From the NCBI GenBank assembly GCA_009268125.1, contig WBOU01000001.1:62001-126000 (forward strand): a DNA stretch of 64,000 nt, read 5' to 3'. Shown here piece by piece: positions 1-64,000 of the stretch. Made by a program: the position numbers and the translations under genes. This DNA is from Chloroflexia bacterium SDU3-3 (GTDB lineage: Bacteria > Chloroflexota > Chloroflexia > Chloroflexales > Roseiflexaceae). Numbering within the stretch: position 1 is the first letter of the stretch; every line of letters begins with the position of its first letter. The notes under the pieces were generated by a model, which saw only the letters and a program-made list of their open reading frames with translations, had not been told where the DNA came from and did no database searches.

Positions 1-2
1 AG

Positions 3-608
3 GCCCTGCGCGATCTAGCGCGGGCCTCGGCGCGCGACCTGCCGCCCATGGGCACGCCGGAATACGCCAGCGCGGCGCGCTCGGCCTCGTCGGCGCTGTG
101 GTTTGATGCGCCGACGGGCGACTCGATCTACAGCAGCCTGGGCGGCACCCTATCGTGGCTGGCGCTGGCCCCGCCGCCCGGCGACCCCGCGCGCCTGAGC
201 GCCGACGATATCGAGATCAGCGTGGTGCTGGCGATCAGCGCCCAGAGCGACCACGGCGAGGCGTGCTGGCCCTGGCTGCGCTACCTGGGCGCGCAGCCCG
301 TGGCCATCCCGCCCGAGCGCTTCCCCGCGCGCCGCTCGCTGGCCACGGGCGCGGACTGGGCGGCCACGGCGGCGGCGGGCAGCGCCCAGGTGTACGCCGC
401 CTACGCCCCGCTGCTGGCCCAGCAGCACCCCGCCGCCACCCCGCAGGTGGCGCGCTCGGCGGTCGATCGGCTGCTGCTGGGCGCGCTCGACGCCTCGCTG
501 CACGGCGATAATCTGGCCCAGGCGCTTGATGATGCGCAGAAGCGCTACGAGCAGGTGCTGGCCTGCCTCGCCCGTAGCCCCGATGATTGGGCGTGCTCGC
601 CCGAGTGA
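3..608 (+). CDS. ABC transporter solute-binding protein, C-terminal part (5' truncated)
   Basis: The reading frame is open from the first bases of the window, so the gene begins upstream; the ATG at 48 is only an internal Met. The visible ~200 residues look like the C-terminal lobe of a family 1 extracellular sugar-binding protein. A segment with GEACWPWLRYLG resembles the usual stretch where several residues of a replaced monomer are listed before a short loop, then a Pro-rich, Ala-rich part, and the end ALDDAQKRYEQVLACL is the typical closing amphipathic helix of these proteins. Such proteins bind oligosaccharides outside the membrane and deliver them to ABC permeases. No permease follows: the gene ends in a long hairpin terminator and the next genes are on the other strand. 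The specificity cannot be read. Confidence 0.6.
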   Translation, partial: ALRDLARASARDLPPMGTPEYASAARSASSALWFDAPTGDSIYSSLGGTLSWLALAPPPGDPARLSADDIEISVVLAISAQSDHGEACWPWLRYLGAQPVAIPPERFPARRSLATGADWAATAAAGSAQVYAAYAPLLAQQHPAATPQVARSAVDRLLLGALDASLHGDNLAQALDDAQKRYEQVLACLARSPDDWACSPE

Positions 609-620
609 TGGTGCGGCGCA

Positions 621-661
621 AAAATGGCGGCGCGGCAGAAATATGCCGCGCCGCCATTTTT
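621..661. terminator. Bidirectional intrinsic terminator, 17-bp perfect stem
   Basis: Arms 621-637 and 644-660 are exact reverse complements around the loop GAAATA, with A-tract/T-tract ends on both sides. It lies between the convergent solute-binding-protein gene and the ECF operon, so it can stop transcription from both. Confidence 0.9.
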
Positions 662-681
662 ATCTACCGATCTGCGGTTTC

Positions 682-1506
682 CTACAGCCCCGCCCAGCCC
701 GCCGCGAGCGCGCCCGCCGTGGCCAGCGCGCCCGCCGCCAGCGCCCGCCAGTCGGCGCGGGCCAGGCGCAGCACGCGCCGCTTGGTTCTGCCGCGCCCGC
801 CTCGGTAGCAGCGCGCATCCATGGCGGTGGCCACCACCTCGGCGCGGGCCATGGCCCCCACGAACAGCGGCACCAGGATGCCGCCCAAGGCCCGCGCGCG
901 GCCCAGCAGCCCGCCGGTGTCGATGCCCTGGCCGCGCGCGGCCTGCGCCTTCACCAGCCGCTCGACCTCGCCCACCAGCAGCGGCACGAACTTCAGCGCG
1001 ATCACCAGCGTCATCACCAGCTCGTTCACAGGGATGCGCAGGCGGGCCAGCGGGGCCAGCATCACCTCTAGCCCGTCGGCCAGATCCATCAGCGTGGTGG
1101 TCAGCATCAGCGTGGTGACGAGGGTGTACAGCAGCACTACGCGCAGGAGCGTGATTATGCCCAGCCGCAGCCCTTCCCACGTGACCGCCAGCCAGCCCCA
1201 GCGCCAGAGCACCTGCGCGCCCTCGGTGGGGTAGAACAGCACCTGGAAGCAGAACAGCACCAGCATGGTGCCCACCAGCAGCCGCAGCCCGCGCAGCATG
1301 TAGCCCACGGGGATGTGGGCCACCCCGATGGCGATAGCCAGCGCCACCACGACCACGCCCGCCGACACAAAGCTGCCGCTGGCCAGCAGCGCCAGCATCA
1401 GCCCGGCGGTGCACAGCAGCTTGGTGCGCGGGTCCAGCCGGTGGATGGCCGAGCGGGTGTCGATGTACTGGCCAAAGGTGACGTTGCGCGAGAACTCTAT
1501 CGCCAT
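682..1506 (-). CDS. ecfT: ECF transporter transmembrane component EcfT
   Basis: Energy-coupling-factor T component, the integral membrane scaffold that couples the ATPases to the substrate-binding S subunit. The 274 residues begin with the family N-terminus FGQYIDTRSAIHRLDPRTKL and hold about five to six hydrophobic segments. The two coupling-helix Ala-Arg signatures are visible as AQAARGQG and AMDARCYRGG; the second normally reads ARGYR, so a Cys replaces Gly. The ATG at 1506 has GGAGG seven bases upstream; a GTG one codon earlier is the alternative. The start overlaps the stop of the ATPase gene by one base (TGATG), which implies translational coupling. It is the last gene of an S-AA'-T operon that ends at the 621-660 hairpin. 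Confidence 0.9.
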   Translation of the reverse strand: MAIEFSRNVTFGQYIDTRSAIHRLDPRTKLLCTAGLMLALLASGSFVSAGVVVVALAIAIGVAHIPVGYMLRGLRLLVGTMLVLFCFQVLFYPTEGAQVLWRWGWLAVTWEGLRLGIITLLRVVLLYTLVTTLMLTTTLMDLADGLEVMLAPLARLRIPVNELVMTLVIALKFVPLLVGEVERLVKAQAARGQGIDTGGLLGRARALGGILVPLFVGAMARAEVVATAMDARCYRGGRGRTKRRVLRLARADWRALAAGALATAGALAAGWAGL

Positions 1507-3242
1507 CACAGCACCTCCATGATCGCGCGCTCAAGCTCGTCGAGGTCGAGCACGTCGGTGGAGAGCGCGGGGAACACCGCCCGCAGCTCCAGGGCGATGC
1601 TGGCCGCCTCGTCTAGCTCCACGCCGTGGGCCAGCAGCTCGTCGGCGCGGCGCAGCAGGGCGCGGGGCGCTCCCTCCATCACCACGCGGCCCTCGGCCAT
1701 CACCAGCACGCGGTCGGCGCGGCTGGCCAGCGCGTCAAAGCTGTGGCCCACCACCACCACGGCCATGCGGTCGTCGCCGCGCAGCCCGCCCACCAGCGCG
1801 GCCAGCTCGTCGCGGCCCTGCGGGTCCAGCCCCGCCGTCGGCTCATCCAGCACCAGCGCCTGCGGCTCGGCGGCCAGCGCCCCCGCGATCGCAACCCGGC
1901 GCTTCTGCCCGCCGCTCAGGGCGTGCACGTAGCGCAGCCGGAAGGCCTCGTAGTCCAGCCCGGCCTGCTCCATGGCCCGCTGCACCAGGGCGCGCGACTG
2001 CGCGGGCGGCAGCTTCTTCTGGCGCGGCGCGTACGAGATGTCCATGCCCACGATCTCCTCCAGCAGCTGGGTCTCGGGCTGCTGGAACACCACGGCCACG
2101 GCCCGCCGCAGCCGCTCGCGGTCGAACCCGGGTGCGGCCACATCCTGGCCCTGGTAGAATACGTGCCCCGGCCCCGGCGTGCGCAGCGCGTTGAAAAACT
2201 CCACCAGTGTGCTCTTGCCCGCCTGGGTGCCGCCCAGGATAGCCACGGTCTCGCCCGGCGCAATCGCGCAGGAAGCCCCACGCAGCGCGGGCCGCTCCAG
2301 CGGGGTTCCGGCCATGTACGAGAAGTGTAGGTCACGCACCTCGATCAGCGGCGCGCTGGCCTGTGGGGATGTGCGCTCGTTGGGGTTGATAGGCGCGGGT
2401 GGGGTGGCAGCGGGCTTGGCCAGCGGGGCCATGTGCGCACGCAGCTCGGCGGGCGTCAGCACCACCTCGGGCAGGGCTACGCCGCGCCGCCGCAGCCGCT
2501 CGGCCAGGGCAGCTGCCATGGGCACCGCCAGCCCCAGCGCGGCCAGCCGCCCGCGCTGGGCGAACACCTCGCGCGGGGTTCCCTGCATGGCCACCTGCCC
2601 CTGGTGCAGCACCACCACGCGGTCGAATGTGATGATCTCGGGCATGAAGTGGGTGATGTGGATGACCGCCACGCCCAGCCGCTCGCGCAGCCCGTGGGCC
2701 AGCCCGATCAGGTCGCGGGCCTGCTGCTGCGGGATCATAGTGGTCGGCTCATCCAGAATGAGGTAGCGCGGCTCCATGGCCAGCACGCCCGCGATCGCCA
2801 CGCGCTGCTTCTCGCCGCCCGAGAGCTGGCTGATCTGCATGTCGGCGAGCTGCTCCAGCCCCAGCGCGGCCAGCGCGCCCTGCACCCGCCGCTCGATCTC
2901 GGCGGGCGGCAGCCCCAGGTTCTCCGGCCCGAAGGCCACGTCGTCCACCACGGTGTTGGCGATCAGCTGGTCGTCGGGGCGCTGGAAGACCATGCCCACT
3001 CGCCTGCGCACCTCCCAGGCGTGCTGCGGCGCGAGCTCCACCCCATCCACGGTGATGCGCCCCGCCGTAGGCAGCGCCAGCGCGCACAGCATGCGGGCCA
3101 GGGTGCTTTTCCCGCTGCCGTTGGCCCCGATCACCGCCACCAGCTCGCCAGGGGCGATGGCGAGGTCGAGCGGGCGCACGGCGTGGATGGCGTCGCGTTG
3201 GCCTGCGTTGTAGCTAAACGCGGCCTGTTCTAGCTTGATCAT
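1506..3242 (-). CDS. ECF transporter double ATPase (EcfA-EcfA' fusion)
   Basis: Two complete ABC ATPase domains in one 578-residue chain power an ECF vitamin/metal importer. Domain 1 (about residues 1-245) has Walker A GANGSGKST, signature LSGGEKQRVAIAG and Walker B YLILDEPTT. Its D-loop reads MIP instead of the usual (S/A)GLD, so site 1 may be partly degenerate. A Pro-rich linker (about 275-300) joins domain 2, with Walker A GGTQAGKST, signature LSGGQKRRVAIAG and LVLDEPTAGLDP. ECF ATPases are usually two separate proteins of ~280 residues; fused versions occur in actinobacterial and Chloroflexota-type systems. The gene follows the S component after a 12-bp gap and touches ecfT. Confidence 0.92.
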   Translation of the reverse strand: MIKLEQAAFSYNAGQRDAIHAVRPLDLAIAPGELVAVIGANGSGKSTLARMLCALALPTAGRITVDGVELAPQHAWEVRRRVGMVFQRPDDQLIANTVVDDVAFGPENLGLPPAEIERRVQGALAALGLEQLADMQISQLSGGEKQRVAIAGVLAMEPRYLILDEPTTMIPQQQARDLIGLAHGLRERLGVAVIHITHFMPEIITFDRVVVLHQGQVAMQGTPREVFAQRGRLAALGLAVPMAAALAERLRRRGVALPEVVLTPAELRAHMAPLAKPAATPPAPINPNERTSPQASAPLIEVRDLHFSYMAGTPLERPALRGASCAIAPGETVAILGGTQAGKSTLVEFFNALRTPGPGHVFYQGQDVAAPGFDRERLRRAVAVVFQQPETQLLEEIVGMDISYAPRQKKLPPAQSRALVQRAMEQAGLDYEAFRLRYVHALSGGQKRRVAIAGALAAEPQALVLDEPTAGLDPQGRDELAALVGGLRGDDRMAVVVVGHSFDALASRADRVLVMAEGRVVMEGAPRALLRRADELLAHGVELDEAASIALELRAVFPALSTDVLDLDELERAIMEVL

Positions 3243-3254
3243 ATGCCCTGCTGC

Positions 3255-3857
3255 CTAGAATGAGGAGTCGTCGCGCGAGCCGCGCTCGCTGGCGGTGGTG
3301 CGGCCCGAGCGCACCAGGTTGACCGCGCGCACCACTAGTGGGGTGACAATCGCGGCGATCACCAGCTCGGCCAGAGCCTGCGGCACTAGCGAGAGCACGA
3401 ACGCGCCCGCGCCAGTGCCAGCTGGCAGCTGCGCAAACAGCAGGATGGCCCCCACCACCAGCACGGTGTTGGTGAGCGTGCCCACCACCCCGGCCACCAC
3501 CGCCGCCAGATCTTGGTTGACCTTCACCAGGCTGCGGTAGGCCAGCCACGAGGCGACACCGATCAGCAGGCGCGGTGCTACCGAGATCAGCGGGTTGGCA
3601 AACAGCGGCGACCCCGAGTAGAGCAGGCTATAGATGCCGAAGATGCCGCCCGCCAGCGTTCCCACCAGCGGCCCCTCTAGCACCGCGCCGATGATCGCGG
3701 GGATGTGCATGATTGTGGCGTTTCCGGTGAGGTTGGGCACGGGGATGAAGCCCAGCCGCGTCACCGCCAGCACGATCGCGATAGCGCCAAGCACGCCGCC
3801 CACCACAATCCGGCGGGTGTTCAATCCGGTCTGTCGTTCGTTTTTCGCCTGTGTCAT
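3255..3857 (-). CDS. ECF transporter substrate-binding (S) component
   Basis: Small (200 residues) hydrophobic protein with about six predicted membrane segments. The LGFIPVPNLTGNATIMHIPA region is typical of S components (ECF transporter S family, Pfam PF07155/PF12822 type), in which the loop after helix 1 helps form the vitamin pocket. The S subunit captures substrate and topples in the EcfT/A scaffold encoded just downstream. An upstream Met at 3887 exists, but the ATG at 3857 has AAGGAG seven bases ahead and gives a start MTQAKNER, so it was chosen. The substrate is unknown. The divergent neighbour is a CoaB-like protein of pantothenate metabolism, which makes pantothenate a candidate by context only. 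Confidence 0.85.
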   Translation of the reverse strand: MTQAKNERQTGLNTRRIVVGGVLGAIAIVLAVTRLGFIPVPNLTGNATIMHIPAIIGAVLEGPLVGTLAGGIFGIYSLLYSGSPLFANPLISVAPRLLIGVASWLAYRSLVKVNQDLAAVVAGVVGTLTNTVLVVGAILLFAQLPAGTGAGAFVLSLVPQALAELVIAAIVTPLVVRAVNLVRSGRTTASERGSRDDSSF

Positions 3858-4002
3858 CTGCCACTCCTTCTGAGAACGTTCCACCATGGTAGCAGAGATT
3901 TGCAGATGCCTTGCGATCCGCTTGGGGAAAGGTCTGTGTAAGCTGGGGAAGGGCCTGTGTAGCTTGGGGCAGTGCGATTAAAGGCGGCGAGGTAGCTCTT
4001 GC

Positions 4003-4008
4003 TATACT
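4003..4008 (+). promoter_or_regulatory. -10 box candidate for the CoaB-like gene
   Basis: TATACT lies 31 bases before the ATG at 4039, which has AAGGAG upstream. No good -35 hexamer is visible at 17 bases, so this is only a -10 call. Confidence 0.4.
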
Positions 4009-4038
4009 ATCGCCACGCCACTGAACAAGGAGAGCGCA

Positions 4039-4767
4039 ATGCCACCGCCCATGATCGCCGTCATCACTGGCGGCACTCTGGCCCACATCCGCCCGCATCT
4101 AGCGCTGTGTGCCCCGGCCTATGGCCAGGTGGGCAGCGTTATCGCCGCGCGCCTGCGCGCCGCGCCCGCCCTGGCCGGGTGGGAGATCCACCGCATCCCC
4201 ATGCGCATGGCCGGCCGCCCCGGCCCCGCCACACGCCGCATGCTGGCCGCGCTGGGCTGCCCCGCTAGCCCCGAGACCAATGCCGACGTGGCGGCGCTGC
4301 TGCGGGGCCTGCTGGCCGCGCCGCACACCAGGGCCGTGGTGATGGCCGCCGCGATCTGCGACTTCGAGCCCGAGGATCTGGTGGTGCGCGGAGAGGATGA
4401 CGCGGAGGAGCAGAGCGCCGCGTTTGGCAAAAGCGCGCCGCGCCTGCACCACGCCCGCTCGGCCACCATCGCGCTGCGCCCGAGCGAGAAGCTGCTGACC
4501 ATGGTCAAGGCGATGCGCCCCGATGTGGCGCTGGTGTCGTTTAAGACCACCGCCGGGCAGAGCGTGGAGGAGATGGCGGCGCGGGCCAGCCAGAGCCTGC
4601 GCGCCAGCGGGTCGGATGTGGTGTTGGCCAACGATCTGCACACCCGCCGCAACCTGCTGGTGTATGCCGATGGCTCGCGCCAGATCGCCCCCAGCCGCCG
4701 CGCCGCCATCGCGCTGCTGTGCGGCACGCTGGCCGGGCGGCTGTGCCCGCCGCTCGGCCAGGAATAA
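4039..4767 (+). CDS. CoaB-like protein (phosphopantothenoylcysteine ligase/DFP domain)
   Basis: 242 residues that resemble the CoaB (DFP) half of the CoaBC flavoprotein, which ligates cysteine to phosphopantothenate using CTP. Visible similarities are the N-terminal ITGGTLAHIRP (nucleotide-fold glycine turn), the AAAICDFEPED segment, the SEKLL...RPDVALVSFKTT block that corresponds to the KI.....LVGFKAET region of CoaB, and DVVLANDL near the end. There is no N-terminal CoaC-type decarboxylase domain. It is shorter and more divergent than canonical CoaBC, so it could be a paralogue with another nucleotide-linked role. Stand-alone, divergent from the ECF operon, convergent with the methyltransferase gene (14-bp gap). 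Confidence 0.65.
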   Translation: MPPPMIAVITGGTLAHIRPHLALCAPAYGQVGSVIAARLRAAPALAGWEIHRIPMRMAGRPGPATRRMLAALGCPASPETNADVAALLRGLLAAPHTRAVVMAAAICDFEPEDLVVRGEDDAEEQSAAFGKSAPRLHHARSATIALRPSEKLLTMVKAMRPDVALVSFKTTAGQSVEEMAARASQSLRASGSDVVLANDLHTRRNLLVYADGSRQIAPSRRAAIALLCGTLAGRLCPPLGQE

Positions 4768-4781
4768 AAGCTTGGCCCGCG

Positions 4782-5984
4782 CTACCGCTGGTGCGCCATG
4801 GCGTAGGGTATCTCGATCATCAGGATCTCGCGCAGGATCTCCGCCGACTCGCCATCGACCCCCAGATGGGCCAGTGTGGCCTCGCGTGTGCTGGGCGCGC
4901 TGGCCCCCAGCGCATCGATGGCGGTGGTCAGCCGCGCGGGGCTGCTGGTGGCCAGCCCGTGCCCGCGCGAGGTGAGCACGTTGGCCTGCTGGAACAGCGG
5001 GCTGCGGCGGCTGGGCGAGCTGAGCACCAGCGACTCGCCCAGCTGGTAGAGCAGGCGCTCGCCCTGGGCGGCCAGCGATGGGCGGTGGGCGATGAAGAAA
5101 CGCAGATCGCCCACGCGGGCCTCCTGCCAGCGCACACGCTGCTGCGGGGCTGCGCTGGCCACGTGGCCAGCGCGCGGGCCGCTGGCCACCACCAGATCGG
5201 CGCTGCGCCATGGCCCCATGTTGCCGAACCCGGCCATGTGCAGCTGGCCCTGCTCGAACGAGGGCGTGTCGTAGTGCAGGAAGCCGCTGAGCATCTGCAC
5301 CGCGCAGAACTGCATCTGGAGCGCCCCGATGATCCTGCCGCGCTCGCCAGTGGCGCTGGGCCGCGTCAGGTCGGGGAAGAGCGCCAGCAGCAGCGTGCCC
5401 TGGGGGGCTAGCTGGCGGGCGCGGGCCAGCCACAGCGGGTACTCGTCGGCGTACCAGGGCGGGTCAAGGAACACCGCATCAAAGGGCGGCTGGCCCAGCT
5501 GGCCGGGGTCGTCGGCTACATCGTAGTGGTAGGCCATGTCGCCCGAGCGGGCCGCCGCGCCGCTGGTGTCCTGGATGAGCGCATCGTCGGCATCCAGCAG
5601 GGCGCGGTAGCCGCCGACCCGGCGGGCGCGGAACCACTCGTAGAGTCGCGGCGCGCCCAGGAAGGCCAGCCGCATGCCATCCCAGCTGCGCATGTGCTCG
5701 ATGCGCGCGCACGTCTCGGTGGAGAAGTACCACGAGGCCAGCGCAGGGTTGTTCTCGATCTGCGTGGTGATGCCCTGGGGGATCATGGCGGGCAGCGCCT
5801 GGATGCGGGCTGTGTCGCGCTGGCGCAGCAGGGGCAGCGATGGATGATCGCGCATGTGCGTGGCGACCGTGGTGGGGTAGGCCCCCGCGCACTGCCGGAC
5901 CAGCTCGGTGAAGCTGTAGACGTTCGATCCCAGGGCGGCTTCGATCCGCTGATAGAGGCGTTGGGCGTAGTACTCTTCTTCCAC
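4782..5984 (-). CDS. SAM-dependent methyltransferase with DPPW motif and N-terminal helical/HTH-like region
   Basis: About 400 residues. The central part has FDAVFLDPPWYADEYPLW, the catalytic DPPW/Y motif (motif IV) of amino-methyltransferases acting on adenine N6 and related amines. A preceding segment RLAFLGAPRLYEWF may be the degenerate SAM-binding strand. The first ~60 residues (YSFTELVRQCAGAYPTTVATHM) look like a winged-helix or helical DNA-binding unit, and the C-terminal ~100 residues are an unassigned helical region. The GTG at 5984 has AAAGGA six bases upstream; ATGs at 6008 and 6020 are alternatives. No restriction nuclease lies next to it. Substrate (DNA, RNA, protein or small molecule) cannot be told from sequence. 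Confidence 0.55.
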   Translation of the reverse strand: MEEEYYAQRLYQRIEAALGSNVYSFTELVRQCAGAYPTTVATHMRDHPSLPLLRQRDTARIQALPAMIPQGITTQIENNPALASWYFSTETCARIEHMRSWDGMRLAFLGAPRLYEWFRARRVGGYRALLDADDALIQDTSGAAARSGDMAYHYDVADDPGQLGQPPFDAVFLDPPWYADEYPLWLARARQLAPQGTLLLALFPDLTRPSATGERGRIIGALQMQFCAVQMLSGFLHYDTPSFEQGQLHMAGFGNMGPWRSADLVVASGPRAGHVASAAPQQRVRWQEARVGDLRFFIAHRPSLAAQGERLLYQLGESLVLSSPSRRSPLFQQANVLTSRGHGLATSSPARLTTAIDALGASAPSTREATLAHLGVDGESAEILREILMIEIPYAMAHQR

Positions 5985-6022
5985 AGCGAGTCCTTTCTGC
6001 TGCTCCATGCGGCTGCACACAG

Positions 6023-6094
6023 TTTGCGCAAAGCTCTATCGGCCTATGTGCGCACAACCGCTGCAGCGCAGCGTGAGGCCGTGCGCAAACGGCC
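6023..6094. promoter_or_regulatory. Three TGCGCA-centred palindromes (candidate operators)
   Basis: TTTGCGCAAA (6023-6032) and TGTGCGCACA (6047-6056) are perfect palindromes. GGCCGT-GCGCAA-ACGGCC (6077-6094) is an 18-bp palindrome with the same core. Central CG-flanked symmetric sites are typical of LacI-family operators; they sit between the divergent methyltransferase and GH42 genes. Confidence 0.5.
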
Positions 6095-6138
6095 CGTGCG
6101 GGCATAGGCGCTACCAATTGGCATAACGTGAAAGGAAC

Positions 6139-6167
6139 TTGCGGCAAGTATATCATCGGCGTATAGT
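6139..6167 (+). promoter_or_regulatory. Sigma-70-type promoter for the GH42 gene
   Basis: TTGCGG (6139-6144), 17-base spacer, TATAGT (6162-6167). The start codon is at 6243, giving a leader of about 70 bases. The palindromes at 6023-6094 lie just upstream. Confidence 0.5.
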
Positions 6168-6242
6168 ATGGCAACCCGTACTTTGTTCGTAGTTTGCGGT
6201 GGGCACTGCGTGTGCGACTGTAGACATGTAAGGTGAGGAACC

Positions 6243-8309
6243 ATGGCAAAAGCCCTATCGAGCGAGCAGTTCCGGCTCGGGGTGTGCTACTACCCCGAGC
6301 AGTGGCCGGAATCGCTCTGGGATGATGATTTTCGCCGGATGCGCGAGCTTGGCTTCTCGGTGGTGCGCATGGCCGAGTTCGCGTGGTCGATCTTCGAGCC
6401 TGCCGATGGGCAGTTCTCCTTCGCGCTATTCGACCGCGTGCTCGATCTGGCGCACCAGCACGGCCTGGCCGTCATCCTCGGCACACCCACGGCCACGCCG
6501 CCGGCCTGGCTGACCCACGGCCACCCCGAGGTGCTGAACGCCACCCGCGAGGGCCTGCCCTACCAGCACGGCCAGCGCCGCCACTACAGCTACAACGCGC
6601 CGATCTACCGCGAGCTGTCGGCCCGGATCGTCACCCAGCTGGCCGAGCACTATGGCCAGCACCCCGCGCTGATCGGCTGGCAGATCGACAACGAGCTGAA
6701 CTGCGAGGTGAATGTCTTCTACGCCGAGGCCGACCATACGGCCTTCCGCGCGTGGCTGCAGGGGCGCTACCAAAGCCTGGATGCCCTGAACGCCGCCTGG
6801 GGCACGGTGTTCTGGAGCCAGACCTACAGCGACTGGGCGCAGGTGCGGCTCACCGGCCTCACGCCCAGCGACTCGCCCAACCCCCACCAGTCGCTCGATG
6901 AGAAGCGCTTCATCTCGGACAGCGCGATCAGCTTCGCGGCGATGCAGGCCGAGATCATCCGCCCGCGCTCACCGGGGCGCTGGGTCACCACCAACGGCAT
7001 GTTTGGCCATCTGGACAGCTACGCGCTCACCGAGCAGGCGCTGGACTTCTTCTCGTACGACTCGTACCCCAACTTCGCCACGATCTACCCCGACGCAGGC
7101 CCCGAGCCGCTGCTCGACCGGATCGGCGGCTGGAATCTGAGCCGCGTGCGCGGCATCTCGCCGACCTTCGCGATCATGGAGCAGCAGTCTGGCCCTGGCG
7201 GTTGGGTAAACCGCATGGCCCAGCCCGCCCCCAAGCCCGGCCAGATGCGGCTGTGGACCTACCAGTCGATCGCGCATGGGGCCGATATGCTGCTGTACTT
7301 CCGCTGGCGCACGGCTACCATGGGCACCGAGATCTACTGGCACGGCCTGAACGACTACCACAACCAGCCCAATCGCCGTATCGCCGAGGCCGCCCAGATC
7401 GGCCAGGAGCTGGCCACGATCGGGCCGCAGATCGTTGGGTCGCAGGTGGTGGCGGATGTCGCTATTGTGCTGGACTACGAGAATGAGTGGGATGGCGAGC
7501 TGGATGTGTGGCACGGCCCGCTGGCCCAGCAGAGCACGCACGCCTGGGTGAAGGCGCTGCAGTACCAGCATATCCCCTGCGACGCGGTGTATATGCGCCC
7601 AACGACAACCGCCGCCGATCTGGCCCGCTACCGCCTGCTGGTCTACCCCCATCCGGCCATCCTCAGCGAGGAGACGGCGGCGGTGCTGGCCGCGTATGTG
7701 GAGCAGGGCGGCGCGCTGGTGCTGGGCTGTCGCACTGGCTACAAGCTGCCCAGCGGCCAAGTGGCCATGCGCCCCATGCCCGGGCCGCTGGCCGAGCTGT
7801 GTGGCGTGACCGTGGCCGACTTCACCCGTGTCGGCCCGCACGAGCAGCCGCCCGCGCTCTCGTGGGTCGAGACCTCGCCCACCGAGGGCATCATCCGCGC
7901 CGAGCTGTTCAACGAGCAGCTCATGGTTCAGTCGCCGCAGGCCACGGTGCTAGCCGAGTACGGCAGCGGCTTCTACAGCGGCTCGCCCGTGCTGGTGCGC
8001 AACCCGGTGGGCGCTGGCCGGGTCTACACCTATGGCTCGACCTTCACCCAGCCGCTCGCCGAGTTTCTGCTGTTCGAGATCGGCATCTCCTCGCCCGCCG
8101 TCGGCCTGTTCGATCTGCCGCGCTCGGTCGAGCTGTGCCTGCGCCAGCACCCGGCCACCGGGCAGCGCTTCGCCTTCTTGCTGAACTACAGCGGCGAGTT
8201 TCGCGAGCTGGAGCTGCTGCGCGGCATGCGCGACGCCCTGGGGGTGCAGCTTGAGGGCTACATCACGCTGGAGCCATACGGTGTGCGGGTGATCGTGCTT
8301 GATGCCTAG
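6243..8309 (+). CDS. Beta-galactosidase, glycoside hydrolase family 42
   Basis: 688 residues with the full GH42 layout: a TIM barrel (about 1-385), a trimerisation domain beginning near DVAIVLDYENEWDGE, and a small C-terminal beta domain. The N-terminal LGVCYYPEQWPESLW and VVRMAEFAWS blocks are diagnostic. The acid/base Glu is E151 in GWQIDNELNCE and the nucleophile Glu is E313 in FAIMEQQSGP. No signal peptide is present, so it should act in the cytoplasm on imported galactosides such as galactan-derived oligomers. GH42 enzymes often accompany galactan side chains of pectin, which fits the pectin locus at 17-32 kb. RBS AGGTGAGG; monocistronic, with a strong hairpin 98 bases downstream. Confidence 0.95.
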   Translation: MAKALSSEQFRLGVCYYPEQWPESLWDDDFRRMRELGFSVVRMAEFAWSIFEPADGQFSFALFDRVLDLAHQHGLAVILGTPTATPPAWLTHGHPEVLNATREGLPYQHGQRRHYSYNAPIYRELSARIVTQLAEHYGQHPALIGWQIDNELNCEVNVFYAEADHTAFRAWLQGRYQSLDALNAAWGTVFWSQTYSDWAQVRLTGLTPSDSPNPHQSLDEKRFISDSAISFAAMQAEIIRPRSPGRWVTTNGMFGHLDSYALTEQALDFFSYDSYPNFATIYPDAGPEPLLDRIGGWNLSRVRGISPTFAIMEQQSGPGGWVNRMAQPAPKPGQMRLWTYQSIAHGADMLLYFRWRTATMGTEIYWHGLNDYHNQPNRRIAEAAQIGQELATIGPQIVGSQVVADVAIVLDYENEWDGELDVWHGPLAQQSTHAWVKALQYQHIPCDAVYMRPTTTAADLARYRLLVYPHPAILSEETAAVLAAYVEQGGALVLGCRTGYKLPSGQVAMRPMPGPLAELCGVTVADFTRVGPHEQPPALSWVETSPTEGIIRAELFNEQLMVQSPQATVLAEYGSGFYSGSPVLVRNPVGAGRVYTYGSTFTQPLAEFLLFEIGISSPAVGLFDLPRSVELCLRQHPATGQRFAFLLNYSGEFRELELLRGMRDALGVQLEGYITLEPYGVRVIVLDA

Positions 8310-8357
8310 CGTTGGGCGCGCAGCTCGTGATGGTACCTGAGGTGATGTCCCTTCGAC

Positions 8358-8386
8358 GTGACGAGCCTGCACGGTTGGGTTATAAT
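8358..8386 (+). promoter_or_regulatory. Promoter-like sequence just before a hairpin
   Basis: GTGACG (8358-8363), 17-base spacer, TATAAT (8381-8386). The predicted start would lie about 10-15 bases before the 8406-8451 hairpin, so the product would be a very short RNA or an attenuated transcript. Confidence 0.35.
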
Positions 8387-8405
8387 CGTCAATGCCTAAC
8401 AATTA

Positions 8406-8451
8406 AGCATAAAAGGGCCTAGCTGTGTATACAGCTAGGCCCTTTTATGCT
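8406..8451. terminator. Bidirectional hairpin terminator, about 20-bp stem
   Basis: Arms 8407-8426 and 8431-8450 are perfect reverse complements around a GTAT loop, with AAAA/TTTT edges inside the stem ends. It lies between the GH42 gene and the YceI-domain gene. Confidence 0.8.
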
Positions 8452-8592
8452 ATTCTGAAGGTCTCTGCAGTCATACATCCTCAGAAAATACCAACGTCAT
8501 CCTAAGGATTCTCTCAGTTGCCTTACCGTCTTTCGATGCTATGCTTGTTGCTATATTTTCGATAGTAGAAAATAGCGAAAGAGGAGAGGACT

Positions 8593-9411
8593 GTGGTACG
8601 AAAGATTGCAATAGGGGTGGCGGCTGTGGTGGTGATCGTCATTGCGCTGGTCGCGTTCTATGTGTTCCGCCCGCCAGCGCAGGCCAGCGGCCCCATCCAG
8701 GCCATCCCGATCGGCACCAGCGCTGCCGCGACCAGCGCCCCCGCCGCCACCGCTGCCGCCGCGACCAGCGCCCCCGCCGCCGAGGCGACGACTGGGGCCG
8801 CCACCAGCGCGCCTGTTGCTGCAGCCACCAGCGAATCTGCGACCAGCACCCCCGCCGAGGCCGCAGCGGGCGCGCCCGTGGTGTTCGAGATCGTCTCTGC
8901 CGAGTCCGAGGCCCGCTTCCTGATCGACGAGGTGCTGCGCGGTAACCCCGTGACGGTGGTCGGCAAGACCGATCAGGTGGCTGGCCAGATCGCGATCGAC
9001 CCGAGCAACCCGCAGAACTCGCAGGTTGGCATCATCCAGGTGGATGTGCGCGCCCTGGCAACCGACAACGAGTTCCGCAACCGCGCGATCAAGAATGCCA
9101 TCCTGCGCACCGACGATTTCGAGTACGTGAGCTTCAAGCCCACCGCGATCACGGGCCTGCCCGAGAAGGGCGCGGTCGGCCAGAGCTATACCTTCCAGAT
9201 CCAGGGTGATCTGACAATCACCGATGTGACCAAGCCGGTGACCTTCGATGTGACCGCCACCGCCGAGAGCGAGACGCGCCTGAAGGGCACCGCCACCGCA
9301 TCCTTCCCTTACCGCGATTTCAACCTGAACATCCCCGACTCACCCTCGGTTGATACCGTGGCCGATAGCGTGCGGCTTGAGCTAGATTTCGTGGCCCAGC
9401 CGGTGCAGTAG
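8593..9411 (+). CDS. Membrane-anchored YceI-domain protein
   Basis: 272 residues: an N-terminal membrane anchor (about 5-24, IAIGVAAVVVIVIALVAFYV), an Ala/Thr/Pro/Ser low-complexity linker (about 30-95), and a C-terminal YceI lipocalin-like domain (about 98-272). Domain marks are the TITDVTKPVTFDV strand pair and the ending RLELDFVAQ. YceI proteins bind isoprenoid-like lipids in an extracytoplasmic beta barrel; the ligand here is unknown. GTG start at 8593 with GAGGAGAGGA upstream. The gene stands alone, closed by a hairpin at 9439-9469. Confidence 0.88.
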   Translation: MVRKIAIGVAAVVVIVIALVAFYVFRPPAQASGPIQAIPIGTSAAATSAPAATAAAATSAPAAEATTGAATSAPVAAATSESATSTPAEAAAGAPVVFEIVSAESEARFLIDEVLRGNPVTVVGKTDQVAGQIAIDPSNPQNSQVGIIQVDVRALATDNEFRNRAIKNAILRTDDFEYVSFKPTAITGLPEKGAVGQSYTFQIQGDLTITDVTKPVTFDVTATAESETRLKGTATASFPYRDFNLNIPDSPSVDTVADSVRLELDFVAQPVQ

Positions 9412-9438
9412 CGCTGGTAGCCCATAGAGAGACAGAGG

Positions 9439-9469
9439 CAGGCGGCGGGGAGCACTTCCCCGCCGCCTG
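9439..9469. terminator. GC-rich hairpin terminator
   Basis: Arms 9439-9451 and 9457-9469 pair perfectly (13 bp) around GCACT. It separates the convergent YceI and aldo/keto reductase genes. There is no clear T-run. Confidence 0.7.
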
Positions 9470-9499
9470 TCTGTTGTGGTGCTGCTGCGCTCTTGCCCG

Positions 9500-10435
9500 C
9501 TATCCCTTGAGGATGGCGTTGACCTCGTCGCGCTCGGCGGCGGTGAGCTGCCAGCCCGCCCCGCGCGCGTTGCTGTGCAGCTGCTCCAGGCTTGTGACGC
9601 CCGAGATCACCGAGCTGACGCGCGGCTGCGCCAGCAGCCAGGCGTGGGCCAGATCGCCCATGGTGTGCCCGCGCTCGGCGGCCCAGGCCGTGAGCGTAGC
9701 CAGCCTGGCGAAGTTGTCCTCGGTCATGTACTGCTGCACATAGCTATTGCTCTCGCCGCGCGACCCTGCGGGTGCGGGCTGGCCCTGCTGGTATTTGCCG
9801 GTCAGGAAGCCGCCCGCCAGCGGGAAGTAGGGCAGGATGCCGACGCCGTAGGCGTTGCAGTAGGGCACCAGCTCCTGCTCGATCTGGCGCTCGAACATGT
9901 GGTAGTGCGGCTGGATGGTGACGAACGGCGTCCAGCCGCGCAGTTCGGCCAGCAGGTTGGCGCGCGAGAGCTGCCAGGCCGCGAAGTTGGACGCGCCGAC
10001 GTAGCGCACCTTGCCGCTGCGCACCAGATCGTCGAGCGTGCGCAGGGTCTCCTCGATCGGCGTGGTGGCATCCCAGCTGTGGATCTGGTACAGGTCGATG
10101 TAGTCGGTCTGCAGCCGCCGTAGGCTGCCCTCGATCGCGCTGAGCAGGTGCCCGCGCGATGCACCGTAGTCGTTTGGCCCTGGCCCGGCCTTATGGTAGC
10201 CCTTGGTGGCCAGCACATAGCTGCTGCGGCTGCCCTTGATGGCGTTGCCGATGGTAGTTTCCGAGTTACCCTCGCGGTAGATGTCGGCGGTGTCGATCAG
10301 GTTGATGCCCAGCTCGCGAGCCTCGGCCAGGATGGCCGTGACGGTGGCCTGGTCGACCTTGCCGCCAAACTGGTTGGTGCCCAGGCCGATGGTGGAGACG
10401 CGGATGCCCGCGCTGCCAAGCTGTCGATAGTCCAT
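9500..10435 (-). CDS. Aldo/keto reductase
   Basis: 311-residue NADPH-dependent TIM-barrel oxidoreductase. It begins [19 protein letters not shown], a typical N-terminus of the AKR group that holds general stress and Kv-beta-like reductases. The catalytic tetrad is visible as Asp and Tyr in DTADIY, Lys in VLATKG and His in QIHSW. SNFAAW and the late GVTSLEQL block form the cofactor pocket. The frame extends upstream, but the ATG at 10435 has AAGGAG eight bases ahead and matches the family start. Divergent from the DUF1697 gene with a shared, symmetric promoter region. The physiological substrate is not apparent. Confidence 0.92.
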
Positions 10436-10481
10436 AGCGATCGCTCCTTGTCCATGCGCCTCGTGGCGGCGCGTGGCTATG

Positions 10482-10557
10482 ATAGCACGCCTAGCCAGGG
10501 CGCATGCCAAATGGAAGCAGCCTGTTTTTCTGAAGCGCTGGCGCGGCGTGCTATAAT
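10482..10557. promoter_or_regulatory. Back-to-back divergent promoters inside an inverted repeat
   Basis: ATAGCACGCC (10482-10491) and GGCGTGCTAT (10545-10554) are exact inverted copies. Each ends in an extended -10 (TGCTATCAT towards the reductase, TGCTATAAT at 10552-10557 towards DUF1697). Confidence 0.45.
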
Positions 10558-10585
10558 CGAACAAACATGCGAAAGAGGAGCAGCC

Positions 10586-11137
10586 ATGTCACGCTTTATC
10601 GCCTTCCTGCGCGCCATCAACGTGGGCGGCCACACGGTGAAGATGGCCGACCTGCGCGGCCTGTTCGAGTCGCTCGGCTTCGCGCAGGTCGAGACCTTCA
10701 TCGCCAGCGGGAACGTGATCTTTGACACGCCCGCCGAGGGGCCGGGCGACGCCGCGCTGAAGGCGCAGATCATGGCCCACCTGCAGGCAGCGCTGGGCTA
10801 CACGGTCGAGACCTTCCTGCGCACCCCGGCGGAGCTGGCGGCCACCGCGCGCTACCAGCCCTTCCCCGACCTGGCCGAGCTGGGCGGCTCGCTCATGGTC
10901 GGCTTCCTGCACGCCGCGCCCGCCGCCGAGGCCCAGCAGCGTCTGGCCGCGCTGGCCAGCTCGATCGACTCGTTGCACACCCATGGCCGCGAGATCTACT
11001 GGCACCGCCGCCCGCCCATCGGCGAATCGCAGGTGGGCAACGGCGCGATCGAGCGCGCGCTGAAGTTGCCCGCCACCATCCGCAACATCACCACCGTGGC
11101 CAAAATTGCTGCCAAGTATCCCGCCGAGCCGCGCTGA
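10586..11137 (+). CDS. DUF1697 family protein
   Basis: 183 residues that match the DUF1697 family from end to end: the start SRFIAFLRAINVGGHTVKM, then LRGLFESLGF, and the conserved FIASGNVIFDTP. The family is widespread, cytoplasmic and of unknown biochemical role; two ferredoxin-like halves are expected. The open frame extends far upstream, but ATG 10586 with AAAGAGGAG ahead is the family start. The gene stands alone, with TATAAT at 10552 as its -10. Confidence 0.9.
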   Translation: MSRFIAFLRAINVGGHTVKMADLRGLFESLGFAQVETFIASGNVIFDTPAEGPGDAALKAQIMAHLQAALGYTVETFLRTPAELAATARYQPFPDLAELGGSLMVGFLHAAPAAEAQQRLAALASSIDSLHTHGREIYWHRRPPIGESQVGNGAIERALKLPATIRNITTVAKIAAKYPAEPR

Positions 11138-11220
11138 AACTCGCCTATACTATGCGTACGCACGGTGTCGTGCGGCCCCGCCCAACGAGCAGCGGCGGGG
11201 CTGTTGCAGAGGAGCACAGT

Positions 11221-12285
11221 ATGGGAAACGCAGCATTTCTGGCCGGTGTCAATCTGGGCGGGTGGCTCTCGCAGTACCGCGTTGCAAGCGACGAGCACCT
11301 GAGCACCTTCATCACCGAGCGCGATATTGCCACCATTGCCTCATGGGGCCTTGACCACGTGCGGCTGCCGGTGGACTATCCGATCGTCGAGGATGATGCC
11401 GCGCCCGGCCAGTACCGCGAGCAGGGCCTAGCCTACATCGACCGCTGCATCGAGTGGTGCGAGCGGCATGGGCTGGGCGTGGTGCTCGACCTGCACCACG
11501 CGCCAGGCTACAGCTTTGGCCGGCTGGAGACCAACAACCTGTTCGAGAGCGAGCAGCAGCTTGGGCGCTTCGTGGGCATCTGGAAGATGTTCGCCCAGCG
11601 CTACCGCTCGGTGGGCGAGCACCTGCGCATGGAGCTGCTGAACGAGGTGGTGGAGCCGACCAGCGAGCGCTGGAACGGGCTGGCCCACCGCACCATCGCG
11701 GCCATCCGTGCGATCGACCAGCAGCGCACGATCGTCTACGGTGGCAACTACTACAGCTCGATCGACGAGCTGGCCAATATCGATCTGGTCGAGAAGGACG
11801 ACCGGATCATCTACACCTTCCACTTCTACAAGCCGCTGCTGTTCACCCACCAGCTCGCCCCCTGGGATGCCTTCGCTAGGGCCTACCGGCAGTCATCCGA
11901 GTACCCCGGCAGGCTGCCCAACCTGGCCGCCTTCATCGCCGAGCACCCCGAGTATGAGCAGAAGAACCAGGAGCTGCCGACCGACACCATGGATGCCGAT
12001 CTGCTGCTGCGCTACTTCCAGCCCGCGCTGGATTTTATGCAGCGCACCGGCAAGCCGCTCTACTGCGGCGAATTTGGCGTGGTCGAGGGTGCGTCGCTCC
12101 CCAGCCGCATCCGCTGGCACCGCGACGTGATCGATCTGCTGAATGCCCACGGCATTGGGCGGGCGGTGTGGAGCTACAAGGCCATGAGCTTCCCGCTGGT
12201 GGATGCCCAGGGCCAGGTGGTAAGCGAGGAGCTCATCCGCGTGGTGGGCGACCGCGCCCGCGTGATGGGCGGGCAAGGCCGCTAG
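11221..12285 (+). CDS. Glycoside hydrolase family 5 (endoglucanase/mannanase-like)
   Basis: 354-residue TIM-barrel glycosidase. Motifs in order: GVNLGGWLSQY, DHVRLPVDYPIVE, VVLDLHHAPG, ELLNEVVEP with acid/base E142, FHFYKP, and LYCGEFGVVEG with nucleophile E284. No signal peptide is present, so it would act on imported oligosaccharides (beta-glucans, mannans or exo-glycosides). The ATG at 11221 with GAGGAG was chosen over the earlier in-frame ATG at 11152, because the GH5 fold starts at FLAGVNLGG. A TATACT at 11146 could be its -10 box. A hairpin at 12311-12341 closes the unit. Confidence 0.92.
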   Translation: MGNAAFLAGVNLGGWLSQYRVASDEHLSTFITERDIATIASWGLDHVRLPVDYPIVEDDAAPGQYREQGLAYIDRCIEWCERHGLGVVLDLHHAPGYSFGRLETNNLFESEQQLGRFVGIWKMFAQRYRSVGEHLRMELLNEVVEPTSERWNGLAHRTIAAIRAIDQQRTIVYGGNYYSSIDELANIDLVEKDDRIIYTFHFYKPLLFTHQLAPWDAFARAYRQSSEYPGRLPNLAAFIAEHPEYEQKNQELPTDTMDADLLLRYFQPALDFMQRTGKPLYCGEFGVVEGASLPSRIRWHRDVIDLLNAHGIGRAVWSYKAMSFPLVDAQGQVVSEELIRVVGDRARVMGGQGR

Positions 12286-12310
12286 GCATTACTTTTTAGG
12301 CCACTTGGCG

Positions 12311-12346
12311 ATATCCTGACGGCACTCTGTCGTCAGGATATTTTTA
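12311..12346 (+). terminator. Intrinsic terminator after the GH5 gene
   Basis: ATATCCTGACG (12311-12321) pairs with CGTCAGGATAT (12331-12341), followed by TTTT. Confidence 0.85.
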
Positions 12347-12501
12347 TATACGAGAGATCATCAGGGTCGTGACTATTTTGTGCCAAAAAGGAGTTCCGCA
12401 TAACATTTTGGCTGAGATATGTGGTAAAAGCGATCAAGAAAAGAGAAGCGGGCGATCGTATACTTTGCGCAGCTACTCGCATTAACCTATGGAGAACTGC
12501 G

Positions 12502-13680
12502 ATGAGACCCCAACCCGCGCTCCTGCGCGCCGCACACCAGGTCTTGCTGGTGCTTGCCCTTGTGTTTGCCACCCCCGCACTGGCCCGTGCCACACCTGCC
12601 ACTCAGCCTGCGGCGATCGTATCGATGGCGGCTGGGGGCTTCCACACCTGCACGCTCTTGAGCACCGGGGCAGTGCGCTGCTGGGGGAATGGGGCCAGCG
12701 GGCAGCTTGGGTTCGGCAGCGTGATCCCAAGGATCCCGTCCGCCAATCTGGCGGCTATCTCGGGAGTCAGCACTATCGCCGCTGGGCTGTTTCACACCTG
12801 CGCCACCACCATGGCAGGTCTGGTCTACTGCTGGGGCGAGAACTCGGATGGGCAGCTCGGCCTGGGCGACACCATTGACCGCGCATCGCCCATCCCCGTG
12901 CCCGGTATCACCGATGCGGTGGCGGTCGCCGCTGGCTTTCTGCACACCTGCGCGCTGCTGAGCAGCGGCGGGGTGAAGTGCTGGGGGGTGGATACTGAGG
13001 GCGAGCTGGGCACCGGATCGGGCCTGGGTGCGAATCCCAGCTCGCCCACGCCGGTGGATGTGCTGGGCCTGGGCGACACCGCTACCGCTCTGGCGAGCGG
13101 CTCCTTTCACACCTGCGTGCTGCTGAGCGGCGGCGGGGTGAAGTGCTGGGGGAAGAACGATCGCGGCCAGCTGGGCGATGGCACCACGGTGAGCGGCGGG
13201 CTGCCGGTGAGCGTCGCAGGGATGACAGGGGTGCGGCAGATCGTGACAAATATCAATAGTAGCTGCGTGCTAACCATCGAAGCCGGCGTGCGCTGCTGGG
13301 GCAGCAACTATAATGGCGAGCTGGGCAATGGTGGCCCGCGTACCAGTAGCCCCACCCCGGTGGATGTGACCGGCCTGAGCGGGAATGTGGCCTCGATCAG
13401 CACGAGCGCCTTTTTCATCTGTGCGCTTCTGACCACGGGCGGGGTGCGCTGCTGGGGCGATGATGGCTCGGGGCAGCTGGGCGATGGCGGGGCGATTGAG
13501 AGCAACACCTTCAGCAACGTGCCGGTGGATGTGCTGGGGGTCACGAATGCGACACATATCGCCACCGGCTACTACCACGCCTGTGCGGCCCTGGATACGG
13601 GCGAGGTGCGCTGCTGGGGCGACAATGCCTACTATCAGCTCGGCACTACCGGCGTCACGAAAAGCTCGACGCCGCTCTAG
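12502..13680 (+). CDS. Secreted RCC1-repeat beta-propeller protein
   Basis: 392 residues. A signal peptide (hydrophobic VLLVLALVFATPALA, probable cleavage near ALARA) is followed by seven ~50-residue RCC1 repeats. Each has the form HTC...G.V.CWG.N..GQLG.G; the CWG motif occurs seven times, matching a seven-bladed propeller. Each repeat carries one Cys before the blade and one in CWG, so disulphide pairing per blade is likely after export. RCC1-like bacterial proteins serve as extracellular binding or inhibitory platforms (for example BLIP-II); no catalytic site is evident. ATG 12502 has GGAGA upstream and sits at the signal peptide. The ligand is unknown. Confidence 0.88.
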   Translation: MRPQPALLRAAHQVLLVLALVFATPALARATPATQPAAIVSMAAGGFHTCTLLSTGAVRCWGNGASGQLGFGSVIPRIPSANLAAISGVSTIAAGLFHTCATTMAGLVYCWGENSDGQLGLGDTIDRASPIPVPGITDAVAVAAGFLHTCALLSSGGVKCWGVDTEGELGTGSGLGANPSSPTPVDVLGLGDTATALASGSFHTCVLLSGGGVKCWGKNDRGQLGDGTTVSGGLPVSVAGMTGVRQIVTNINSSCVLTIEAGVRCWGSNYNGELGNGGPRTSSPTPVDVTGLSGNVASISTSAFFICALLTTGGVRCWGDDGSGQLGDGGAIESNTFSNVPVDVLGVTNATHIATGYYHACAALDTGEVRCWGDNAYYQLGTTGVTKSSTPL

Positions 13681-13696
13681 CTGATGGCTGGCGAAC

Positions 13697-13736
13697 ACAT
13701 GCCCGCATGGCCTCCTCTCCGGCCATGCGGGCATGT
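13697..13736. terminator. Bidirectional hairpin, 16-bp perfect stem
   Basis: Arms 13697-13712 and 13721-13736 are exact reverse complements around TCCTCTCC. It sits between the convergent RCC1 and glycosyltransferase genes. Confidence 0.8.
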
Positions 13737-13774
13737 TTCGATGTGCTGGGGATACTGTGCCACGAGGCCCACTG

Positions 13775-14512
13775 CTACTGCGCGCGCAGCTGACGCAGCT
13801 GCAGATCGCGCATGCGCGCCTTGTGCTGCGTCGTCGCCTGATCATCCCACGGGTAGGATACAGCAAAGAAATGCTGGATGAGGGGCTTCCCAACGATATG
13901 CCGCTGGCCACAGGCGCGCATCGCCTGGGTGAAAAGCTTCATCGTATCGCGGTACTCGGCCCTATCCGCCCACAGGTAGCTGATGGCCGAAAACCCGACC
14001 GCCCCCGCTAGCTCCTGAAACAGCGGCGTGTTCCGCATCAGCGCGCAGGCCGGGTGCAGGCGGGCATCGCAGATATCGGGGTTCGCCTGCCGCAGCTCGC
14101 TCGGTATCTCGGCTATGCCATCCCACGACATCCTCGGGCCGATCCCGAAGGCATCGGGCTGCTGCTCAAGCTCGCTCAGCAGCTGGGCGATCACATCCTC
14201 CTCCACAAAGCACACATCCGCATCCAGAAACAGGTAGTGACTGCAGTGCGAGTGCTCAAGCACAAAACGGCGCAGCACCTCACCGTGCGAGTTGTGCTGT
14301 GTGGCGATGGGAAACCCTGATGGGATGATTGGCACGCCGACGCTCTCGGCGTATCGGCGCAGATCGGCCAGATCATCGACTGAGTCGTTATCGCAGATGG
14401 TGAGCGCAAACGATGGGCGGCGCTGGTTACGCGCGAACAGCGAGCGGATCATCAGCTCCATATAGGCTGAGGTGTTGTGGTTGACGCTTACGGCTTCTAT
14501 GTGCATCGGCAT
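13775..14512 (-). CDS. GT-A fold glycosyltransferase-like protein (GT2-type)
   Basis: 245 residues with a GT-A layout. AVSVNHNTSAYMELMIRSL is the N-terminal strand and helix, LTICDNDSVDDLADL is the nucleotide-sugar binding strand, and HYLFLDADVCFVEED carries the metal-binding DxD. The C-terminal half (HFFAVSYPWDD) lacks membrane segments. It would transfer a sugar from a nucleotide donor to an unknown acceptor. The protein is shorter than typical GT2 enzymes, and no polysaccharide gene cluster surrounds it. Convergent with the RCC1 gene; 27 bases downstream of the AraC-family gene's stop on the same strand. Confidence 0.7.
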   Translation of the reverse strand: MPMHIEAVSVNHNTSAYMELMIRSLFARNQRRPSFALTICDNDSVDDLADLRRYAESVGVPIIPSGFPIATQHNSHGEVLRRFVLEHSHCSHYLFLDADVCFVEEDVIAQLLSELEQQPDAFGIGPRMSWDGIAEIPSELRQANPDICDARLHPACALMRNTPLFQELAGAVGFSAISYLWADRAEYRDTMKLFTQAMRACGQRHIVGKPLIQHFFAVSYPWDDQATTQHKARMRDLQLRQLRAQ

Positions 14513-14539
14513 GGCGCTGCTTTGAAATATGCGGATTAT

Positions 14540-15436
14540 CTAGACCATCTGTAGGGCGTTTTGCTCGGCTACCGCAGCCATGTCGTGGCTAGGCGGTACG
14601 CCGAACTTGCGGGCGTACTCGCGGCTGAACTGGCTGGCGCTCTCGTAGCCGACCTCATAGGCTGCGATGGTGACAGAAACCCCGCCCGTGGCCAGCAGGC
14701 GGCGGGCCTCCATCAGCCGCAGATCCTTCTGGTACTGCAGCGGGGTCGAGTAGGTGATCGCCTTGAAGTGTTTATGGAAGGCCGATGTGCTCATGCCCAC
14801 GCGCTGCGCTAGCTCGGGCACGGCGATGGTGCTGCGGAAATCGCGCCGGATGTGGGTGATGGCGCGGCCCACCGCGCTAGCCGGGCTGTCGTAGTGCAGC
14901 AGGCTGCGCAGCATGCCGCCAAACGGTGCCGCCAGCAGCCGGTAGTGGATCTCCTTCACCAGCAGCGGGCCGAGCACCCTAGCATCGGCCTGCGGCCCCG
15001 CGCCTAGCGCCAGGTAGCGGCGCAGCGACTCGATCAGGGCTGGGTCGGCCTGGTGGCCCTCCATCGCGCGGGCGGGCGCAGGCGATAGCCCGGCCTCGGA
15101 CACCTCGTCGTACAGCCCCCGCAGCGTGCCTACATCGACGCTGAACAGCAGCGCAAGGTAGGGGGCCTGGGTCACGCGCGAGATCACCGGCAGGTCGTGG
15201 CTGATCAGCAGCACGTCGCCCACACGGGCCACCACGCGGTGGCTGCCAAGCGTGGTCTCTTTCTGGCCCTGCACGATCAGGCAGACCACCGGCTCGTAGA
15301 GCGAGGCCTGGAAGGCGTTGCAGCGGTGGTGGCGCAGCAGCGTCAGCCCTGGCATAGGGTGTGATGCCTGCGGCTCTTCCCCGCGCTGCTGCGGAATATG
15401 CCCAAGCGCCTCGTCGGCCAGATGTCGCAGATCCAT
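14540..15436 (-). CDS. AraC-family transcriptional regulator (AraC_N type)
   Basis: 298 residues. The N-terminal half is a cupin-like AraC_N domain (PF06719 type): [19 protein letters not shown], then [16 protein letters not shown]. The C-terminal ~100 residues hold two helix-turn-helix units ([20 protein letters not shown] and [24 protein letters not shown]). Members of this subfamily often sit beside aldo/keto or short-chain reductases and control them. Here the divergent neighbour at 15602 is an aldo/keto reductase. ATG 15436 has GAGGGG ten bases ahead; an in-frame GTG at 15454 is less likely because the SD would lie inside the gene. Confidence 0.9.
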
Positions 15437-15601
15437 GTTTTGCTGCCCCCTCACCGCTGTGCGCGAGCTCGCCCTTCTCTCGCTATTCTATCAATCAGAA
15501 GAGGATCAGGCAAGCGCGTGAGAGCTATAGGCAGGCGCGGCAGGTGCGGCAGGCGTATGATGTTCTCACCGTAAGTTGAGCGACGCGATAAGGAGCGAAC
15601 C

Positions 15602-16525
15602 ATGAGCGAGAAGCAGACGCGGGCGCTGAGCGCCGATGTTGCGATCCCCTATGTGGGCTTTGGCACCTACCTCATCCCCAACGATGAGGCCGCCGCCGCT
15701 GTGCGCGAGGCCATCGGCATCGGCTACCGCCACATCGACACGGCGGAGTTCTACCAGAACGAGGCGGGCGTAGGGCAGGGCATCCGGCAGGCTCTGGCGG
15801 ACACCGGCCTGTCGCGGGGCGACATCTTCGTCACCACCAAGCTCTGGCCGGGCAACGCGGCCTGGGGCCAGACGCCGAAGACCACCGAGACCACGGTCGA
15901 GTCGCTGCTGCGCAGCCTAGAGCTGCTGCAGCTCGACTACGTCGACCTCTACCTGATCCACGCGCCGTTCGAGCGCGAGCAGCGGCTGGCCCAGTGGCGC
16001 GGCCTGATCGAGCTGCAGCGGCAGGGCAAGGCCCGCGCCATCGGCGTGAGCAACTTCAACATCGCCCACCTCGAAGAGCTAGCCGCCGCAGGGCTGCCGC
16101 GCCCCCAGGCCAACCAGATCGAGCTGCACCCCTGGTCGCAGAAGCCGCAGCTCACCCTCTACCTCGACGAGCATGGCATCGTGCCGATCGCCTACAGCAG
16201 CCTGGCCCCGCTCTCCACGTGGCGCACGGCGGAGGGCCACACCAGCGCCAAGACCGACGCGATGCGCGCCGAGGCCGAGCAGGCCGACGCCCCGTTCAAG
16301 CGGATGGCAGCGAAGTACGGCGTGAGCGAGGCCCAGCTGCTGCTGCGCTGGGGCGTGCAGCAGGGCTACCCCGTGCTGCCCAAGAGCACCAGGGCCGAGC
16401 GCATGCGCCAGAACGCCGACCTGTTCTCGTTCGCCATCGACGAGCAGGACATGGCCGAGCTGGCGACCATGGATCGTGGCGATGGGCTGGCCTGGAGCCT
16501 GGGCGACCCGACCAAGGCCGCGTGA
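15602..16525 (+). CDS. Aldo/keto reductase (diketogluconate reductase/YvgN-like group)
   Basis: 307 residues, NADPH-dependent TIM barrel. Motifs: VGFGTYLIP near the start, HIDTAEFYQNE with catalytic Asp and Tyr, FVTTKLWPGN with catalytic Lys, and DLYLIHAP with catalytic His. Later come IGVSNFNI and the cofactor-binding LPKSTRAERMRQN. This subgroup reduces small aldehydes, methylglyoxal or keto-sugars. RBS AAGGAGCGAACC before ATG 15602. The divergent AraC regulator, with 165 bases between, probably controls it. A strong hairpin ends the unit. Confidence 0.93.
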   Translation: MSEKQTRALSADVAIPYVGFGTYLIPNDEAAAAVREAIGIGYRHIDTAEFYQNEAGVGQGIRQALADTGLSRGDIFVTTKLWPGNAAWGQTPKTTETTVESLLRSLELLQLDYVDLYLIHAPFEREQRLAQWRGLIELQRQGKARAIGVSNFNIAHLEELAAAGLPRPQANQIELHPWSQKPQLTLYLDEHGIVPIAYSSLAPLSTWRTAEGHTSAKTDAMRAEAEQADAPFKRMAAKYGVSEAQLLLRWGVQQGYPVLPKSTRAERMRQNADLFSFAIDEQDMAELATMDRGDGLAWSLGDPTKAA

Positions 16526-16534
16526 TCGTGTGGT

Positions 16535-16576
16535 GCAGAGGCTCCCAGGGCATGCGTTTGCCCTGGGAGCCTCTGC
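16535..16576. terminator. Hairpin terminator, 18-bp perfect stem
   Basis: Arms 16535-16552 and 16559-16576 around TGCGTT, 9 bases after the reductase stop codon. Confidence 0.8.
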
Positions 16577-16690
16577 GCTTCAATAGAGCGAAGGATCTCT
16601 TCAGCCTCTTATCATTTGGCTGCACTCATGTAAATGCTATGCTAGAAGAAACCCGTGCATGTCGGGAAAACATATTTTTCAAGAGCAGCT

Positions 16691-17323
16691 ATGCGTCACG
16701 ATAGGCTACTAACATATATGCTCCTCGTAGGGAGCATAGGCTGTATATATCTGGCATTTTCTTCCAACCAAGATCAACCAAAGCAGCATTGTCCCGCTAA
16801 TCTCATATCCTTGACCTCATATCAGGAACGGATGCGCTGTGGAAAGGAGAAGTATAAGCGATTTCTCCACGAATCACAGCATGATGCTGCAATTCCAAAG
16901 GATAATGCATTTTTTCCTACACCGGTGCCTACAGCGCAAGCAATGCGCGTTACGCCCCTTCCGTCCGATAAAGTGATTAAAAAACTTTCTCTTCAGGCCA
17001 CACTCGGCGGTCCAAAATATATCCAGGGCGCAACCAGTTTCTGGCGTGTAGGATCTGTCCCCGATGCGGGAGAAACAGATTTCTTCCCGTTCCTTGTTTG
17101 GTCAAAAAAAGGCACAGATGATCATGCGGTAGTTGGGACAGATGTTTTGAATCTTGGGGTAGAGGCATCTCTGTATCGACACCACTGGATCGCACCACGC
17201 GCCACAGGAATACTGACCATAACGGGTGCATCTGGGCCGAATGGAATACTATCCTTCCAAACCAGCTATGGCCTGAGCGGCACACTCGATCTTGCACGTG
17301 GGGAGTGGGTATTTTCTCCCTAG
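16691..17323 (+). CDS. Hypothetical membrane-anchored or secreted protein
   Basis: About 210 residues, not recognised. The N-terminus MRHDRLLTYMLLVGSIGCIY has a basic start and one hydrophobic segment (signal anchor or signal peptide); a Cys follows in the segment but no clean lipobox can be called. The rest is hydrophilic, with a Pro/Thr stretch near residue 80 and a C-terminal all-beta-looking part (GILTITGASGPNGILSFQ). Base composition is clearly more AT-rich than its neighbours and codon use differs (many A/T third positions), which suggests acquisition. It is isolated between two hairpin terminators. The upstream in-frame ATG at 16655 lacks a better RBS. Confidence 0.6.
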   Translation: MRHDRLLTYMLLVGSIGCIYLAFSSNQDQPKQHCPANLISLTSYQERMRCGKEKYKRFLHESQHDAAIPKDNAFFPTPVPTAQAMRVTPLPSDKVIKKLSLQATLGGPKYIQGATSFWRVGSVPDAGETDFFPFLVWSKKGTDDHAVVGTDVLNLGVEASLYRHHWIAPRATGILTITGASGPNGILSFQTSYGLSGTLDLARGEWVFSP

Positions 17324-17332
17324 CCTAGCACA

Positions 17333-17372
17333 CAGAGAGGCCCAGGGCAAAAGCATGCCCTGGGCCTCTCTG
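17333..17372. terminator. Bidirectional hairpin, 17-bp perfect stem
   Basis: Arms 17333-17349 and 17356-17372 around AAAGCA. It closes the pectin operon from the minus side and the orphan gene from the plus side. Confidence 0.8.
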
Positions 17373-17383
17373 CGTGGCTTGCC

Positions 17384-18202
17384 CTACACGCCGCTGAAGG
17401 CCGAGAAGCCGCCATCGATCGGCAGCACCACGCCGGTGACGAAGCTGGATGCCTCGCTGGCCAGCCAGACCGCCGCGCCCACCAGCTCATCCGGCTCGCC
17501 GAAGCGGGCCATGGGCGTGTGCCCAACGATGGTCTGTCCGCGCGCGGTCAGCGAGCCGTCGGGGTTTAGCATCAGCGCACGGTTCTGGTCGCCGATGAAG
17601 AAGCCGGGGGCGATGGCGTTGACCCGGATGCGCGGGCTGTACTTCTGCGCCATCTCCACCGCCAGCCAGCGGGTCAGGCTGTCGATGGCCGACTTGGCCG
17701 CGCCGTAGCCCACCACGCGGGTGAGCGCGCGCTGGGCCGCCATCGACGAGATGTTGATGACCGACCCGGCCTCCTGGCGCACCATGGCCGCGCCGAACAC
17801 CTGGGTGGGCAGCAGCGAGCCGTGGAAGTTGAGCCGCACCACCTGATCGATGGCCTGCTCGCCCAGGTCGAAGAAGCTGAGGTCGCCCATCACGGTGGCG
17901 GCGGGCACATTGCCGCCCGCCGCGTTCACCAGGATGTCCACGCGGCCCCAGGCCTGCTCGGCGGTGGCGCTGGCCGCCTGTAGGCTGGTGCGGTCGAGCA
18001 CATCGGCGGGCAGGGCCAGGGCTATGCCGCCAGCGGCCTCGATCTGGGCCGCCACCTCGCGGGCCTGCTGCTCGCGCCGCCCCAGGATGCCCACCTTCGC
18101 GCCCGCCGCCGCCAGGCCGCGCGCGATCGCGCCGCCCAGCACGCCCGTGCCGCCCGTCACCACCGCCGTCTTCCCCGCCAGCGAAAATTGCTCAAGGCTC
18201 AT
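17384..18202 (-). CDS. uxuB: D-mannonate oxidoreductase / fructuronate reductase (SDR type)
   Basis: 272-residue short-chain dehydrogenase predicted to reduce D-fructuronate to D-mannonate. Cofactor motif TGGTGVLGGAIARG, NAAGG, catalytic YGAAK with the Ser in ISSMAAQR, and the C-terminus IDGGFSAFSGV, which is characteristic of the SDR-type UxuB (B. subtilis YjmF group) rather than the long-chain UxuB of E. coli. RBS AGGAGAG before ATG 18202. It follows uxaE by 15 bases as the last gene of the pectin unit. Together the two turn tagaturonate into mannonate; mannonate dehydratase (UxuA) must be elsewhere. Confidence 0.85.
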   Translation of the reverse strand: MSLEQFSLAGKTAVVTGGTGVLGGAIARGLAAAGAKVGILGRREQQAREVAAQIEAAGGIALALPADVLDRTSLQAASATAEQAWGRVDILVNAAGGNVPAATVMGDLSFFDLGEQAIDQVVRLNFHGSLLPTQVFGAAMVRQEAGSVINISSMAAQRALTRVVGYGAAKSAIDSLTRWLAVEMAQKYSPRIRVNAIAPGFFIGDQNRALMLNPDGSLTARGQTIVGHTPMARFGEPDELVGAAVWLASEASSFVTGVVLPIDGGFSAFSGV

Positions 18203-18217
18203 GGCTTCGCTCTCCTG

Positions 18218-19681
18218 CTAGCGCCCGGCCCGCGCCAGATCGGCGAAGGGGCGCAGGTGGCGGGCGAAGTGGCGCTCCAGCAGCGCGGCGTACTCGGCCT
18301 CGTGCGCGGCCAGCAGCGCGGCCACCTGGGCGTGGTAGCCCGTGAGGATGGTGCCGAACGCCACGTGCAGCACCTGGCGGGCGTCGAACTGATCGAGCAG
18401 GGCGGGCAGGTCGGTGTCGGCCACGTCCTCGCCTGCGGGCACGCGCTCCAGCTGGGCGTCGAGGAAGTAGCTTTTGCGGTCGTGCTCGAAGTGGCCGCGT
18501 GCGTCGTTCAGCATGGAGCGGAAGGTCGCAGGCTCGTAGGCGGCCACGAGGCGCAGCGCCTCCAGGTAGCTGGTGCCAGCGGTCTTCACGTGCACCAGAT
18601 TCTCGCTCTGGCGTGCGATGGATGGGTAGATGCTGAACTTGTCCGACCCGGTGTGGATACTGAGCTTGTACGCGCCGAAGTGGCGCATGATCGCCACGTG
18701 CTTGGCCAGCTCGCTGTCGAACTCGGCCAGGTCGCCCATGTAGTCCACGCCCTTCTGGAACTTGCCCACGAAGCGCGGCGCGAGGCTGACCACCGGCACG
18801 CCGCGCGAGAGCAGCTCGCTGGCGATGAAGTAGTGCTCGTGCGCCGAGGTGGGCGTGTCGGTCTCATCCACCGACATCTCCAGGTCGTAGGGCTGGCCCT
18901 TCTTCTGGGCGCTCAGCGCGGCGTTGATCGCCACGGTGTGGGCGATGGCGCGGCCATACTTGGCCAGGGCGCGCAGCAGGATCGGCTCGTCGAAGCTGAG
19001 CGACAGATCGCCCAGCGCTATCGGCGCAGCGCAGTAGCGCTCGGCCAGCGCGGCGTAGCTGGTGCCCAGCGCGTCCCAGGGCAGCGCCTCCACGCGGGCC
19101 TGCAGGTCGGCCACCGGGGCCTCCTGCGCGGCGTTGTCCACGTGGTCGCTGGGGTCGATGGTGAAGAAGGTGTAGCCCGCCGCCACGAACGGCGCGAGGT
19201 CGGCCACCGTCTTCACGTGGTCGGCGTCGGCACCCCAGGGCGCGCGCCAGCCCGCCTGGAAGATGCCCCACAGCGCGTCGTCCATCACCTGCTGGGGTGT
19301 GCGGCCCGTGCGGGTGTTCTCGCGCACCGACTGCTGGGCCAAGATCGGGGCGATGCTGTTTTCGGCCCCGGTGCTGCGTATGGCCTGGATATGCCCAGGG
19401 GTGGCGCAGCCGATCCTATCGCCGTAGCCAAACGAGGTGCGGGTGCCCAGCGGGCTGGGGCGCAGCCAGGGCAGGCGGGCGCGCAGCGCCGCCGCGTTAT
19501 CGGCGTTTAGCGGGCACACCAGGGCCGCGCCCTGCGGCTCGCCGCCGAAGCCCTGGCCCTCGCCCAGGATGATTAGGCGCTTCTCGGCGCTGCCTGTGGG
19601 CCTGCCGAGGGCGTAGGTGGTGCCCTGGTACTCGATCAGCGACTCGGGGTAGATCGTCCCATCAAATGCTGTGATGTCCAT
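18218..19681 (-). CDS. uxaE: Tagaturonate/fructuronate epimerase UxaE
   Basis: 487 residues matching the UxaE family, first characterised in Thermotoga, which epimerises D-tagaturonate to D-fructuronate and so lets galacturonate enter the glucuronate branch. Characteristic stretches are RTSFGYGDRIGCATPGH, the acidic metal-site region TFFTIDPSDHVDN, FDLEMSVDET-like YDLEMSVDETDTP, and YKLSIHTGSDKFSIYP. These include several His/Asp/Glu expected to hold the divalent metal. Length fits the family (about 480). It lies between kduD and uxuB with short gaps. The RBS is weak (AGAAGAAAACG). Confidence 0.88.
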   Translation of the reverse strand: MDITAFDGTIYPESLIEYQGTTYALGRPTGSAEKRLIILGEGQGFGGEPQGAALVCPLNADNAAALRARLPWLRPSPLGTRTSFGYGDRIGCATPGHIQAIRSTGAENSIAPILAQQSVRENTRTGRTPQQVMDDALWGIFQAGWRAPWGADADHVKTVADLAPFVAAGYTFFTIDPSDHVDNAAQEAPVADLQARVEALPWDALGTSYAALAERYCAAPIALGDLSLSFDEPILLRALAKYGRAIAHTVAINAALSAQKKGQPYDLEMSVDETDTPTSAHEHYFIASELLSRGVPVVSLAPRFVGKFQKGVDYMGDLAEFDSELAKHVAIMRHFGAYKLSIHTGSDKFSIYPSIARQSENLVHVKTAGTSYLEALRLVAAYEPATFRSMLNDARGHFEHDRKSYFLDAQLERVPAGEDVADTDLPALLDQFDARQVLHVAFGTILTGYHAQVAALLAAHEAEYAALLERHFARHLRPFADLARAGR

Positions 19682-19735
19682 GATCGTGCTCGTTTTCTTC
19701 TTCTAGCCTGACCTCAGCGTGAGGCTGGCCCTATT

Positions 19736-20500
19736 CTACCGCGCCAGCCAGCCGCCATCCACCGCCAGCACATGGCCGTGGATGTAGCCCGCCGCCCGCG
19801 ATGACAGAAACACCACCGCGCCCGCCAGGTCGTCGGGCGTGCCCCAGCGCCCCGCCGGGATGCGCTCCATGATCTGGCGGCTGCGCTCGGGGTCGTCACG
19901 CAGGGCCTGGGTGTTGTCGGTGGCCATGTAGCCGGGGGCGATAGCGTTGACACACACGCCGCTGCCCGCCCACTCGTTGGCCATGGCCTTGGTCAGGCCC
20001 GCCAGCGCGTGCTTGGCGGCGGTGTAGGCGGGCACGCGGATACCGCCCTGGAACGACAGCAGCGAGGCGATGTTGATGATCCGCCCGTGGCGCTGGGCCA
20101 GCATGTGCCGCCCCGCCGCCTGCGCCGCCGCCCACGCGCCGATCAGGTTCACATCCAGCACGGCGGTGAAGTCCTCTAGCGCGGTGGACGCGGCCTCGGC
20201 GCGGCGGATGGTCCCGGCGTTGTTCACCAGGATGTCGATCCGGCCCAGCTCGGCCACGGCCTGCTCCACCACGCCCGCCGCCGCCTGGGGTTCGCCCAGG
20301 TCGGCGGTCAGGCCCAGGCCGCGCTGGCCTGCGGCGGCCACCGCGTCGAGCGTGGCCTGGTTGTGGCCGCTGCGCGAGACCACGGCCACGCTGGCCCCGG
20401 CCTGGGCCAGCGCCACGGCCATGCCCTGCCCTAGCCCTTTGTCGCCGCCTGTCACCAGGGCCACCTGGCCATCCAGCCGAAAGAGATCGAGGATGCTCAC
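19736..20500 (-). CDS. kduD: 2-dehydro-3-deoxy-D-gluconate 5-dehydrogenase
   Basis: 254-residue SDR predicted to interconvert 2,5-diketo-3-deoxygluconate and 2-keto-3-deoxygluconate with NAD(H). It has the KduD N-terminus FRLDGQVALVTGGDKGLGQGMA, NNAGTIRRA, catalytic YTAAK with the Ser in ASLLSFQGG, and GYMATDNTQALRDDPER, a family-specific loop. This is the second step of unsaturated-uronate degradation, after the isomerase usually supplied by KduI. The GTG start lies only 3 bases after the stop of the IolB-like isomerase gene, so the two are tightly coupled. Confidence 0.92.
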   Translation of the reverse strand: MSILDLFRLDGQVALVTGGDKGLGQGMAVALAQAGASVAVVSRSGHNQATLDAVAAAGQRGLGLTADLGEPQAAAGVVEQAVAELGRIDILVNNAGTIRRAEAASTALEDFTAVLDVNLIGAWAAAQAAGRHMLAQRHGRIINIASLLSFQGGIRVPAYTAAKHALAGLTKAMANEWAGSGVCVNAIAPGYMATDNTQALRDDPERSRQIMERIPAGRWGTPDDLAGAVVFLSSRAAGYIHGHVLAVDGGWLAR

Positions 20501-20503
20501 GGC

Positions 20504-21322
20504 CTACCGTCCCTTCAGCAGACCGATGCTCTTCTGCACCCACGCGTGCGCCGGGTCGAGCGCCACGGCCTGCACGCGGTGCTCGCCCGCCAGCATCCAC
20601 AGGAAGTAGTTGGTGTACCCTGGGGCGCTGCAGGTGGTGTGGTAGCCGTGCGGGGCCATCAGGATGGTCGAGTCGCGCACGGTGTAGGTGGTCTCGTAGC
20701 CGCGCTCGGGGCTGTAGTGGCGGGCGTGGCCGAAGCCGTCGGGCTGGTCGACGCGGAAGTAGTACAGCTCCTCGTGGAAGGCCTCGCGCGGCAGGTCGTC
20801 GACCTCGTGCTTGTGGGGCGGGTAGGTGCTCCAGTTGCCGCTGGGCACGAAGGTCTCGCCCACGATCAGGCGGCGGGCGGCCAGCTCGGGCTGGTCGCTG
20901 CCGGTGAGGATGTTGCGCAGCTCGCGCCCGAAGCTGGCCGCGCCCATCTGGTACACCGTCACCTGGTCGGGGGCGATCAGGTACGGCTCGGCGCTCAGGT
21001 CCGAGGGGGCCGAGCACAGGCCCGCGTCCAGGCTGCCGTGGGCGGTGATGGTGTAGCTGGTCTCGCGCGGCAGGTAGACGGCGTAGGGCTTGCCGCCAAA
21101 CGGGTTGGCGCGCTTGCCGATGCGCTCGAAGCGCAGGCCGCCCGCATCCACGCTGCAGCGCCCGCCCAGCAGCACCAGCAGCACCTCACGCTCGCCCGTG
21201 TTGCCGCTGTGGCTCGCGCCATCGGGCAGCACCAGCCGCGCAAAGTCGATCAGCTTGCAGGGGTTTTCGGGTACCGGGTTGAGACCCTGGCTGTTGCCAA
21301 CATTGGTGAAATAAGTTGTCAT
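20504..21322 (-). CDS. IolB-family (5-deoxyglucuronate isomerase-like) sugar-acid isomerase
   Basis: 272-residue bicupin enzyme. The second half carries the IolB block NWSTYPPHKHEVDDLP (metal ligands His-His), AFHEELYYFRVDQPDGFG (Glu ligand) and GYHTTCSAPGYTNYFLWMLAG (His ligand). All four metal ligands seem intact. IolB isomerises 5-deoxyglucuronate in inositol catabolism; KduI, a homologue in the same superfamily, isomerises 5-keto-4-deoxyuronate from pectin. The gene abuts kduD and no inositol genes are near, so by context it probably does the KduI reaction. That role is inference; the sequence itself looks like IolB. Confidence 0.85.
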   Translation of the reverse strand: MTTYFTNVGNSQGLNPVPENPCKLIDFARLVLPDGASHSGNTGEREVLLVLLGGRCSVDAGGLRFERIGKRANPFGGKPYAVYLPRETSYTITAHGSLDAGLCSAPSDLSAEPYLIAPDQVTVYQMGAASFGRELRNILTGSDQPELAARRLIVGETFVPSGNWSTYPPHKHEVDDLPREAFHEELYYFRVDQPDGFGHARHYSPERGYETTYTVRDSTILMAPHGYHTTCSAPGYTNYFLWMLAGEHRVQAVALDPAHAWVQKSIGLLKGR

Positions 21323-21410
21323 AATAATACTCTCTCCATCCTACCTATGCGGGAGCGTGCGCGTGTGCCTGCTCCACTTCTGGAAAAAAAGAGTCTGCTG
21401 TGCTCTTGCT

Positions 21411-21448
21411 GCGCCCGCCATCCAGCGCGTGCTGTGCGCGGCGGGCGC
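21411..21448. repeat. GC-rich inverted repeat between GH28 and the isomerase gene
   Basis: GCGCCCGCC (21411-21419) and GGCGGGCGC (21440-21448) pair over a 20-base loop. It may be a processing or pause hairpin that divides the minus-strand pectin genes into two segments. No T-run follows on the minus strand. Confidence 0.4.
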
Positions 21449-21463
21449 GGGTTTTGGATAGCG

Positions 21464-22996
21464 CTATCGCTCGATCTCTGCTGTTATTTGTATATTCTCA
21501 GGTTCAGCCGCCACAGCCGCCCGCAATGACTGCTCCGCGTGATCAAGGTGGTTCCCTACGAGTGCCACCCCGCTCGAACGCTCGTCATCCAGCTGCACAA
21601 ACACCTCGGTGCCAGGGTAGGCATGGCAGCCGTGGATGAACGCGCCCTGTACGTTCTGCAGCGCGATCACCGGTGCGCCGGGGGCAGGCGTGGGCGTGGT
21701 GCAGCCGCTGATCTCGATCTGATGGGCATCGGCGATGCGGATGGCCGGGCCAGCTTGCCCGCGCACCTCGACCTGGTGCAGCCGGATACGCCGCGCGTTG
21801 CGGATGTACAGCCCGGCCCGCTCCATCAGCTCTAGCCCGTCGGCCATGTCGGCGTAGCCCGCCTCGGCGCTCTCGGCCATGCCGATCGTCACATCGCTGA
21901 GCGAGATATCCTCTACCGGCATCTCGGCCAGCCCAAACAGGAAGGCGGCGGCCACCTTGGCGTTGCGCGCCGTGATGTGGCTCAGGTGGATGTGGCGGAA
22001 GCGCGGGGTGGCCGAGGTGACGGGGTGAGCCTGCTTGTCGGACACGGTGGCGTCGCCCCACCTGCCACAGGCGTAGTAGAGGTTCATGGTCAGCGGGCAG
22101 AGCACGTCGGTCATCACGATGTTGCTCACGCGGATGTCCTCGACCAGGCCGCCGCGCCCGCGCCGCGACTTCAGGCGTATGCCACGGTCGGTGCCGACAA
22201 ACACACAGTTGGAGATCACCACGTTGCGCACATCGCCGCTCATCTCGCTGCCGATCACCACGCCGCCGTGGCCGTCGGCCATGGTGCAGTTGGTGATCGC
22301 GATGTTCTCGCAGGGGGCCTGCATGTCGGGGCGCTCGTCCTCGGTGCCCGACTTGATCGTCACGCAGTCGTCGCCCACGCTGATGTAGCAGTCGGCGATC
22401 CGCACGTTGCGGCACGAGTCGGGGTTGATGCCGTCGGTGTTTGGCGAGTCGGCGGGGTTGCGGATGGTGATGCCCTGGATGCGCACATTGCTGCAGCGCA
22501 CCGGGTTGATCGTCCAGCTCGGCGAGTTGATCGCGGTGATGCCCTCGATCACCACATTATCGCACTCGGTGAAGCTGACCAGGCGCGGGCGCGGCGCACC
22601 GAGCGTCTTGGTGTGGTAGGCGTCCCACCAGGGCTGGCCGCGCCCATCGATGGTGCCACGCCCCATGATCGCCACGTTCTGTAGGCCACGCCCGCCGATC
22701 AGCGGGGCGTGGGTGGTGCGCTCCACGCCCTCCCAGCGGGCGCTGATCAGGGGATACTCGGCCATGTCCTGGCTGCCCAGCAGGGTCGCGCCCGCCTCCA
22801 GCAGCAGCGTCACGTGGCTGCGCAGCTCGATCGCCCCGGTGACATACGCGCCCGCCGAGACGACCACGGTGCCGCCGCCCGCGCCCGCGCACCTGTCGAT
22901 GGTGGCCTGGATGGCCCGCGTGTCGCTGGTGGTGCCATCGCCGCAGGCCCCGAAGGCCCGCACATGGAATGCGAAGAGGTTGTGTTGGTCCTGCAT
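21464..22996 (-). CDS. Polygalacturonase, glycoside hydrolase family 28
   Basis: 510-residue right-handed beta-helix. The start FAFHVRAFGACGDGTTSDT is the usual GH28 opening. The catalytic motifs are NTDG (186-189), GDD (208-210), GHG (242-244) and RGIRLK (271-276), all complete. No signal peptide is seen, so it probably works in the cytoplasm on imported oligogalacturonides, as exo-acting GH28 enzymes of this length do. The gene is 11 bases after GH105 in the same operon. Endo- or exo-mode and methyl tolerance cannot be read. Confidence 0.95.
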   Translation of the reverse strand: MQDQHNLFAFHVRAFGACGDGTTSDTRAIQATIDRCAGAGGGTVVVSAGAYVTGAIELRSHVTLLLEAGATLLGSQDMAEYPLISARWEGVERTTHAPLIGGRGLQNVAIMGRGTIDGRGQPWWDAYHTKTLGAPRPRLVSFTECDNVVIEGITAINSPSWTINPVRCSNVRIQGITIRNPADSPNTDGINPDSCRNVRIADCYISVGDDCVTIKSGTEDERPDMQAPCENIAITNCTMADGHGGVVIGSEMSGDVRNVVISNCVFVGTDRGIRLKSRRGRGGLVEDIRVSNIVMTDVLCPLTMNLYYACGRWGDATVSDKQAHPVTSATPRFRHIHLSHITARNAKVAAAFLFGLAEMPVEDISLSDVTIGMAESAEAGYADMADGLELMERAGLYIRNARRIRLHQVEVRGQAGPAIRIADAHQIEISGCTTPTPAPGAPVIALQNVQGAFIHGCHAYPGTEVFVQLDDERSSGVALVGNHLDHAEQSLRAAVAAEPENIQITAEIER

Positions 22997-23007
22997 ATGC
23001 GTGCCTT

Positions 23008-24144
23008 CTAGCCGTGCCGCGCGGCCTGCTCTAGCTCTAGCGAGGCCAGGATAAATGGCCCCACCCCTTTAAAGTCGTTGGGGCGTATTTCTTCCCCAAT
23101 GTAGTACTCGAATGTCCCAGGTCGATAGGGGTTGCCGCCCAGGCCTGCCACCGCGCACACGCGGTTCAGCGTGACTAGCCCGCCCTCGTCGACCGTAATC
23201 AGCTCGCGCAGCATGCCCTCGTAGCCGCGCCGCGCCACATCCAGCGCGCTGTGCGGCAGGTAGCCCAGCCGCGCACCTTTGGCCAGCGCGTAGACGAACA
23301 TGGCCGAGGCCGAGGCCTCTAGGTAGTTGCCCGCGCGCTGGCCCTGGTCGAGCACCTGGTACCACAGGCCGCTCTCGGGCTGCTGCACGCGGGTCACCGT
23401 ATCGGCCAGCCGCCCCAGCACGGCCAGGATGCCCGGGCGCTGCACATGGTCGGCGGGGAAGTCGTCGAGCACATCCACCAGGGCCATGGCGTACCAGCCC
23501 ATGGCCCGGCCCCAGGCGTGCGGCGAGCGGCCTGTGGATTTGTCGGCCCAGGCCATAGCGCGGCTCTCATCCCACGCGTGGGCCAGCAGGCCAGTCTCAG
23601 GGTCGCGGGTCTGCCGCTCGATCAGCAGGATCTGGTGGGCGATGTCGTCAAAGGCGCTCGGCTCGCCGAGATGGCGGGCGCAGGCCGCGTAGAACGGCTC
23701 GGCCATGTAGATGCCGTCCAGCCACATCTGGTAGGGGTAGATCTGCTTGTGCCAGAAGCCGCCCGCCTGGGTGCGCGGGTGCTTGCGCAGCTGTTCGCGC
23801 AGGGTGCGGATGGCCTGCTCGTAGCGCTGGTCTCCCGTCTCGCGCAGGCGCGGGAACAGCAGGCGCCCAGGGTTGATCTGGTCAAGGTTGTACTCATCGA
23901 TCCGGTAGGTGCGGATGCCGCCATCTGGCTCGATGAACGCGTCAATATAGGCATTGGCGGCTCGCAGATAGCGCTCCTCGCCGGTGGCGCGCCCCACCGC
24001 GGCGATGGCCATCCACAGCAGGCCATGCTCGTAGTGCCACTGCGCAGACTCGGGCGTGTGGCGGGCGATCATGGAATCGGCCATACGCGCAGACCAGGCG
24101 GCGGCGGACGCTGGCGGGGTCTCCGCCGGAAAAAGAGCGTGCAT
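23008..24144 (-). CDS. Unsaturated uronyl hydrolase, glycoside hydrolase family 105
   Basis: About 378 residues, an (alpha/alpha)6 barrel of the YteR/YesR type that releases 4,5-unsaturated galacturonate from lyase-made oligosaccharides. Recognisable parts are HYEHGLLWMAI, GGFWHKQIYPYQMWLDGIYM (with the catalytic Asp region), HAWDESRAMAWAD, RSPHAWGRAMGWYAMALVDVL, and GTFEYYIGEEIRPNDFKGVGPF at the end. No signal peptide, so cytoplasmic. The ATG at 24144 has GAAGGA five bases upstream; the ATG two codons earlier (24150) would overlap the SD. Its product feeds the isomerase/KduD pair downstream. Confidence 0.93.
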   Translation of the reverse strand: MHALFPAETPPASAAAWSARMADSMIARHTPESAQWHYEHGLLWMAIAAVGRATGEERYLRAANAYIDAFIEPDGGIRTYRIDEYNLDQINPGRLLFPRLRETGDQRYEQAIRTLREQLRKHPRTQAGGFWHKQIYPYQMWLDGIYMAEPFYAACARHLGEPSAFDDIAHQILLIERQTRDPETGLLAHAWDESRAMAWADKSTGRSPHAWGRAMGWYAMALVDVLDDFPADHVQRPGILAVLGRLADTVTRVQQPESGLWYQVLDQGQRAGNYLEASASAMFVYALAKGARLGYLPHSALDVARRGYEGMLRELITVDEGGLVTLNRVCAVAGLGGNPYRPGTFEYYIGEEIRPNDFKGVGPFILASLELEQAARHG

Positions 24145-24178
24145 AGTCATCCTTCGCGCTCTACAGCGCAGGCTCGGG

Positions 24179-24204
24179 GCGGCGTGGCTGGCGGGCCACG
24201 CCGC
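24179..24204. repeat. 9-bp stem hairpin between the binding-protein and GH105 genes
   Basis: GCGGCGTGG (24179-24187) and CCACGCCGC (24196-24204) around CTGGCGGG. Such hairpins after binding-protein genes commonly stabilise the upstream mRNA and raise expression of the lipoprotein relative to distal genes. Confidence 0.5.
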
Positions 24205-24276
24205 AGTCGGATTGCGGTGGGTGCTGGTTGGCCAGCCGCCGCGCGGGGCGACGGCTGGCTGGCGGGGAGTGGCTGG

Positions 24277-25959
24277 CTACTTCAGGAAGCCTGCCGAGGT
24301 CAGGTTCTCCTTGGCGGCGGCCTCAAGGTCTTTGGCACCCAGGCCATCGAGCCCGTCCACATAGGCCTGCCAGTTGGCCTCATCCAGCGGCTGCTGGCCC
24401 AGCACGAACTGCACCAGCCCCTCGCTGTAGTAGCGCGTGAAGTCGGCGGCGTTGGAGGGCGGGTTGATCACCGCCGCGCCGGTGCTGTCGGTCCAGGGCT
24501 GGTCGCGGAAGCCCTTCCAGTAGCTCAGCGGGTCCATCTTGCGGCCGTTCTTGGTCTCGTAGGTCACGTAACGGGCCTTCAGCTCGATGTCGTTGTTGAC
24601 GTAGACCATGTTGCGCAGCTGGGTCAGCGGCTGCTGCTCCTTGGCGGTCCAGACCTTGTCCTTATCGATGCCCTCGGTGGTCACGAAGCCGTTGGGGTCT
24701 TTCTTGTAGTTCACGCCCTCCTCGCCGAAGCCCAGCAGGTAGTAGCCCTCGTCGGTGGCCATCCACTCCAGCGCCTTGGCGATCGCCGGGCCTTTGCCCG
24801 CGTCGATGGCCTTCTGCGAGACCGCGATGATGCGGGCGGCGGCCATGTACACGCCATCGGCGCTCTTTCCCTCGGGGCCGGTGGGCGGCGGCAGCACAAC
24901 CCACTCGCCGTCGGGGAAGTTGGTGTCGAAGTCCTTGTAGTTGGCCACGGTGGAGAGCGCGGCGAAGTTCTCGTGCATCATGCCATACTTGCCCTGCTTC
25001 CAGCGCGCGCGGTACTCGTCCTTCTTCAGGGTCGGCCAGTCGGGGTCGATCACCTTGGCGTCGTTCAGCTGCTTGATGTACTCGGTGGCCTTCATGAAGT
25101 TGGGGTTGCGCACGTTCAGGCCGAAGGTCTCGGCGCTCTGCACGTTCCACACGCCCGCCACGCCATACGCGCCGTATACCCAGTCGAAGCGGGTGCCCAG
25201 GCCGCCGTTGGTCAGGCCGGTGCCCTCGATGTATGCGCCGAAGCCGTAGGTGTCGGCCTTGCCATTGCCGTCGGGGTCGTTCTCGGTGAAGGCCTTGGCC
25301 ACCGCCATGAAGTCATCCAGCGTCTTGGGCATCTGCAGGCCCAGCTTGTCCAGCCAGTCCTTGCGGATCACCAGGCCGTCGGCGTAGGGCAGCGCGCCCG
25401 GGTCAGGCAGGCCGTACATCTTGCCGTCGATCGTCACCAGCTTGCGGCGGTTCTCGTCGGCGTAGTGGGTCTCGGTGCGCTTGGGCATCTGCGGCAGCAG
25501 ATCGTCCACCGGCGCGATCAGGCCGTTGTTGGCCAGACGGTACCAGGCGTCGCGGTTCACCTGGAAGATGTCGGGCAGGTTGTTGGCCGCCGCCGCCGCG
25601 TTGATCTTGGCGTCCTGATCGTTCAGGGCCGAGGGCAGCAGCGTCACCTTCAGGTTCACGCCCGCTGCGTCGCGGAGCTTCTGGTAGGCGGCCCAGTCCT
25701 CGGGGGGCGGCCCGGCCTCCGACACGCTTGCGCCAGCCCACAGCTCCACATCGGTCAGCTTGCCGTCGGATGCGGGCGCAGGCGCGGCGGTGGCGGCAGC
25801 CGCCCCCTCGGATGCGGGCGCGACGGTGGCGCTGTCGGATGCGGGCGCGGCGCTGGGCTGGCTGGCGGCGGGCGGCGCTGCGGTGTTGGTGCCGCAGGCG
25901 GTGATAAAGAGCGTGACGGTCGCTGTCACGAGCGCGAGCTTCTGCCGAGATCGACGCAT
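24277..25959 (-). CDS. Oligosaccharide-binding lipoprotein of an ABC importer (LplA/YtcQ type)
   Basis: About 560 residues. The signal sequence MRRSRQKLALVTATVTLF ends in the lipobox-like ITAC, so a diacylglyceryl Cys should tether it outside. An Ala/Pro/Ser linker (about 24-65) precedes the binding domain. Length and motifs (DIFQVNRDAWYRLANNGLI, AYIEGTGLTNGGLGTRFDW, the GVNYKKDPNGFVTT region) fit the large binding proteins of the LplA/YtcQ group, which serve rhamnogalacturonan and related oligosaccharides. ATG 25959 has GGAGGAGG upstream; earlier in-frame Met codons fall in the spacer. Downstream of the two permeases, upstream of GH105. No ATPase gene is present; a shared MsmX-like ATPase elsewhere is expected. 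Confidence 0.9.
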   Translation of the reverse strand: MRRSRQKLALVTATVTLFITACGTNTAAPPAASQPSAAPASDSATVAPASEGAAAATAAPAPASDGKLTDVELWAGASVSEAGPPPEDWAAYQKLRDAAGVNLKVTLLPSALNDQDAKINAAAAANNLPDIFQVNRDAWYRLANNGLIAPVDDLLPQMPKRTETHYADENRRKLVTIDGKMYGLPDPGALPYADGLVIRKDWLDKLGLQMPKTLDDFMAVAKAFTENDPDGNGKADTYGFGAYIEGTGLTNGGLGTRFDWVYGAYGVAGVWNVQSAETFGLNVRNPNFMKATEYIKQLNDAKVIDPDWPTLKKDEYRARWKQGKYGMMHENFAALSTVANYKDFDTNFPDGEWVVLPPPTGPEGKSADGVYMAAARIIAVSQKAIDAGKGPAIAKALEWMATDEGYYLLGFGEEGVNYKKDPNGFVTTEGIDKDKVWTAKEQQPLTQLRNMVYVNNDIELKARYVTYETKNGRKMDPLSYWKGFRDQPWTDSTGAAVINPPSNAADFTRYYSEGLVQFVLGQQPLDEANWQAYVDGLDGLGAKDLEAAAKENLTSAGFLK

Positions 25960-26003
25960 GAGTGTGCCTCCTCCAAAAACAACGGCTACAAGAAAGATAT
26001 GAT

Positions 26004-26888
26004 CTAGCCCTTCACACCGCCGATCAGCGTGCCTTTGGTGAAGTGTCGCTGGATCCACGGGTAGAGCAGCACCATCGGCAGCATCGCCAGCAGTACGCTG
26101 GCCGCCTTCATCGACTCGATCGAGGCCGAGCTGAAGGCGTTGGCCTCAACATACTCGTTAAAGTTGGCGGCGTTCAGAATGTTGCGCAGCAGCACGGGCA
26201 GCGGGGTCAGCTGCGCGTCGTTCAGATACAGGATGGCCGAGAAGAACTCGTTCCAGTGGGCCACGGCGTAGAACATGCCGACCGTCAGGATGATCGGCTT
26301 GGAGAGCGGCATCACGATCCTAGTCAGGATCTGCAGCTCGTTCGCGCCATCGATCCGCGCGGCCTCCATAATCTCCTCGGGCAGGCCCTCGAAGAAACTC
26401 TTCATCACCAGGGTGTTGTACACGCTGATCGCCGTGGGCAGCACCACCGCAGGCAGGGTGTTGATCAGGCCCAGCTTCTGCACCACCAGGTAGGTCGGCA
26501 CTAGGCCAGGGTTGAACAGGAAGGTGAACAGAATAAACCCGGTGATCAGGGCGCGCCCGGGCAGCGTGCGCACCGACAGCACATAGGCCAGCGGGATGGT
26601 GAGCAGCAGGTTGACCGCCGTGCCGCCCACGGTGATGATCACGCTGATCATGGTGGCGTGGGTAAAGGCCGAGTGCGTCAGCAGCTGCCGGAACGCCTCG
26701 CCCGACCAGTCCCACGGCGGGATGAGCAGGCCAAAGGTGCTCTCGCTGCGGTAGTTCAGCGGGGTGACCGACATCATGATCACGCGCCACATTGGCACCG
26801 CGATCAGAATAAACACCAGCGTGAGAAAGATGGCGAGCAGCAGCTCGAAGGCAAACTCGGTGCGTCGCTTTCTGGCAAACCATGTCAT
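26004..26888 (-). CDS. ABC transporter permease (LplC/YtcP type)
   Basis: 294 residues with six predicted membrane segments. The ATPase-coupling EAA loop reads EAARIDGANELQILTRIVMP and is complete. The N-terminus FELLLAIFLTLVFILIAVPM and the C-terminus QRHFTKGTLIGGVKG are typical of the second permease of MalG-like pairs for plant-wall oligosaccharides. RBS AAAGGAG before ATG 26888. It follows the other permease by 30 bases and precedes the binding lipoprotein. Confidence 0.93.
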   Translation of the reverse strand: MTWFARKRRTEFAFELLLAIFLTLVFILIAVPMWRVIMMSVTPLNYRSESTFGLLIPPWDWSGEAFRQLLTHSAFTHATMISVIITVGGTAVNLLLTIPLAYVLSVRTLPGRALITGFILFTFLFNPGLVPTYLVVQKLGLINTLPAVVLPTAISVYNTLVMKSFFEGLPEEIMEAARIDGANELQILTRIVMPLSKPIILTVGMFYAVAHWNEFFSAILYLNDAQLTPLPVLLRNILNAANFNEYVEANAFSSASIESMKAASVLLAMLPMVLLYPWIQRHFTKGTLIGGVKG

Positions 26889-26918
26889 CGCAATACTCCT
26901 TTCGCTGCGCTGCGAAGC

Positions 26919-27902
26919 TTAGTAGAGGCTGCTGCCAGCAAAGCGCTTGGCAAGTTTGTTCGAGACGAGGATGAGCGCGAGGCCGATCACGCCCTTGAAC
27001 AGGCCTACGGCGGTGGCAAGGCTGAACTGGAACTCCAGGATGCCCTGGCGGTAGACCCAGGTGTCGATGATGTCGCCAACCTTGTAGACCGGCAGCGAGT
27101 ACAGCACGAAGATCTGGCTAAACCCGGCATCCAGGATGTTGCCCAGACGCAGCAGCGTCACCACCACGATCACCGGCAGGATACCGGGCAGCGACACGTG
27201 CCAGATCCGCTGGAGCCGCGAGGCCCCGTCGATCGTGGCGGCCTCGTAGAGCGTGGTGTCGATCGCCATCAGCGCGGCGAGGTAGATGATCGTGCTCCAG
27301 CCGGTCTCCTTCCAGATATCCGAGCCGATTACCACACCCCGGAACCAGTCGGGCGAAGTCAGGAAGGCGATAGGCCGCCCGCCGAGCGACTCGATGATCT
27401 CGTTTACCAGGCCCTCGCCGGGCGAGAACATAGCCAGCAGCACGCCGAACACGATCACCCACGAGAGGAAGTGCGGCATATAGGCGGCGGTCTGCACTAC
27501 CTGGCGCAGGCGGCGGAACTTGGTCTCGTAGAGCGCCAGCGCCAGGATGATCGCCATCGGCATGCCCAAGATCAGCTTGGCGATGCTAAAGAACAGCGTG
27601 TTGGTGATCAGCTGGCTAAAGTAGAACGAGCGCACGAAGGTAAGAAAATGCTTGAAGCCGATCCACGGGCTGGCCTCCACCCCCAGCAGCGGCTTAAAAT
27701 CCTTGAATGCGATCTGGGCGTTCCACAGCGGCAGATACTTGAAGATCAGAAAGTAGCTGATCGATGGGATGATCATCAGATACATCCAGCGGTGCCGCCA
27801 CATGGCCCGCAGCAGCAGCTGGCTGGGCGTGGCGCTGGTGGTGGGCTTGGCTGGCGCGCGGCCCTGCGCAGAGACCGTAGGGCTGGTGGGTTTGTTCATC
27901 AT
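26919..27902 (-). CDS. ABC transporter permease (LplB/YteP type)
   Basis: 327 residues: a Pro/Thr/Ser-rich cytoplasmic N-terminus (about 1-25), then six membrane segments starting at YLMIIPSISYFLIFKYLPL. The EAA loop is EAATIDGASRLQRIWHVSLP. It pairs with the next permease to form the membrane channel for pectin oligosaccharides. The ATG at 27902 overlaps the stop codon of the upstream transposase-like ORF by 4 bases (ATGA), with GAGGGA ahead. Confidence 0.93.
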   Translation of the reverse strand: MMNKPTSPTVSAQGRAPAKPTTSATPSQLLLRAMWRHRWMYLMIIPSISYFLIFKYLPLWNAQIAFKDFKPLLGVEASPWIGFKHFLTFVRSFYFSQLITNTLFFSIAKLILGMPMAIILALALYETKFRRLRQVVQTAAYMPHFLSWVIVFGVLLAMFSPGEGLVNEIIESLGGRPIAFLTSPDWFRGVVIGSDIWKETGWSTIIYLAALMAIDTTLYEAATIDGASRLQRIWHVSLPGILPVIVVVTLLRLGNILDAGFSQIFVLYSLPVYKVGDIIDTWVYRQGILEFQFSLATAVGLFKGVIGLALILVSNKLAKRFAGSSLY

Positions 27903-28261
27903 TGTCTGTTCCCTCGCTCGTTAGGTCTATCACTTCGGTGTGGTTCTGCGGGGGAGAGCACCCGCGTATATGCGGCAGCTGGCAAGATTCCGCGCTGCCA
28001 CATCGCATCAAACACGCCTGCAGCCCGCCACAGCCGGAACCGGTCGTAGACCGTGCTTGGCACCCCGATCTCGCGCGGTATCGCCTTCCACGCGCAGCCA
28101 CTGTTGAGCCGGTAGAGGATGGCGCGCATGGCGTCCCTATCTGCCATCCGTGGCCGCCCGCGCCGCTGGACTCGCGCGGCGGAGGGGAGCAGCCCTGCGA
28201 TCTGCTGCCATACCTCATCGGGCATAGGAGACACCAGGTCGGCTGTGCTGTCATCGCACAT
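27899..28261 (-). CDS. Stand-alone DUF4096 (IS5-type transposase N-terminal) DNA-binding ORF
   Basis: 120 residues. Residues ~13-90 match the DUF4096 domain that forms the DNA-binding N-terminus of IS5-group transposases: MPDEVWQQIAGLLPSA, RRGRPRMADRDAMRAILYRL and GCAWKAIPREIGVPSTVY. The catalytic DDE half is absent; after the domain come ~30 unrelated, Pro/Arg-rich residues. ATG 28261 has GGAGGG nine bases upstream and the stop overlaps the permease start, so it is arranged like the first gene of the import operon. It may be the remnant of an insertion, or a domesticated regulator. No flanking inverted repeats or target duplication were seen. Confidence 0.65.
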   Translation of the reverse strand: MCDDSTADLVSPMPDEVWQQIAGLLPSAARVQRRGRPRMADRDAMRAILYRLNSGCAWKAIPREIGVPSTVYDRFRLWRAAGVFDAMWQRGILPAAAYTRVLSPAEPHRSDRPNERGNRQ

Positions 28262-28318
28262 GGGCTTGATCCCTCCACGGATCGATATGTGGCCTGCGTC
28301 GAATTTCCGGATGCACCT

Positions 28319-28324
28319 ATTGTA
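28319..28324 (-). promoter_or_regulatory. -10 box candidate for the DUF4096/ABC operon
   Basis: TACAAT on the minus strand, about 57 bases before the ATG at 28261. The -35 match is poor, as expected for an activator-dependent promoter. Confidence 0.3.
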
Positions 28325-28397
28325 AAAATTCGGGTGTGGATTTTGACGCACTGCGTATGGAAAATAACGTGCTCTCCCCCTTCGATCCACCAAGACT

Positions 28398-28434
28398 CAG
28401 AGACACAAAGATCAATGCGATCTTTGTGTCTCTG
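28398..28434 (-). terminator. Hairpin terminator, 16-bp perfect stem
   Basis: Arms 28398-28413 and 28419-28434 around AATGC, just downstream of the hybrid regulator gene. It should isolate that gene from the import operon. Confidence 0.8.
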
Positions 28435-28470
28435 CCGATCAATCCCGCACACATAAGGCCAGGGTATCGC

Positions 28471-31400
28471 TCACCCGGCCCGCCGCTCGCGGAACTCCTG
28501 CGGGCCGATGCCGGTGATCTTGCGGAACACGCGGCTGAAGTAGGCGCGGTCCTGAAAGCCGACCTGCTGGGCGATTGTGCCGATGCTGTCGTTGCTCTGC
28601 TCTAGCCGCAGCTTGGCATGGTAGATGCGGTAGCGGCTCAGGTACTCCCAGGGCGAGACGCCGATCTCGCGGTGGAACACCCGGCTCAGGTAGTCCTCGC
28701 TCACGCCCACGCTCTGGGCCAGCTCCCAGCGCGATAGCTCGCGGGTGTAGTTCTGGTGCAGGTAGGCGATCGCACGCTTGACCAGGGCGCTGGTAGGCTG
28801 GGGCAGCATCTCGGCGTCGGCGATGGCGCGGCCCAGGGTGGTGGCCACCTCCTCGTCGGAGAACAGCCACTTGGTCTGGATGAACACGTGGGCGTGCTGC
28901 TCTAGCTGCTTCACGTCCTCCAGGGTTAGCAGCTTGTTGCTGATCACCACCACCGGCACGTGGCGCAGCCGCTCGCTGGTGCGCATCTGGGCCAGCACCT
29001 CGGTGCCGTCGATGTCGGGCATCAGCAGGTCGAGCACCACCAGGCTCGGCACCACATCGGCCAGCCGCTGAAGGGCCGCGCCGCCGTTCTCGGCCAGCAC
29101 GATCGGGTGGCTGGGCAGGGTCGCGGCGACAACCCGCTGGTAGTGGGCGCGGGCGGTGGGGTCATCATCCACGATCAGGATCGGGCCGCCAGCGGCGGCG
29201 GGCGCGATGGCGTTAATCGTGTCGATCAGCGACTGCGAGGGCGCATTCTTGAGCATGTAGCCGGTGAGGCCCTGCTCCTCGCCCAATGGGTCGGCTGGCT
29301 CGCCATACAGCAGGAAGGGGATGTGCCCCAGGCGCGGGTGGGCGTGCAGCCGCCGCAGCAGGCCCCAGCTCTCGGCATGAGCGCTGGATACATCCCAGGC
29401 CAGCGCGGCGGGCGCGGTGTCGCGCACGATCTGCTCGATCGGCTGATCGCCGCGCAGCCAGCGCACCTCCAGCCCCTCACGCTCGGCGAAGGCCACGATC
29501 TCGGGCGGCAGCTGCTCGCTGGGCGAGATCGCCAGCAGCGTGGGGGTGCCCACCGCCGTGGTGGCCACTTGCTCGCTCAGGCTGGGCAGCGGCAGGCGTA
29601 GGTCGAAGCTGCTGCCCACGCCAGGCGCGCTGGTCACATCCAGCGTGCCGCGGTGCAGCGCGATCAGCTGGCGGCTGATCGACAGCCCCAGACCGATCCC
29701 GCCGTAGTCGCGGCTGCGCTTCTCCGCCGTCACAAACGGCTCGAAGATCCGCTCCTGTTGGCCCTGGTCGATCCCGCTGCCGCTATCGGCCACCCACAGG
29801 TGCAGGTGCGGCGGCTGCACCTCGGCACCCAGCGTGATATGGCCGCGCTGGGTGAACTTGAGCGCGTTGCTCAGCAGGTTGAGCAGCACCTGGCGCAGCC
29901 GCAGCGGGTCGGCGTAGATCTTGGGCAGGCGCGGCGGTAGATCGAGCCGCCAGTCCAGATCCGGCTTGGCGTGGGCCTGCTCGGCCAGGCTAGCAAAGAC
30001 CTCCTCTAGCAGCGGGCGCGGGTCGATCAGCTCGGGGTAGAGATCCAGCTCGTTGATCTCAGCGCGCGAGAGATCTAGCAGGTCGTTGATCAGCCGCAGC
30101 TGGTGCTCGGCGCTGCGCTGGATGTGCTCAAGCGCCTGCGGGTCGTCGGGCGCTTCGGTCTGCACCAGCCGGGCCTGCTCAAGGATGATGTGCAGCGGCG
30201 TGCGCAGCTCGTGGCTCACGTTGGCCAGCAGCCGCGTCTTGATGCGGTCGGCCTTCTCGGCGGTCCGGCGGGCCTGCTGCTCGTCGCGCACCAGCAGCGC
30301 GCCCTTCACCGCGCTGGAGATCGAGCCGCGCAGCATCTCATACAGCTCGCCGTCGCGCGGGCCGATCTCCAGCATGCAGTAGCCCAGCTGCTGCTCGTGG
30401 AAAAACAGCGGCTCGACCACGTAGCTATGGCGGCGCGGCGGCAGCAGCGCGGCGGGCACCAGCACACCGGGCGAGAGCCGCAGCGGCTGCTCGCTCTCCA
30501 CCAGGGTGCCACCCTCGTGGAAGGCGAGGATGAGCTGGCGCTCGTCGTCGCAGGGGGAGGCCGGGTTGTCGTAGAGCGCCAGATAGCCGCTGACGATGCC
30601 GAGGCGCGGTAGATGCTCGGCCAGCGTGCGGGCCAGCGTGGGCAGGTCAAAGGTGGTGATCAGGCTCTGGGTCAGCGCGCGCAGCGCCGCCGCCCGGCGC
30701 TCGGCCTGGAGCTGCCGGAAGGCCAGGGCGCGCTGGGCGATCTCGCTGACCACGATCCGCGCCTGGCCGATAATGTCCTCGGCGGTGCGCCACTGGGATG
30801 GCTCTAGACCGGTGAGCACCGTGCTGCGCAGGGCCGAGAGCACATCCTGCCAGACCATGATCGACTCTTCGTGCTCGAATGAGGCATCCAGCATTCGCCC
30901 TAGCGCGGCCAGAAACCGCCCGGCGGGCGTGCGGATGTCGCGGTCGAGGCTGGCGCGCAACACCCCGGCGAGCTGCCGCGCCTGGGCGGGCGCGGCTGCC
31001 ACATGCAGCAGCTCGTCGATCAGGGCATCGTCGCCATGGCTATGGTGCACCCCAGCCTTGCGCACCGCGTCGGAGTGGCAGCCGCACGACTGGCGCACCA
31101 CCAGCCGCGACTGCAGCACGATCTGGCTTGGCACGATCCGCCCCTCCAGCCGCGCTAGCACGGTCTCCATGGCCCGCGCGCCCTGGGCCGCGATCGGCGT
31201 GGAGACCGAGGTGAGCGAGGGGTTGGCCAGGCGGCCCTCGGCGGAATCGTTGAATCCGATCACGGCGATGTCGTGCGGTACGAAGATCCCGCGCCCGTGC
31301 AGCTCCTTGATCGCGCCTAGCGCCATCAGGTCGCTCACCGCCACCACCGCCTGGAAGTGATCGCCGGGGAACAGCCCAGCCACATCCAGCAGGTGCGCCA

Positions 31401-31983
31401 TGGCTTCGCTGCCCCGCTCCCAGTGCAGCGGCGGGCTGACCAGGCGCTGGTCGAAGGGGATGTCGTAGGCGCTGAGCGCATCGCGGTAGGCGCGGTAGCG
31501 CTCCTCGGCGTAGAAGTGGCTGGCTGGCCCGCGCAGCAGCGCCAGCTTGCGGAAGCCATGCACCTCGATCAGGTGCACGATCGCGGCGTACATGCCGTCG
31601 TAGCTGTCGACCGATATGGTCGGCACGCCAGGCACCGATTGGGCGAGGTTCACCATGGGCAGCTGGTGGAAGCGGCGCTGAAAGGAGAGGATCGCCTCGG
31701 CCTCCAGCGAGCCGGTGATGGTCGATGACCAGCTGATCAGGCCATCCAGCCCGGCGTTGCTGGCAAGGTCGTAGACGACCATGCGCTGGGCCTCGGCCTC
31801 GGGCTGGCCCAACGTGCCCCCTGGGAAACACAGCAGGTTGACGCCCTCGCCCTCGGCGGCTTCGACGACGCCACGCCACATGACCTGGCCAGAGCCAACG
31901 TGGATGTTGGCCGTCAGGAAGCCTATGGCTTGCTGGTGGGGTGGGGCCACCGTGTTAGATTCAATCAGCGCATTGCGTTCCAT
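28471..31983 (-). CDS. Soluble hybrid sensor-regulator: LacI-like sensor, GAF-like, histidine kinase, receiver, AraC HTH
   Basis: 1170 residues without a clear membrane segment. Order: LacI/GalR-type periplasmic-binding fold (about 15-305, AIGFLTANIHVG to VVRQSCGC) without the LacI HTH; helical linker; GAF-like part (about 435-570); HisKA with LLANVSHELRTPLH (His near 591); HATPase with SNALKFTQRG, DSGSGIDQGQ and GIGLGLSIS; a degenerate receiver-like unit; a receiver with VVLDLLMPDIDG; and an AraC HTH (FQDRAYFSRVFRKITGIGPQEF). It likely senses a cytoplasmic sugar and activates transcription directly. ATG 31983 with GGAGACG was chosen over 32025. It lies upstream of the pectin import genes, so it is their probable regulator. 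Confidence 0.9.
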   Translation of the reverse strand: MERNALIESNTVAPPHQQAIGFLTANIHVGSGQVMWRGVVEAAEGEGVNLLCFPGGTLGQPEAEAQRMVVYDLASNAGLDGLISWSSTITGSLEAEAILSFQRRFHQLPMVNLAQSVPGVPTISVDSYDGMYAAIVHLIEVHGFRKLALLRGPASHFYAEERYRAYRDALSAYDIPFDQRLVSPPLHWERGSEAMAHLLDVAGLFPGDHFQAVVAVSDLMALGAIKELHGRGIFVPHDIAVIGFNDSAEGRLANPSLTSVSTPIAAQGARAMETVLARLEGRIVPSQIVLQSRLVVRQSCGCHSDAVRKAGVHHSHGDDALIDELLHVAAAPAQARQLAGVLRASLDRDIRTPAGRFLAALGRMLDASFEHEESIMVWQDVLSALRSTVLTGLEPSQWRTAEDIIGQARIVVSEIAQRALAFRQLQAERRAAALRALTQSLITTFDLPTLARTLAEHLPRLGIVSGYLALYDNPASPCDDERQLILAFHEGGTLVESEQPLRLSPGVLVPAALLPPRRHSYVVEPLFFHEQQLGYCMLEIGPRDGELYEMLRGSISSAVKGALLVRDEQQARRTAEKADRIKTRLLANVSHELRTPLHIILEQARLVQTEAPDDPQALEHIQRSAEHQLRLINDLLDLSRAEINELDLYPELIDPRPLLEEVFASLAEQAHAKPDLDWRLDLPPRLPKIYADPLRLRQVLLNLLSNALKFTQRGHITLGAEVQPPHLHLWVADSGSGIDQGQQERIFEPFVTAEKRSRDYGGIGLGLSISRQLIALHRGTLDVTSAPGVGSSFDLRLPLPSLSEQVATTAVGTPTLLAISPSEQLPPEIVAFAEREGLEVRWLRGDQPIEQIVRDTAPAALAWDVSSAHAESWGLLRRLHAHPRLGHIPFLLYGEPADPLGEEQGLTGYMLKNAPSQSLIDTINAIAPAAAGGPILIVDDDPTARAHYQRVVAATLPSHPIVLAENGGAALQRLADVVPSLVVLDLLMPDIDGTEVLAQMRTSERLRHVPVVVISNKLLTLEDVKQLEQHAHVFIQTKWLFSDEEVATTLGRAIADAEMLPQPTSALVKRAIAYLHQNYTRELSRWELAQSVGVSEDYLSRVFHREIGVSPWEYLSRYRIYHAKLRLEQSNDSIGTIAQQVGFQDRAYFSRVFRKITGIGPQEFRERRAG

Positions 31984-32027
31984 CGGTACGTCTCCATTGA
32001 CCCGTAGGTATGGCTGGTTGCGCACCT

Positions 32028-32033
32028 AGTATA
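32028..32033 (-). promoter_or_regulatory. Extended -10 promoter for the hybrid regulator
   Basis: TGCTATACT on the minus strand (TATACT at 32028-32033), 45 bases before the start codon. The following 170 bases (32040-32204) are AT-rich and hold no gene. Confidence 0.45.
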
Positions 32034-32204
32034 GCATAGTTGTTTCAGCCCTATCTCAAACCTTATTCGATATATATTTATTTAAAATAATAAGTTCAGC
32101 CGCCAATAACCTAAAAATCACTGACATATATCAGCGCTTTCGCTCATTCCCAAGGGTAACGTGCTCAATATGTCCCGTGCTACCGGGATGGCTTTGGGCA
32201 GCGC

Positions 32205-32819
32205 TCAGCCAAGAACGCTTCGTACTACACTAGCAACAAAAGCCGCGTCCAGCGGCTCCCGCGAGAACCAACGGCGATAGTAGACAGCCCCCATGAGCAG
32301 GGCAATTAGCGCATCAACATCGGTGTCTGGCGGCAGCTCGCCCTTGCTCATCGCACGTGCGATGAGCGTTTGTAAGGGCAGGGTATGCCCGCGCTGGATA
32401 CTGCTATGCACTGCCGCCAGATCAGGGCTGCGCTCTGCTGCGTCAATGATGGATGGCATCACCGAAGACCAGCGTGCTGTCGTCAGAAGGGTGGCAATCG
32501 TCATCATCAGGGCATGGACATCGCCCACAAACGTACCCGTATCTGGCACCTCTGCGTGTGTGCCAAGGTGGAAGCAGGCATCCACCACCAAGTCGGTACG
32601 GGTTGGCCAATGGCGATAGATCGTGGTTTTTGCAACACCGGATCGGCGCGCCACGTCATCAACGCTGAGACCACTGACCCCATGCTCTGCTAATAGCTCT
32701 GAGGTGGCCTGCAGCACCTTCTCCTTGGAGCGCCGCACACGGTCATCTAGCGCGGGACGCTCCACCGCTGCGTCTGCTGTGGGTTCTTGGGTTGGATTCT
32801 TGATGGTCTTTTTGTTCAA
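32205..32819 (-). CDS. TetR-family transcriptional regulator
   Basis: 204 residues. The HTH occupies about residues 32-75: VLQATSELLAEHGVSGLSVD, then VARRSGVAKTTIYRHWPTR. The C-terminal ligand domain resembles the TetR_C group with the ending ALIALLMGAVYYRRWFSREP. It is divergent from a VOC-family gene across 79 bases, which contain the likely operator, so it probably represses that gene and itself. The inducer is unknown. Confidence 0.92.
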   Translation of the reverse strand: MNKKTIKNPTQEPTADAAVERPALDDRVRRSKEKVLQATSELLAEHGVSGLSVDDVARRSGVAKTTIYRHWPTRTDLVVDACFHLGTHAEVPDTGTFVGDVHALMMTIATLLTTARWSSVMPSIIDAAERSPDLAAVHSSIQRGHTLPLQTLIARAMSKGELPPDTDVDALIALLMGAVYYRRWFSREPLDAAFVASVVRSVLG

Positions 32820-32849
32820 GGCTTGACGTTTCCTTCAATTTGCGCTACG

Positions 32850-32869
32850 CTACAGTATCGTAGTATAAC
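32850..32869. promoter_or_regulatory. Operator/-10 region between TetR and VOC genes
   Basis: CTAC-AGTATC-GTAG (32850-32863) is an imperfect palindrome that directly abuts TATAAC (32864-32869), the probable -10 of the VOC gene. A repressor bound here would block RNA polymerase. Confidence 0.4.
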
Positions 32870-32898
32870 ACAGGGAGTTATTGAAGAGGAGAATCGGT

Positions 32899-33297
32899 AT
32901 GAATCTTGTGTCGCTTCGGCTCATCACCGCCGATATCAAACGCTTAGTCACCTTCTACGAGCGGGTTACGGGGCTTGTGGCAACCTGGTACACGGATGAT
33001 TTTGCAGAAATTGCAACCGCCTCTGGCACGCTGGCAATCGGAAGCACGCGAACGCTCCAATTTTTTGCGCCAGATGCTGTTCGACCTGCTGACAACCATA
33101 CGGCTATTATCGAGTTTCGGGTGGATGACGTTGATCGCGTCTACGACCAGCTCAAGGACATACAGTTCGACCTTGTGCAAGCGCCGACCACCATGCCATG
33201 GGGAAATCGCTCCTTGCTCTTCCGCGACCCGGACGACAATCTGATCAATTTCTTCACGCCCCTTCACCCAGAGTCGGCCAAGCAGCTCCGTGCATAG
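32899..33297 (+). CDS. VOC-superfamily (glyoxalase/bleomycin-resistance type) protein
   Basis: 132 residues with two beta-alpha-beta-beta-beta modules: VSLRLITADIKRLVTFYERV, TAIIEFRVDDVDRVYDQL and the closing FRDPDDNLINFF, where metal or substrate residues usually sit. Such proteins isomerise methylglyoxal-GSH, cleave dioxygen substrates or sequester drugs. The substrate is not readable. ATG 32899 has GAAGAGGAG upstream; an earlier in-frame TTG at 32881 contains the SD itself. Divergent TetR regulator. Confidence 0.9.
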   Translation: MNLVSLRLITADIKRLVTFYERVTGLVATWYTDDFAEIATASGTLAIGSTRTLQFFAPDAVRPADNHTAIIEFRVDDVDRVYDQLKDIQFDLVQAPTTMPWGNRSLLFRDPDDNLINFFTPLHPESAKQLRA

Positions 33298-33344
33298 GCA
33301 ACGCGCGGCAGTATAGCAGCATGTTCTACCCTGGCCTAGGGCTA

Positions 33345-33406
33345 CATGGCAGTCGGAATGCGCTGAGGGCTAAGACATTGTGCGCCCAATAGTGCCGACT
33401 GCCATG
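33345..33406. repeat. 12-bp inverted repeat with 38-base loop
   Basis: CATGGCAGTCGG (33345-33356) and CCGACTGCCATG (33395-33406) are exact inverted copies in the 182-base spacer before the Yip1-like gene. They could form a leader stem or mark a protein-binding pair. Confidence 0.45.
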
Positions 33407-33479
33407 GTTTACGGCTGCCCCCAGAAAAGAACGTGTGCTAGAATCTGCGCACGCAACCGATTGCAGGGAGAGCATACCG

Positions 33480-34040
33480 ATGAACCAGATCCGCCAGATG
33501 CCCGCAAAGAGCTGGGATGTGCTGCGGCACCCGCGCCCCCATGTGTTCGCCGCCCACGCACGCCATGTCTCCGATGGGAATATGGACGCGCCCGCCTACC
33601 TGGCCATCGCCATCATTATCCCGCTGGTCTTCTCGGCCATCCTGTATGGCCTGATCGACCCGCTGGGCATGCTGCGCGCGCTCATCCAGCAGATGTTTGC
33701 CTTCTATATCTTCACCGGCGTGATCTTCTTCTTCGCGCAGCAGCAGGGCGCGCTCGGCAGCTTTGCGGCCTTGGCCTACGGCTTTGCGCTGTTCTACGTG
33801 CCGATCGAGCTGCTGCAGTGGCTGCTAGCCATGCTGGGCGCGCTGCTGCCAGCGCCGTGGTGGGCCGGGCTGGCGATTGTGGTGGTGGCCTATCTGGCCA
33901 AGGCGTGGTTTGCCCAGGTGGCGGTGCGGGGGATCATGGGGGTGCGCCGCCCAGGCGAGGCGTGGGCGGCGGTGGGCGCAGGCCTAGTCACGATCATTAT
34001 TCTCAGCTACGCGCTGCGGGGCGGCATCGTGGGGATCTAG
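33480..34040 (+). CDS. Yip1-like multi-pass membrane protein
   Basis: 186 residues. A short cytoplasmic N-terminus (SWDVLRHPRPHVFAAHARHV) is followed by about five hydrophobic segments from YLAIAIIIPLVFSAILYGLI onward. The opening 'W.VL..P...F' and the membrane topology resemble the bacterial Yip1/YIP1 domain group, whose role is unclear. ATG 33480 has AGGGAGAG upstream. Its TAG stop shares the palindrome CTAG (34037-34040) with the stop of the convergent DUF1349 gene. Confidence 0.65.
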   Translation: MNQIRQMPAKSWDVLRHPRPHVFAAHARHVSDGNMDAPAYLAIAIIIPLVFSAILYGLIDPLGMLRALIQQMFAFYIFTGVIFFFAQQQGALGSFAALAYGFALFYVPIELLQWLLAMLGALLPAPWWAGLAIVVVAYLAKAWFAQVAVRGIMGVRRPGEAWAAVGAGLVTIIILSYALRGGIVGI

Positions 34041-34576
34041 CCAAGCCCATCGACGAAGAAATCGCTGAACGACGTGGTAAAACCCTTGCCCTGCGGCGAG
34101 GCGCACATCACGCCCACCTGCAGCGGCACCTGGGCGGGCATATAGGCCAGCCGCAGCATCACCCAGCGCGCCTTGTCCACCGTGTAGCTCATCTCGATCG
34201 CGTCGCCCCGACGCTGGATCTGGAACCACACCGTGGGCGGGTGCCCGGCGAGCGGCACCACCGACCAGTCGGAGAAGGTGTGGGTCACCACCGCGCTGGC
34301 CTGCTGCACGCCATCCACATACTCGATCCCGCACTTGATCCAGTGGTGCGGGTCTTGCCGCACCATCAGCCCAGCCTGATCATACTGGTACTGGTAGCTG
34401 CCGCGAATGCCCACACGGCAGCGGAAGTCGCCCTGGGCCATGTTGAACCCGAAATGCCCGCTATCGCGGATGAACCCGTAGTGCGTGGTGCGCCAGAAAT
34501 CCGTCTTTGGCTCGGCGGTGATGTGAAGTGCGCTATCATGTATCGTCCATTTTGCGGGTTCATTGTACCATTCCAT
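34037..34576 (-). CDS. DUF1349 family (concanavalin-like fold) protein
   Basis: 179 residues covering the whole DUF1349 family: the start MEWYNEPAKWTIHDSALHIT, DFWRTTHYGFIRDSGHF, YDQAGLMVRQDPHHWIKCGIEY and the end TSFSDFFVDGLG. The fold is a lectin-like beta sandwich related to glycan-binding and hydrolase modules, but the function is not established. No signal peptide is present. RBS GAAGGAG before ATG 34576. The stop codon overlaps the convergent Yip1-like gene. Confidence 0.9.
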   Translation of the reverse strand: MEWYNEPAKWTIHDSALHITAEPKTDFWRTTHYGFIRDSGHFGFNMAQGDFRCRVGIRGSYQYQYDQAGLMVRQDPHHWIKCGIEYVDGVQQASAVVTHTFSDWSVVPLAGHPPTVWFQIQRRGDAIEMSYTVDKARWVMLRLAYMPAQVPLQVGVMCASPQGKGFTTSFSDFFVDGLG

Positions 34577-34685
34577 ACCAGGCTCCTTCGCAAACAGCCA
34601 TTGCGGTCGCTCGTACTACAATTTGTTTTTGTAGCATAACATATTCATGCAGGTTTGCCGAAACCCACCGCTGGGTCATAATAAA

Positions 34686-34712
34686 CGAGGGCCGCAGCTA
34701 CCGCGGCCCTCG
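34686..34712 (-). terminator. Intrinsic terminator after the gamma-glutamyltransferase gene
   Basis: CGAGGGCCGC (34686-34695) pairs with GCGGCCCTCG (34703-34712). On the minus strand it is followed by TTTATTA. Confidence 0.8.
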
Positions 34713-34736
34713 CTTCGGACTAGGCCCGAACTCTCC

Positions 34737-36635
34737 CTACTTGCCGCCTGCGGTGGTCTCCTCGCGCGGGTCGGCTCCGGCGTAGATCTGGCCATCCTGG
34801 CCTAGCACCACGCCGCCCACCGCACCAAAGTCGTTGTCCCACTTCTCCGAGCGGGTCGCGTCGTAGCCCAGCGCCTTCATCTGCTCGCCCACTTGATCGT
34901 ACAGGTCGGCCTCGATCCGCAGGCCGCCGGGGGTGAAGTTGTGCGGGGCAAAGGACGAGGGCGCGGTGGTGCTGTAGAAGCGCGGCGCGCTGATCGCCTG
35001 CTGGATATCCATCCCAAACACCGACATGTTGAGGAACACCTGCACCAGCGCCTGCGACTGGGTGTCGCCGCCGGGGGTGCTGTAGCCCATGGAGAACGCG
35101 CCGTCCTTGAATACGATCACGGCGTGCGGCGTGATGCGCGGGCGCTTGCCTGGCTCTAGCGCGTTTACGTGGGTCGGGTCGAGCCGGAACTGGTTCATGC
35201 GGTTACCCAGGTTGATGCCGGTGTTCGGCACCATGGGCGTCTTGGGGAAGTCCGAGGGTGTCATCACCACCGTGTTGCCCTGGCGGTCGCGCACCACCAG
35301 CTGGGTCGTGTCCTTGCCCACCTTGGCGTTGTTGGCGGTCAGCGCCGCACGCATGGGGTCTAGCCCCGCCAGGCGACCATCCTCGGGCACGCTGAGGCTG
35401 GCTGTGAAGCCGGGGATATCGCCGGGCTTGGGCAGCGTGCCAAACGCGTGCTCGCTCATCAGCGCGCGGCGCTGGGCGGCGTACGTGGGGCTGAGCAGCG
35501 TGTCCAGCGGCACCTTGGTGAAGGCCGGGTCGGCCACGTACCCGTCGCGGTCGGCCATGGCCAGCTCGATCGCCTGGGTGACCGCGTGGATGTACGCGGG
35601 GCTGTTATGGCCCATCTTTTTCAGGTCGATGCCCTCAAGGATGTGCAGCACCAGCGGCTCCATGATGCCCTGCGACCAGGTGCCGTTGCCGTAGAAGGTG
35701 TAGCCGCCCGCCACATCGGCCTTGATCGGTTGCTCCCAGCCACCGCTGTAGCTAGCCAAGTCCTCGGCGGTGATCAGGCCGTTCTGCTGCTGGTGCATCT
35801 GCACGATCTTCTGGGCGATCGGCCCTTGGTAGAAGTAGCTGCGCACCGCCTGCAGGCCCTGCCTGCGGTCGCCGCCTGCAGCCAACGCGTCCTGCTCGGC
35901 CTTGGCCAGCTCCTCGAAGGTGTTGGCCAGATCAGGCAGCTGGATGCGCTCGTGCAGGTTCATTGGTCGCCACCACTCGCTGTGGAAGTACACGCGGGCG
36001 TTCTCGGGCAGAATCAGCGAGAGCGCGACCTCCTCCAGCGGCGAGAGGTCAAAGTTTTTCACAAAGATCTTGTGCGCCGGGAAGCCCTCGCGGGCCACGG
36101 CGATCGCAGGGGCCGATACCTGGCCAAACGACATCGTGCCGCAGTCAGACAGCAGCGCGGTCAGCACGTCGGGCGAGGCGGGCACCAGCTGCGCCCAGAT
36201 ATCGAACTCGGGCACGGTCTTGAAGCCGCGCTGGCTGAATTTCTCGATCGTGGCCGCGGCGGGGGCCTTGCCCACCCCAATGTACGACTTCACCTCGCCG
36301 GTGGCAGCGCTGTAGTACATGGTCGGTGCCACGCTGGCGAAGGATGCCGCCTCGCCGTGGGTCACGTTCAGCGCCAGCAGCGCCGCCACCGCCGCATCGC
36401 ACGCGGTGCCGCCCTGCTCAAGGATGCTGAGCGCCGCATCGGTAGCCCATGGCGTACCGGTGACAGCGGCGTATTCCTTCCCCACAAAAAGCTCGCGGGG
36501 CTGCCCTGTGCGATCAGTGTACTGCATGGGGTCACGCGGGCCCTTGGGCAGCAGCGTGTAGACGACGGCGAGGATGAGGATCAGCGCGACCAGACCAATG
36601 CCGATCCGCTGAAGCACACGAAGAAAGCGTCTCAC
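34737..36635 (-). CDS. Membrane-anchored gamma-glutamyltransferase family protein
   Basis: 632 residues: an N-terminal membrane anchor (about 10-29, IGIGLVALILILAVVYTLL) and then an Ntn-hydrolase GGT fold. The autocatalytic junction is KDTTQLVVRDRQGN, where the nucleophilic Thr is kept but the usual His after TT is Gln. The oxyanion/glycine loop reads STPGGDTQ, the variant found in GGT-like acylases of GC-rich bacteria. The small-subunit end VGGVVLGQDGQIYAGADPR is normal. It would cleave gamma-glutamyl or other acyl-amide bonds outside the membrane. GTG start at 36635 with GGAGAAA ahead. Confidence 0.88.
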   Translation of the reverse strand: MRRFLRVLQRIGIGLVALILILAVVYTLLPKGPRDPMQYTDRTGQPRELFVGKEYAAVTGTPWATDAALSILEQGGTACDAAVAALLALNVTHGEAASFASVAPTMYYSAATGEVKSYIGVGKAPAAATIEKFSQRGFKTVPEFDIWAQLVPASPDVLTALLSDCGTMSFGQVSAPAIAVAREGFPAHKIFVKNFDLSPLEEVALSLILPENARVYFHSEWWRPMNLHERIQLPDLANTFEELAKAEQDALAAGGDRRQGLQAVRSYFYQGPIAQKIVQMHQQQNGLITAEDLASYSGGWEQPIKADVAGGYTFYGNGTWSQGIMEPLVLHILEGIDLKKMGHNSPAYIHAVTQAIELAMADRDGYVADPAFTKVPLDTLLSPTYAAQRRALMSEHAFGTLPKPGDIPGFTASLSVPEDGRLAGLDPMRAALTANNAKVGKDTTQLVVRDRQGNTVVMTPSDFPKTPMVPNTGINLGNRMNQFRLDPTHVNALEPGKRPRITPHAVIVFKDGAFSMGYSTPGGDTQSQALVQVFLNMSVFGMDIQQAISAPRFYSTTAPSSFAPHNFTPGGLRIEADLYDQVGEQMKALGYDATRSEKWDNDFGAVGGVVLGQDGQIYAGADPREETTAGGK

Positions 36636-36774
36636 AGGGATTTCTCCATCTAGGCGTTATAGGCTCTCCAGATTGTAACATTTCTTTCGTGTGCCAAGTT
36701 GTTTTTATATCGTATTATTTGTATACTAGGCGACACAAACTTTGTAGCTAGTGTGTAGGAGCTGAGAAACATCA

Positions 36775-37878
36775 ATGCGTGCATTCTGGAACTGGGTGAC
36801 GACGGTTCACCATTCTCAGGCTGATACCCGCCGACGTAGCGCTACGCTTATTGTTATCTGCTGTGCGCTTGTTGTTATCTGCTTTATCGCATTCTTCCTC
36901 TTCATGGTGTTCAACGCGAATAGTATCGGTCAGATTCTCAGTCTGTCGTTCGCCGCGCTCACCGCATCAGTGGTGTTTATTGCGCGAAAGGGCTACTTTG
37001 CGGTTGCTGCCGGAATGCTCTTTGCGATCCTTCTGGCTGTCCCAACGGTGCCGATCATCCAGGGCCAGGGCATCAACGCCGAGCCGATCTACTATCTGAT
37101 GACCCCGCTGATCGCCGCGGTGATCCTGCGCCCGCGCTATATCTGGGCTATGACCGGCGTGACCATCGCGCTGATGTTTGTGGTGCTGACCAATATCCAG
37201 AAGAATCCGCTAGAAGATCGGCACGGGCAGGCGCTGGTGCGCAACGTGCTGATCGTGGCTGGTGTAGCGGCCCTGGCCGGCACCGTGAGCGCAAGAAATA
37301 CGAGCAAGGCGCTCAATACCGCAGAAAGCTCGCGCGCCGAGCTAGAGCAGACCGCCCGCGAGCTAGAGCAGATCAACATCGACCTAGAGCAGCGCGTGTC
37401 CGAGCGCACCACCTTGCTGGCCAGCAACCTGCGCATAGCGCAGGAGCGCGAGGAAGAGCTGCGCAAGATCGTGGCCGAGAACGAGCAGCAGCGCATGATC
37501 ATCCGCGAGATGAGCGTGCCGATCATCCCGATCTCCGAGACCACCTGCGTGATGCCGCTGATCGGGGCGCTCGACACTAGCCGGATCGCGCAGGTGCAGG
37601 AGCAGGCGCTGCGGGCCCTCCAGCACAGCCGCGCGCGCCGACTCATCCTCGATATCACTGGCGTGCCGGTAGTGGATACCCAGGTAGCCCAGGGGTTCAT
37701 GAAGGTGGTGCAGGCCGCGCGGCTGCTGGGTGCCGAGGTGCTGCTGGTGGGCATCCGCCCCGAGGTGGCGCAATCGATCATCGGGCTGGGGGTGGATCTG
37801 CACGATATCCAGACCTACAGTGATCTCCAGCTGGCGCTGAGCCAGCAGCCGCTTGCGCAGCGGGTAGCTCGGGCATAG
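36775..37878 (+). CDS. RsbR-like STAS-domain regulator with membrane sensor
   Basis: 367 residues: about six hydrophobic segments (residues ~25-170) form an integral membrane sensor, a coiled coil follows (~185-245, rich in Glu/Gln), and a STAS domain ends the chain (~250-360; SVPIIPISETTCVMPLIGALD, LILDITGVPVVDTQVAQGFM). This is the layout of RsbR/stressosome-type anti-sigma antagonist proteins in which the STAS unit is controlled by phosphorylation. The phosphorylatable Ser/Thr position has Thr in DITGVPVVDTQVA. No kinase partner (RsbT) is adjacent. AGGAG lies 13 bases ahead of the ATG. Confidence 0.82.
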   Translation: MRAFWNWVTTVHHSQADTRRRSATLIVICCALVVICFIAFFLFMVFNANSIGQILSLSFAALTASVVFIARKGYFAVAAGMLFAILLAVPTVPIIQGQGINAEPIYYLMTPLIAAVILRPRYIWAMTGVTIALMFVVLTNIQKNPLEDRHGQALVRNVLIVAGVAALAGTVSARNTSKALNTAESSRAELEQTARELEQINIDLEQRVSERTTLLASNLRIAQEREEELRKIVAENEQQRMIIREMSVPIIPISETTCVMPLIGALDTSRIAQVQEQALRALQHSRARRLILDITGVPVVDTQVAQGFMKVVQAARLLGAEVLLVGIRPEVAQSIIGLGVDLHDIQTYSDLQLALSQQPLAQRVARA

Positions 37879-38020
37879 CTTGGCGGCCCGTGGCATAGCT
37901 TTTGCTTTATGGGGTGGCAGATATGTGATGATCGCGGCGGTCATCTGACCATGCTGGGAAGCATTGTCAACCTACAGAAAACTGCACGTCGCCCTCAAAC
38001 GCGTTTGCGTTATCCCCTCC

Positions 38021-38055
38021 AGCAGCGGCCCGCTTGGCCGCTGCTGTTCTTCTTT
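38021..38055. terminator. Intrinsic terminator between STAS and hypothetical genes
   Basis: AGCAGCGGCC (38021-38030) pairs with GGCCGCTGCT (38036-38045), then GTTCTTCTTTTC in the plus direction. Confidence 0.8.
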
Positions 38056-38056
38056 T

Positions 38057-38563
38057 CTAGGGTAGTACGCCCGCCTTCTCGCGTAGGCAGTGCGCCGCCT
38101 GATCGCGGATGTAGGACTCGTAGGATAGGGGTGCGCTCCCCAGCGCGCGGATCGCCGCTTGGTGTTGCTCGGTCAGCCAGATAGGTTGGGCAAGCAGCGT
38201 GCGCCAGAGCTGAATCGCATGGCGCTGCTCGGCGTGGTACCTCGTCGGGTTGGTCGCGGCCAGCTCCCAGATGGCGGTGGCATACCACAGCTGGGCGTAG
38301 CTGTCGCCTTGGCTGGCCTGCGCCGTCAGCAGCGGTAGCGCCTCGGTGGCCTCGGCGTACCACAGGTGCTGCAGCGCCCCTAGGTCATCGCAGGAGAGCA
38401 GCGCGCACCAGTGCTCGATGAACTCGGCGCGCCATGCCTGCTCTTGCTCGCGGCTGACATGGTAGCTCTGGTAGGTCTCATATACCCCGTCGTGGGCCAT
38501 AAAAAAGGCTCGGCAGTCGTAGCTGAAGAAGAGCTCTTTTGCCGCTTGTAGTGATGTACGCAT
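38057..38563 (-). CDS. Hypothetical protein downstream of the GRAS gene
   Basis: 168 residues, mostly helical by composition, rich in Ala, Trp, Tyr and Gln; no signal peptide, membrane segment or known motif. The middle (LPLLTAQASQGDSYAQLWYATAIWEL) has the A/G-Y-A spacing of tetratricopeptide or Sel1-like helical repeats, but only about one and a half repeat units can be seen. It starts 8 bases after the GRAS-protein stop codon, so the two are co-transcribed and possibly translationally linked. The function is unknown; a partner or scaffold role for the GRAS protein is a guess from the arrangement. Confidence 0.7.
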   Translation of the reverse strand: MRTSLQAAKELFFSYDCRAFFMAHDGVYETYQSYHVSREQEQAWRAEFIEHWCALLSCDDLGALQHLWYAEATEALPLLTAQASQGDSYAQLWYATAIWELAATNPTRYHAEQRHAIQLWRTLLAQPIWLTEQHQAAIRALGSAPLSYESYIRDQAAHCLREKAGVLP

Positions 38564-38571
38564 AGCGTTCT

Positions 38572-39753
38572 TTATGGCCTCTCTCTACGCCATGCCGATG
38601 CGGCGATAAGCGGGATATCTTCCCAGCGTAGCACCAGCGCGCCGTTTTCGGTGGTGGCATAGGTACCCAAAGGGCTGGCGAGTGTTTTATTTACATAATA
38701 TTCATGTGTGTGCAGCGACACCTGCTGGAAACCCTGGGCCTGCAGGCGGCGCACCCAGGCCCGCCAGCGCTCGTGGCGCTGCGTGCGATCTGCACCCTCG
38801 CAGGTGACCACGTTGTGGATCTCGTGTCCGAGCATTGCCTGCTCTATTCCCCAGCGCTCGGGCATCGAGGCAGGGAAGTAGCTCTGCAAGACCTCGAACA
38901 TGCCCCGATAGTAGTACCACGATGCGCTGATGCGGGCGCTGAAGGGCAGCGCGTTGTGCTCCACATCCGGCTCAACCAAGGTCATGAGGCGTGGCCGCAG
39001 CCGCGCGATGTCGCGCAGCATGGTATCGCGCGGCTGGCGAGGTATCGATGCCGCATCGTCGGCGGCAATGTGGTGCAGGGCAAACGCCGCGTTGACGATC
39101 GGTGCTGGTCCTGCCAGCGCTTGCACGGTGGGCGCTGGCAGCTGGCCCTGTGCTGCATCGACCTCACGGTAGCTGAGATTTATGCCTAACTCTTCTGCGC
39201 ATGACATAAGCGATCTGCGTATATCATCGCGACGATAGGGGGATGGGTACAGCCCGGGGATCGGGAGCCGCACCCCGATGATCTGTACGGACTGGGGCCT
39301 CAGCGGAGCATGGGCCAGTAGCTGCAAGAGGTGCACCCATTGCCATGGCCCATCGATACCAATGTCAACAATGCTCATGTCCTTGGCACCCATAAGCGCG
39401 CGTAGGATAGCCGCATTCGCGCTCGCATAGCCAAACAGCCGAAACGGTGCTATCTCCAGCCACGCTTGGGCCGCCCGGCTCGCCAGATCGTCGGAAAGCA
39501 CGGGCAGGTGTGTTTCGGCGGTCGGCAGCATACGAGCAAGGAGGCTCCGGGCAAACAGATAGGCGAGCCGCTCCTCGGGGGTTGCCTGGGGGTGGGGTGG
39601 CGCGAGGAAGGGCTGGATGAGCACGTAGGCCGTGGCAGTATCGCCCTGCGCGAGTGCGTGTGCTGCATCTTGGATGTGAGCCTGAGCTTCGGTGCGCATA
39701 GGGTGTGCGGGTCTCTCTATCCAATCGGCCTGCTGTTCAAATCCGAAAGCCAT
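38572..39753 (-). CDS. Bacterial GRAS-domain protein (Rossmann methyltransferase-like)
   Basis: 393 residues that follow plant GRAS proteins motif by motif. LHR-like WLEIAPFRLFGYASANAAIL (98-117), the VHIID-like SIVDIGIDGPWQW (127-139), FALHHIAADD (224-233), LRPRLMTLVEPDVEHN (252-267), then a PFYRE/SAW-like end with GHEIHNVVTCEGADRTQRHE (309-328) and GFQQVSL. Bacterial GRAS proteins were described by Aravind's group as Rossmann-fold methyltransferase relatives that may bind small molecules; the ligand is unknown. The N-terminal ~95 residues are helical. The start has AGGGG nine bases ahead; Met19 (39699) is an alternative. First gene of a two-gene unit. Confidence 0.85.
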   Translation of the reverse strand: MAFGFEQQADWIERPAHPMRTEAQAHIQDAAHALAQGDTATAYVLIQPFLAPPHPQATPEERLAYLFARSLLARMLPTAETHLPVLSDDLASRAAQAWLEIAPFRLFGYASANAAILRALMGAKDMSIVDIGIDGPWQWVHLLQLLAHAPLRPQSVQIIGVRLPIPGLYPSPYRRDDIRRSLMSCAEELGINLSYREVDAAQGQLPAPTVQALAGPAPIVNAAFALHHIAADDAASIPRQPRDTMLRDIARLRPRLMTLVEPDVEHNALPFSARISASWYYYRGMFEVLQSYFPASMPERWGIEQAMLGHEIHNVVTCEGADRTQRHERWRAWVRRLQAQGFQQVSLHTHEYYVNKTLASPLGTYATTENGALVLRWEDIPLIAASAWRRERP

Positions 39754-40193
39754 GGTGTTCTACCCCTGATGGTCATACGGTTCGCCTCTCAGCTGAAAGA
39801 ACGGGCAAGCGCTCCTTTCAAGGTCAGACTATTGGCCGATTGACGCGTAGCCTTGTTACCTACCTAACGATATCTGAGAGAAGGTTATTTATTACGTCTG
39901 ATAAGCGTCATTATCAGACGCATAGAATCAGCGCTTTTTCCTGGGTTTATCCGCGTGGTAGAGATCATAGCACACCACAAGACTCTCTGCTCTCCTCCCT
40001 TTGGGGATCTCAGATTCGCTGCGTTCTCCAAAACACACAACGCAGCTCATTCATAGCCCCTGCGGGCTATTGACTCTTGGAACGCAACCGCCATCCCTGG
40101 CAGCAAACGTAAATCTATATTATGAAAAGTAGTAGTTATCGGGGTATATTTCTCAAAAATCCGTTTAAATCGCATTCTAGCGCCTTCCAGCTA
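39754..40193. other. Gene-free AT-richer spacer
   Basis: No credible coding frame was seen. It contains one clear hairpin, CGTCTGATAA (39895-39904) with TTATCAGACG (39911-39920). The left end should hold the promoter of the GRAS gene on the minus strand; the right end leads into the consensus promoter at 40194. Confidence 0.6.
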
Positions 40194-40222
40194 TTGACAG
40201 TCACGCCGTTGAACGATATAAT
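40194..40222 (+). promoter_or_regulatory. Consensus sigma-70 promoter
   Basis: TTGACA (40194-40199), exactly 17 bases, TATAAT (40217-40222). This is the best promoter match in the window. Transcription would start near 40229, leaving a leader of about 385 bases before the GAF-PAS gene. Confidence 0.8.
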
Positions 40223-40228
40223 TTTATC

Positions 40229-40613
40229 AGTTTCTCTGCTTGTTTACTTATAAACATGCGGCAAGTATGCCGCCAAGCTATGCCGCTCCACCAATGCCGC
40301 TGTTGGCACCCGCTGTGAGGCTCCCCCGCCTGCCCTCACAACCGACAGCCTACCATACGCACACATCACGTCTCGGGGGAAACGCCATGGCTCCATTCTA
40401 ACAACCTCGTTCTACGTCTTCGGCGTAGACAGCCCATCCTCCTCTGATCGGCTATAGGGAGAATCGCACCATGTCATCATGCCCTTATCTCCCAATAGGC
40501 TCTATCGCACATCCCTAAGCACTACAGAGAGGCACCTGTACGATCCGTGTCCCACATCTACCTCTCATCCGACGGATCTCGTAGATCGATGCGCGCTGCG
40601 CCATGCAAAGGGA
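40229..40613 (+). other. Long structured 5' leader, possible regulatory RNA
   Basis: Several small hairpins follow one another: GCGGCA-AGTA-TGCCGC near 40259, TGTGAGG paired with CCTCACA around 40314-40344, and a CTACG-stem capped by a TCTTCG loop near 40413. No known riboswitch class could be assigned by eye. A 15-codon out-of-frame mini-ORF (40471-40518) with a good SD lies inside. Confidence 0.4.
40471..40518 (+). CDS. Possible 15-residue leader peptide
   Basis: ATG 40471 is eight bases after AGGGAGA, the only good ribosome-binding site in the leader. It encodes MSSCPYLPIGSIAHP and stops at TAA, out of frame with the GAF-PAS gene. It may be a leader peptide; there is no independent evidence. 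Confidence 0.25.
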   Translation: MSSCPYLPIGSIAHP

Positions 40614-41912
40614 ATGCGGTACATTGCTATGGAAGCAACATTCATCTCAACAACCTTTCCTGCCCATCCACCATCCTCGTCCGACACCTTCACCGATGCC
40701 AGCTACGAGCGCATGATGCGGCTTGCATCCGATTTCTTCCACACCCCAGTTGCTGCGATCACGCTATACCCGCACGGCCACCAGTGGCTGAATATCGCGC
40801 GTGGATTCGCGCCCATCCCCTTTCACGCCGCCTACGCATTTGGCATGCAGGCCGCGCGCGCCTCCGACACCATCATCGTGCCCGATCTGCGCAGCGACAC
40901 GCGGTTCCAGAATCACCCGCTCCTGCGCTATGCCAGCCACCTGCGTTTCTATGCCGGCATGCCGCTGCGCGATGCCCAGGGCAAGGTGCTGGGCGGGCTA
41001 TGGCTGGCCGATGATGCACCGCGCCACACACCGGCCACCGCGCTGACCCAGCTGCGGGCATTCAGCTCCTGGGTGCGCTCCGAGCTGCACCACCCGATCG
41101 AGCGCCTTGTGCCTCCCCCAACCCCCAAGTACATGAACCGGCAGCAGTTCCAGACGCTACAGACCATGTATGGCGTGGGCCTGATCGTACAGGATCGCGA
41201 TGGCCAGATCTGTGCATGCGACCCCTACGCCGAATATATCCTGGGCCTCTCCGCCGATCAGATCCGGGGGCGCAAAGGCATCGACTTCTACTGGCAGTCC
41301 ATCCACAGCGATGGCCGACCCTTCCCCGGCGAGACCCACCCGGCGTCGCGGGCGCTGCGCACCGGCATCCCACAATCCGACATCATGGGTGTCTACAAGC
41401 TGAATGGACGGATCACATGGATCGCCGTTCGCTCGCTGCCGCTCTGGCGCCCCGACGAGCTGCACCCCTATGCGGTGATCTCATCGCTGATCGACATCAC
41501 CGAGCAGCAGACCCAGATGCATGTGCTTGAGCACGACCCAGGCTTCACCCACTCATGCGATCCCACCGCCAGCATCGTCGAGGAGATCCGCGCCGATGTG
41601 CAGCAGGCCCAGCAGGCCGAGATCTCGTTCTCGGTGGTGCAGTTCACCTTCCCCTCGCTGGCCCAGCAAGGCGAGACCGCCTGCTGCGCTATCCGCGAGC
41701 TGGCCGATCTGCTCAAGCCCAAGCTGCCATGCACCGATCTGGTAGTGGTAATGGACGACGCTCAGCTGATGATCGTGATGCCACAGACCGACGAAATCAC
41801 CGCATACCGCCGCGCCGAGCAGGTGCGCCGCTTTTTGGCTGTCCCCCCCACCCCGCACCTGCCATGCCACACGTGGTTCGCGGTGACAACGATGCGGGGC
41901 AATGTGCAGTAG
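40614..41912 (+). CDS. GAF-PAS sensor protein with degenerate GGDEF-like C-terminus
   Basis: About 430 residues. GAF domain (about 15-165: ASYERMMRLASDFFHTPVAAITL, IVPDLRSDTRFQNHPLL, FYAGMPLRDAQGKVLGGLWL), PAS domain (about 185-300: GVGLIVQDRDGQICACDPYA with C-terminal PAC strand VRSLPLWRPDE), then ~100 residues whose end (LVVVMDDAQLMIVMPQTDE) aligns with GGDEF domains. The GGDEF signature is replaced by MDDAQ, so it should not make c-di-GMP. No HTH or kinase is present. The start is uncertain: ATG 40614 directly follows AAAGGGA, ATG 40629 is farther, and the frame is open to 40479. It lies upstream of the YesN/YesM pair, separated by a 30-bp hairpin. Confidence 0.75.
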   Translation: MRYIAMEATFISTTFPAHPPSSSDTFTDASYERMMRLASDFFHTPVAAITLYPHGHQWLNIARGFAPIPFHAAYAFGMQAARASDTIIVPDLRSDTRFQNHPLLRYASHLRFYAGMPLRDAQGKVLGGLWLADDAPRHTPATALTQLRAFSSWVRSELHHPIERLVPPPTPKYMNRQQFQTLQTMYGVGLIVQDRDGQICACDPYAEYILGLSADQIRGRKGIDFYWQSIHSDGRPFPGETHPASRALRTGIPQSDIMGVYKLNGRITWIAVRSLPLWRPDELHPYAVISSLIDITEQQTQMHVLEHDPGFTHSCDPTASIVEEIRADVQQAQQAEISFSVVQFTFPSLAQQGETACCAIRELADLLKPKLPCTDLVVVMDDAQLMIVMPQTDEITAYRRAEQVRRFLAVPPTPHLPCHTWFAVTTMRGNVQ

Positions 41913-41933
41913 CGCCCCAAACACACAAGCGTG

Positions 41934-41997
41934 ATGCAACCAACGCAGAGCGCGGTGGTGGCCTTTTGGCCACCACCGCGCTCTGCGTTGGTTGCAT
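41934..41997. terminator. 30-bp perfect-stem hairpin with TTTT loop
   Basis: Arms 41934-41963 and 41968-41997 are exact reverse complements. It is the longest perfect stem in the window and lies between the GAF-PAS gene and the response-regulator gene. There is no long T-run after the stem, so it may act as a barrier or structured spacer rather than a classic terminator. Confidence 0.65.
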
Positions 41998-42101
41998 GTG
42001 CACATGTAAAAAGAATGTATAAACGCGTATATGCGATCGGCACCTTCAATGGTATACTTCCCCTTATTCTGTCACCGCCGAAGCTGCACAGGATGGATAG
42101 T

Positions 42102-43211
42102 ATGGGCTACAAGGTATTCTTGGTAGAAGATGAGATAGTGACCCGCGAGGGCATACGCGACTCGGTTGCCTGGGATACGGCGGGGTACCAGTTCTGCGGC
42201 GAGGCCCCAGATGGCGAGTTGGCGCTGCCGCTCATCCGCGAGCATGAGCCGGATGTGGTGATCACTGACATCCGCATGCCTTTTATGGATGGCCTGCAGC
42301 TCAGCCGCCAGCTGCGCGAGATTCTGCCTAACACGAAGATCATCATCCTCAGCGGGCACGACGAGTTTAAGTATGCCCAGGAGGCCATCCAGATCGGCGT
42401 CACGGAATACCTGCTCAAGCCGCTGAGCGCCCAGCATCTGCTGGAGGTGCTGCAGAAAGTTGCCAACCAGATCGATCAAGAGCGGGCGGCAAGCGCGCAG
42501 ATCGCGCTGCTTCGTACCGGCAGCACCCGCCAGGTTGCGGGGCCGACCCACCTGCAGCCTACGCTGATCAAGCCCGCCACCAGGGCAATCGAGCAGCTGC
42601 TGCGGTCCGGGGTGCGTGCCGATATCCCCCAGAGCATCCGGGCCTACCTACAGCCACTGGAGGGCGGCGGTGCGCATGGCCGTATGCAGATCGAGTATGT
42701 GCTCACCGATGCGATGCTGACGGTGGCCCACGTGCTACGCGATCTGGGGGTTGACCCCGATACGGCGGTGCCCGAGCTGCAGGCGCTGGCACCCCTGCTC
42801 AGCCAAGTGCACACCCTCGCCCAGGCCGCAGCTGCGATCGCATCCACGCTGGAGCGGGCCATGGACCACCGCGATCTGCACGCCCACCACCAGAACAACC
42901 TGGCCGAGCGCGCGCGCGCCTATATCCTTGCCCACTCTTCCGACCCCGACCTGTCGCTGAGCGAGGTAGCCACCCATGTGATGCTCAGCCCCAGCTACCT
43001 GAGCGCACTGTTTAGCAGCGCGGTCGGCCAGACCTTCATCGAGTTCCTCACCGGCGTGCGGGTCCGCCACGCGATCGAGCTGCTGCGCACAACATCACTT
43101 ACGTCAAGTGAGATTGCAAACCGCGTTGGCTACCAGAACCCACGTTATTTTTTCTCGGTGTTCCGCAAGGTTACCGGCCAGTCGCCCACCACATTCCGGC
43201 GGGCGCGCTGA
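42102..43211 (+). CDS. YesN-type response regulator (receiver + AraC HTH)
   Basis: 369 residues. The receiver (about 1-120) has KVFLVEDEIVTREGIR, phospho-acceptor Asp in VVITDIRMPFMDG, SGHDEF and the Lys of YLLKPL. A helical linker follows, and the C-terminal ~100 residues carry the AraC HTH pair (SLSEVATHVMLSPSYLSALF and SSEIANRVGYQNPRYFFSVF). YesN regulators work with YesM-type kinases to turn on sugar transport. The next gene is such a kinase, then a galactofuranose-type importer, its likely target. ATG 42102 has AGGA eight bases ahead; ATG 42093 is possible. Confidence 0.93.
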   Translation: MGYKVFLVEDEIVTREGIRDSVAWDTAGYQFCGEAPDGELALPLIREHEPDVVITDIRMPFMDGLQLSRQLREILPNTKIIILSGHDEFKYAQEAIQIGVTEYLLKPLSAQHLLEVLQKVANQIDQERAASAQIALLRTGSTRQVAGPTHLQPTLIKPATRAIEQLLRSGVRADIPQSIRAYLQPLEGGGAHGRMQIEYVLTDAMLTVAHVLRDLGVDPDTAVPELQALAPLLSQVHTLAQAAAAIASTLERAMDHRDLHAHHQNNLAERARAYILAHSSDPDLSLSEVATHVMLSPSYLSALFSSAVGQTFIEFLTGVRVRHAIELLRTTSLTSSEIANRVGYQNPRYFFSVFRKVTGQSPTTFRRAR

Positions 43212-43247
43212 TATCGCATCGATCGAGCTACAGAAAAGGCCAAGGTC

Positions 43248-44750
43248 ATGAACCCGCTGCCGCTCAGCGCACCGAATCAGTCGGCGTGGAACCCGCTGCG
43301 CAACTTCAACGCGACGGTGCGCTTCCGCATCCTGTTTGCGCTCTTTATCGTGGTGGTGCTGATGACGGTACCCTATATCTTCCTGATCGCCCCAGCGCTG
43401 CAGTACAAGTATCAGTACGATACCATCATTCAAAACATCACCCTGGCTAATAGCATCAACAGCACCACAAAGAAGCAGATCGATGATGTGATGTGGGAGA
43501 TCGTCGCTGGCAAGAAAAGCTTCGCAAGCGGCGAGCAGTACGCCATCCTCGAAGCCACCGAGGCGCGCGTGCGCCAGATGGCGGCCAACACCACATCGCA
43601 GCGCGGCCTTGTCAAGCTCAGCGTGGTGCAGCGCACGCTCGCCACCCTGCGCAATCAGATCGATGAGATCGGACACGAGATCGCAGAAGGCAAGAGCTTC
43701 GATAGCAATGTTATCCTGCTTGAGCATATGCGCACCGTCACCCAGCTGGTGGAGGATGATGTACAGGACTACGCGCTCTTTGAGGTCGAGCGCACCCAGG
43801 TCGAGTACGCCGAGATGCAGGCTGGCCTCACCCGCTGGGCTATCGGCGGGACCGTGATGATGCTGACCGCCGTCGCGTTCTCGATCGTCTCGGCGTGGGG
43901 CATATCGCGCACGATCTACGCCCCGCTCAAGCGGCTGCACGACGCCACCACCACGATCGCGCGCCACGACCTGGAGGTGCTGGCCACATCGGAGAACACC
44001 GACGAGATCACCGAGCTGGTCGGCAGCTTTAATGCGATGGTGCGCCGCATCCGCGAGCTGCTGGCCGCCAAGGTGCAGGAGCAGGAGAACCTGAAGAAGG
44101 CCGAGCTGCGCGCCCTGCAGGCCCAGATCAACCCGCACTTTCTCTACAACACGCTCGACACGATCATCTGGATGGCCGAGAGCAATCGCACCCGCCAGGT
44201 GGTGGATCTTGTGTCGGCCCTATCGCGCTTTTTCCGTATCACGCTGAGCAAGGGCCGCGACTGGATCACCGTGCGCGACGAGATCGAGCATGTGTCGAGC
44301 TACCTTGCCATCCAGAAAATGCGCTACCGCGATATTCTCGACTACACGATCGATGTCGAGGCCGACATCCTCGACACCCAGATGCTCAAGCTCACCCTGC
44401 AGCCGCTGGTGGAAAACGCACTGTACCACGGGATCAAGAACAAGCGCAGCGGCGGCAGGATCACCGTGCGCGGCAGGCGGGTGGGCCAGGATGTGCGGCT
44501 GGATGTGGAGGACAATGGTATCGGCATGCGCGCCGACCTCGTGTCGCAGCTGGGCGCGATGCTTGCCCGCACCGACCACCCCCACAGCGAGAGCGGCTAC
44601 GGCCTGAATAACGTGAATCAGCGGATCAAGCTGTTCTATGGCCAGCAGTATGGCCTGACCATCGTTAGCGCGCACCAGATCGGCACACAGGTGTCAATTC
44701 TTCTGCCCACAAACAAAGTTGTTGAGCCAACAAATACCATAAAAGAGTAG
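43248..44750 (+). CDS. YesM-type sensor histidine kinase
   Basis: 500 residues: membrane segment 1 (~28-50), extracytoplasmic sensing loop (~55-195), membrane segment 2 (~200-222, GGTVMMLTAVAFSIVSAWGI), HAMP (~225-275), the His_kinase domain (PF06580 type) with the phospho-His in LQAQINPHFLYNTLDTI, and HATPase with QPLVENALYHGIKNK, DNGIGMRAD and GYGLNNVNQR. Kinases of this class sense extracellular sugars or sugar-loaded binding proteins. It is 36 bases after the YesN gene; the downstream binding protein YtfQ could be its co-sensor. Confidence 0.93.
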   Translation: MNPLPLSAPNQSAWNPLRNFNATVRFRILFALFIVVVLMTVPYIFLIAPALQYKYQYDTIIQNITLANSINSTTKKQIDDVMWEIVAGKKSFASGEQYAILEATEARVRQMAANTTSQRGLVKLSVVQRTLATLRNQIDEIGHEIAEGKSFDSNVILLEHMRTVTQLVEDDVQDYALFEVERTQVEYAEMQAGLTRWAIGGTVMMLTAVAFSIVSAWGISRTIYAPLKRLHDATTTIARHDLEVLATSENTDEITELVGSFNAMVRRIRELLAAKVQEQENLKKAELRALQAQINPHFLYNTLDTIIWMAESNRTRQVVDLVSALSRFFRITLSKGRDWITVRDEIEHVSSYLAIQKMRYRDILDYTIDVEADILDTQMLKLTLQPLVENALYHGIKNKRSGGRITVRGRRVGQDVRLDVEDNGIGMRADLVSQLGAMLARTDHPHSESGYGLNNVNQRIKLFYGQQYGLTIVSAHQIGTQVSILLPTNKVVEPTNTIKE

Positions 44751-44772
44751 ACATCTATCTAAAAAAAGAGCA

Positions 44773-44800
44773 TTGTTTTCTCAACATTCTATGCTAGTAT
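44773..44800 (+). promoter_or_regulatory. Candidate promoter of the ytfQRT-yjfF operon
   Basis: TTGTTT (44773-44778), 16 bases, TAGTAT (44795-44800). It is weak, as expected for a regulator-dependent promoter, and lies in the 211-base gap after the kinase gene. Confidence 0.35.
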
Positions 44801-44961
44801 AGCTGTACGCCATTGCAATGGGTCGAATCAGTATGTCCGATAGGCACCAATAAAACGGGTGTTGCTAGGCTCCCGGCCAGAGTCTAGCTTTGTCGTTCTA
44901 TGGTGGCCCCCGCTTGCCTGCCGCTCGTGTCTTGATAGTATGCCAAAGGAGGCAGACTACG

Positions 44962-45978
44962 ATGAAGGTACAGACGCTTGCTCGGTTCGCACTCACCACC
45001 CTCACGGTCGGCATGCTCGCCGCGTGTGGCTCCTCAACCCCCACCACATCTGCGCCCGCCGGCGCGACCAGCGCAGGTGGCACCACCGCTGGCGCGAAGA
45101 AAGACTACAAGCAGCTCGTTGTTGGCTTCGCCCAGATCGGGGCCGAGAGCGAGTGGCGCACGGCCAACACCCAGTCGATCCAAGATAGCGCCAAGCAGCT
45201 TGGGGTCGAGCTGAAGTTCTCGGACGCCCAGCAGAAGCAGGAAAATCAGATCAAGGCCATCCGCTCGTTTATCGCGCAGAAGGTTGATGTGATCGGCGTC
45301 TCCCCCGTGGTTGAGACCGGCTGGGAGACCGTGTTTAAAGAGGCCAAGGATGCGGGCATCCCGATCATCCTGGTCGACCGCCACGCCACCGTGCCCGACG
45401 ACATGTTCTCCGCCTTCATCGGCTCGGATTTCAAGGCCGAGGGCGAGAAGGCCTGCGCCGAGATGGGCAAGCTGCTGAACAACAAGGGCAACATCGTCGA
45501 GCTGGAAGGCACTGTCGGCTCGGCCCCCGCCATCGACCGCAAGACCGGGTTCCACGAATGCCTCGCGAAGACACCTGATATGAAGGTGCTGGCCTCACAG
45601 TCGGGCGATTTCACCCGCGCCAAGGGCAAGGAGGTTATGCAGGCCTTCCTGAAGACCTACAACGGCCAGATCAACGCGCTGTACTCGCACAACGATGACA
45701 TGGCGCTGGGCGCCATCCAGGCTATCGAGGAGGCCGGGCTCAAGCCAGGTGTCGACATCAAGATCGTCTCGGTGGACGCCGTGCGCGGCGCGTTCGAGGC
45801 CATGGTGGCCGGTAAGCTGAATGTGACCGTGGAGTGCAACCCGCTGCTCGGGCCGCAGTTCTTCGAGACCGCGCTGAAGATCGCCAACGGCGAGCCGGTG
45901 GAGAAGTGGGTGAAATCGAACGAGGGAGTGTTCCGCCAGGATACCGCCGCCACCGACCTGCCGAACCGCAAGTACTAG
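44962..45978 (+). CDS. ytfQ: Galactofuranose-type ABC binding lipoprotein YtfQ
   Basis: 338 residues. The signal sequence ends in the lipobox VGMLAACG, so the Cys is lipidated; an Ala/Thr/Ser linker follows. The periplasmic-binding fold starts at VVGFAQIGAESEWRTANTQS, a stretch specific to YtfQ, which in E. coli binds galactofuranose. Further YtfQ marks are GVSPVVETGWETVF and IILVDRHATVPDD. The binding protein is outside the cell membrane and feeds YtfR/YtfT/YjfF, all encoded next in order. The SD is AAAGGAGG. Substrate by family: furanose-form galactose, possibly arabinofuranose. Confidence 0.9.
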   Translation: MKVQTLARFALTTLTVGMLAACGSSTPTTSAPAGATSAGGTTAGAKKDYKQLVVGFAQIGAESEWRTANTQSIQDSAKQLGVELKFSDAQQKQENQIKAIRSFIAQKVDVIGVSPVVETGWETVFKEAKDAGIPIILVDRHATVPDDMFSAFIGSDFKAEGEKACAEMGKLLNNKGNIVELEGTVGSAPAIDRKTGFHECLAKTPDMKVLASQSGDFTRAKGKEVMQAFLKTYNGQINALYSHNDDMALGAIQAIEEAGLKPGVDIKIVSVDAVRGAFEAMVAGKLNVTVECNPLLGPQFFETALKIANGEPVEKWVKSNEGVFRQDTAATDLPNRKY

Positions 45979-46038
45979 CCCTGTCGAGTGTCGCGAGGGC
46001 GCAGGCCTGATGCCTGCGCCCTCCTGCGAAGGAATGCT

Positions 46039-47571
46039 ATGGCTGACCAACACCCCCTGCTTGAGACACGCGACATCGCCAAGCAGTTCCCGGGAGTCAC
46101 CGCGCTTGCCGGGGTCGATTTCCGCCTGCGACATGGCGAGATCCACGCGCTGATGGGCGAGAATGGCGCGGGAAAATCTACCCTGATCAAGATCCTCACC
46201 GGCGTTGAGCATGCCGATGGGGGCTCAATGCTGCTGGACGGCGCGCCGTACGCGCCGCATAGCCCACACCACGCGCAGCAGCTGGGCATCAGCACCGTCT
46301 ACCAAGAGGTGAACCTGTGCGGCAACCTCTCGGTGGCGGAGAATATTTTTATCGGTCGCCTGCCGCGCCGTCTTGGCATCATCGACTGGAAGAGCGTACA
46401 CGAGCGCTCGGCGCAGGCGCTGCGGCGGCTTGAGATCGATATCGATGTGCGCAAGCCACTGGGCAGCTACTCGGTCGCCATCCAGCAGATGGTCGCCATC
46501 GCACGGGCCATCGATGTATCGGCCAAGGTGCTGATCCTCGACGAGCCAACCTCGTCGCTGGATGCCCGCGAGGTGGCCCAGCTGTTCGCGGTGATGAAGC
46601 GGCTGCGTGAGCAGGGCCTAGGCATCATCTTCATCACCCACTTCCTCGACCAGGTGTACGAGGTCAGCGACCAGATCACCGTCTTGCGCCAGGGCAATCT
46701 TGTCGGCAGCTACGCCGTGGGAGCGCTTTCGCGGCTCGAACTAGTGAGCAAGATGATCGGCCACGACCTTGAGACGCTTGACCGCCTTGAGCAGCAAAAA
46801 GCCGAGCGCGCAAGCGGCGAAGATGCGCCAGTGATGCTGGACATGCGAGGCGTGGGCAGGCAAGGAACACTTCAGCCGATCGACCTGCAGGTGCGGGCCG
46901 GCGAGGTGGTGGGGCTGGCCGGGCTGCTTGGCTCGGGCCGCACCGAGGCCGCGCGCCTGATGTTTGGGGTCGATCAGGCCGACAGCGGGTCGCTCAGCGT
47001 GGGAGGCAGGGCCTTCGACCGCCGCAGCCCCGCGCGTGCCGTGCACCACGGCATCGGGCTGTGCCCCGAGAACCGCCGCGCCGATGGGATCGTGCCAGAC
47101 CTAACCGTGCGCGAGAACATCATTTTGGCGCTGCAGGCCAGCCGTGGCTGGGTGCGGCGGCTCAGCACCGCCGAGCAGCAGGAGCTAGCCGACCGCTTCA
47201 TCCGCGTGCTGGGGATCAAGACACCCGACGCCGAGCGGCCCATACGCACGCTGAGCGGCGGTAATCAGCAGAAGGTGATCCTGGCGCGCTGGCTGGCCAC
47301 CAACCCGCAGGTGCTCATCCTCGATGAGCCGACGCGCGGCGTCGACATCGGCGCAAAGGCCGAGATCCAGAAGCTGGTGCTGCAACTGGCAAGCGACGGC
47401 AAGGCCGTGGTCTTCATCTCCTCCGAGCTAGATGAGGTGATCCGCTGCAGCCACACCATCGCGGTGATGCGCGACCGAAGCAAAGTCGCCGAGCTACGCG
47501 GTGCAATTGATGAGGCTCAGGTGCTCCATGCGATCGCAGAAAGGCCAGAGGATGGCGACGATATCGCTTAA
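46039..47571 (+). CDS. ytfR: Sugar ABC transporter double ATPase YtfR
   Basis: 510 residues with two ABC domains of the RbsA/YtfR type. Domain 1: Walker A GENGAGKST, Walker B VLILDEPTSSLD, and a degenerate signature SYSVAIQQMVAIARA normal for this group. Domain 2: degenerate Walker A GLLGSGRTEAAR, intact signature LSGGNQQKVILARW and LILDEPTRGVD. It powers uptake of the sugar bound by YtfQ. ATG 46039 has AAGGA upstream; the frame extends further up but without a fitting N-terminus. The end overlaps ytfT by 20 bases. Confidence 0.93.
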   Translation: MADQHPLLETRDIAKQFPGVTALAGVDFRLRHGEIHALMGENGAGKSTLIKILTGVEHADGGSMLLDGAPYAPHSPHHAQQLGISTVYQEVNLCGNLSVAENIFIGRLPRRLGIIDWKSVHERSAQALRRLEIDIDVRKPLGSYSVAIQQMVAIARAIDVSAKVLILDEPTSSLDAREVAQLFAVMKRLREQGLGIIFITHFLDQVYEVSDQITVLRQGNLVGSYAVGALSRLELVSKMIGHDLETLDRLEQQKAERASGEDAPVMLDMRGVGRQGTLQPIDLQVRAGEVVGLAGLLGSGRTEAARLMFGVDQADSGSLSVGGRAFDRRSPARAVHHGIGLCPENRRADGIVPDLTVRENIILALQASRGWVRRLSTAEQQELADRFIRVLGIKTPDAERPIRTLSGGNQQKVILARWLATNPQVLILDEPTRGVDIGAKAEIQKLVLQLASDGKAVVFISSELDEVIRCSHTIAVMRDRSKVAELRGAIDEAQVLHAIAERPEDGDDIA

Positions 47572-48559
47572 ACCGAAAAGCTCTTCCAGCAGCCTGGCGT
47601 GGGCAGGGCTTGCCCTGCTGCTGATCATGGTATTCAACCTAATCTTTACGCCAGGCTTCTTCTCGCTGCAGATCCGCGACGGGCATCTGTTCGGCAGCGT
47701 GATCGACATCCTAACCTTCGGCGCACCCTATATGGTGCTGGCAATCGGCATGACCCTAGTGGTGGCTACTGGCGGCGTCGACCTGTCGGTCGGCCCGGTG
47801 GCCGCGATCGCGGCGGCGGTGGTGACATCGCTGATCGGCAGGGCCACCGACTATAGCGCCATGCCGCTACCGATGGCGGTGCTGATCGCGCTGGGCATTG
47901 CGGCGCTCTGCGGCCTGTGGAACGGCGTGCTGATCGCCTACCTGGGTATCCAGCCGATCATCGCCACGCTCATCCTGATGGTGGCCGGGCGCGGCATTGC
48001 CCAGCTAATCACCAAAGGCCAGATCATCACGGTGTACTACGAGCCGTTCCACTTCATCGGCGGCGGCTTTCTGGTGCTGCCGTTCTCGCTGTTTATTGTG
48101 GCGGGCGTAGCGCTGCTGGCCAGCCTGCTGGTGCGGCGCACCGCGCTGGGCCTGTTCATCGAGGCGATCGGCAACAACGCCAGCGCCAGCTTCTACAGCG
48201 GCGTAGCCGAGAAGAACATCAAGCTGATGGTCTACACCATCAGCGGGCTGTGCGCGGGGATCGCGGGCGTGATCATTAGCTCGAACGTGCGCAGCGCCGA
48301 TGCCAACAACGCCGGGCTATGGTATGAGCTGGATGCCATCCTATCGGTGGTGATCGGCGGTACGCCGCTGACCGGCGGGCGCTTCTCGCTGCTGGGCAGC
48401 CTGCTGGGCGCGCTGATCATCCAGAGCCTGACGACCACGATCTACTCGTTTGGCGTCGCGCCCGAGGTCACGCTGGTGGTGAAGGCGGTGGTGGTGTGCG
48501 TGGTTAGCCTGCTGCAGTCCGAGCAGTTTCGCCAGATGGTGCGGCTGGGCCGCGCGTAG
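47552..48559 (+). CDS. ytfT: Sugar ABC transporter permease YtfT
   Basis: 335 residues, eight to ten membrane segments of the BPD_transp_2 type. Marks: GMTLVVATGGVDLSVGPVAA, YLGIQPIIATLILMVAGRGI, AIGNNASASFYSGV and VIGGTPLTGGRFSLLGSLLG. The start ATG 47552 lies inside the ytfR end (20-base overlap) with AAAGG ahead; earlier in-frame Met codons lie deeper within ytfR. It pairs with YjfF to form a heterodimeric channel. Confidence 0.93.
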   Translation: MATISLKPKSSSSSLAWAGLALLLIMVFNLIFTPGFFSLQIRDGHLFGSVIDILTFGAPYMVLAIGMTLVVATGGVDLSVGPVAAIAAAVVTSLIGRATDYSAMPLPMAVLIALGIAALCGLWNGVLIAYLGIQPIIATLILMVAGRGIAQLITKGQIITVYYEPFHFIGGGFLVLPFSLFIVAGVALLASLLVRRTALGLFIEAIGNNASASFYSGVAEKNIKLMVYTISGLCAGIAGVIISSNVRSADANNAGLWYELDAILSVVIGGTPLTGGRFSLLGSLLGALIIQSLTTTIYSFGVAPEVTLVVKAVVVCVVSLLQSEQFRQMVRLGRA

Positions 48560-48570
48560 GGAGAAGCCCC

Positions 48571-49575
48571 ATGATATTCTCTGGAATACGGCGGGGCAGC
48601 CCCGCCCTCGCGCGCCTGGTGAACCCGCGCTACCTTCCGGTGGCAGTAACCATCGGCCTGTTTTTGCTGGCGTACATCGTGGCGGGCGCTCGCTACACCG
48701 GCATCGCCACCGTTCAGGTGCTCTGTAACCTGCTGATCGATAATGCCTTTATCATCGTCAGCGCGGTGGGCATGACCTTTGTGATCCTCTCGGGTGGCAT
48801 CGATCTGTCGGTGGCGGCGGTGATCGCCTTCACCTCGATGCTCTCCGCCGCGCTGCTGGAGCGAGCCTCGCTCAGCCCTGCGATCGTGATCCCGATCGTG
48901 CTGATGGTGGGCACGACGCTGGGCGCTGGCATGGGCGCGCTGATCCAGTACTTCAAGATCCCGCCATTCGTGGCCACGCTGGCCGGCATGTTCTTGGCGC
49001 GCGGGGCCTGCTTTCTGATCAGCATCGAGGCCATCCCGATCACCAACCCGTGGTACGCCAGCGTGGCCCAGTTCCAGGTGCCGGTGCCGGGCGGCTTTGT
49101 GTCGCCCAATGTGGTGGTGGCGCTGGTGGTGCTGGCGGTGGGCATGGTCATCCTTCACTACACCAGCTTCGGGCGCACGGTCTACGCGATCGGCGGCAAC
49201 GAGCAGTCGGCCCTGCTGATGGGCCTGCCGGTGGCGCGCACCAAGGTGCTGATCTACGCGCTGAACGGCTTCTGCTCGGCACTGGCGGGCGTGGTCTACA
49301 CGCTGTATGTGCTCTCGGGCTACGGGCTATACGCCAACGGCTATGAGCTGGACATCATCTCGGCAGTGGTGATCGGTGGTACGCCGCTGATCGGCGGCTC
49401 GGGCTTCCTGCTAGGCACCTTCTTCGGCGTACTGATCCAGGGTCTGATCCAGGTGGTGATCACCTTCGACGGCACGCTCAACTCGTGGTGGACCCGCATT
49501 GTGGTGGGCATGCTCACGCTGTTCTTCATTGTGATGCAGCGCTGGCTGCACGCCCAGGGCCAGAAGGTGGAGTAG
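48571..49575 (+). CDS. yjfF: Sugar ABC transporter permease YjfF
   Basis: 334 residues, BPD_transp_2 family. Marks: GMTFVILSGGIDLSVAAVIA, FKIPPFVATLAGMFLARGAC, AIGGNEQSALLMGLPV and VIGGTPLIGGSGFLLGTFFG. The order YtfQ-YtfR-YtfT-YjfF is the same as in E. coli, which supports the galactofuranose assignment. GGGAGA precedes ATG 48571, 11 bases after ytfT. A GC-rich hairpin (49604-49638) follows. Confidence 0.93.
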   Translation: MIFSGIRRGSPALARLVNPRYLPVAVTIGLFLLAYIVAGARYTGIATVQVLCNLLIDNAFIIVSAVGMTFVILSGGIDLSVAAVIAFTSMLSAALLERASLSPAIVIPIVLMVGTTLGAGMGALIQYFKIPPFVATLAGMFLARGACFLISIEAIPITNPWYASVAQFQVPVPGGFVSPNVVVALVVLAVGMVILHYTSFGRTVYAIGGNEQSALLMGLPVARTKVLIYALNGFCSALAGVVYTLYVLSGYGLYANGYELDIISAVVIGGTPLIGGSGFLLGTFFGVLIQGLIQVVITFDGTLNSWWTRIVVGMLTLFFIVMQRWLHAQGQKVE

Positions 49576-49603
49576 CGGGCTTTTATCTTAGCCTAGCAAG
49601 AAA

Positions 49604-49638
49604 CCGCGCCCCGCCAGCACACGCCACGCGGGGCGCGG
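49604..49638 (+). terminator. Hairpin terminator after yjfF
   Basis: CCGCGCCCCGC (49604-49614) pairs with GCGGGGCGCGG (49628-49638). Confidence 0.65.
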
Positions 49639-49703
49639 CTGCGTTATTGACATGCCGACGGCGCTATGCTACGCTGGCGGCCAGCGCAACAGGAGGCACG
49701 ACC

Positions 49704-50081
49704 ATGGATCGGGCGGACTACACCAGCGTCGATGAGTACATCGCCTCGTTCCCCGAGGATATCCAGCTGCGACTGCAGCAGATCCGTGAGACCATCCGCG
49801 CGGCAGTGCCCGACGCGGTGGAGAAGATCAGCTACCAGATGCCGACCTTCGTGCTAAACCGCAACCTAGTATACTTCGCCGCATTCACGCGGCACATCGG
49901 CTTCTACCCCACTGCTAGCGGCATCCAGGCCTTCGCCGATGAGCTGGCTGCCTTCCCGCTGGCCAAGGGCACAGTGCGCCTGCCGCTCGACCGCGAGCTG
50001 CCGCTCGACCTCATCCGCCGCATCGCAGTGTTTCGCGCCGAGGAAGACCGCCAGCTGGCCGCTCAGCGCGCCGCCCGATGA
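49704..50081 (+). CDS. DUF1801 (YdhG-like) protein
   Basis: 125 residues that span the DUF1801 family: DYTSVDEYIASFPEDIQLRL, IRETIRAAVPDAVEKISYQM, FAAFTRHIGFYPT and the closing KGTVRLPLDRELPLDLIRRI. The family has a frataxin-like alpha/beta fold and no firm function. SD AGGAGG before ATG 49704. Its TGA overlaps the start of the next AraC gene by 4 bases (ATGA), so the two are coupled. Confidence 0.93.
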   Translation: MDRADYTSVDEYIASFPEDIQLRLQQIRETIRAAVPDAVEKISYQMPTFVLNRNLVYFAAFTRHIGFYPTASGIQAFADELAAFPLAKGTVRLPLDRELPLDLIRRIAVFRAEEDRQLAAQRAAR

Positions 50082-50917
50082 GCCAGCCGCGCCAGTGGAG
50101 CCGCGCGGTCTACGAGCCAGATCTGCGGCTCGAATCGCTGCAGGCCAACTTCACCACCCACACCTTCGCCCGCCACTGGCACACCCACTATGTGATCGGC
50201 ATGGTCGAGGACGGCGTGCAGTCGTTCTGGTGCCGCCGCGACACCTACACCACCCCGCGCGGCGGCCTCATCCTGCTGAACCCTGGCGAGGCTCACACCG
50301 GCGAGGCCGCGCGCAGCGGCGGGGGCTTCGCCTACCGCGCGCTCTACCCCACGGCTGCACACATGGCCAGCGCCATGGCCGAGTTTGGCCGCCCCGACGC
50401 CGCGCCCGAGTTCACCAAGGTGCGGGTAGATGATGTGGGCATGGCCGAGATCGTGGGGCGGCTCCACATGGCGCTGGATGCATCGGCCTCGCTGCTGGAG
50501 CGGCAGAGCCGCTGGCTGGGCCTGCTGGTGGCGCTGGTGCGGCGCTTCGGGGCCGCGCCGCTGCGCCTGCCGCGCGCGGGCGACGAGCCGCTAGCCATAG
50601 CGCGCGCCCGTGCCATACTGGAGGAGCGCTACGACCAGCGGCTCACCCTGCCCGAGATCGCGGCCCAGGTGGGCCTTAGCCCCTACCACCTGCTGCGGGT
50701 GTTCGCCCGCGCCACCGACCTTTCGCCCCACGCCTACCTTGAGAGCATCCGCATCCGCCACGCCCAGCGCCTGATCGCCCAGGGCCACGACCTAGCGTCC
50801 ATCGCCTACGCGGTCGGCTTTAGCAACCAGAGCCATTTCACCAGCCGCTTCCGCCGTGTGGTGGGCATCACGCCGGGTCGCTACCAGCTGTCGCGGCGTA
50901 AAACCGCAAGATCGTGA
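50078..50917 (+). CDS. AraC-family transcriptional regulator (cupin sensor)
   Basis: 279 residues. N-terminal AraC-binding cupin (FTTHTFARHWHTHYVIGMVEDG, GGLILLNPGEAHTGEA) and C-terminal HTH pair (TLPEIAAQVGLSPYHLLRVFARATDLSPHAYL, then AYAVGFSNQSHFTSRFRRVVGITPGRY). Segments are described by their beginnings because the domains are continuous. Regulators with this cupin group often accompany amino-acid or drug exporters and DUF2000-type genes; here a DUF2000 gene follows after 66 bases. It overlaps the DUF1801 gene by 4 bases. Confidence 0.92.
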   Translation: MSQPRQWSRAVYEPDLRLESLQANFTTHTFARHWHTHYVIGMVEDGVQSFWCRRDTYTTPRGGLILLNPGEAHTGEAARSGGGFAYRALYPTAAHMASAMAEFGRPDAAPEFTKVRVDDVGMAEIVGRLHMALDASASLLERQSRWLGLLVALVRRFGAAPLRLPRAGDEPLAIARARAILEERYDQRLTLPEIAAQVGLSPYHLLRVFARATDLSPHAYLESIRIRHAQRLIAQGHDLASIAYAVGFSNQSHFTSRFRRVVGITPGRYQLSRRKTARS

Positions 50918-50983
50918 TAGACCCACCGCCGCAGGGCGGGCTAAGCTAGATGGCGTATCCGCCGATAGCGAAGGGGTTCTGCC

Positions 50984-51394
50984 ATGCGTTTTACGACCAA
51001 GATTATTGTGGTGCTGCGCGATGACCTACCCACCTGGCAGCAGCTCAATATGACCGCCTTCCTGAGCAGTGGGATCGCCGCCACCGCCAGCGCGATTATG
51101 GGCGAGCCATACGAGGATGCGGCTGGCCGCAGCTACCTGCCCATGTTCCGCCAGCCGGTGCTGGTGTTTGGGGCCAGTGCCGAGCAGATCAGCGCGGCCT
51201 ACGGGCGGGCAGTGGCCCGCGATCTCCAGTTGGCCATCTTCACCGAGCAGCTGTTCTCGACCGGGCACGACGAGGCCAACCGCGCCGCGGTACGTGAGCT
51301 AGAGGATGTCGCTCCGCACCTGACGGGGTTCGCATTCTGCGCTGAGCGAAAGGTGGCCGACGCGGTGGTGAAGGGCATCCCGCTGCACCAGTAG
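50984..51394 (+). CDS. DUF2000 family protein
   Basis: 136 residues matching DUF2000 throughout: TKIIVVLRDDLPTWQQLNMT, FLSSGIAA, YLPMFRQPVLVFGAS and FSTGHDEANRAAV. The family has a peptidyl-tRNA hydrolase 2-like fold, but no activity is established. A weak AAGGGG lies upstream of ATG 50984. It is likely in one unit with the AraC gene before it. Confidence 0.9.
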   Translation: MRFTTKIIVVLRDDLPTWQQLNMTAFLSSGIAATASAIMGEPYEDAAGRSYLPMFRQPVLVFGASAEQISAAYGRAVARDLQLAIFTEQLFSTGHDEANRAAVRELEDVAPHLTGFAFCAERKVADAVVKGIPLHQ

Positions 51395-51418
51395 TCTGCG
51401 CGACGGCAGGCAGGATCA

Positions 51419-51453
51419 CGCCCAACGGTCTATAATACATCGATCGTTGGGCG
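51419..51453. promoter_or_regulatory. Inverted repeat enclosing a -10 box
   Basis: CGCCCAACG (51419-51427) and CGTTGGGCG (51445-51453) flank a 17-base centre containing TATAAT (51431-51436). A dimeric repressor bound to both arms would cover the promoter of the DUF4180 gene. Confidence 0.45.
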
Positions 51454-51517
51454 CGCAACGGGCAGCTGTGGGATATGATTGTGACCAACAGGAGCATTTC
51501 GGACGAAGGATAAACCG

Positions 51518-51874
51518 ATGGAGCCACTAGAGTACCAGGGTGAGCAGATCGTCGTGGGGCAGGCGGGCGAGTCATACATGGGCGGCCCTGCCGATGCCGC
51601 GCGGCTGATCGAGGCCTGCTTCGAGCACGGCGCATCGCGGCTGCTGCTCTACCCCGAAAACCTCTCGCCGCAGTTTTTCGACCTCAGCTCAGGCGACGCG
51701 GGCGAGGTGCTGCAGAAGCTGCGCAACTACCGCATCCGCCTAGCCATACTGCGCACCCCCGCGCTACGCCTGAGCAGCCGCTTTGGCGAGCTACTGGCCG
51801 ATGAGGCCGAGGGCAGCTACTTCCGGCTGTTCGATGGCCGCGAGGAGGCGCTGGCGTGGCTGGCGCAAACCTAG
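51518..51874 (+). CDS. DUF4180 family protein
   Basis: 118 residues typical of DUF4180: a start with strand VVGQAG, DAARLIEACFEHGASRLLLY, LSPQFFDLSSGDAGEVLQKL, NYRIRLAILRTP and the closing EGSYFRLFDGREEALAWL. The fold resembles STAS/SpoIIAA-like small alpha-beta proteins; the function is unknown. Monocistronic, behind the inverted-repeat promoter at 51419-51453. GGACGAAGGATAAACCG precedes the ATG. Confidence 0.9.
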   Translation: MEPLEYQGEQIVVGQAGESYMGGPADAARLIEACFEHGASRLLLYPENLSPQFFDLSSGDAGEVLQKLRNYRIRLAILRTPALRLSSRFGELLADEAEGSYFRLFDGREEALAWLAQT

Positions 51875-51967
51875 CGGTGGGGCAATTGCCATCGAACAAC
51901 GAGGGGGCACCGAGCGCTATGGGTTAGCGACTAGATGCCCCCTTATTATGTGGTCTATAAGTATTAA

Positions 51968-52681
51968 TTATGTCAATACACTCAGCCGATCAAGCCACTC
52001 ATCGAGCAGCTGCCGCTCAGATGTTGTCAGGGCTGTGGCATCAGGCAGCAGGGCTTTCAGCGCAATAGCCCGGTTTGCAACCTGTGCTGGCTGAATGTTT
52101 GGGGTTTTCGTAGGTGCTTCTGAAGGCACAAGCACAGCATCCAAGGTTGCCTCGCGCGTTGCAACCGAAAGCGTCATGTCGCGCTCCTCAGGCGCACGCC
52201 CAAGCAATGTTAGGATCACGCCACTGCAGGCGGCATGGAGCATTTGCGTGGCCTGATTCACCTCAACCCGCAGCCGACCTGCTTTTGCGACCTCGCGCAT
52301 CAGCCCCTCAAGAAATGTGATCGTTTCGACCGTGGCCCTGAATGGCATGCCTGGCTGATAATCGCTATAAAGCAGCGTATAAAACGCCGGATATCCCAAC
52401 CCAAAGTTGACATTGCAGTCCCACTGTTCTCGCAGCGCCACAACCGGATCATCGACCGTGGTTACTGGGCCTTTCTGCGCCAGATAGCGGTCGAGCACAT
52501 AGCTCACCACCGCGTCCAGCAGGCCGCGCATATCGCCAAACTGCCGATAGATGGTTGGCACTTGCACCCCAGCTGCTGCTGCAACTGCGCGCGTTGAGAC
52601 AGCATCGCGCCCACCTTGTTCGAGCAAACGGGCAGTCGCGCAGATAATCGCCTCTTTGGTAGGCATTGTTTCGCGGATCAT
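51968..52681 (-). CDS. TetR-family transcriptional regulator
   Basis: 237 residues. The HTH is near the N-terminus: KEAIICATARLLEQGGRDAV, STRAVAAAAGVQVPTIYRQF. The ligand domain contains NVNFGLGYPAFYTLLYSDYQ and is of the TetR_C type seen with oxidoreductase operons. ATG 52681 has GGAGG seven bases ahead; another ATG at 52666 is possible. It is divergent from an SDR gene, with a dense set of palindromes in between, and presumably represses both genes. Confidence 0.92.
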   Translation of the reverse strand: MIRETMPTKEAIICATARLLEQGGRDAVSTRAVAAAAGVQVPTIYRQFGDMRGLLDAVVSYVLDRYLAQKGPVTTVDDPVVALREQWDCNVNFGLGYPAFYTLLYSDYQPGMPFRATVETITFLEGLMREVAKAGRLRVEVNQATQMLHAACSGVILTLLGRAPEERDMTLSVATREATLDAVLVPSEAPTKTPNIQPAQVANRAIALKALLPDATALTTSERQLLDEWLDRLSVLT

Positions 52682-52697
52682 ACGTACCTCCGCTACC

Positions 52698-52767
52698 AAT
52701 GATAACACAACTTTGTTATCATTGCTTGCATTATCAGTGATATCGTGATAATATTATCATCGATAAC
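52698..52767. promoter_or_regulatory. Operator cluster of GATAA palindromes between TetR and SDR genes
   Basis: AATGATAACA-CAACTT-TGTTATCATT (52698-52723), ATTATCA-N9-TGATAAT (52730-52752) and the perfect palindrome TGATAATATTATCA (52746-52759). A TTATCATCGATAA symmetric unit follows, overlapping. The repeated GATAA half-site marks the binding motif of the adjacent TetR protein. Confidence 0.7.
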
Positions 52768-52812
52768 ATATAAAGATGACGCCCTGCCGCCGCAGGGTTA
52801 AGGAGAAAGACC

Positions 52813-53568
52813 ATGACAACACGCGCTCCAATCGCAATCGTAACCGGTGGCAGCCGTGGTATTGGGAAAAGCATCGTCGAGCAGGCTGTGCAGCATGGTA
52901 TGGATGTGATCTTCACCTACCAGCGCAGCGAAGACGAGGCCAACCAGCTGGTTGCCAGCATCGAAGCCACAGGCCGCCAGGCTGCCGCGCTGCAGCTGGA
53001 AGTGAGCAATATAGCGTCGTTTGAAGCATTTGCCAAGCAGGTGCACGACATTCTGGAGACCTGGGGCGCAGAGCGTTTCAACTTTCTGGTCAACAACGCG
53101 GGCAACGGCGGCGGCGGCATGGTTGCCGATATGAGCGAGGCCGCATTCGACCAGATCATGAATGTGCATGTCAAAGGGCCAGTATTCCTCACGCAGAAGC
53201 TGCTGCCGCTGATGGCCGACGGCGGTCGGATCATCAATATCTCAAGCGCGCTCTCGCGGATCACCTACCCCGGCCAGAGCGCGTATGGTGCGGCCAAAGC
53301 GGCAATCGAAACGTTCACGCGCTACATGGCCGCCGAGCTCGGGCCACGGCGCATCACCGCAAACGTTGTCGCGCCGGGCGGCGTCGCCACCGATTTTGGC
53401 GGTATTATGCGCAGCCCCGACATGGCCAAAATCGCCGCCTCGGTAACCGCGCTTGGCCGCATTGGCCAGCCTGAGGACATTAGCGGCGTTGTGGTATCGC
53501 TGCTTTTGCCAGAGATGGGTTGGGTGAACGCACAGCGGATTGAGGCTTCGGGCGGGCAGAACCTCTAG
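52813..53568 (+). CDS. Short-chain dehydrogenase/reductase
   Basis: 251-residue classical SDR. Cofactor motif VTGGSRGIGKSI, NNAGNGGGG, catalytic Ser in NISSALSRI, YGAAK tetrad, and the end QRIEASGGQNL. The motif after strand 2 (FTYQRSEDEA) suggests NADPH preference. Comparable TetR-SDR pairs act in detoxification of quinones or aldehydes; the actual substrate is unknown. SD AAGGAG before ATG 52813. A 22-bp hairpin ends the unit. Confidence 0.93.
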   Translation: MTTRAPIAIVTGGSRGIGKSIVEQAVQHGMDVIFTYQRSEDEANQLVASIEATGRQAAALQLEVSNIASFEAFAKQVHDILETWGAERFNFLVNNAGNGGGGMVADMSEAAFDQIMNVHVKGPVFLTQKLLPLMADGGRIINISSALSRITYPGQSAYGAAKAAIETFTRYMAAELGPRRITANVVAPGGVATDFGGIMRSPDMAKIAASVTALGRIGQPEDISGVVVSLLLPEMGWVNAQRIEASGGQNL

Positions 53569-53592
53569 CCAAAACATTGCTCTAGACCCCAC

Positions 53593-53639
53593 GCGCTATA
53601 CTGGCGCGCTTGTTTTGAACAAGCGCGCCAGTATAGCGC
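53593..53639. terminator. Bidirectional hairpin, 22-bp perfect stem
   Basis: Arms 53593-53614 and 53618-53639 around TTG. It lies between the convergent SDR and ATP-grasp genes. Confidence 0.8.
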
Positions 53640-53665
53640 TCTTTCGTAAGGCATCCCACCACCAC

Positions 53666-54514
53666 TCACTTACCCCGCTCAATATCGATGATCCGCTGCC
53701 AGAGCGCCACTGGCGCGATGCCCGCGTAGCCGCTCTCCTGGCCGTCGTTGACCTCGATCACGATCCACCTGCCCTCGCGCGTCTGGGCCACATCCACCAC
53801 GAGGAAGGGCAGATCGAGCCGCCGCGCCGCCTCCTGCGCCACCGCCAGGGCCTCGCGCTGCTCTGCCTTAGTCCAGGTGTACGCAGCGACCGCCGCCCAG
53901 TACGGCCCTGCGCCCACGCATTGGCCGCGCCACCAGAAGGTGCGGAACTCGAACGCGGGCGGGATGGTGTCGCTCTCGGGCGCGGGCACGGGCCGCAGGG
54001 GCACCAACTCGCGGCAGACCACCGCTTGCCAGTGCAGGATGGGGTTGCGCCGGTACTCCTCCATCGCGCGTGTGTAGTCCTGCGGCGAGCGCAGGATGGA
54101 CAGCGCTGCGCGGTGCCTGCTGGTCTGCCTGCTGCCCTTGAGGAAGATCGGCCAGCTGAAATGCTGCTCGACCTCGGCGGCGCTGGGCGGCTGCTCGAAC
54201 CAGACGCTGCGGGGCGTCAGGTCAGCCAGCAGCGGGTACCAGTGGGTCAGCTCGCTGGCGAGGCCATATTGCTCGGGCGTGTGGATGAGCGCGACGCCGC
54301 TCTCGGCGAGCTGCTGGTACAGCTCAGCGTAGTTCTCGGTCGCGCCGAAGCGCCCGACAGCGGTCAGCGGCGCGGGGCGGTAGAGCGGGTGGCGCACCGC
54401 AAAGAGATGCTCGAAGGAGAAGTCGTAGCTGGGCACACCGATGGGGCAGGATGCGATCCAGAGTACCTCTTCGAGCAGGAAAATATCGAGCTGTGCGGGA
54501 TTGATGTGCGGCAT
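53666..54514 (-). CDS. ATP-grasp protein, R2K clade (PF14243/DUF4343 type)
   Basis: 282 residues. The C-terminal half matches the R2K-clade ATP-grasp domain: FEFRTFWWRGQCVGAGPYW, LPFLVVDVAQTREGRWIVIE, and the metal/nucleotide-binding EVNDGQESG. An earlier Lys-bearing WPIFLKGSRQTSRHR would contact ATP. R2K proteins are predicted to ligate amino acids or modify peptides/proteins using ATP; the reaction is unknown. The open frame continues to a TTG at 54559, but ATG 54514 is the better start. Neighbours are membrane proteins and FkbM-fold methyltransferases. Confidence 0.75.
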   Translation of the reverse strand: MPHINPAQLDIFLLEEVLWIASCPIGVPSYDFSFEHLFAVRHPLYRPAPLTAVGRFGATENYAELYQQLAESGVALIHTPEQYGLASELTHWYPLLADLTPRSVWFEQPPSAAEVEQHFSWPIFLKGSRQTSRHRAALSILRSPQDYTRAMEEYRRNPILHWQAVVCRELVPLRPVPAPESDTIPPAFEFRTFWWRGQCVGAGPYWAAVAAYTWTKAEQREALAVAQEAARRLDLPFLVVDVAQTREGRWIVIEVNDGQESGYAGIAPVALWQRIIDIERGK

Positions 54515-54664
54515 AGTGTATAGATGGTGTAAGGCGATAGAATGTTGAGAGTGTACCAAATAGTGTATACTGTGGCAACCGGGCGTCGCATGCTCTCGTC
54601 CCTACGTACTCCACCACCCCGAGCATTTTCCTAACCCGTGGGGCTGAAAAGGAGGCAACGCGCT

Positions 54665-55273
54665 ATGGACAAAGCGACCGCGACCGTTCCCAAACATGCC
54701 GTGCAAGGCGTTGCTTCGGGCATGCTGTTCATGGCGCTGTTTGGCACCATGTGGGCAGGCATTGGGATCATGGGCCTGCAGGACTGGGGCGGGATATGGC
54801 CCGTCTGCGTGGCCCTTGTGGCTAGTGCAGCCCTAGTGCTCGGCGGGCAATTGCTGCGCCGCTCTGCTCAGCGATTGCCCGATCAGGTTGCGCCGACAGA
54901 TGCCCGCGAAGACAAGCGGATAGGCAGGTGGTTTGGCATCGTCTTTGCCGCTGAGGGCGTGCTAATCGCCATCGCGAGCGTGGTCTGCAATCTGATCAAT
55001 CGGTTTGATCTCTTCTTTCCCACTATGGCGATCATTGTTGGCATTCATTTTCTTCCCCTAGCAGGTCTGTTCCGCGTGAGGCCCTACTATCTGGTGGGGA
55101 TAGCGTTTTGCCTGCTGGCGATCATCACGCTGCTGGTCATCCCGCAGAGTGCGGTCTTTGGCGGCCAGAACATCAATCCACAGCTGGTTGTGCTTGGCTT
55201 CGGCGCGGCGCTTACCCTCTGGGTCGTTGGCGCGGGGCTATGGGTGCTGGGGCAGCGGCTGGTTCGCGGTTAA
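54665..55273 (+). CDS. Hypothetical six-TM membrane protein
   Basis: 202 residues with about six hydrophobic segments (for example MLFMALFGTMWAGIGIMGL and YLVGIAFCLLAIITLLVIP). A hydrophilic loop between segments 2 and 3 carries Arg/Asp residues (QRLPDQVAPTDAREDKR). It resembles uncharacterised DUF7010-like membrane proteins. No transporter or enzyme motif is seen. SD AAAAGGAGG before ATG 54665. Divergent from the ATP-grasp gene; the next small gene is convergent. Confidence 0.75.
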   Translation: MDKATATVPKHAVQGVASGMLFMALFGTMWAGIGIMGLQDWGGIWPVCVALVASAALVLGGQLLRRSAQRLPDQVAPTDAREDKRIGRWFGIVFAAEGVLIAIASVVCNLINRFDLFFPTMAIIVGIHFLPLAGLFRVRPYYLVGIAFCLLAIITLLVIPQSAVFGGQNINPQLVVLGFGAALTLWVVGAGLWVLGQRLVRG

Positions 55274-55290
55274 GCCGATCGCCCCTGCGC

Positions 55291-55521
55291 CTAAATCGTT
55301 GGGTTCCATACCAGCAGGGCGATACATGCTACAAGGTTGATCAGCACGAAGATAGCCATCCATATCGCCAGCGGTCTTATGCCGCGCTCACGAGCGGGGG
55401 CTGACGAATCATGTACCCGATGACGAGGTATCTCCACAATAACTGCGGTGATAACAACCGAGACGAGAAAAGCGATAATGAGGAAAAAGAAACCGAAGAT
55501 CATAAACGGAAGAGATTCCAT
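55291..55521 (-). CDS. Small two-TM membrane protein
   Basis: 76 residues with two hydrophobic segments (MIFGFFFLIIAFLVSVVITAV and IWMAIFVLINLVACIALLVW, each 20-21 long) joined by a basic loop (PRHRVHDSSAPARERG). AAAGG lies six bases before the ATG. No homologue recognised. The composition and SD support a real gene. Confidence 0.6.
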   Translation of the reverse strand: MESLPFMIFGFFFLIIAFLVSVVITAVIVEIPRHRVHDSSAPARERGIRPLAIWMAIFVLINLVACIALLVWNPTI

Positions 55522-55693
55522 CGCATACCTTTAGTCGATATTTCTGTACTATATTCAAACTATAGAGCGGTATGCATGGGGTATCAAGCACTTGAGTGCA
55601 ATCACCAAAATGTATAGCCTGTCGGGTTTACCTCGTCGCTCATTTGCGTGTGGGAAGCGATCACTCCATGTTGTCGATAGCTGCTGCTCTCAA

Positions 55694-56593
55694 CTATCGC
55701 GCGCCCACCCGCCGCAGCTCGCCGGTGATCACGTCGACGGCGGGCATGTCGGCGATTGCACGCAGGCGGTCGTCGCCGTTCAAGAAGGTCGGCGCGCCAC
55801 TGGGGTCGATCGACTCGCGGGCGGTCGAGCGGATGTAGCCCTCCGCCGGTGTGAGCGCGGCCAGCGGCCCCAGGCGGTCGCAACGCACAAAGTAGGCGTT
55901 GTTCCCCGCGCTGTTCGAGCCGATGAGCGCGTAGCCCTTGCGCGCGGCCAGGTGTGCCAGCGCGGGCAGCGACGCGCCGAAGTACAGGTTGCTATGGTGC
56001 GCGGCGGTGCGCTGGAACTGCGGATGGTAGGGCACCGTGATCGCCGCGTCGCTGCCGAACACGCTGTTGTACTCCACGATCACGATCACGGGGTCGACCA
56101 CCGTGATCGCCTCCCAGACCCAGTAGTCCACGCCGTCCAGGTCGATGCTGAGGATGCCCACCTCGCCCACAAAGCCGTTGGTGGCAATCAGGTCATTGAT
56201 GTTCTCGCGGGTGATGAAGGCGGCAGCGGCGGTGAGGTCGTAGCGCCAGTAGAGCTCGCCATACTTGATGTAGTCGATGTTGGCCGGGTCGCCATCCAAC
56301 AGCAGCCCGCGCCAGGTGCCATCGCGCAGCAGCAGAAAGCGCGTGTTGGCCTCCTCGTAGTCCTCAACGCCGAACTCGATGAACGAGCGCGGCACATCCA
56401 GGCGCTGGATCAGGTACTGGATGATGCCATCGTCATCGTGCTGGGAGAACACCTTCAGCCCGGCCTGGTTGATACGCGGCAGGGTGCCAAGTGTGGCGAT
56501 CCGCTGCACGTGTAGCTCGGCGGTCAGCATCAGCAGCGCCTCGCGGTGGTCGCGCGGGGCGCGCAGGCGCGGTGCGGTGGTGGGGCGGGTCAC
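55694..56593 (-). CDS. FkbM-fold methyltransferase-like protein
   Basis: 299 residues. The core segment has SQHDDDGIIQYLIQRLDVP, FIEFGVEDYEEANTRFLL (position of the SAM-binding strand), GLLLDGDPANIDYI (acidic loop for the ribose), and VGILSIDLDGVDYWVWEAI, which corresponds to the D.DG.E block of FkbM proteins. The classical GxGxG is altered, as in the FkbM-related subgroup with a SQ.DDG start. GTG at 56593 with AAGGAG seven bases upstream is preferred over the ATG at 56647. Substrate probably a sugar or glycolipid, by family. Confidence 0.65.
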   Translation of the reverse strand: MTRPTTAPRLRAPRDHREALLMLTAELHVQRIATLGTLPRINQAGLKVFSQHDDDGIIQYLIQRLDVPRSFIEFGVEDYEEANTRFLLLRDGTWRGLLLDGDPANIDYIKYGELYWRYDLTAAAAFITRENINDLIATNGFVGEVGILSIDLDGVDYWVWEAITVVDPVIVIVEYNSVFGSDAAITVPYHPQFQRTAAHHSNLYFGASLPALAHLAARKGYALIGSNSAGNNAYFVRCDRLGPLAALTPAEGYIRSTARESIDPSGAPTFLNGDDRLRAIADMPAVDVITGELRRVGAR

Positions 56594-56679
56594 AGAGGCT
56601 CCTTCTACACATACGTAGGTTCGATGAGCATAGGCGCTCACAGTCATTATACCCTAACGTGCATAGAAGAGTTCAGCCC

Positions 56680-58002
56680 TTAAACGCCAGTCGGGAGCGT
56701 GATCGTGAATGTGGTGCCCTTACCCTCCATGCTCTCAACCTGGATGCTGCCCTTGTGGAGCGTGATGATCCGCTCGCACAGCGAGAGGCCTCCGCTAAAC
56801 GCAGATCGCTGATAGGCCCGCTGAAAGAGCTGCGCGGCCTGATCTGCTGGCATGCCCACACCGGTATCGCGCACCGCAATCTTGATCGTAGGATCTCCTA
56901 TCTGCCAATGCGAGCGAATGGTTATTGTTCCCGCCTCGGTGAACTTTGCCGCATTCGACAGCAGGTGAAAAAATACCTCCGATATCCGCTGCACATCCAC
57001 GAAAACCAGAGGAAGCACCGCGCTAGTGTCGCTGACGATGCGTATATCCTTCCCCGCAACAAGCCGCTCCGCCAGCACCTGTGCCGATTCCAGCAGAAAT
57101 CCCAGCGATATCTCCTCTTGGTGCAGATCGATCATCTCCGACTCACTGTAGGTTGACTCTAGCATGTAGTCGATCATATGGTTCAGCGTATGGGCATTCT
57201 CTCGTATGCGCGAGACAGAGAAGCGCTGCTCATCATTCAGGTCGCCATCCCGCCGCACATATTCTACGAAGTTCAGGATCGCATTGAGCGGCGTCCGAAG
57301 CTCATGGGTCAGGTTGCGCAGGAAGATCTCCTTGACCTGCAGTGCGCGGTCTACCTCATGGCGTAAATAGGTCGCCTCTGTGGAGGTATGCACAAGATCT
57401 GCAGATTGGATAAGGACTTTCTGATCCAGCTCGCGCAGCAGCTTTGTCAGGTAATAGGCGATGATCATGAGCGGTAGGCTGGCGACAAGAATATTTGATA
57501 TGGCGATCCAGAAAAAGATGCTGACCTGCTGAGGGGGGAACGTGGCCGCTAGCGCCTTCCACGATAGGGCGAAGATCTCGATGATGACTACGGGTACACC
57601 TGACCATGGGTGAATAAAAAAGATGGCAAGCAACGGTGGGACAAGAAAGAGCACATGAATGATCGGGTAGACGCCCGCGTAGGTCTCAGGGACAAATGCG
57701 CGCACAATAGATATGGTTGAGAAAGAGGTAATGATAAGCGGTCCCCAGATCAACCCCTGTCTTGTCAGTACGATACATGCAACCAAAACTACTGGTGAGG
57801 TCAATAGCTCAAATACTGAAAGTTGATGAAAGTAGAACCCGTCAAACATGGTCATAAGCGTATTAGCGACCAGCGCAAATGCGAGGAACATCAGCAAAAT
57901 ACGGTAGTAGGTAACCTTCGCAATATCGCTCGAACGAACCTGTAGATAGCTATTCCAATATCGCAGTATCGCTTGCATACATTCGCTACTTTGTAGATCC
58001 AC
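56680..58002 (-). CDS. Membrane-bound sensor histidine kinase
   Basis: About 440 residues. Six hydrophobic segments (~28-190) form a membrane sensor, a coiled coil follows, then HisKA with FLRNLTHELRTPLNAILNF and HATPase with LSNAAKFTEAGTI, DTGVGMPAD and a shortened glycine box SAFSGGLSLCERII. The G2 box is weaker than usual, but the N and G1 boxes are intact. No receiver follows in this gene. The start is uncertain: GTG 58002 or ATG 57978. It lies downstream of the FkbM gene beyond a hairpin, so it is probably a separate unit. Confidence 0.88.
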   Translation of the reverse strand: MDLQSSECMQAILRYWNSYLQVRSSDIAKVTYYRILLMFLAFALVANTLMTMFDGFYFHQLSVFELLTSPVVLVACIVLTRQGLIWGPLIITSFSTISIVRAFVPETYAGVYPIIHVLFLVPPLLAIFFIHPWSGVPVVIIEIFALSWKALAATFPPQQVSIFFWIAISNILVASLPLMIIAYYLTKLLRELDQKVLIQSADLVHTSTEATYLRHEVDRALQVKEIFLRNLTHELRTPLNAILNFVEYVRRDGDLNDEQRFSVSRIRENAHTLNHMIDYMLESTYSESEMIDLHQEEISLGFLLESAQVLAERLVAGKDIRIVSDTSAVLPLVFVDVQRISEVFFHLLSNAAKFTEAGTITIRSHWQIGDPTIKIAVRDTGVGMPADQAAQLFQRAYQRSAFSGGLSLCERIITLHKGSIQVESMEGKGTTFTITLPTGV

Positions 58003-58030
58003 CCTATCGATGAAAAAGGAACATTGCTAC

Positions 58031-58071
58031 GTGCTCATCAGCTTCGCAGTGGCCCAGAAGCTGATGAGCAC
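58031..58071 (-). terminator. Hairpin after the HK-RR-FkbM operon
   Basis: Arms 58031-58045 and 58057-58071 pair perfectly (15 bp) around an 11-base loop, 10 bases past the FkbM stop codon. Confidence 0.7.
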
Positions 58072-58080
58072 AAGAGCACC

Positions 58081-59415
58081 CTACGAGGCGCTAGCGTGAT
58101 CCATGCGCTGAATGACCTGCTCGATCGCACGAATAGTATATGGCCCCTCCATCAGGTACGGCAACGGTAAGAGGATCTGTAGCTCCTGGTAGACCCGCAG
58201 AGCCAGAAAAAACAGCTGATTTGCCGAGCGACCATGCTGGAGAAAATCCTCATGTATGTGCTCAGGGCCAAGCAGTTCACGAAAGATCGCCTCCAGCTTC
58301 CGCAGGCGCCCCTCACGAAGGCTCAGATCATGGTCGGCAGCTGTGGCGAGGCCGCTCACCGGATCGGCGATCACCAGGTGGTGGGCCTCACCTGTGCCTA
58401 GGAGCGGCATTAGGGCCTCGGCGGTCAAAAGCTGCACTGGTGCCAACGTTTGGCTCTGCGCAGGCGCGATCTGTTTGGCACGCCCTGGCTGGAAGGCGTA
58501 GATCTGGTAGGTGCCTTCGCCGCGATCATCCGTGGTAGAGGCGCTCGTATCAAAGCCGTGATTCGCCAGCAAGGTGAGGATTGGCTCGTAAGAACCGCCA
58601 TCGTGCACCTCGACAAGCAGCTGATAGATACTGGCCCAATCGCGCTCATCAAGCTGGCGGAGGATAGGCAGCTCAAGCCCCTCGGCGTCTACCTTGAGCA
58701 GATCGATATGACCTATCTGGTAGGCGCTCATCAGGTGGTGGAGGGTATAGATCGGCACCTCGGTATGCGAAAACACTGCGGTGCTCTGCTCTATCTGCTG
58801 CTCATAACGGGCCAGCAGCTCGCTCTGCTGGGTTTCGGATGGGGGGATCTGGGAGCGGATCTTCTGGATGCGCGCCTTTGCCGCGGCGATAAAATGCTGC
58901 TGTGCCTCCTGGCTGTAGAAGCCAGAGCCAGCTGGACTCCACTGGTTGTAGCTAAATAGGGCGGTCCCATTTTCCTCACCGACTCCCGCCTCAACCACAT
59001 GCGCGGTTGGGGCTGATGCCTGCTGGTGCATATCGATATTCAGCTGGAGCAGTCGGCTTGTCTGTGGTGCTGGCTCGACCGCATACACACGAGCGCCGTG
59101 CTGCTGGGCATAGAGCGAGAACATCCCAATGTTCGCGCCGATATCAACAACAACGTCGCCGGGCAGGATCGTCAGCGGCCCGAGAAAGGGCGACTCGAAG
59201 AATTCGCTGTACTGGCTGAGCGCCTCGCGCCGATTATCAGTGATCACCGCAAGCGTATCCGATAGCTGGACCCGCTCGTGGTCGGCCACCACAGGTGCGT
59301 GTGCGAGCTTAGGCACCACCACAAGCTGCTCGGTGCCATCCGCTTTGGCGAGAGAGACATCGGCAACGAATGGGTGGGCGCGAAGACGTGATAGGATGGG
59401 TTCGTGTGCGCTCAT
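58081..59415 (-). CDS. FkbM-family methyltransferase with N- and C-terminal extensions
   Basis: 444 residues. The FkbM core (about 85-310) has the SAM motif VVVDIGANIGMFSLYA, the acidic AVEPAPQTSRLLQLN, and HIDLLKVDAEGLELPILR. The first ~60 residues (ILSRLRAHPFVADVSLAKAD) resemble the C-terminal subdomain of adenylating enzymes, a feature of methyltransferases associated with peptide synthetases. The last ~115 residues are an unassigned helical extension (LREGRLRKLEAIFRELLGPE). FkbM enzymes O-methylate sugars or polyketides. It is the third gene of a histidine-kinase/receiver operon (42-base gap); SD AAAGGA. No peptide synthetase is nearby. Confidence 0.85.
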   Translation of the reverse strand: MSAHEPILSRLRAHPFVADVSLAKADGTEQLVVVPKLAHAPVVADHERVQLSDTLAVITDNRREALSQYSEFFESPFLGPLTILPGDVVVDIGANIGMFSLYAQQHGARVYAVEPAPQTSRLLQLNIDMHQQASAPTAHVVEAGVGEENGTALFSYNQWSPAGSGFYSQEAQQHFIAAAKARIQKIRSQIPPSETQQSELLARYEQQIEQSTAVFSHTEVPIYTLHHLMSAYQIGHIDLLKVDAEGLELPILRQLDERDWASIYQLLVEVHDGGSYEPILTLLANHGFDTSASTTDDRGEGTYQIYAFQPGRAKQIAPAQSQTLAPVQLLTAEALMPLLGTGEAHHLVIADPVSGLATAADHDLSLREGRLRKLEAIFRELLGPEHIHEDFLQHGRSANQLFFLALRVYQELQILLPLPYLMEGPYTIRAIEQVIQRMDHASAS

Positions 59416-59457
59416 GGTCTTTCCTTTAGTAGGTAGGATGCGAGGTTCTAGAATAGG

Positions 59458-59880
59458 CTACTGTGGGTTTGGCCAGCCCAGCTCTTTGCCGTGAAGGGCG
59501 GCTAAGATCTGGTGGGGGAGATCGTCGGGGTCGGTCGGCTTTCCGATCAGGCCATCGAATCCGGCAGCCTGATATCGATGCCTATCCGACTCCATAATAT
59601 TCGCGGTCATGGCCACTACTCTGATCGTTTGGCACCTTGGGAGCCTGCGAAGCTCCTGCAGTATAGCAAAGCCATCCTTCCGAGGCATCAGGATGTCAAG
59701 CAGAATGAGGGTATAGCATTGCGCATCCTGCTGCTGGATGGCGGACAGAAGCTCATCGCCGCTCGTATAGGTGTGGCATCGATCTCGCGGGATTCCCGCA
59801 TCGCGTGCGCCACGGGCGGTGATATACAGATTATCCTCGTTATCGTCGACAATCGCAATGAGCGGAGATGTTGGAGGCAT
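59458..59880 (-). CDS. Single-domain response regulator
   Basis: 140 residues, receiver only. IAIVDDNEDNLYITARGA at the start, phospho-Asp in LILLDILMPRKDG, the Thr of VVAMTANIM and Lys of GLIGKPTDPD are all present. No output domain, so it acts by protein contact like CheY or DivK. It is 28 bases after the kinase gene, its likely partner, and 42 bases before the FkbM methyltransferase. SD AAAGGA before ATG 59880. Confidence 0.93.
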   Translation of the reverse strand: MPPTSPLIAIVDDNEDNLYITARGARDAGIPRDRCHTYTSGDELLSAIQQQDAQCYTLILLDILMPRKDGFAILQELRRLPRCQTIRVVAMTANIMESDRHRYQAAGFDGLIGKPTDPDDLPHQILAALHGKELGWPNPQ

Positions 59881-59908
59881 GGCTGATCCTTTAAATCAAT
59901 GACGTGCA

Positions 59909-61273
59909 TCAGCGACTGACATCGGCCTTCTCTTCAAGGACACGTGCTCCGTGCACTATCGGCAAGCTCAGGGTAAAGGTTGAGCCACTTCCAAGCTGGC
60001 TTTCTACGGTAATTGCACCGCCATGGAGCTCTGCAAGCTTCTGGCTAATCGGCAGTCCTAGCCCCGTACCACCTTGGATAAGCGCCTGCTTTGCCTGGCC
60101 AAAAGGCGCAAAGATGATTGCGAGATCCGGCTCGGCGATGCCCAGCCCGGTGTCGCGCACCTCGATCATAAGCATACCGCCAGGACCAATATGGGCTGAA
60201 AGCTCGATCTCCCCTGCTTCGGTAAACTTCACCGCGTTTGAGAGAAGATTTGTCAGAATCTGGCGCAGGCGATTCATATCGGCGGCAATCTGAGGGAGAT
60301 CTATTGGGATATTGGAAAATATTGCCAGATTCTTTTTCGCCGCAAGAATGCGGCCATCCTCAACAACCGAGTACAGCAACTCCGAGAGCTCGTGGGGCAG
60401 GATCGTGCGTTTATAGAGCTCCATCTTGCCCGCATCAATTTTGGATATGTCAAGCACATCATTGATCAGCCGCAGTAAGACCCCCGCGTTTGCCAGGATG
60501 CGAGCGATGTGTGCACGCTGCTCTTCGTTGACATCGCCATCTTGCGGTATGTATTTGGTCATGGCGATAATCGCGTGGAGCGGGGTGCGCAGCTCATGGC
60601 TAATCGCGGCGATAAACGCTGATTTGGCGCTATCGCCCTTCTCGGCCTGTGCTCGCATTGTTCTGGCCTCATCCAGTGCGCGGCGAAGTTCTTCGGTCTG
60701 TACGTTAGGGCTTTGTTTGACGCCCGTTTCTTGCGACAAACGAAAGGTGCGAAAGTGATCATACATAAGCCACGACAACATCCCCAGGAAGATGAGGACA
60801 ACGCACAGATTAAGAATAGGAATATCCTGGGGCCTATCTTTGGCGAGAAACAAGCCTAGCTGCTCAAAAAAGAAGAGGGCAAGCACCGCCGCAGCAGTGA
60901 ACACCATGATAAGGATGACCCCTCCCCTGTCTGCGTAGAGCGTCGCTACGATCAGCGGGGTAGTCAAGATCGATAGCACGATGCTGCCATGGGAAATACC
61001 ATAGGGTGCCAGCAGAACGACGATCGAGAGGAGAAGCCCGAGGCTGACGAGCAGGGCCGCCTCAGCGATTTGCCTCTGCCGTAGTATCGCGAGACCTCCC
61101 AAGGTGATGATAAGGGCAGCCATGCTGCAAAAGAGCAAGAGCAGGTGGGACTGGCCCTGCCAAAAACGTACCAGCATATAGGCTGTTTGGATAAGTTCAG
61201 CAGCTAGTGCGCTAGCTAGTATCGCGAAAAGAGGGTGCTTTAATAGTTTGTGTAGAATGCTCCACCACCCCAT
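59909..61273 (-). CDS. Membrane-bound sensor histidine kinase
   Basis: 454 residues. About six membrane segments (~15-185), linker, HisKA with FIAAISHELRTPLHAIIAM, and HATPase with LTNLLSNAVKFTEAGEIELS, DTGLGIAEPD and GTGLGLPISQKLAELHGG, all boxes complete. The His is in the SHELRTP motif. It is first in the HK-receiver-FkbM operon; AAGAGG lies eight bases before the ATG. The signal is unknown. Confidence 0.92.
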   Translation of the reverse strand: MGWWSILHKLLKHPLFAILASALAAELIQTAYMLVRFWQGQSHLLLLFCSMAALIITLGGLAILRQRQIAEAALLVSLGLLLSIVVLLAPYGISHGSIVLSILTTPLIVATLYADRGGVILIMVFTAAAVLALFFFEQLGLFLAKDRPQDIPILNLCVVLIFLGMLSWLMYDHFRTFRLSQETGVKQSPNVQTEELRRALDEARTMRAQAEKGDSAKSAFIAAISHELRTPLHAIIAMTKYIPQDGDVNEEQRAHIARILANAGVLLRLINDVLDISKIDAGKMELYKRTILPHELSELLYSVVEDGRILAAKKNLAIFSNIPIDLPQIAADMNRLRQILTNLLSNAVKFTEAGEIELSAHIGPGGMLMIEVRDTGLGIAEPDLAIIFAPFGQAKQALIQGGTGLGLPISQKLAELHGGAITVESQLGSGSTFTLSLPIVHGARVLEEKADVSR

Positions 61274-61700
61274 GGACAGCCTCTTATCACTACGCGCCCA
61301 GTACTACGCCACACAACAGTATATACCGAATCAGGGTAGCTCTGCCCACGAATAGCGCCATATACGTGTGGGATAGGCAGTATCTATGGGGCAAATATAA
61401 CTGCGGTGGGGCCGCTGCCTATGAGCAGCCCCACCGCCAGGCATCCGCCGCTGATCCGCCCATCGTTCACAAAGAAGTTGAGGTTCCACGCATCCCAGTG
61501 TACAAGCTGGGGCGTCGTCACCTCATCGTGGCTCTGGTCGAAGAAGTAGATCTGCGGCGCCGGGATGGCGGGATGCGCGCACCAGGCGCATCGACTCCAC
61601 CTCGGTGAGCATGATATTCTGCTCGGCCACCGCGTCGAGGCCGTCGGCAAGCATCGTTCTCAGCTTTCTTGGATCGGCTCTGAGCCAAGAGCCCTAGGAG
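61274..61700. other. Spacer with gene remnant
   Basis: A 427-base stretch without an intact gene. The right part has a split coding signal on the minus strand (see the pseudogene call); the left part (61274-61383) is the promoter region of the histidine-kinase operon. Confidence 0.5.
61384..61652 (-). pseudogene. Probable frameshifted remnant of an unrecognised gene
   Basis: Two minus-strand frames look protein-like in succession. From about 61652 one frame reads MLADGLDAVAEQNIMLTEVE and continues for ~40 codons, then stops. The other frame continues with IYFFDQSHDEVTTPQLVHWD to a stop at 61384. The switch lies near 61570-61580, in a C-rich run, so a single indel would join them into a short ~88-residue protein. 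The family is not recognised; it may also be chance. Confidence 0.35.
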
Positions 61701-62279
61701 CTATGGTTCGATCTTCCGGATAATTTTAGCAGGGTTACCTACCGCCACCACGTTCGCGGGCAGGTCTTTGGTCACCACCGAGCCAGCGCCCACCACGGTG
61801 TTCTCGCCGATGGTGACGCCCGGTAGCACCACCACGCCGCCGCCTAGCCACACATTATCGCCGATGGTGATCGGCTTGGCGGCCTCATACTTGGCGCGGC
61901 GTGGCTCGGGTTCGAGCGGGTGGGTGGGGGTCAACAGCTGCACATTGGGGCCGATCTGCACGTCATCACCGATGGTGATCTTGGCCACATCCAGCATGGT
62001 CGCGCCCGAGTTGACAAAGCTGCGCGCGCCGATGTGGATGTTGTAGCCGTAGTCGCAGGCGAAGGGCGGCTTCACGAAGGTGCCCTCGCCAAAGGTGCCG
62101 ACTAGCTCGCGGATAGCCGCCCAGGTCGTAGGGTCGTCGGGAGCGCCGGTGTTGAACTGGTGGGTCAGCTTGGATGCGCGCATGCCCTCGGCGGCCAGCT
62201 GCGGGTCGTCGGCAATGTAGAGATCGCCCGCCAGCATGCGCTCGCGCATGGTGCGGGTGTCGGAAGGGTTGAGGATCAC
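61701..62279 (-). CDS. Sugar O-acetyltransferase (maltose/galactoside acetyltransferase-like)
   Basis: 192 residues with the left-handed beta-helix hexapeptide repeats of the LacA/Maa/NodL group. N-terminal MRERMLAGDLYIADDPQL is the Mac domain, then PPFACDYGYNIHIG and NSGATMLDVAKITIGDDVQI, catalytic His in LLTPTHPLEP, and the repeats VWLGGGVVVLPGVTIGENTV and VGAGSVVTKDLP. It transfers acetyl from acetyl-CoA to a sugar hydroxyl in the cytoplasm, often for detoxifying excess sugar. GTG start at 62279 with AAAGGAG ahead. Monocistronic. Confidence 0.93.
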   Translation of the reverse strand: MILNPSDTRTMRERMLAGDLYIADDPQLAAEGMRASKLTHQFNTGAPDDPTTWAAIRELVGTFGEGTFVKPPFACDYGYNIHIGARSFVNSGATMLDVAKITIGDDVQIGPNVQLLTPTHPLEPEPRRAKYEAAKPITIGDNVWLGGGVVVLPGVTIGENTVVGAGSVVTKDLPANVVAVGNPAKIIRKIEP

Positions 62280-62399
62280 AGCAAAGACTCCTTTGATAAA
62301 AGCATGACAACCGCGCCGCGGCTCACGCGATGGCCAGAGTATACCATGTTTTTCTGTATCGTTTCAGAAGAAAGGAGAGCCTCCTTTCCCTATGGGCTC

Positions 62400-62428
62400 T
62401 TGACAGATGCTTGGCAAAATCGTATACT
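62400..62428 (+). promoter_or_regulatory. Sigma-70 promoter of the MarR gene
   Basis: TTGACA (62400-62405), 17 bases, TATACT (62423-62428). Confidence 0.8.
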
Positions 62429-62436
62429 GCGATTAA

Positions 62437-62450
62437 GTTAGACATCTAAC
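62437..62450. promoter_or_regulatory. MarR operator candidate
   Basis: GTTAGA-CA-TCTAAC is a 14-bp palindrome at the expected transcription start. A related TTAGA site recurs upstream of the amidohydrolase gene at 62940-62976. Confidence 0.65.
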
Positions 62451-62481
62451 TATTAGGCTTCTATCCAATGAAGGAGGGGAA

Positions 62482-62919
62482 ATGGGGGAAGAAGCAGCAA
62501 AACAGATCCGAACAGCCATAGCGCTGATCAACCAGCGCATGAAGCAGCAGCTCACCGAGCGGCTCCAGCCCTACCAGATCACCCCACAGCAGGCGCGGCT
62601 GATTGGCTTTGTGGGCACTAAGCAGGAACAGGGGCAGACCATCTACCAGCGGGATATCGAGGAGGAGTTTGAGCTACGCGGGCCGTCGGTCACGAGTCTG
62701 CTGCAAGGGCTGGAACGGAAGGGCTTTATTGCCCGTCGGGTCGATCCATCCGACGAGCGCCTGAAACAGGTGATTATTCTGCCCAAGGGCCTTGATCTAC
62801 TCCACGATTTTGAGGCTGTATTTGCCCAGATAGATGAGCAGTTGATGCAGGGATTCAGCCCCGATCAGCAGCAACAGCTGGCACAGGCGCTTGAGCATAT
62901 GGCGCAGAACGTGGTGTAG
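62482..62919 (+). CDS. MarR-family transcriptional regulator
   Basis: 145 residues. The winged helix is visible as QQARLIGFVG, IYQRDIEEEFELRGPSVTSL (recognition helix), LERKGFIARRVDPSDERLKQ (wing) and VIILPKGLDLL, with dimerisation helices at both ends. The two GTTAGA-type operators, one on its own promoter and one before the next gene, suggest that it represses itself and the amidohydrolase. SD AAGGAGGGG before ATG 62482. The inducer is unknown. Confidence 0.93.
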   Translation: MGEEAAKQIRTAIALINQRMKQQLTERLQPYQITPQQARLIGFVGTKQEQGQTIYQRDIEEEFELRGPSVTSLLQGLERKGFIARRVDPSDERLKQVIILPKGLDLLHDFEAVFAQIDEQLMQGFSPDQQQQLAQALEHMAQNVV

Positions 62920-62939
62920 GCGGTGCCTTTTTTTTGTCA

Positions 62940-62976
62940 ATTAGATAGAATCCTAACTGTAAGAACTCTATCTAAT
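62940..62976. promoter_or_regulatory. Inverted-repeat operator before the amidohydrolase gene
   Basis: ATTAGATAGA (62940-62949) and TCTATCTAAT (62967-62976) are exact inverted copies separated by 17 bases that include CCTAACTGT. A T8 run just before (62931-62938 region) may end the MarR transcript. Confidence 0.6.
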
Positions 62977-63003
62977 CAACCAAGATCAAAAGAGGAGAAA
63001 ACC

Positions 63004-64000
63004 ATGATCACAGCGATCACAAACGCACGGATCTTTGACGGCGAGCAGGTTATCGACGCCCAGACAGTCGTGATCGATGGCAGCCAGATCGCCCTGGTGG
63101 GCGACGCTGTGCCCGCAGGAGCCACCGTGGTGGACGCCAGCGGTGCGACCCTACTGCCCGGCCTGATCGACGCTCACGTGCACACCGATGTGGATGGGCT
63201 ACGCGACGCGCTGCGGTTTGGCATCACCACCGAGCTAGAGATGATGGGGCACTGGACCGCGCAGGAGCGCCGCGAGGTGTCCGGGCGCGACGACCTGGCC
63301 GATGTGCGCTCGGCGGGACTGGGCATCACGCCGCCCGGCGGGCACCCCGACGAGCTGATGAGCGGCGAGATCCCGCCCGGCTACGAGGGCGACAACGCGC
63401 ACGACCACGAGCTGCCCGCGGTCTCCACGCCCGAGGAGGCGGCAAGCATGGTGGCCGAGCTGGTAGCCAGCGGCTCGGACTATATCAAGATCATGATCGA
63501 GGAGGGCAGCGTGCTGGGCGCGCCTGGGCTGCCCACGCCCAGCATGGCCGTGATCGAGACCGCCGTGCGCGAGGCCCACCGCCACGGCAAGCTGGCCATC
63601 GCCCACACGCTCACCGCTGACACCACCGAGCAGGCGATAGCCGCAGGGGTGGATGGCCTAGCCCATGTGTTTCTCGACCGCCCGCATACCCCGGCGCTGG
63701 TCGCGGCCATCGCCACCTCGGGCGCGTTCGTCACGCCCTGTTTATGCCTCAATGCCTCGATTATGGGCTTCAGCGGCGCAGCGCTGGCTGCCGACCCACG
63801 GGTGCAACCCAAGCTGAGCCAGGCCTGGCTGGACACGCTGTCGAGCAGCTTTAATACCTTTCCCCAGGGCGACTTTGCTGCGGTGCTAGCCACCGTCGCC
63901 GCGCTCCACGCCGCAGGCGTAGACATCCTGGTGGGCACCGATGTGTCGATGCCGCTGCCGCACCTGGGTGGCCTAGCCCATGGGGTCAGTGTGCACCACG
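63004..64000 (+). CDS. Amidohydrolase family protein (3' truncated)
   Basis: At least 332 residues; the frame runs off the window end. N-terminal urease-like beta sandwich (ITNARIFDGEQVIDAQTVVI) and then the metal-dependent barrel with HxH in LIDAHVHTDVDG. The carbamylated-Lys position is probably in GSDYIKIMIEEGS, with later His in HGKLAIAHTLT and DGLAHVF, and the Asp in ILVGTDVSMP. These are the marks of imidazolonepropionase/prolidase-like hydrolases that open cyclic amides or cleave X-Pro-type substrates; the real substrate is unknown. SD AGAGGAGAAAACC before ATG 63004. Behind a MarR gene and its operator. Confidence 0.9.
   Translation, partial: MITAITNARIFDGEQVIDAQTVVIDGSQIALVGDAVPAGATVVDASGATLLPGLIDAHVHTDVDGLRDALRFGITTELEMMGHWTAQERREVSGRDDLADVRSAGLGITPPGGHPDELMSGEIPPGYEGDNAHDHELPAVSTPEEAASMVAELVASGSDYIKIMIEEGSVLGAPGLPTPSMAVIETAVREAHRHGKLAIAHTLTADTTEQAIAAGVDGLAHVFLDRPHTPALVAAIATSGAFVTPCLCLNASIMGFSGAALAADPRVQPKLSQAWLDTLSSSFNTFPQGDFAAVLATVAALHAAGVDILVGTDVSMPLPHLGGLAHGVSVHH

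Follow-up and report, generated by a model that had tools for sequence, protein, structure and literature searches.

A full-length plant-type GRAS protein with an altered AdoMet-binding site, followed by a small gene of possible immunity-protein kinship, in a Chloroflexota genome

The window analysed here is a 64,000-nucleotide stretch of contig WBOU01000001.1 of Chloroflexia bacterium SDU3-3, and all positions given below are positions within it. Two genes on the minus strand occupy 38057–39753. Both frames have the coordinates and strand that an earlier, sequence-only reading assigned to them, the shorter frame beginning 8 bases past the stop codon of the longer one. The features of the locus are:

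38572–39753, minus strand: GRAS-domain protein of 393 residues, full-length and plant-type (Pfam PF03514; plant SCL3 and DELLA)
39337–39366, minus strand: motif I / VHIID position, residues 130–139, DIGIDGPWQW; by alignment, two of the three AdoMet-loop glycines are replaced by D and P
39268–39270, minus strand: Arg162 closing strand 2, the AdoMet ribose position; by alignment, Glu in a second Chloroflexota protein (L004) and Asp in Skermanella
38794–38802, minus strand: CEG within the conserved GRAS stretch EIHNVVTCEGADRTQRHE; by alignment, common to plants and L004 and missing in Skermanella
38590–38598, minus strand: C-terminal SAW tripeptide, by alignment a literal match to plants
38057–38563, minus strand: acidic protein of 168 residues (pI 5.5), probably all-helical, putatively a distant member of an immunity-like family (Mycobacterium avium match, HMM and structure model)

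The GRAS frame starts with ATG behind a ribosome-binding-like AGGGGT and ends in TAA, and the 8 bases AGAACGCT separate this stop from the ATG of the 168-residue frame. Because the two genes run in the same direction and lie 8 bases apart, they are probably co-transcribed. The pair sits between a convergent STAS-domain gene (36775–37878) and a divergent GAF/PAS gene (40479–41912), beyond which lie genes for a response regulator carrying an AraC-type helix-turn-helix domain, for a histidine kinase and for a sugar ABC-transporter-like set; these neighbours suggest a signalling role for the GRAS protein. A perfect sigma-70 consensus (TTGACA-17-TATAAT) is present upstream of the GAF/PAS gene on the plus strand (40194–40222). 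Just past the 3′ end of the 168-residue gene, an 11-pair stem with a T-rich tail (38020–38046, plus strand) is terminator-like on the plus strand and could serve the convergent STAS gene.

The 393-residue protein had been called a GRAS protein from its sequence, and the PF03514 profile search upheld this with a significant match of 221 bits (E = 2.8e-65, profile positions 6–374 of 374; Pfam cut-off, 27 bits). Its sequence matches in the PDB are plant GRAS domains only, with SCL3 at 3.9e-33 and DELLA at about 1e-30, and the whole domain aligns with SCL3 and RGA/DELLA proteins (structures 6kpd and 9lum) at 27–28% identity. In a co-linear, whole-length alignment with RGA and SCL3, the LHRI, VHIID, LHRII, PFYRE and SAW regions all occur in order, in agreement with the LHR1, VHIID and SAW-like regions reported earlier. 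The LHRI helices, VNAAFALHH and LVEPDVEHN are recognisable in this alignment, the VHIID position reads SIVDIGIDGPWQW, and N314, CEG 318–320, R323, R326 and H327 of the conserved CEGxxRxxRH element, W333 and the end of SAW are among the residues also present in plants. Judged by its sequence, the protein is a genuine full-length member of the GRAS family. It differs from DELLA proteins in having no long N-terminal regulatory extension, and from plant GRAS proteins in its bacterial setting, without a known zinc-finger partner. The Rossmann methyltransferase fold proposed for it earlier is to be expected from homology to the solved plant GRAS structures, whereas the protein's own model (pLDDT 43, low confidence, from a two-row alignment) adds no weight. 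A Foldseek search with this poor model ranked GRAS first at a TM of only about 0.3, and we excluded that ranking as independent evidence.

Two elements of the AdoMet-binding signature are missing from the window protein: the DxGxGxG loop after strand 1, which reads DIGIDGP, and the acidic residue closing strand 2, which is Arg162. D130, G132 and the LHH(I) motif after strand 4 are retained. At the loop position the other proteins read DIGIGMGTQW (L004), DFSMNQGLQW (RGA), DLDASEPAQW (SCL3) and DIGIGHG or DVGIGNG (Skermanella), and strand 2 ends in Gly in RGA and in His in SCL3. The window protein departs from the signature at positions where plant GRAS proteins depart too. In L004 and in the two Skermanella proteins the class I methyltransferase signature is intact, DIGIGMG or D[IV]GIG[HN]G followed by Glu or Asp. 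What is new here, as read from the alignment, is a bacterial GRAS protein altered at the AdoMet positions, unlike the other bacterial copies examined; the earlier, sequence-only reading does not mention this change. Three positions compared across four bacterial sequences suggest that AdoMet binding has been lost in the window protein; certain methyltransferases deviate from the glycine consensus.

GRAS proteins had been described as rare in bacteria, and for Chloroflexota this is borne out. The window genome holds a single copy, and the gene was found in 2/158 genomes of the organism's class, 2/82 of its order and 0/47 of another Chloroflexota class (centred on G366). An evenly drawn sample of 400 genomes of the phylum returned the same two genomes above the cut-off together with one low-scoring match (L003), which we rejected as false: it falls below the family cut-off, spans 79 profile positions with an internal stop and lies in no GRAS-like frame. 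The second Chloroflexota gene belongs to Herpetosiphonaceae bacterium OHK22 (JABXJS010000127.1, L002/L004), of the same order, and its product shares length and motifs with the window protein at 32–33% identity. Among the plasmids scanned, Skermanella alone matched, with annotated GRAS genes on plasmids of S. mucosa and S. rosea (WP_202684580.1 and WP_203101398.1; 117–118 bits to PF03514); the viral contigs and phages scanned gave no match. The Skermanella proteins are 22% identical to the window protein and lack CEG..RH and SAW, with the AdoMet signature intact. Like the window gene, theirs have a histidine kinase and a response regulator close by; in both (L013, 7941–9059; L014, 7674–8792) the GRAS gene faces a hybrid PAS histidine kinase gene in convergent orientation, and the response regulator lies beyond that gene.

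Pairwise profile scores of the window protein are 139 bits to L004, 128 to plant SCL3, 104 to RGA and 51–58 to Skermanella. The bacterial comparison covers four proteins (n = 4: the window protein, L004 and the two from Skermanella). One bacterial GRAS subgroup has been described as having a plant-like motif structure and grouping with plants (recent review, PMC12448838), and the sequences of the window and L004 proteins fit this description. A six-sequence tree was set aside as a means of placing the window protein relative to plants, since all three groupings of the window protein, L004 and plants fall inside the 95% set. The sporadic occurrence of GRAS genes points to horizontal movement, and the window gene was probably acquired in this way. 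Codon usage was rejected as a sign of foreign origin: the score of the GRAS gene is low, yet inside the range of the genes in the window.

The 168-residue frame looks coding by composition, with neighbour-like GC by codon position (0.66/0.46/0.81) and a codon-usage score of 0.24 against −0.40 to 0.19 in the other five frames. A weak single-sequence structure model (pLDDT 57.6) is all helix. Pfam, NCBIfam, PHROGs, PADLOC and the PDB gave nothing that matches the protein, and searches with the single sequence and with a three-row profile brought up no credible relative, either among 60 close relatives or among the 400 phylum genomes; weak matches among the relatives were discounted, many of them containing stops and those at L007 and L015 looking like chance. 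A plasmid search returned one relative, a 164-residue protein encoded on a plasmid of M. avium (40% over 50 residues, E = 3e-4), whose gene adjoins an SseB-domain gene. This protein in turn matches a 172-residue protein of Leptotrichia wadei (WP_146965059.1), the gene for which overlaps the end of a filamentous-hemagglutinin-domain gene by 1 base on its plasmid. Directly behind a filamentous-hemagglutinin (CdiA/FHA-type) gene is where a CDI immunity gene usually lies. A profile built from the M. avium and L. wadei proteins scores the 168-residue protein at 37.8 bits, the best of 5000 shuffles reaching 12.5, and at the level of sequence the kinship of its N-terminal 50 residues with these proteins is real. 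A further member of the family, sharing 84% identity with the L. wadei protein, occurs in Leptotrichia-type DNA on an IMG/VR contig (L026, 3341–7762), within an array of several small, helical-looking paralogs that looks like an immunity-gene array.

The explanation we favour joins a horizontally acquired GRAS protein, serving as a binding module without AdoMet, to an orphan immunity-type neighbour, and as a whole it has about an even chance of being correct. A plant-type GRAS protein would keep the GRAS/methyltransferase fold and the conserved residues of the family without a working AdoMet site, and would act as a non-catalytic binding module like plant GRAS proteins. The core cavity would bind a small molecule, or the helical cap and core groove would bind a protein, and binding would be coupled to a regulatory output within the signalling-gene neighbourhood. 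The 168-residue gene, probably co-transcribed, would carry an N-terminal module from an immunity-protein-like family. Taken by itself, a non-catalytic, binding-only role for the GRAS protein is on balance the probable one, by a modest degree. According to a review (PMC5873383), plant GRAS domains lack the SAM-binding motifs, keep a large core cavity and bound neither SAM nor SAH by calorimetry, which indicates that the GRAS fold can persist without the cofactor.

These plant data, from proteins altered at the same positions, also weigh against the view that the window protein is an active small-molecule methyltransferase whose AdoMet loop has diverged and still functions. That view draws on the retained fold, D130, G132 and LHHI motif, on the full signature carried by the relatives L004 and Skermanella, and on the proposal of Zhang, Iyer and Aravind (2012), in the summary given by PMC5012262, that bacterial GRAS proteins are all likely small-molecule methylases. 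With two of the three motif-I glycines and the strand-2 acid replaced by D, P and R, we regard catalysis as doubtful, and the window protein looks, from its sequence, like an exception to the proposal. The sequence-only reading had suggested the 168-residue protein as a dedicated partner, and a two-component complex of this kind, with the small protein as a lineage-specific cap or antagonist, would suit the shared strand, the 8-base spacing, the predicted helical structure and the dimers and protein partners through which plant GRAS proteins work (PMC5873383). The partner gene is missing, however, beside 3/3 of the other GRAS genes examined (HMM search of L004, L013 and L014), it has no credible relative in the 60 relatives or the sampled Chloroflexota genomes, and the relatives that were found occur without GRAS. 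These comparisons do not support the claim of a dedicated partner, and we judge such a complex, also as a lineage-specific interaction, unlikely. A toxin-immunity pair with GRAS as the toxin would account for the gene order and spacing, which resemble such pairs, and the Leptotrichia relative of the small protein occupies a position of that type. The GRAS domain spans the entire protein, however, leaving no space for a delivery domain, PADLOC gave no match, and no relative of the 168-residue gene adjoins the GRAS genes of L004 or Skermanella. To our knowledge GRAS is not a toxin domain, and this pairing is very improbable.

The best reading of the 168-residue gene, held tentatively and at somewhat under an even chance, is a stray immunity-like gene. 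It resembles the L. wadei protein, in its CdiI position, in size and in the N-terminal 50-residue motif, and differs in following a GRAS gene with no toxin gene noticed alongside; no cognate toxin of its own appeared among the neighbours scanned by Pfam, the nearest upstream gene being GRAS. Orphan immunity genes without a toxin have been described (PMC9086364). The immunity reading draws on about 50 residues and one overlapping Leptotrichia arrangement, the mycobacterial locus being uninformative, and favours an acquired, orphan gene of the immunity type over an obligate subunit of GRAS.

GRAS genes are held to have moved from soil bacteria into the ancestor of land plants. That the AdoMet-less form arose in bacteria before this transfer, with the window protein standing for the bacterial lineage closest to plant GRAS, would be an improbable history; the six-sequence tree weakly favours a grouping of the window protein with plant GRAS, with the other groupings inside the 95% set. 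If it were true, plants would have inherited an already non-catalytic binding module rather than converting an enzyme. We met no experimental tests of bacterial GRAS function in the literature searched. As the window protein has lost the signature and L004, from the same order, has it intact, the question of enzyme versus binding module is directly testable, and the contrast bears on the timing of the loss of enzyme activity in plants.

A further signalling gene of the window, on the minus strand at 28471–32025, encodes an 1184-residue hybrid sensor that combines periplasmic sugar-binding, histidine kinase, receiver and AraC helix-turn-helix regions in one protein.
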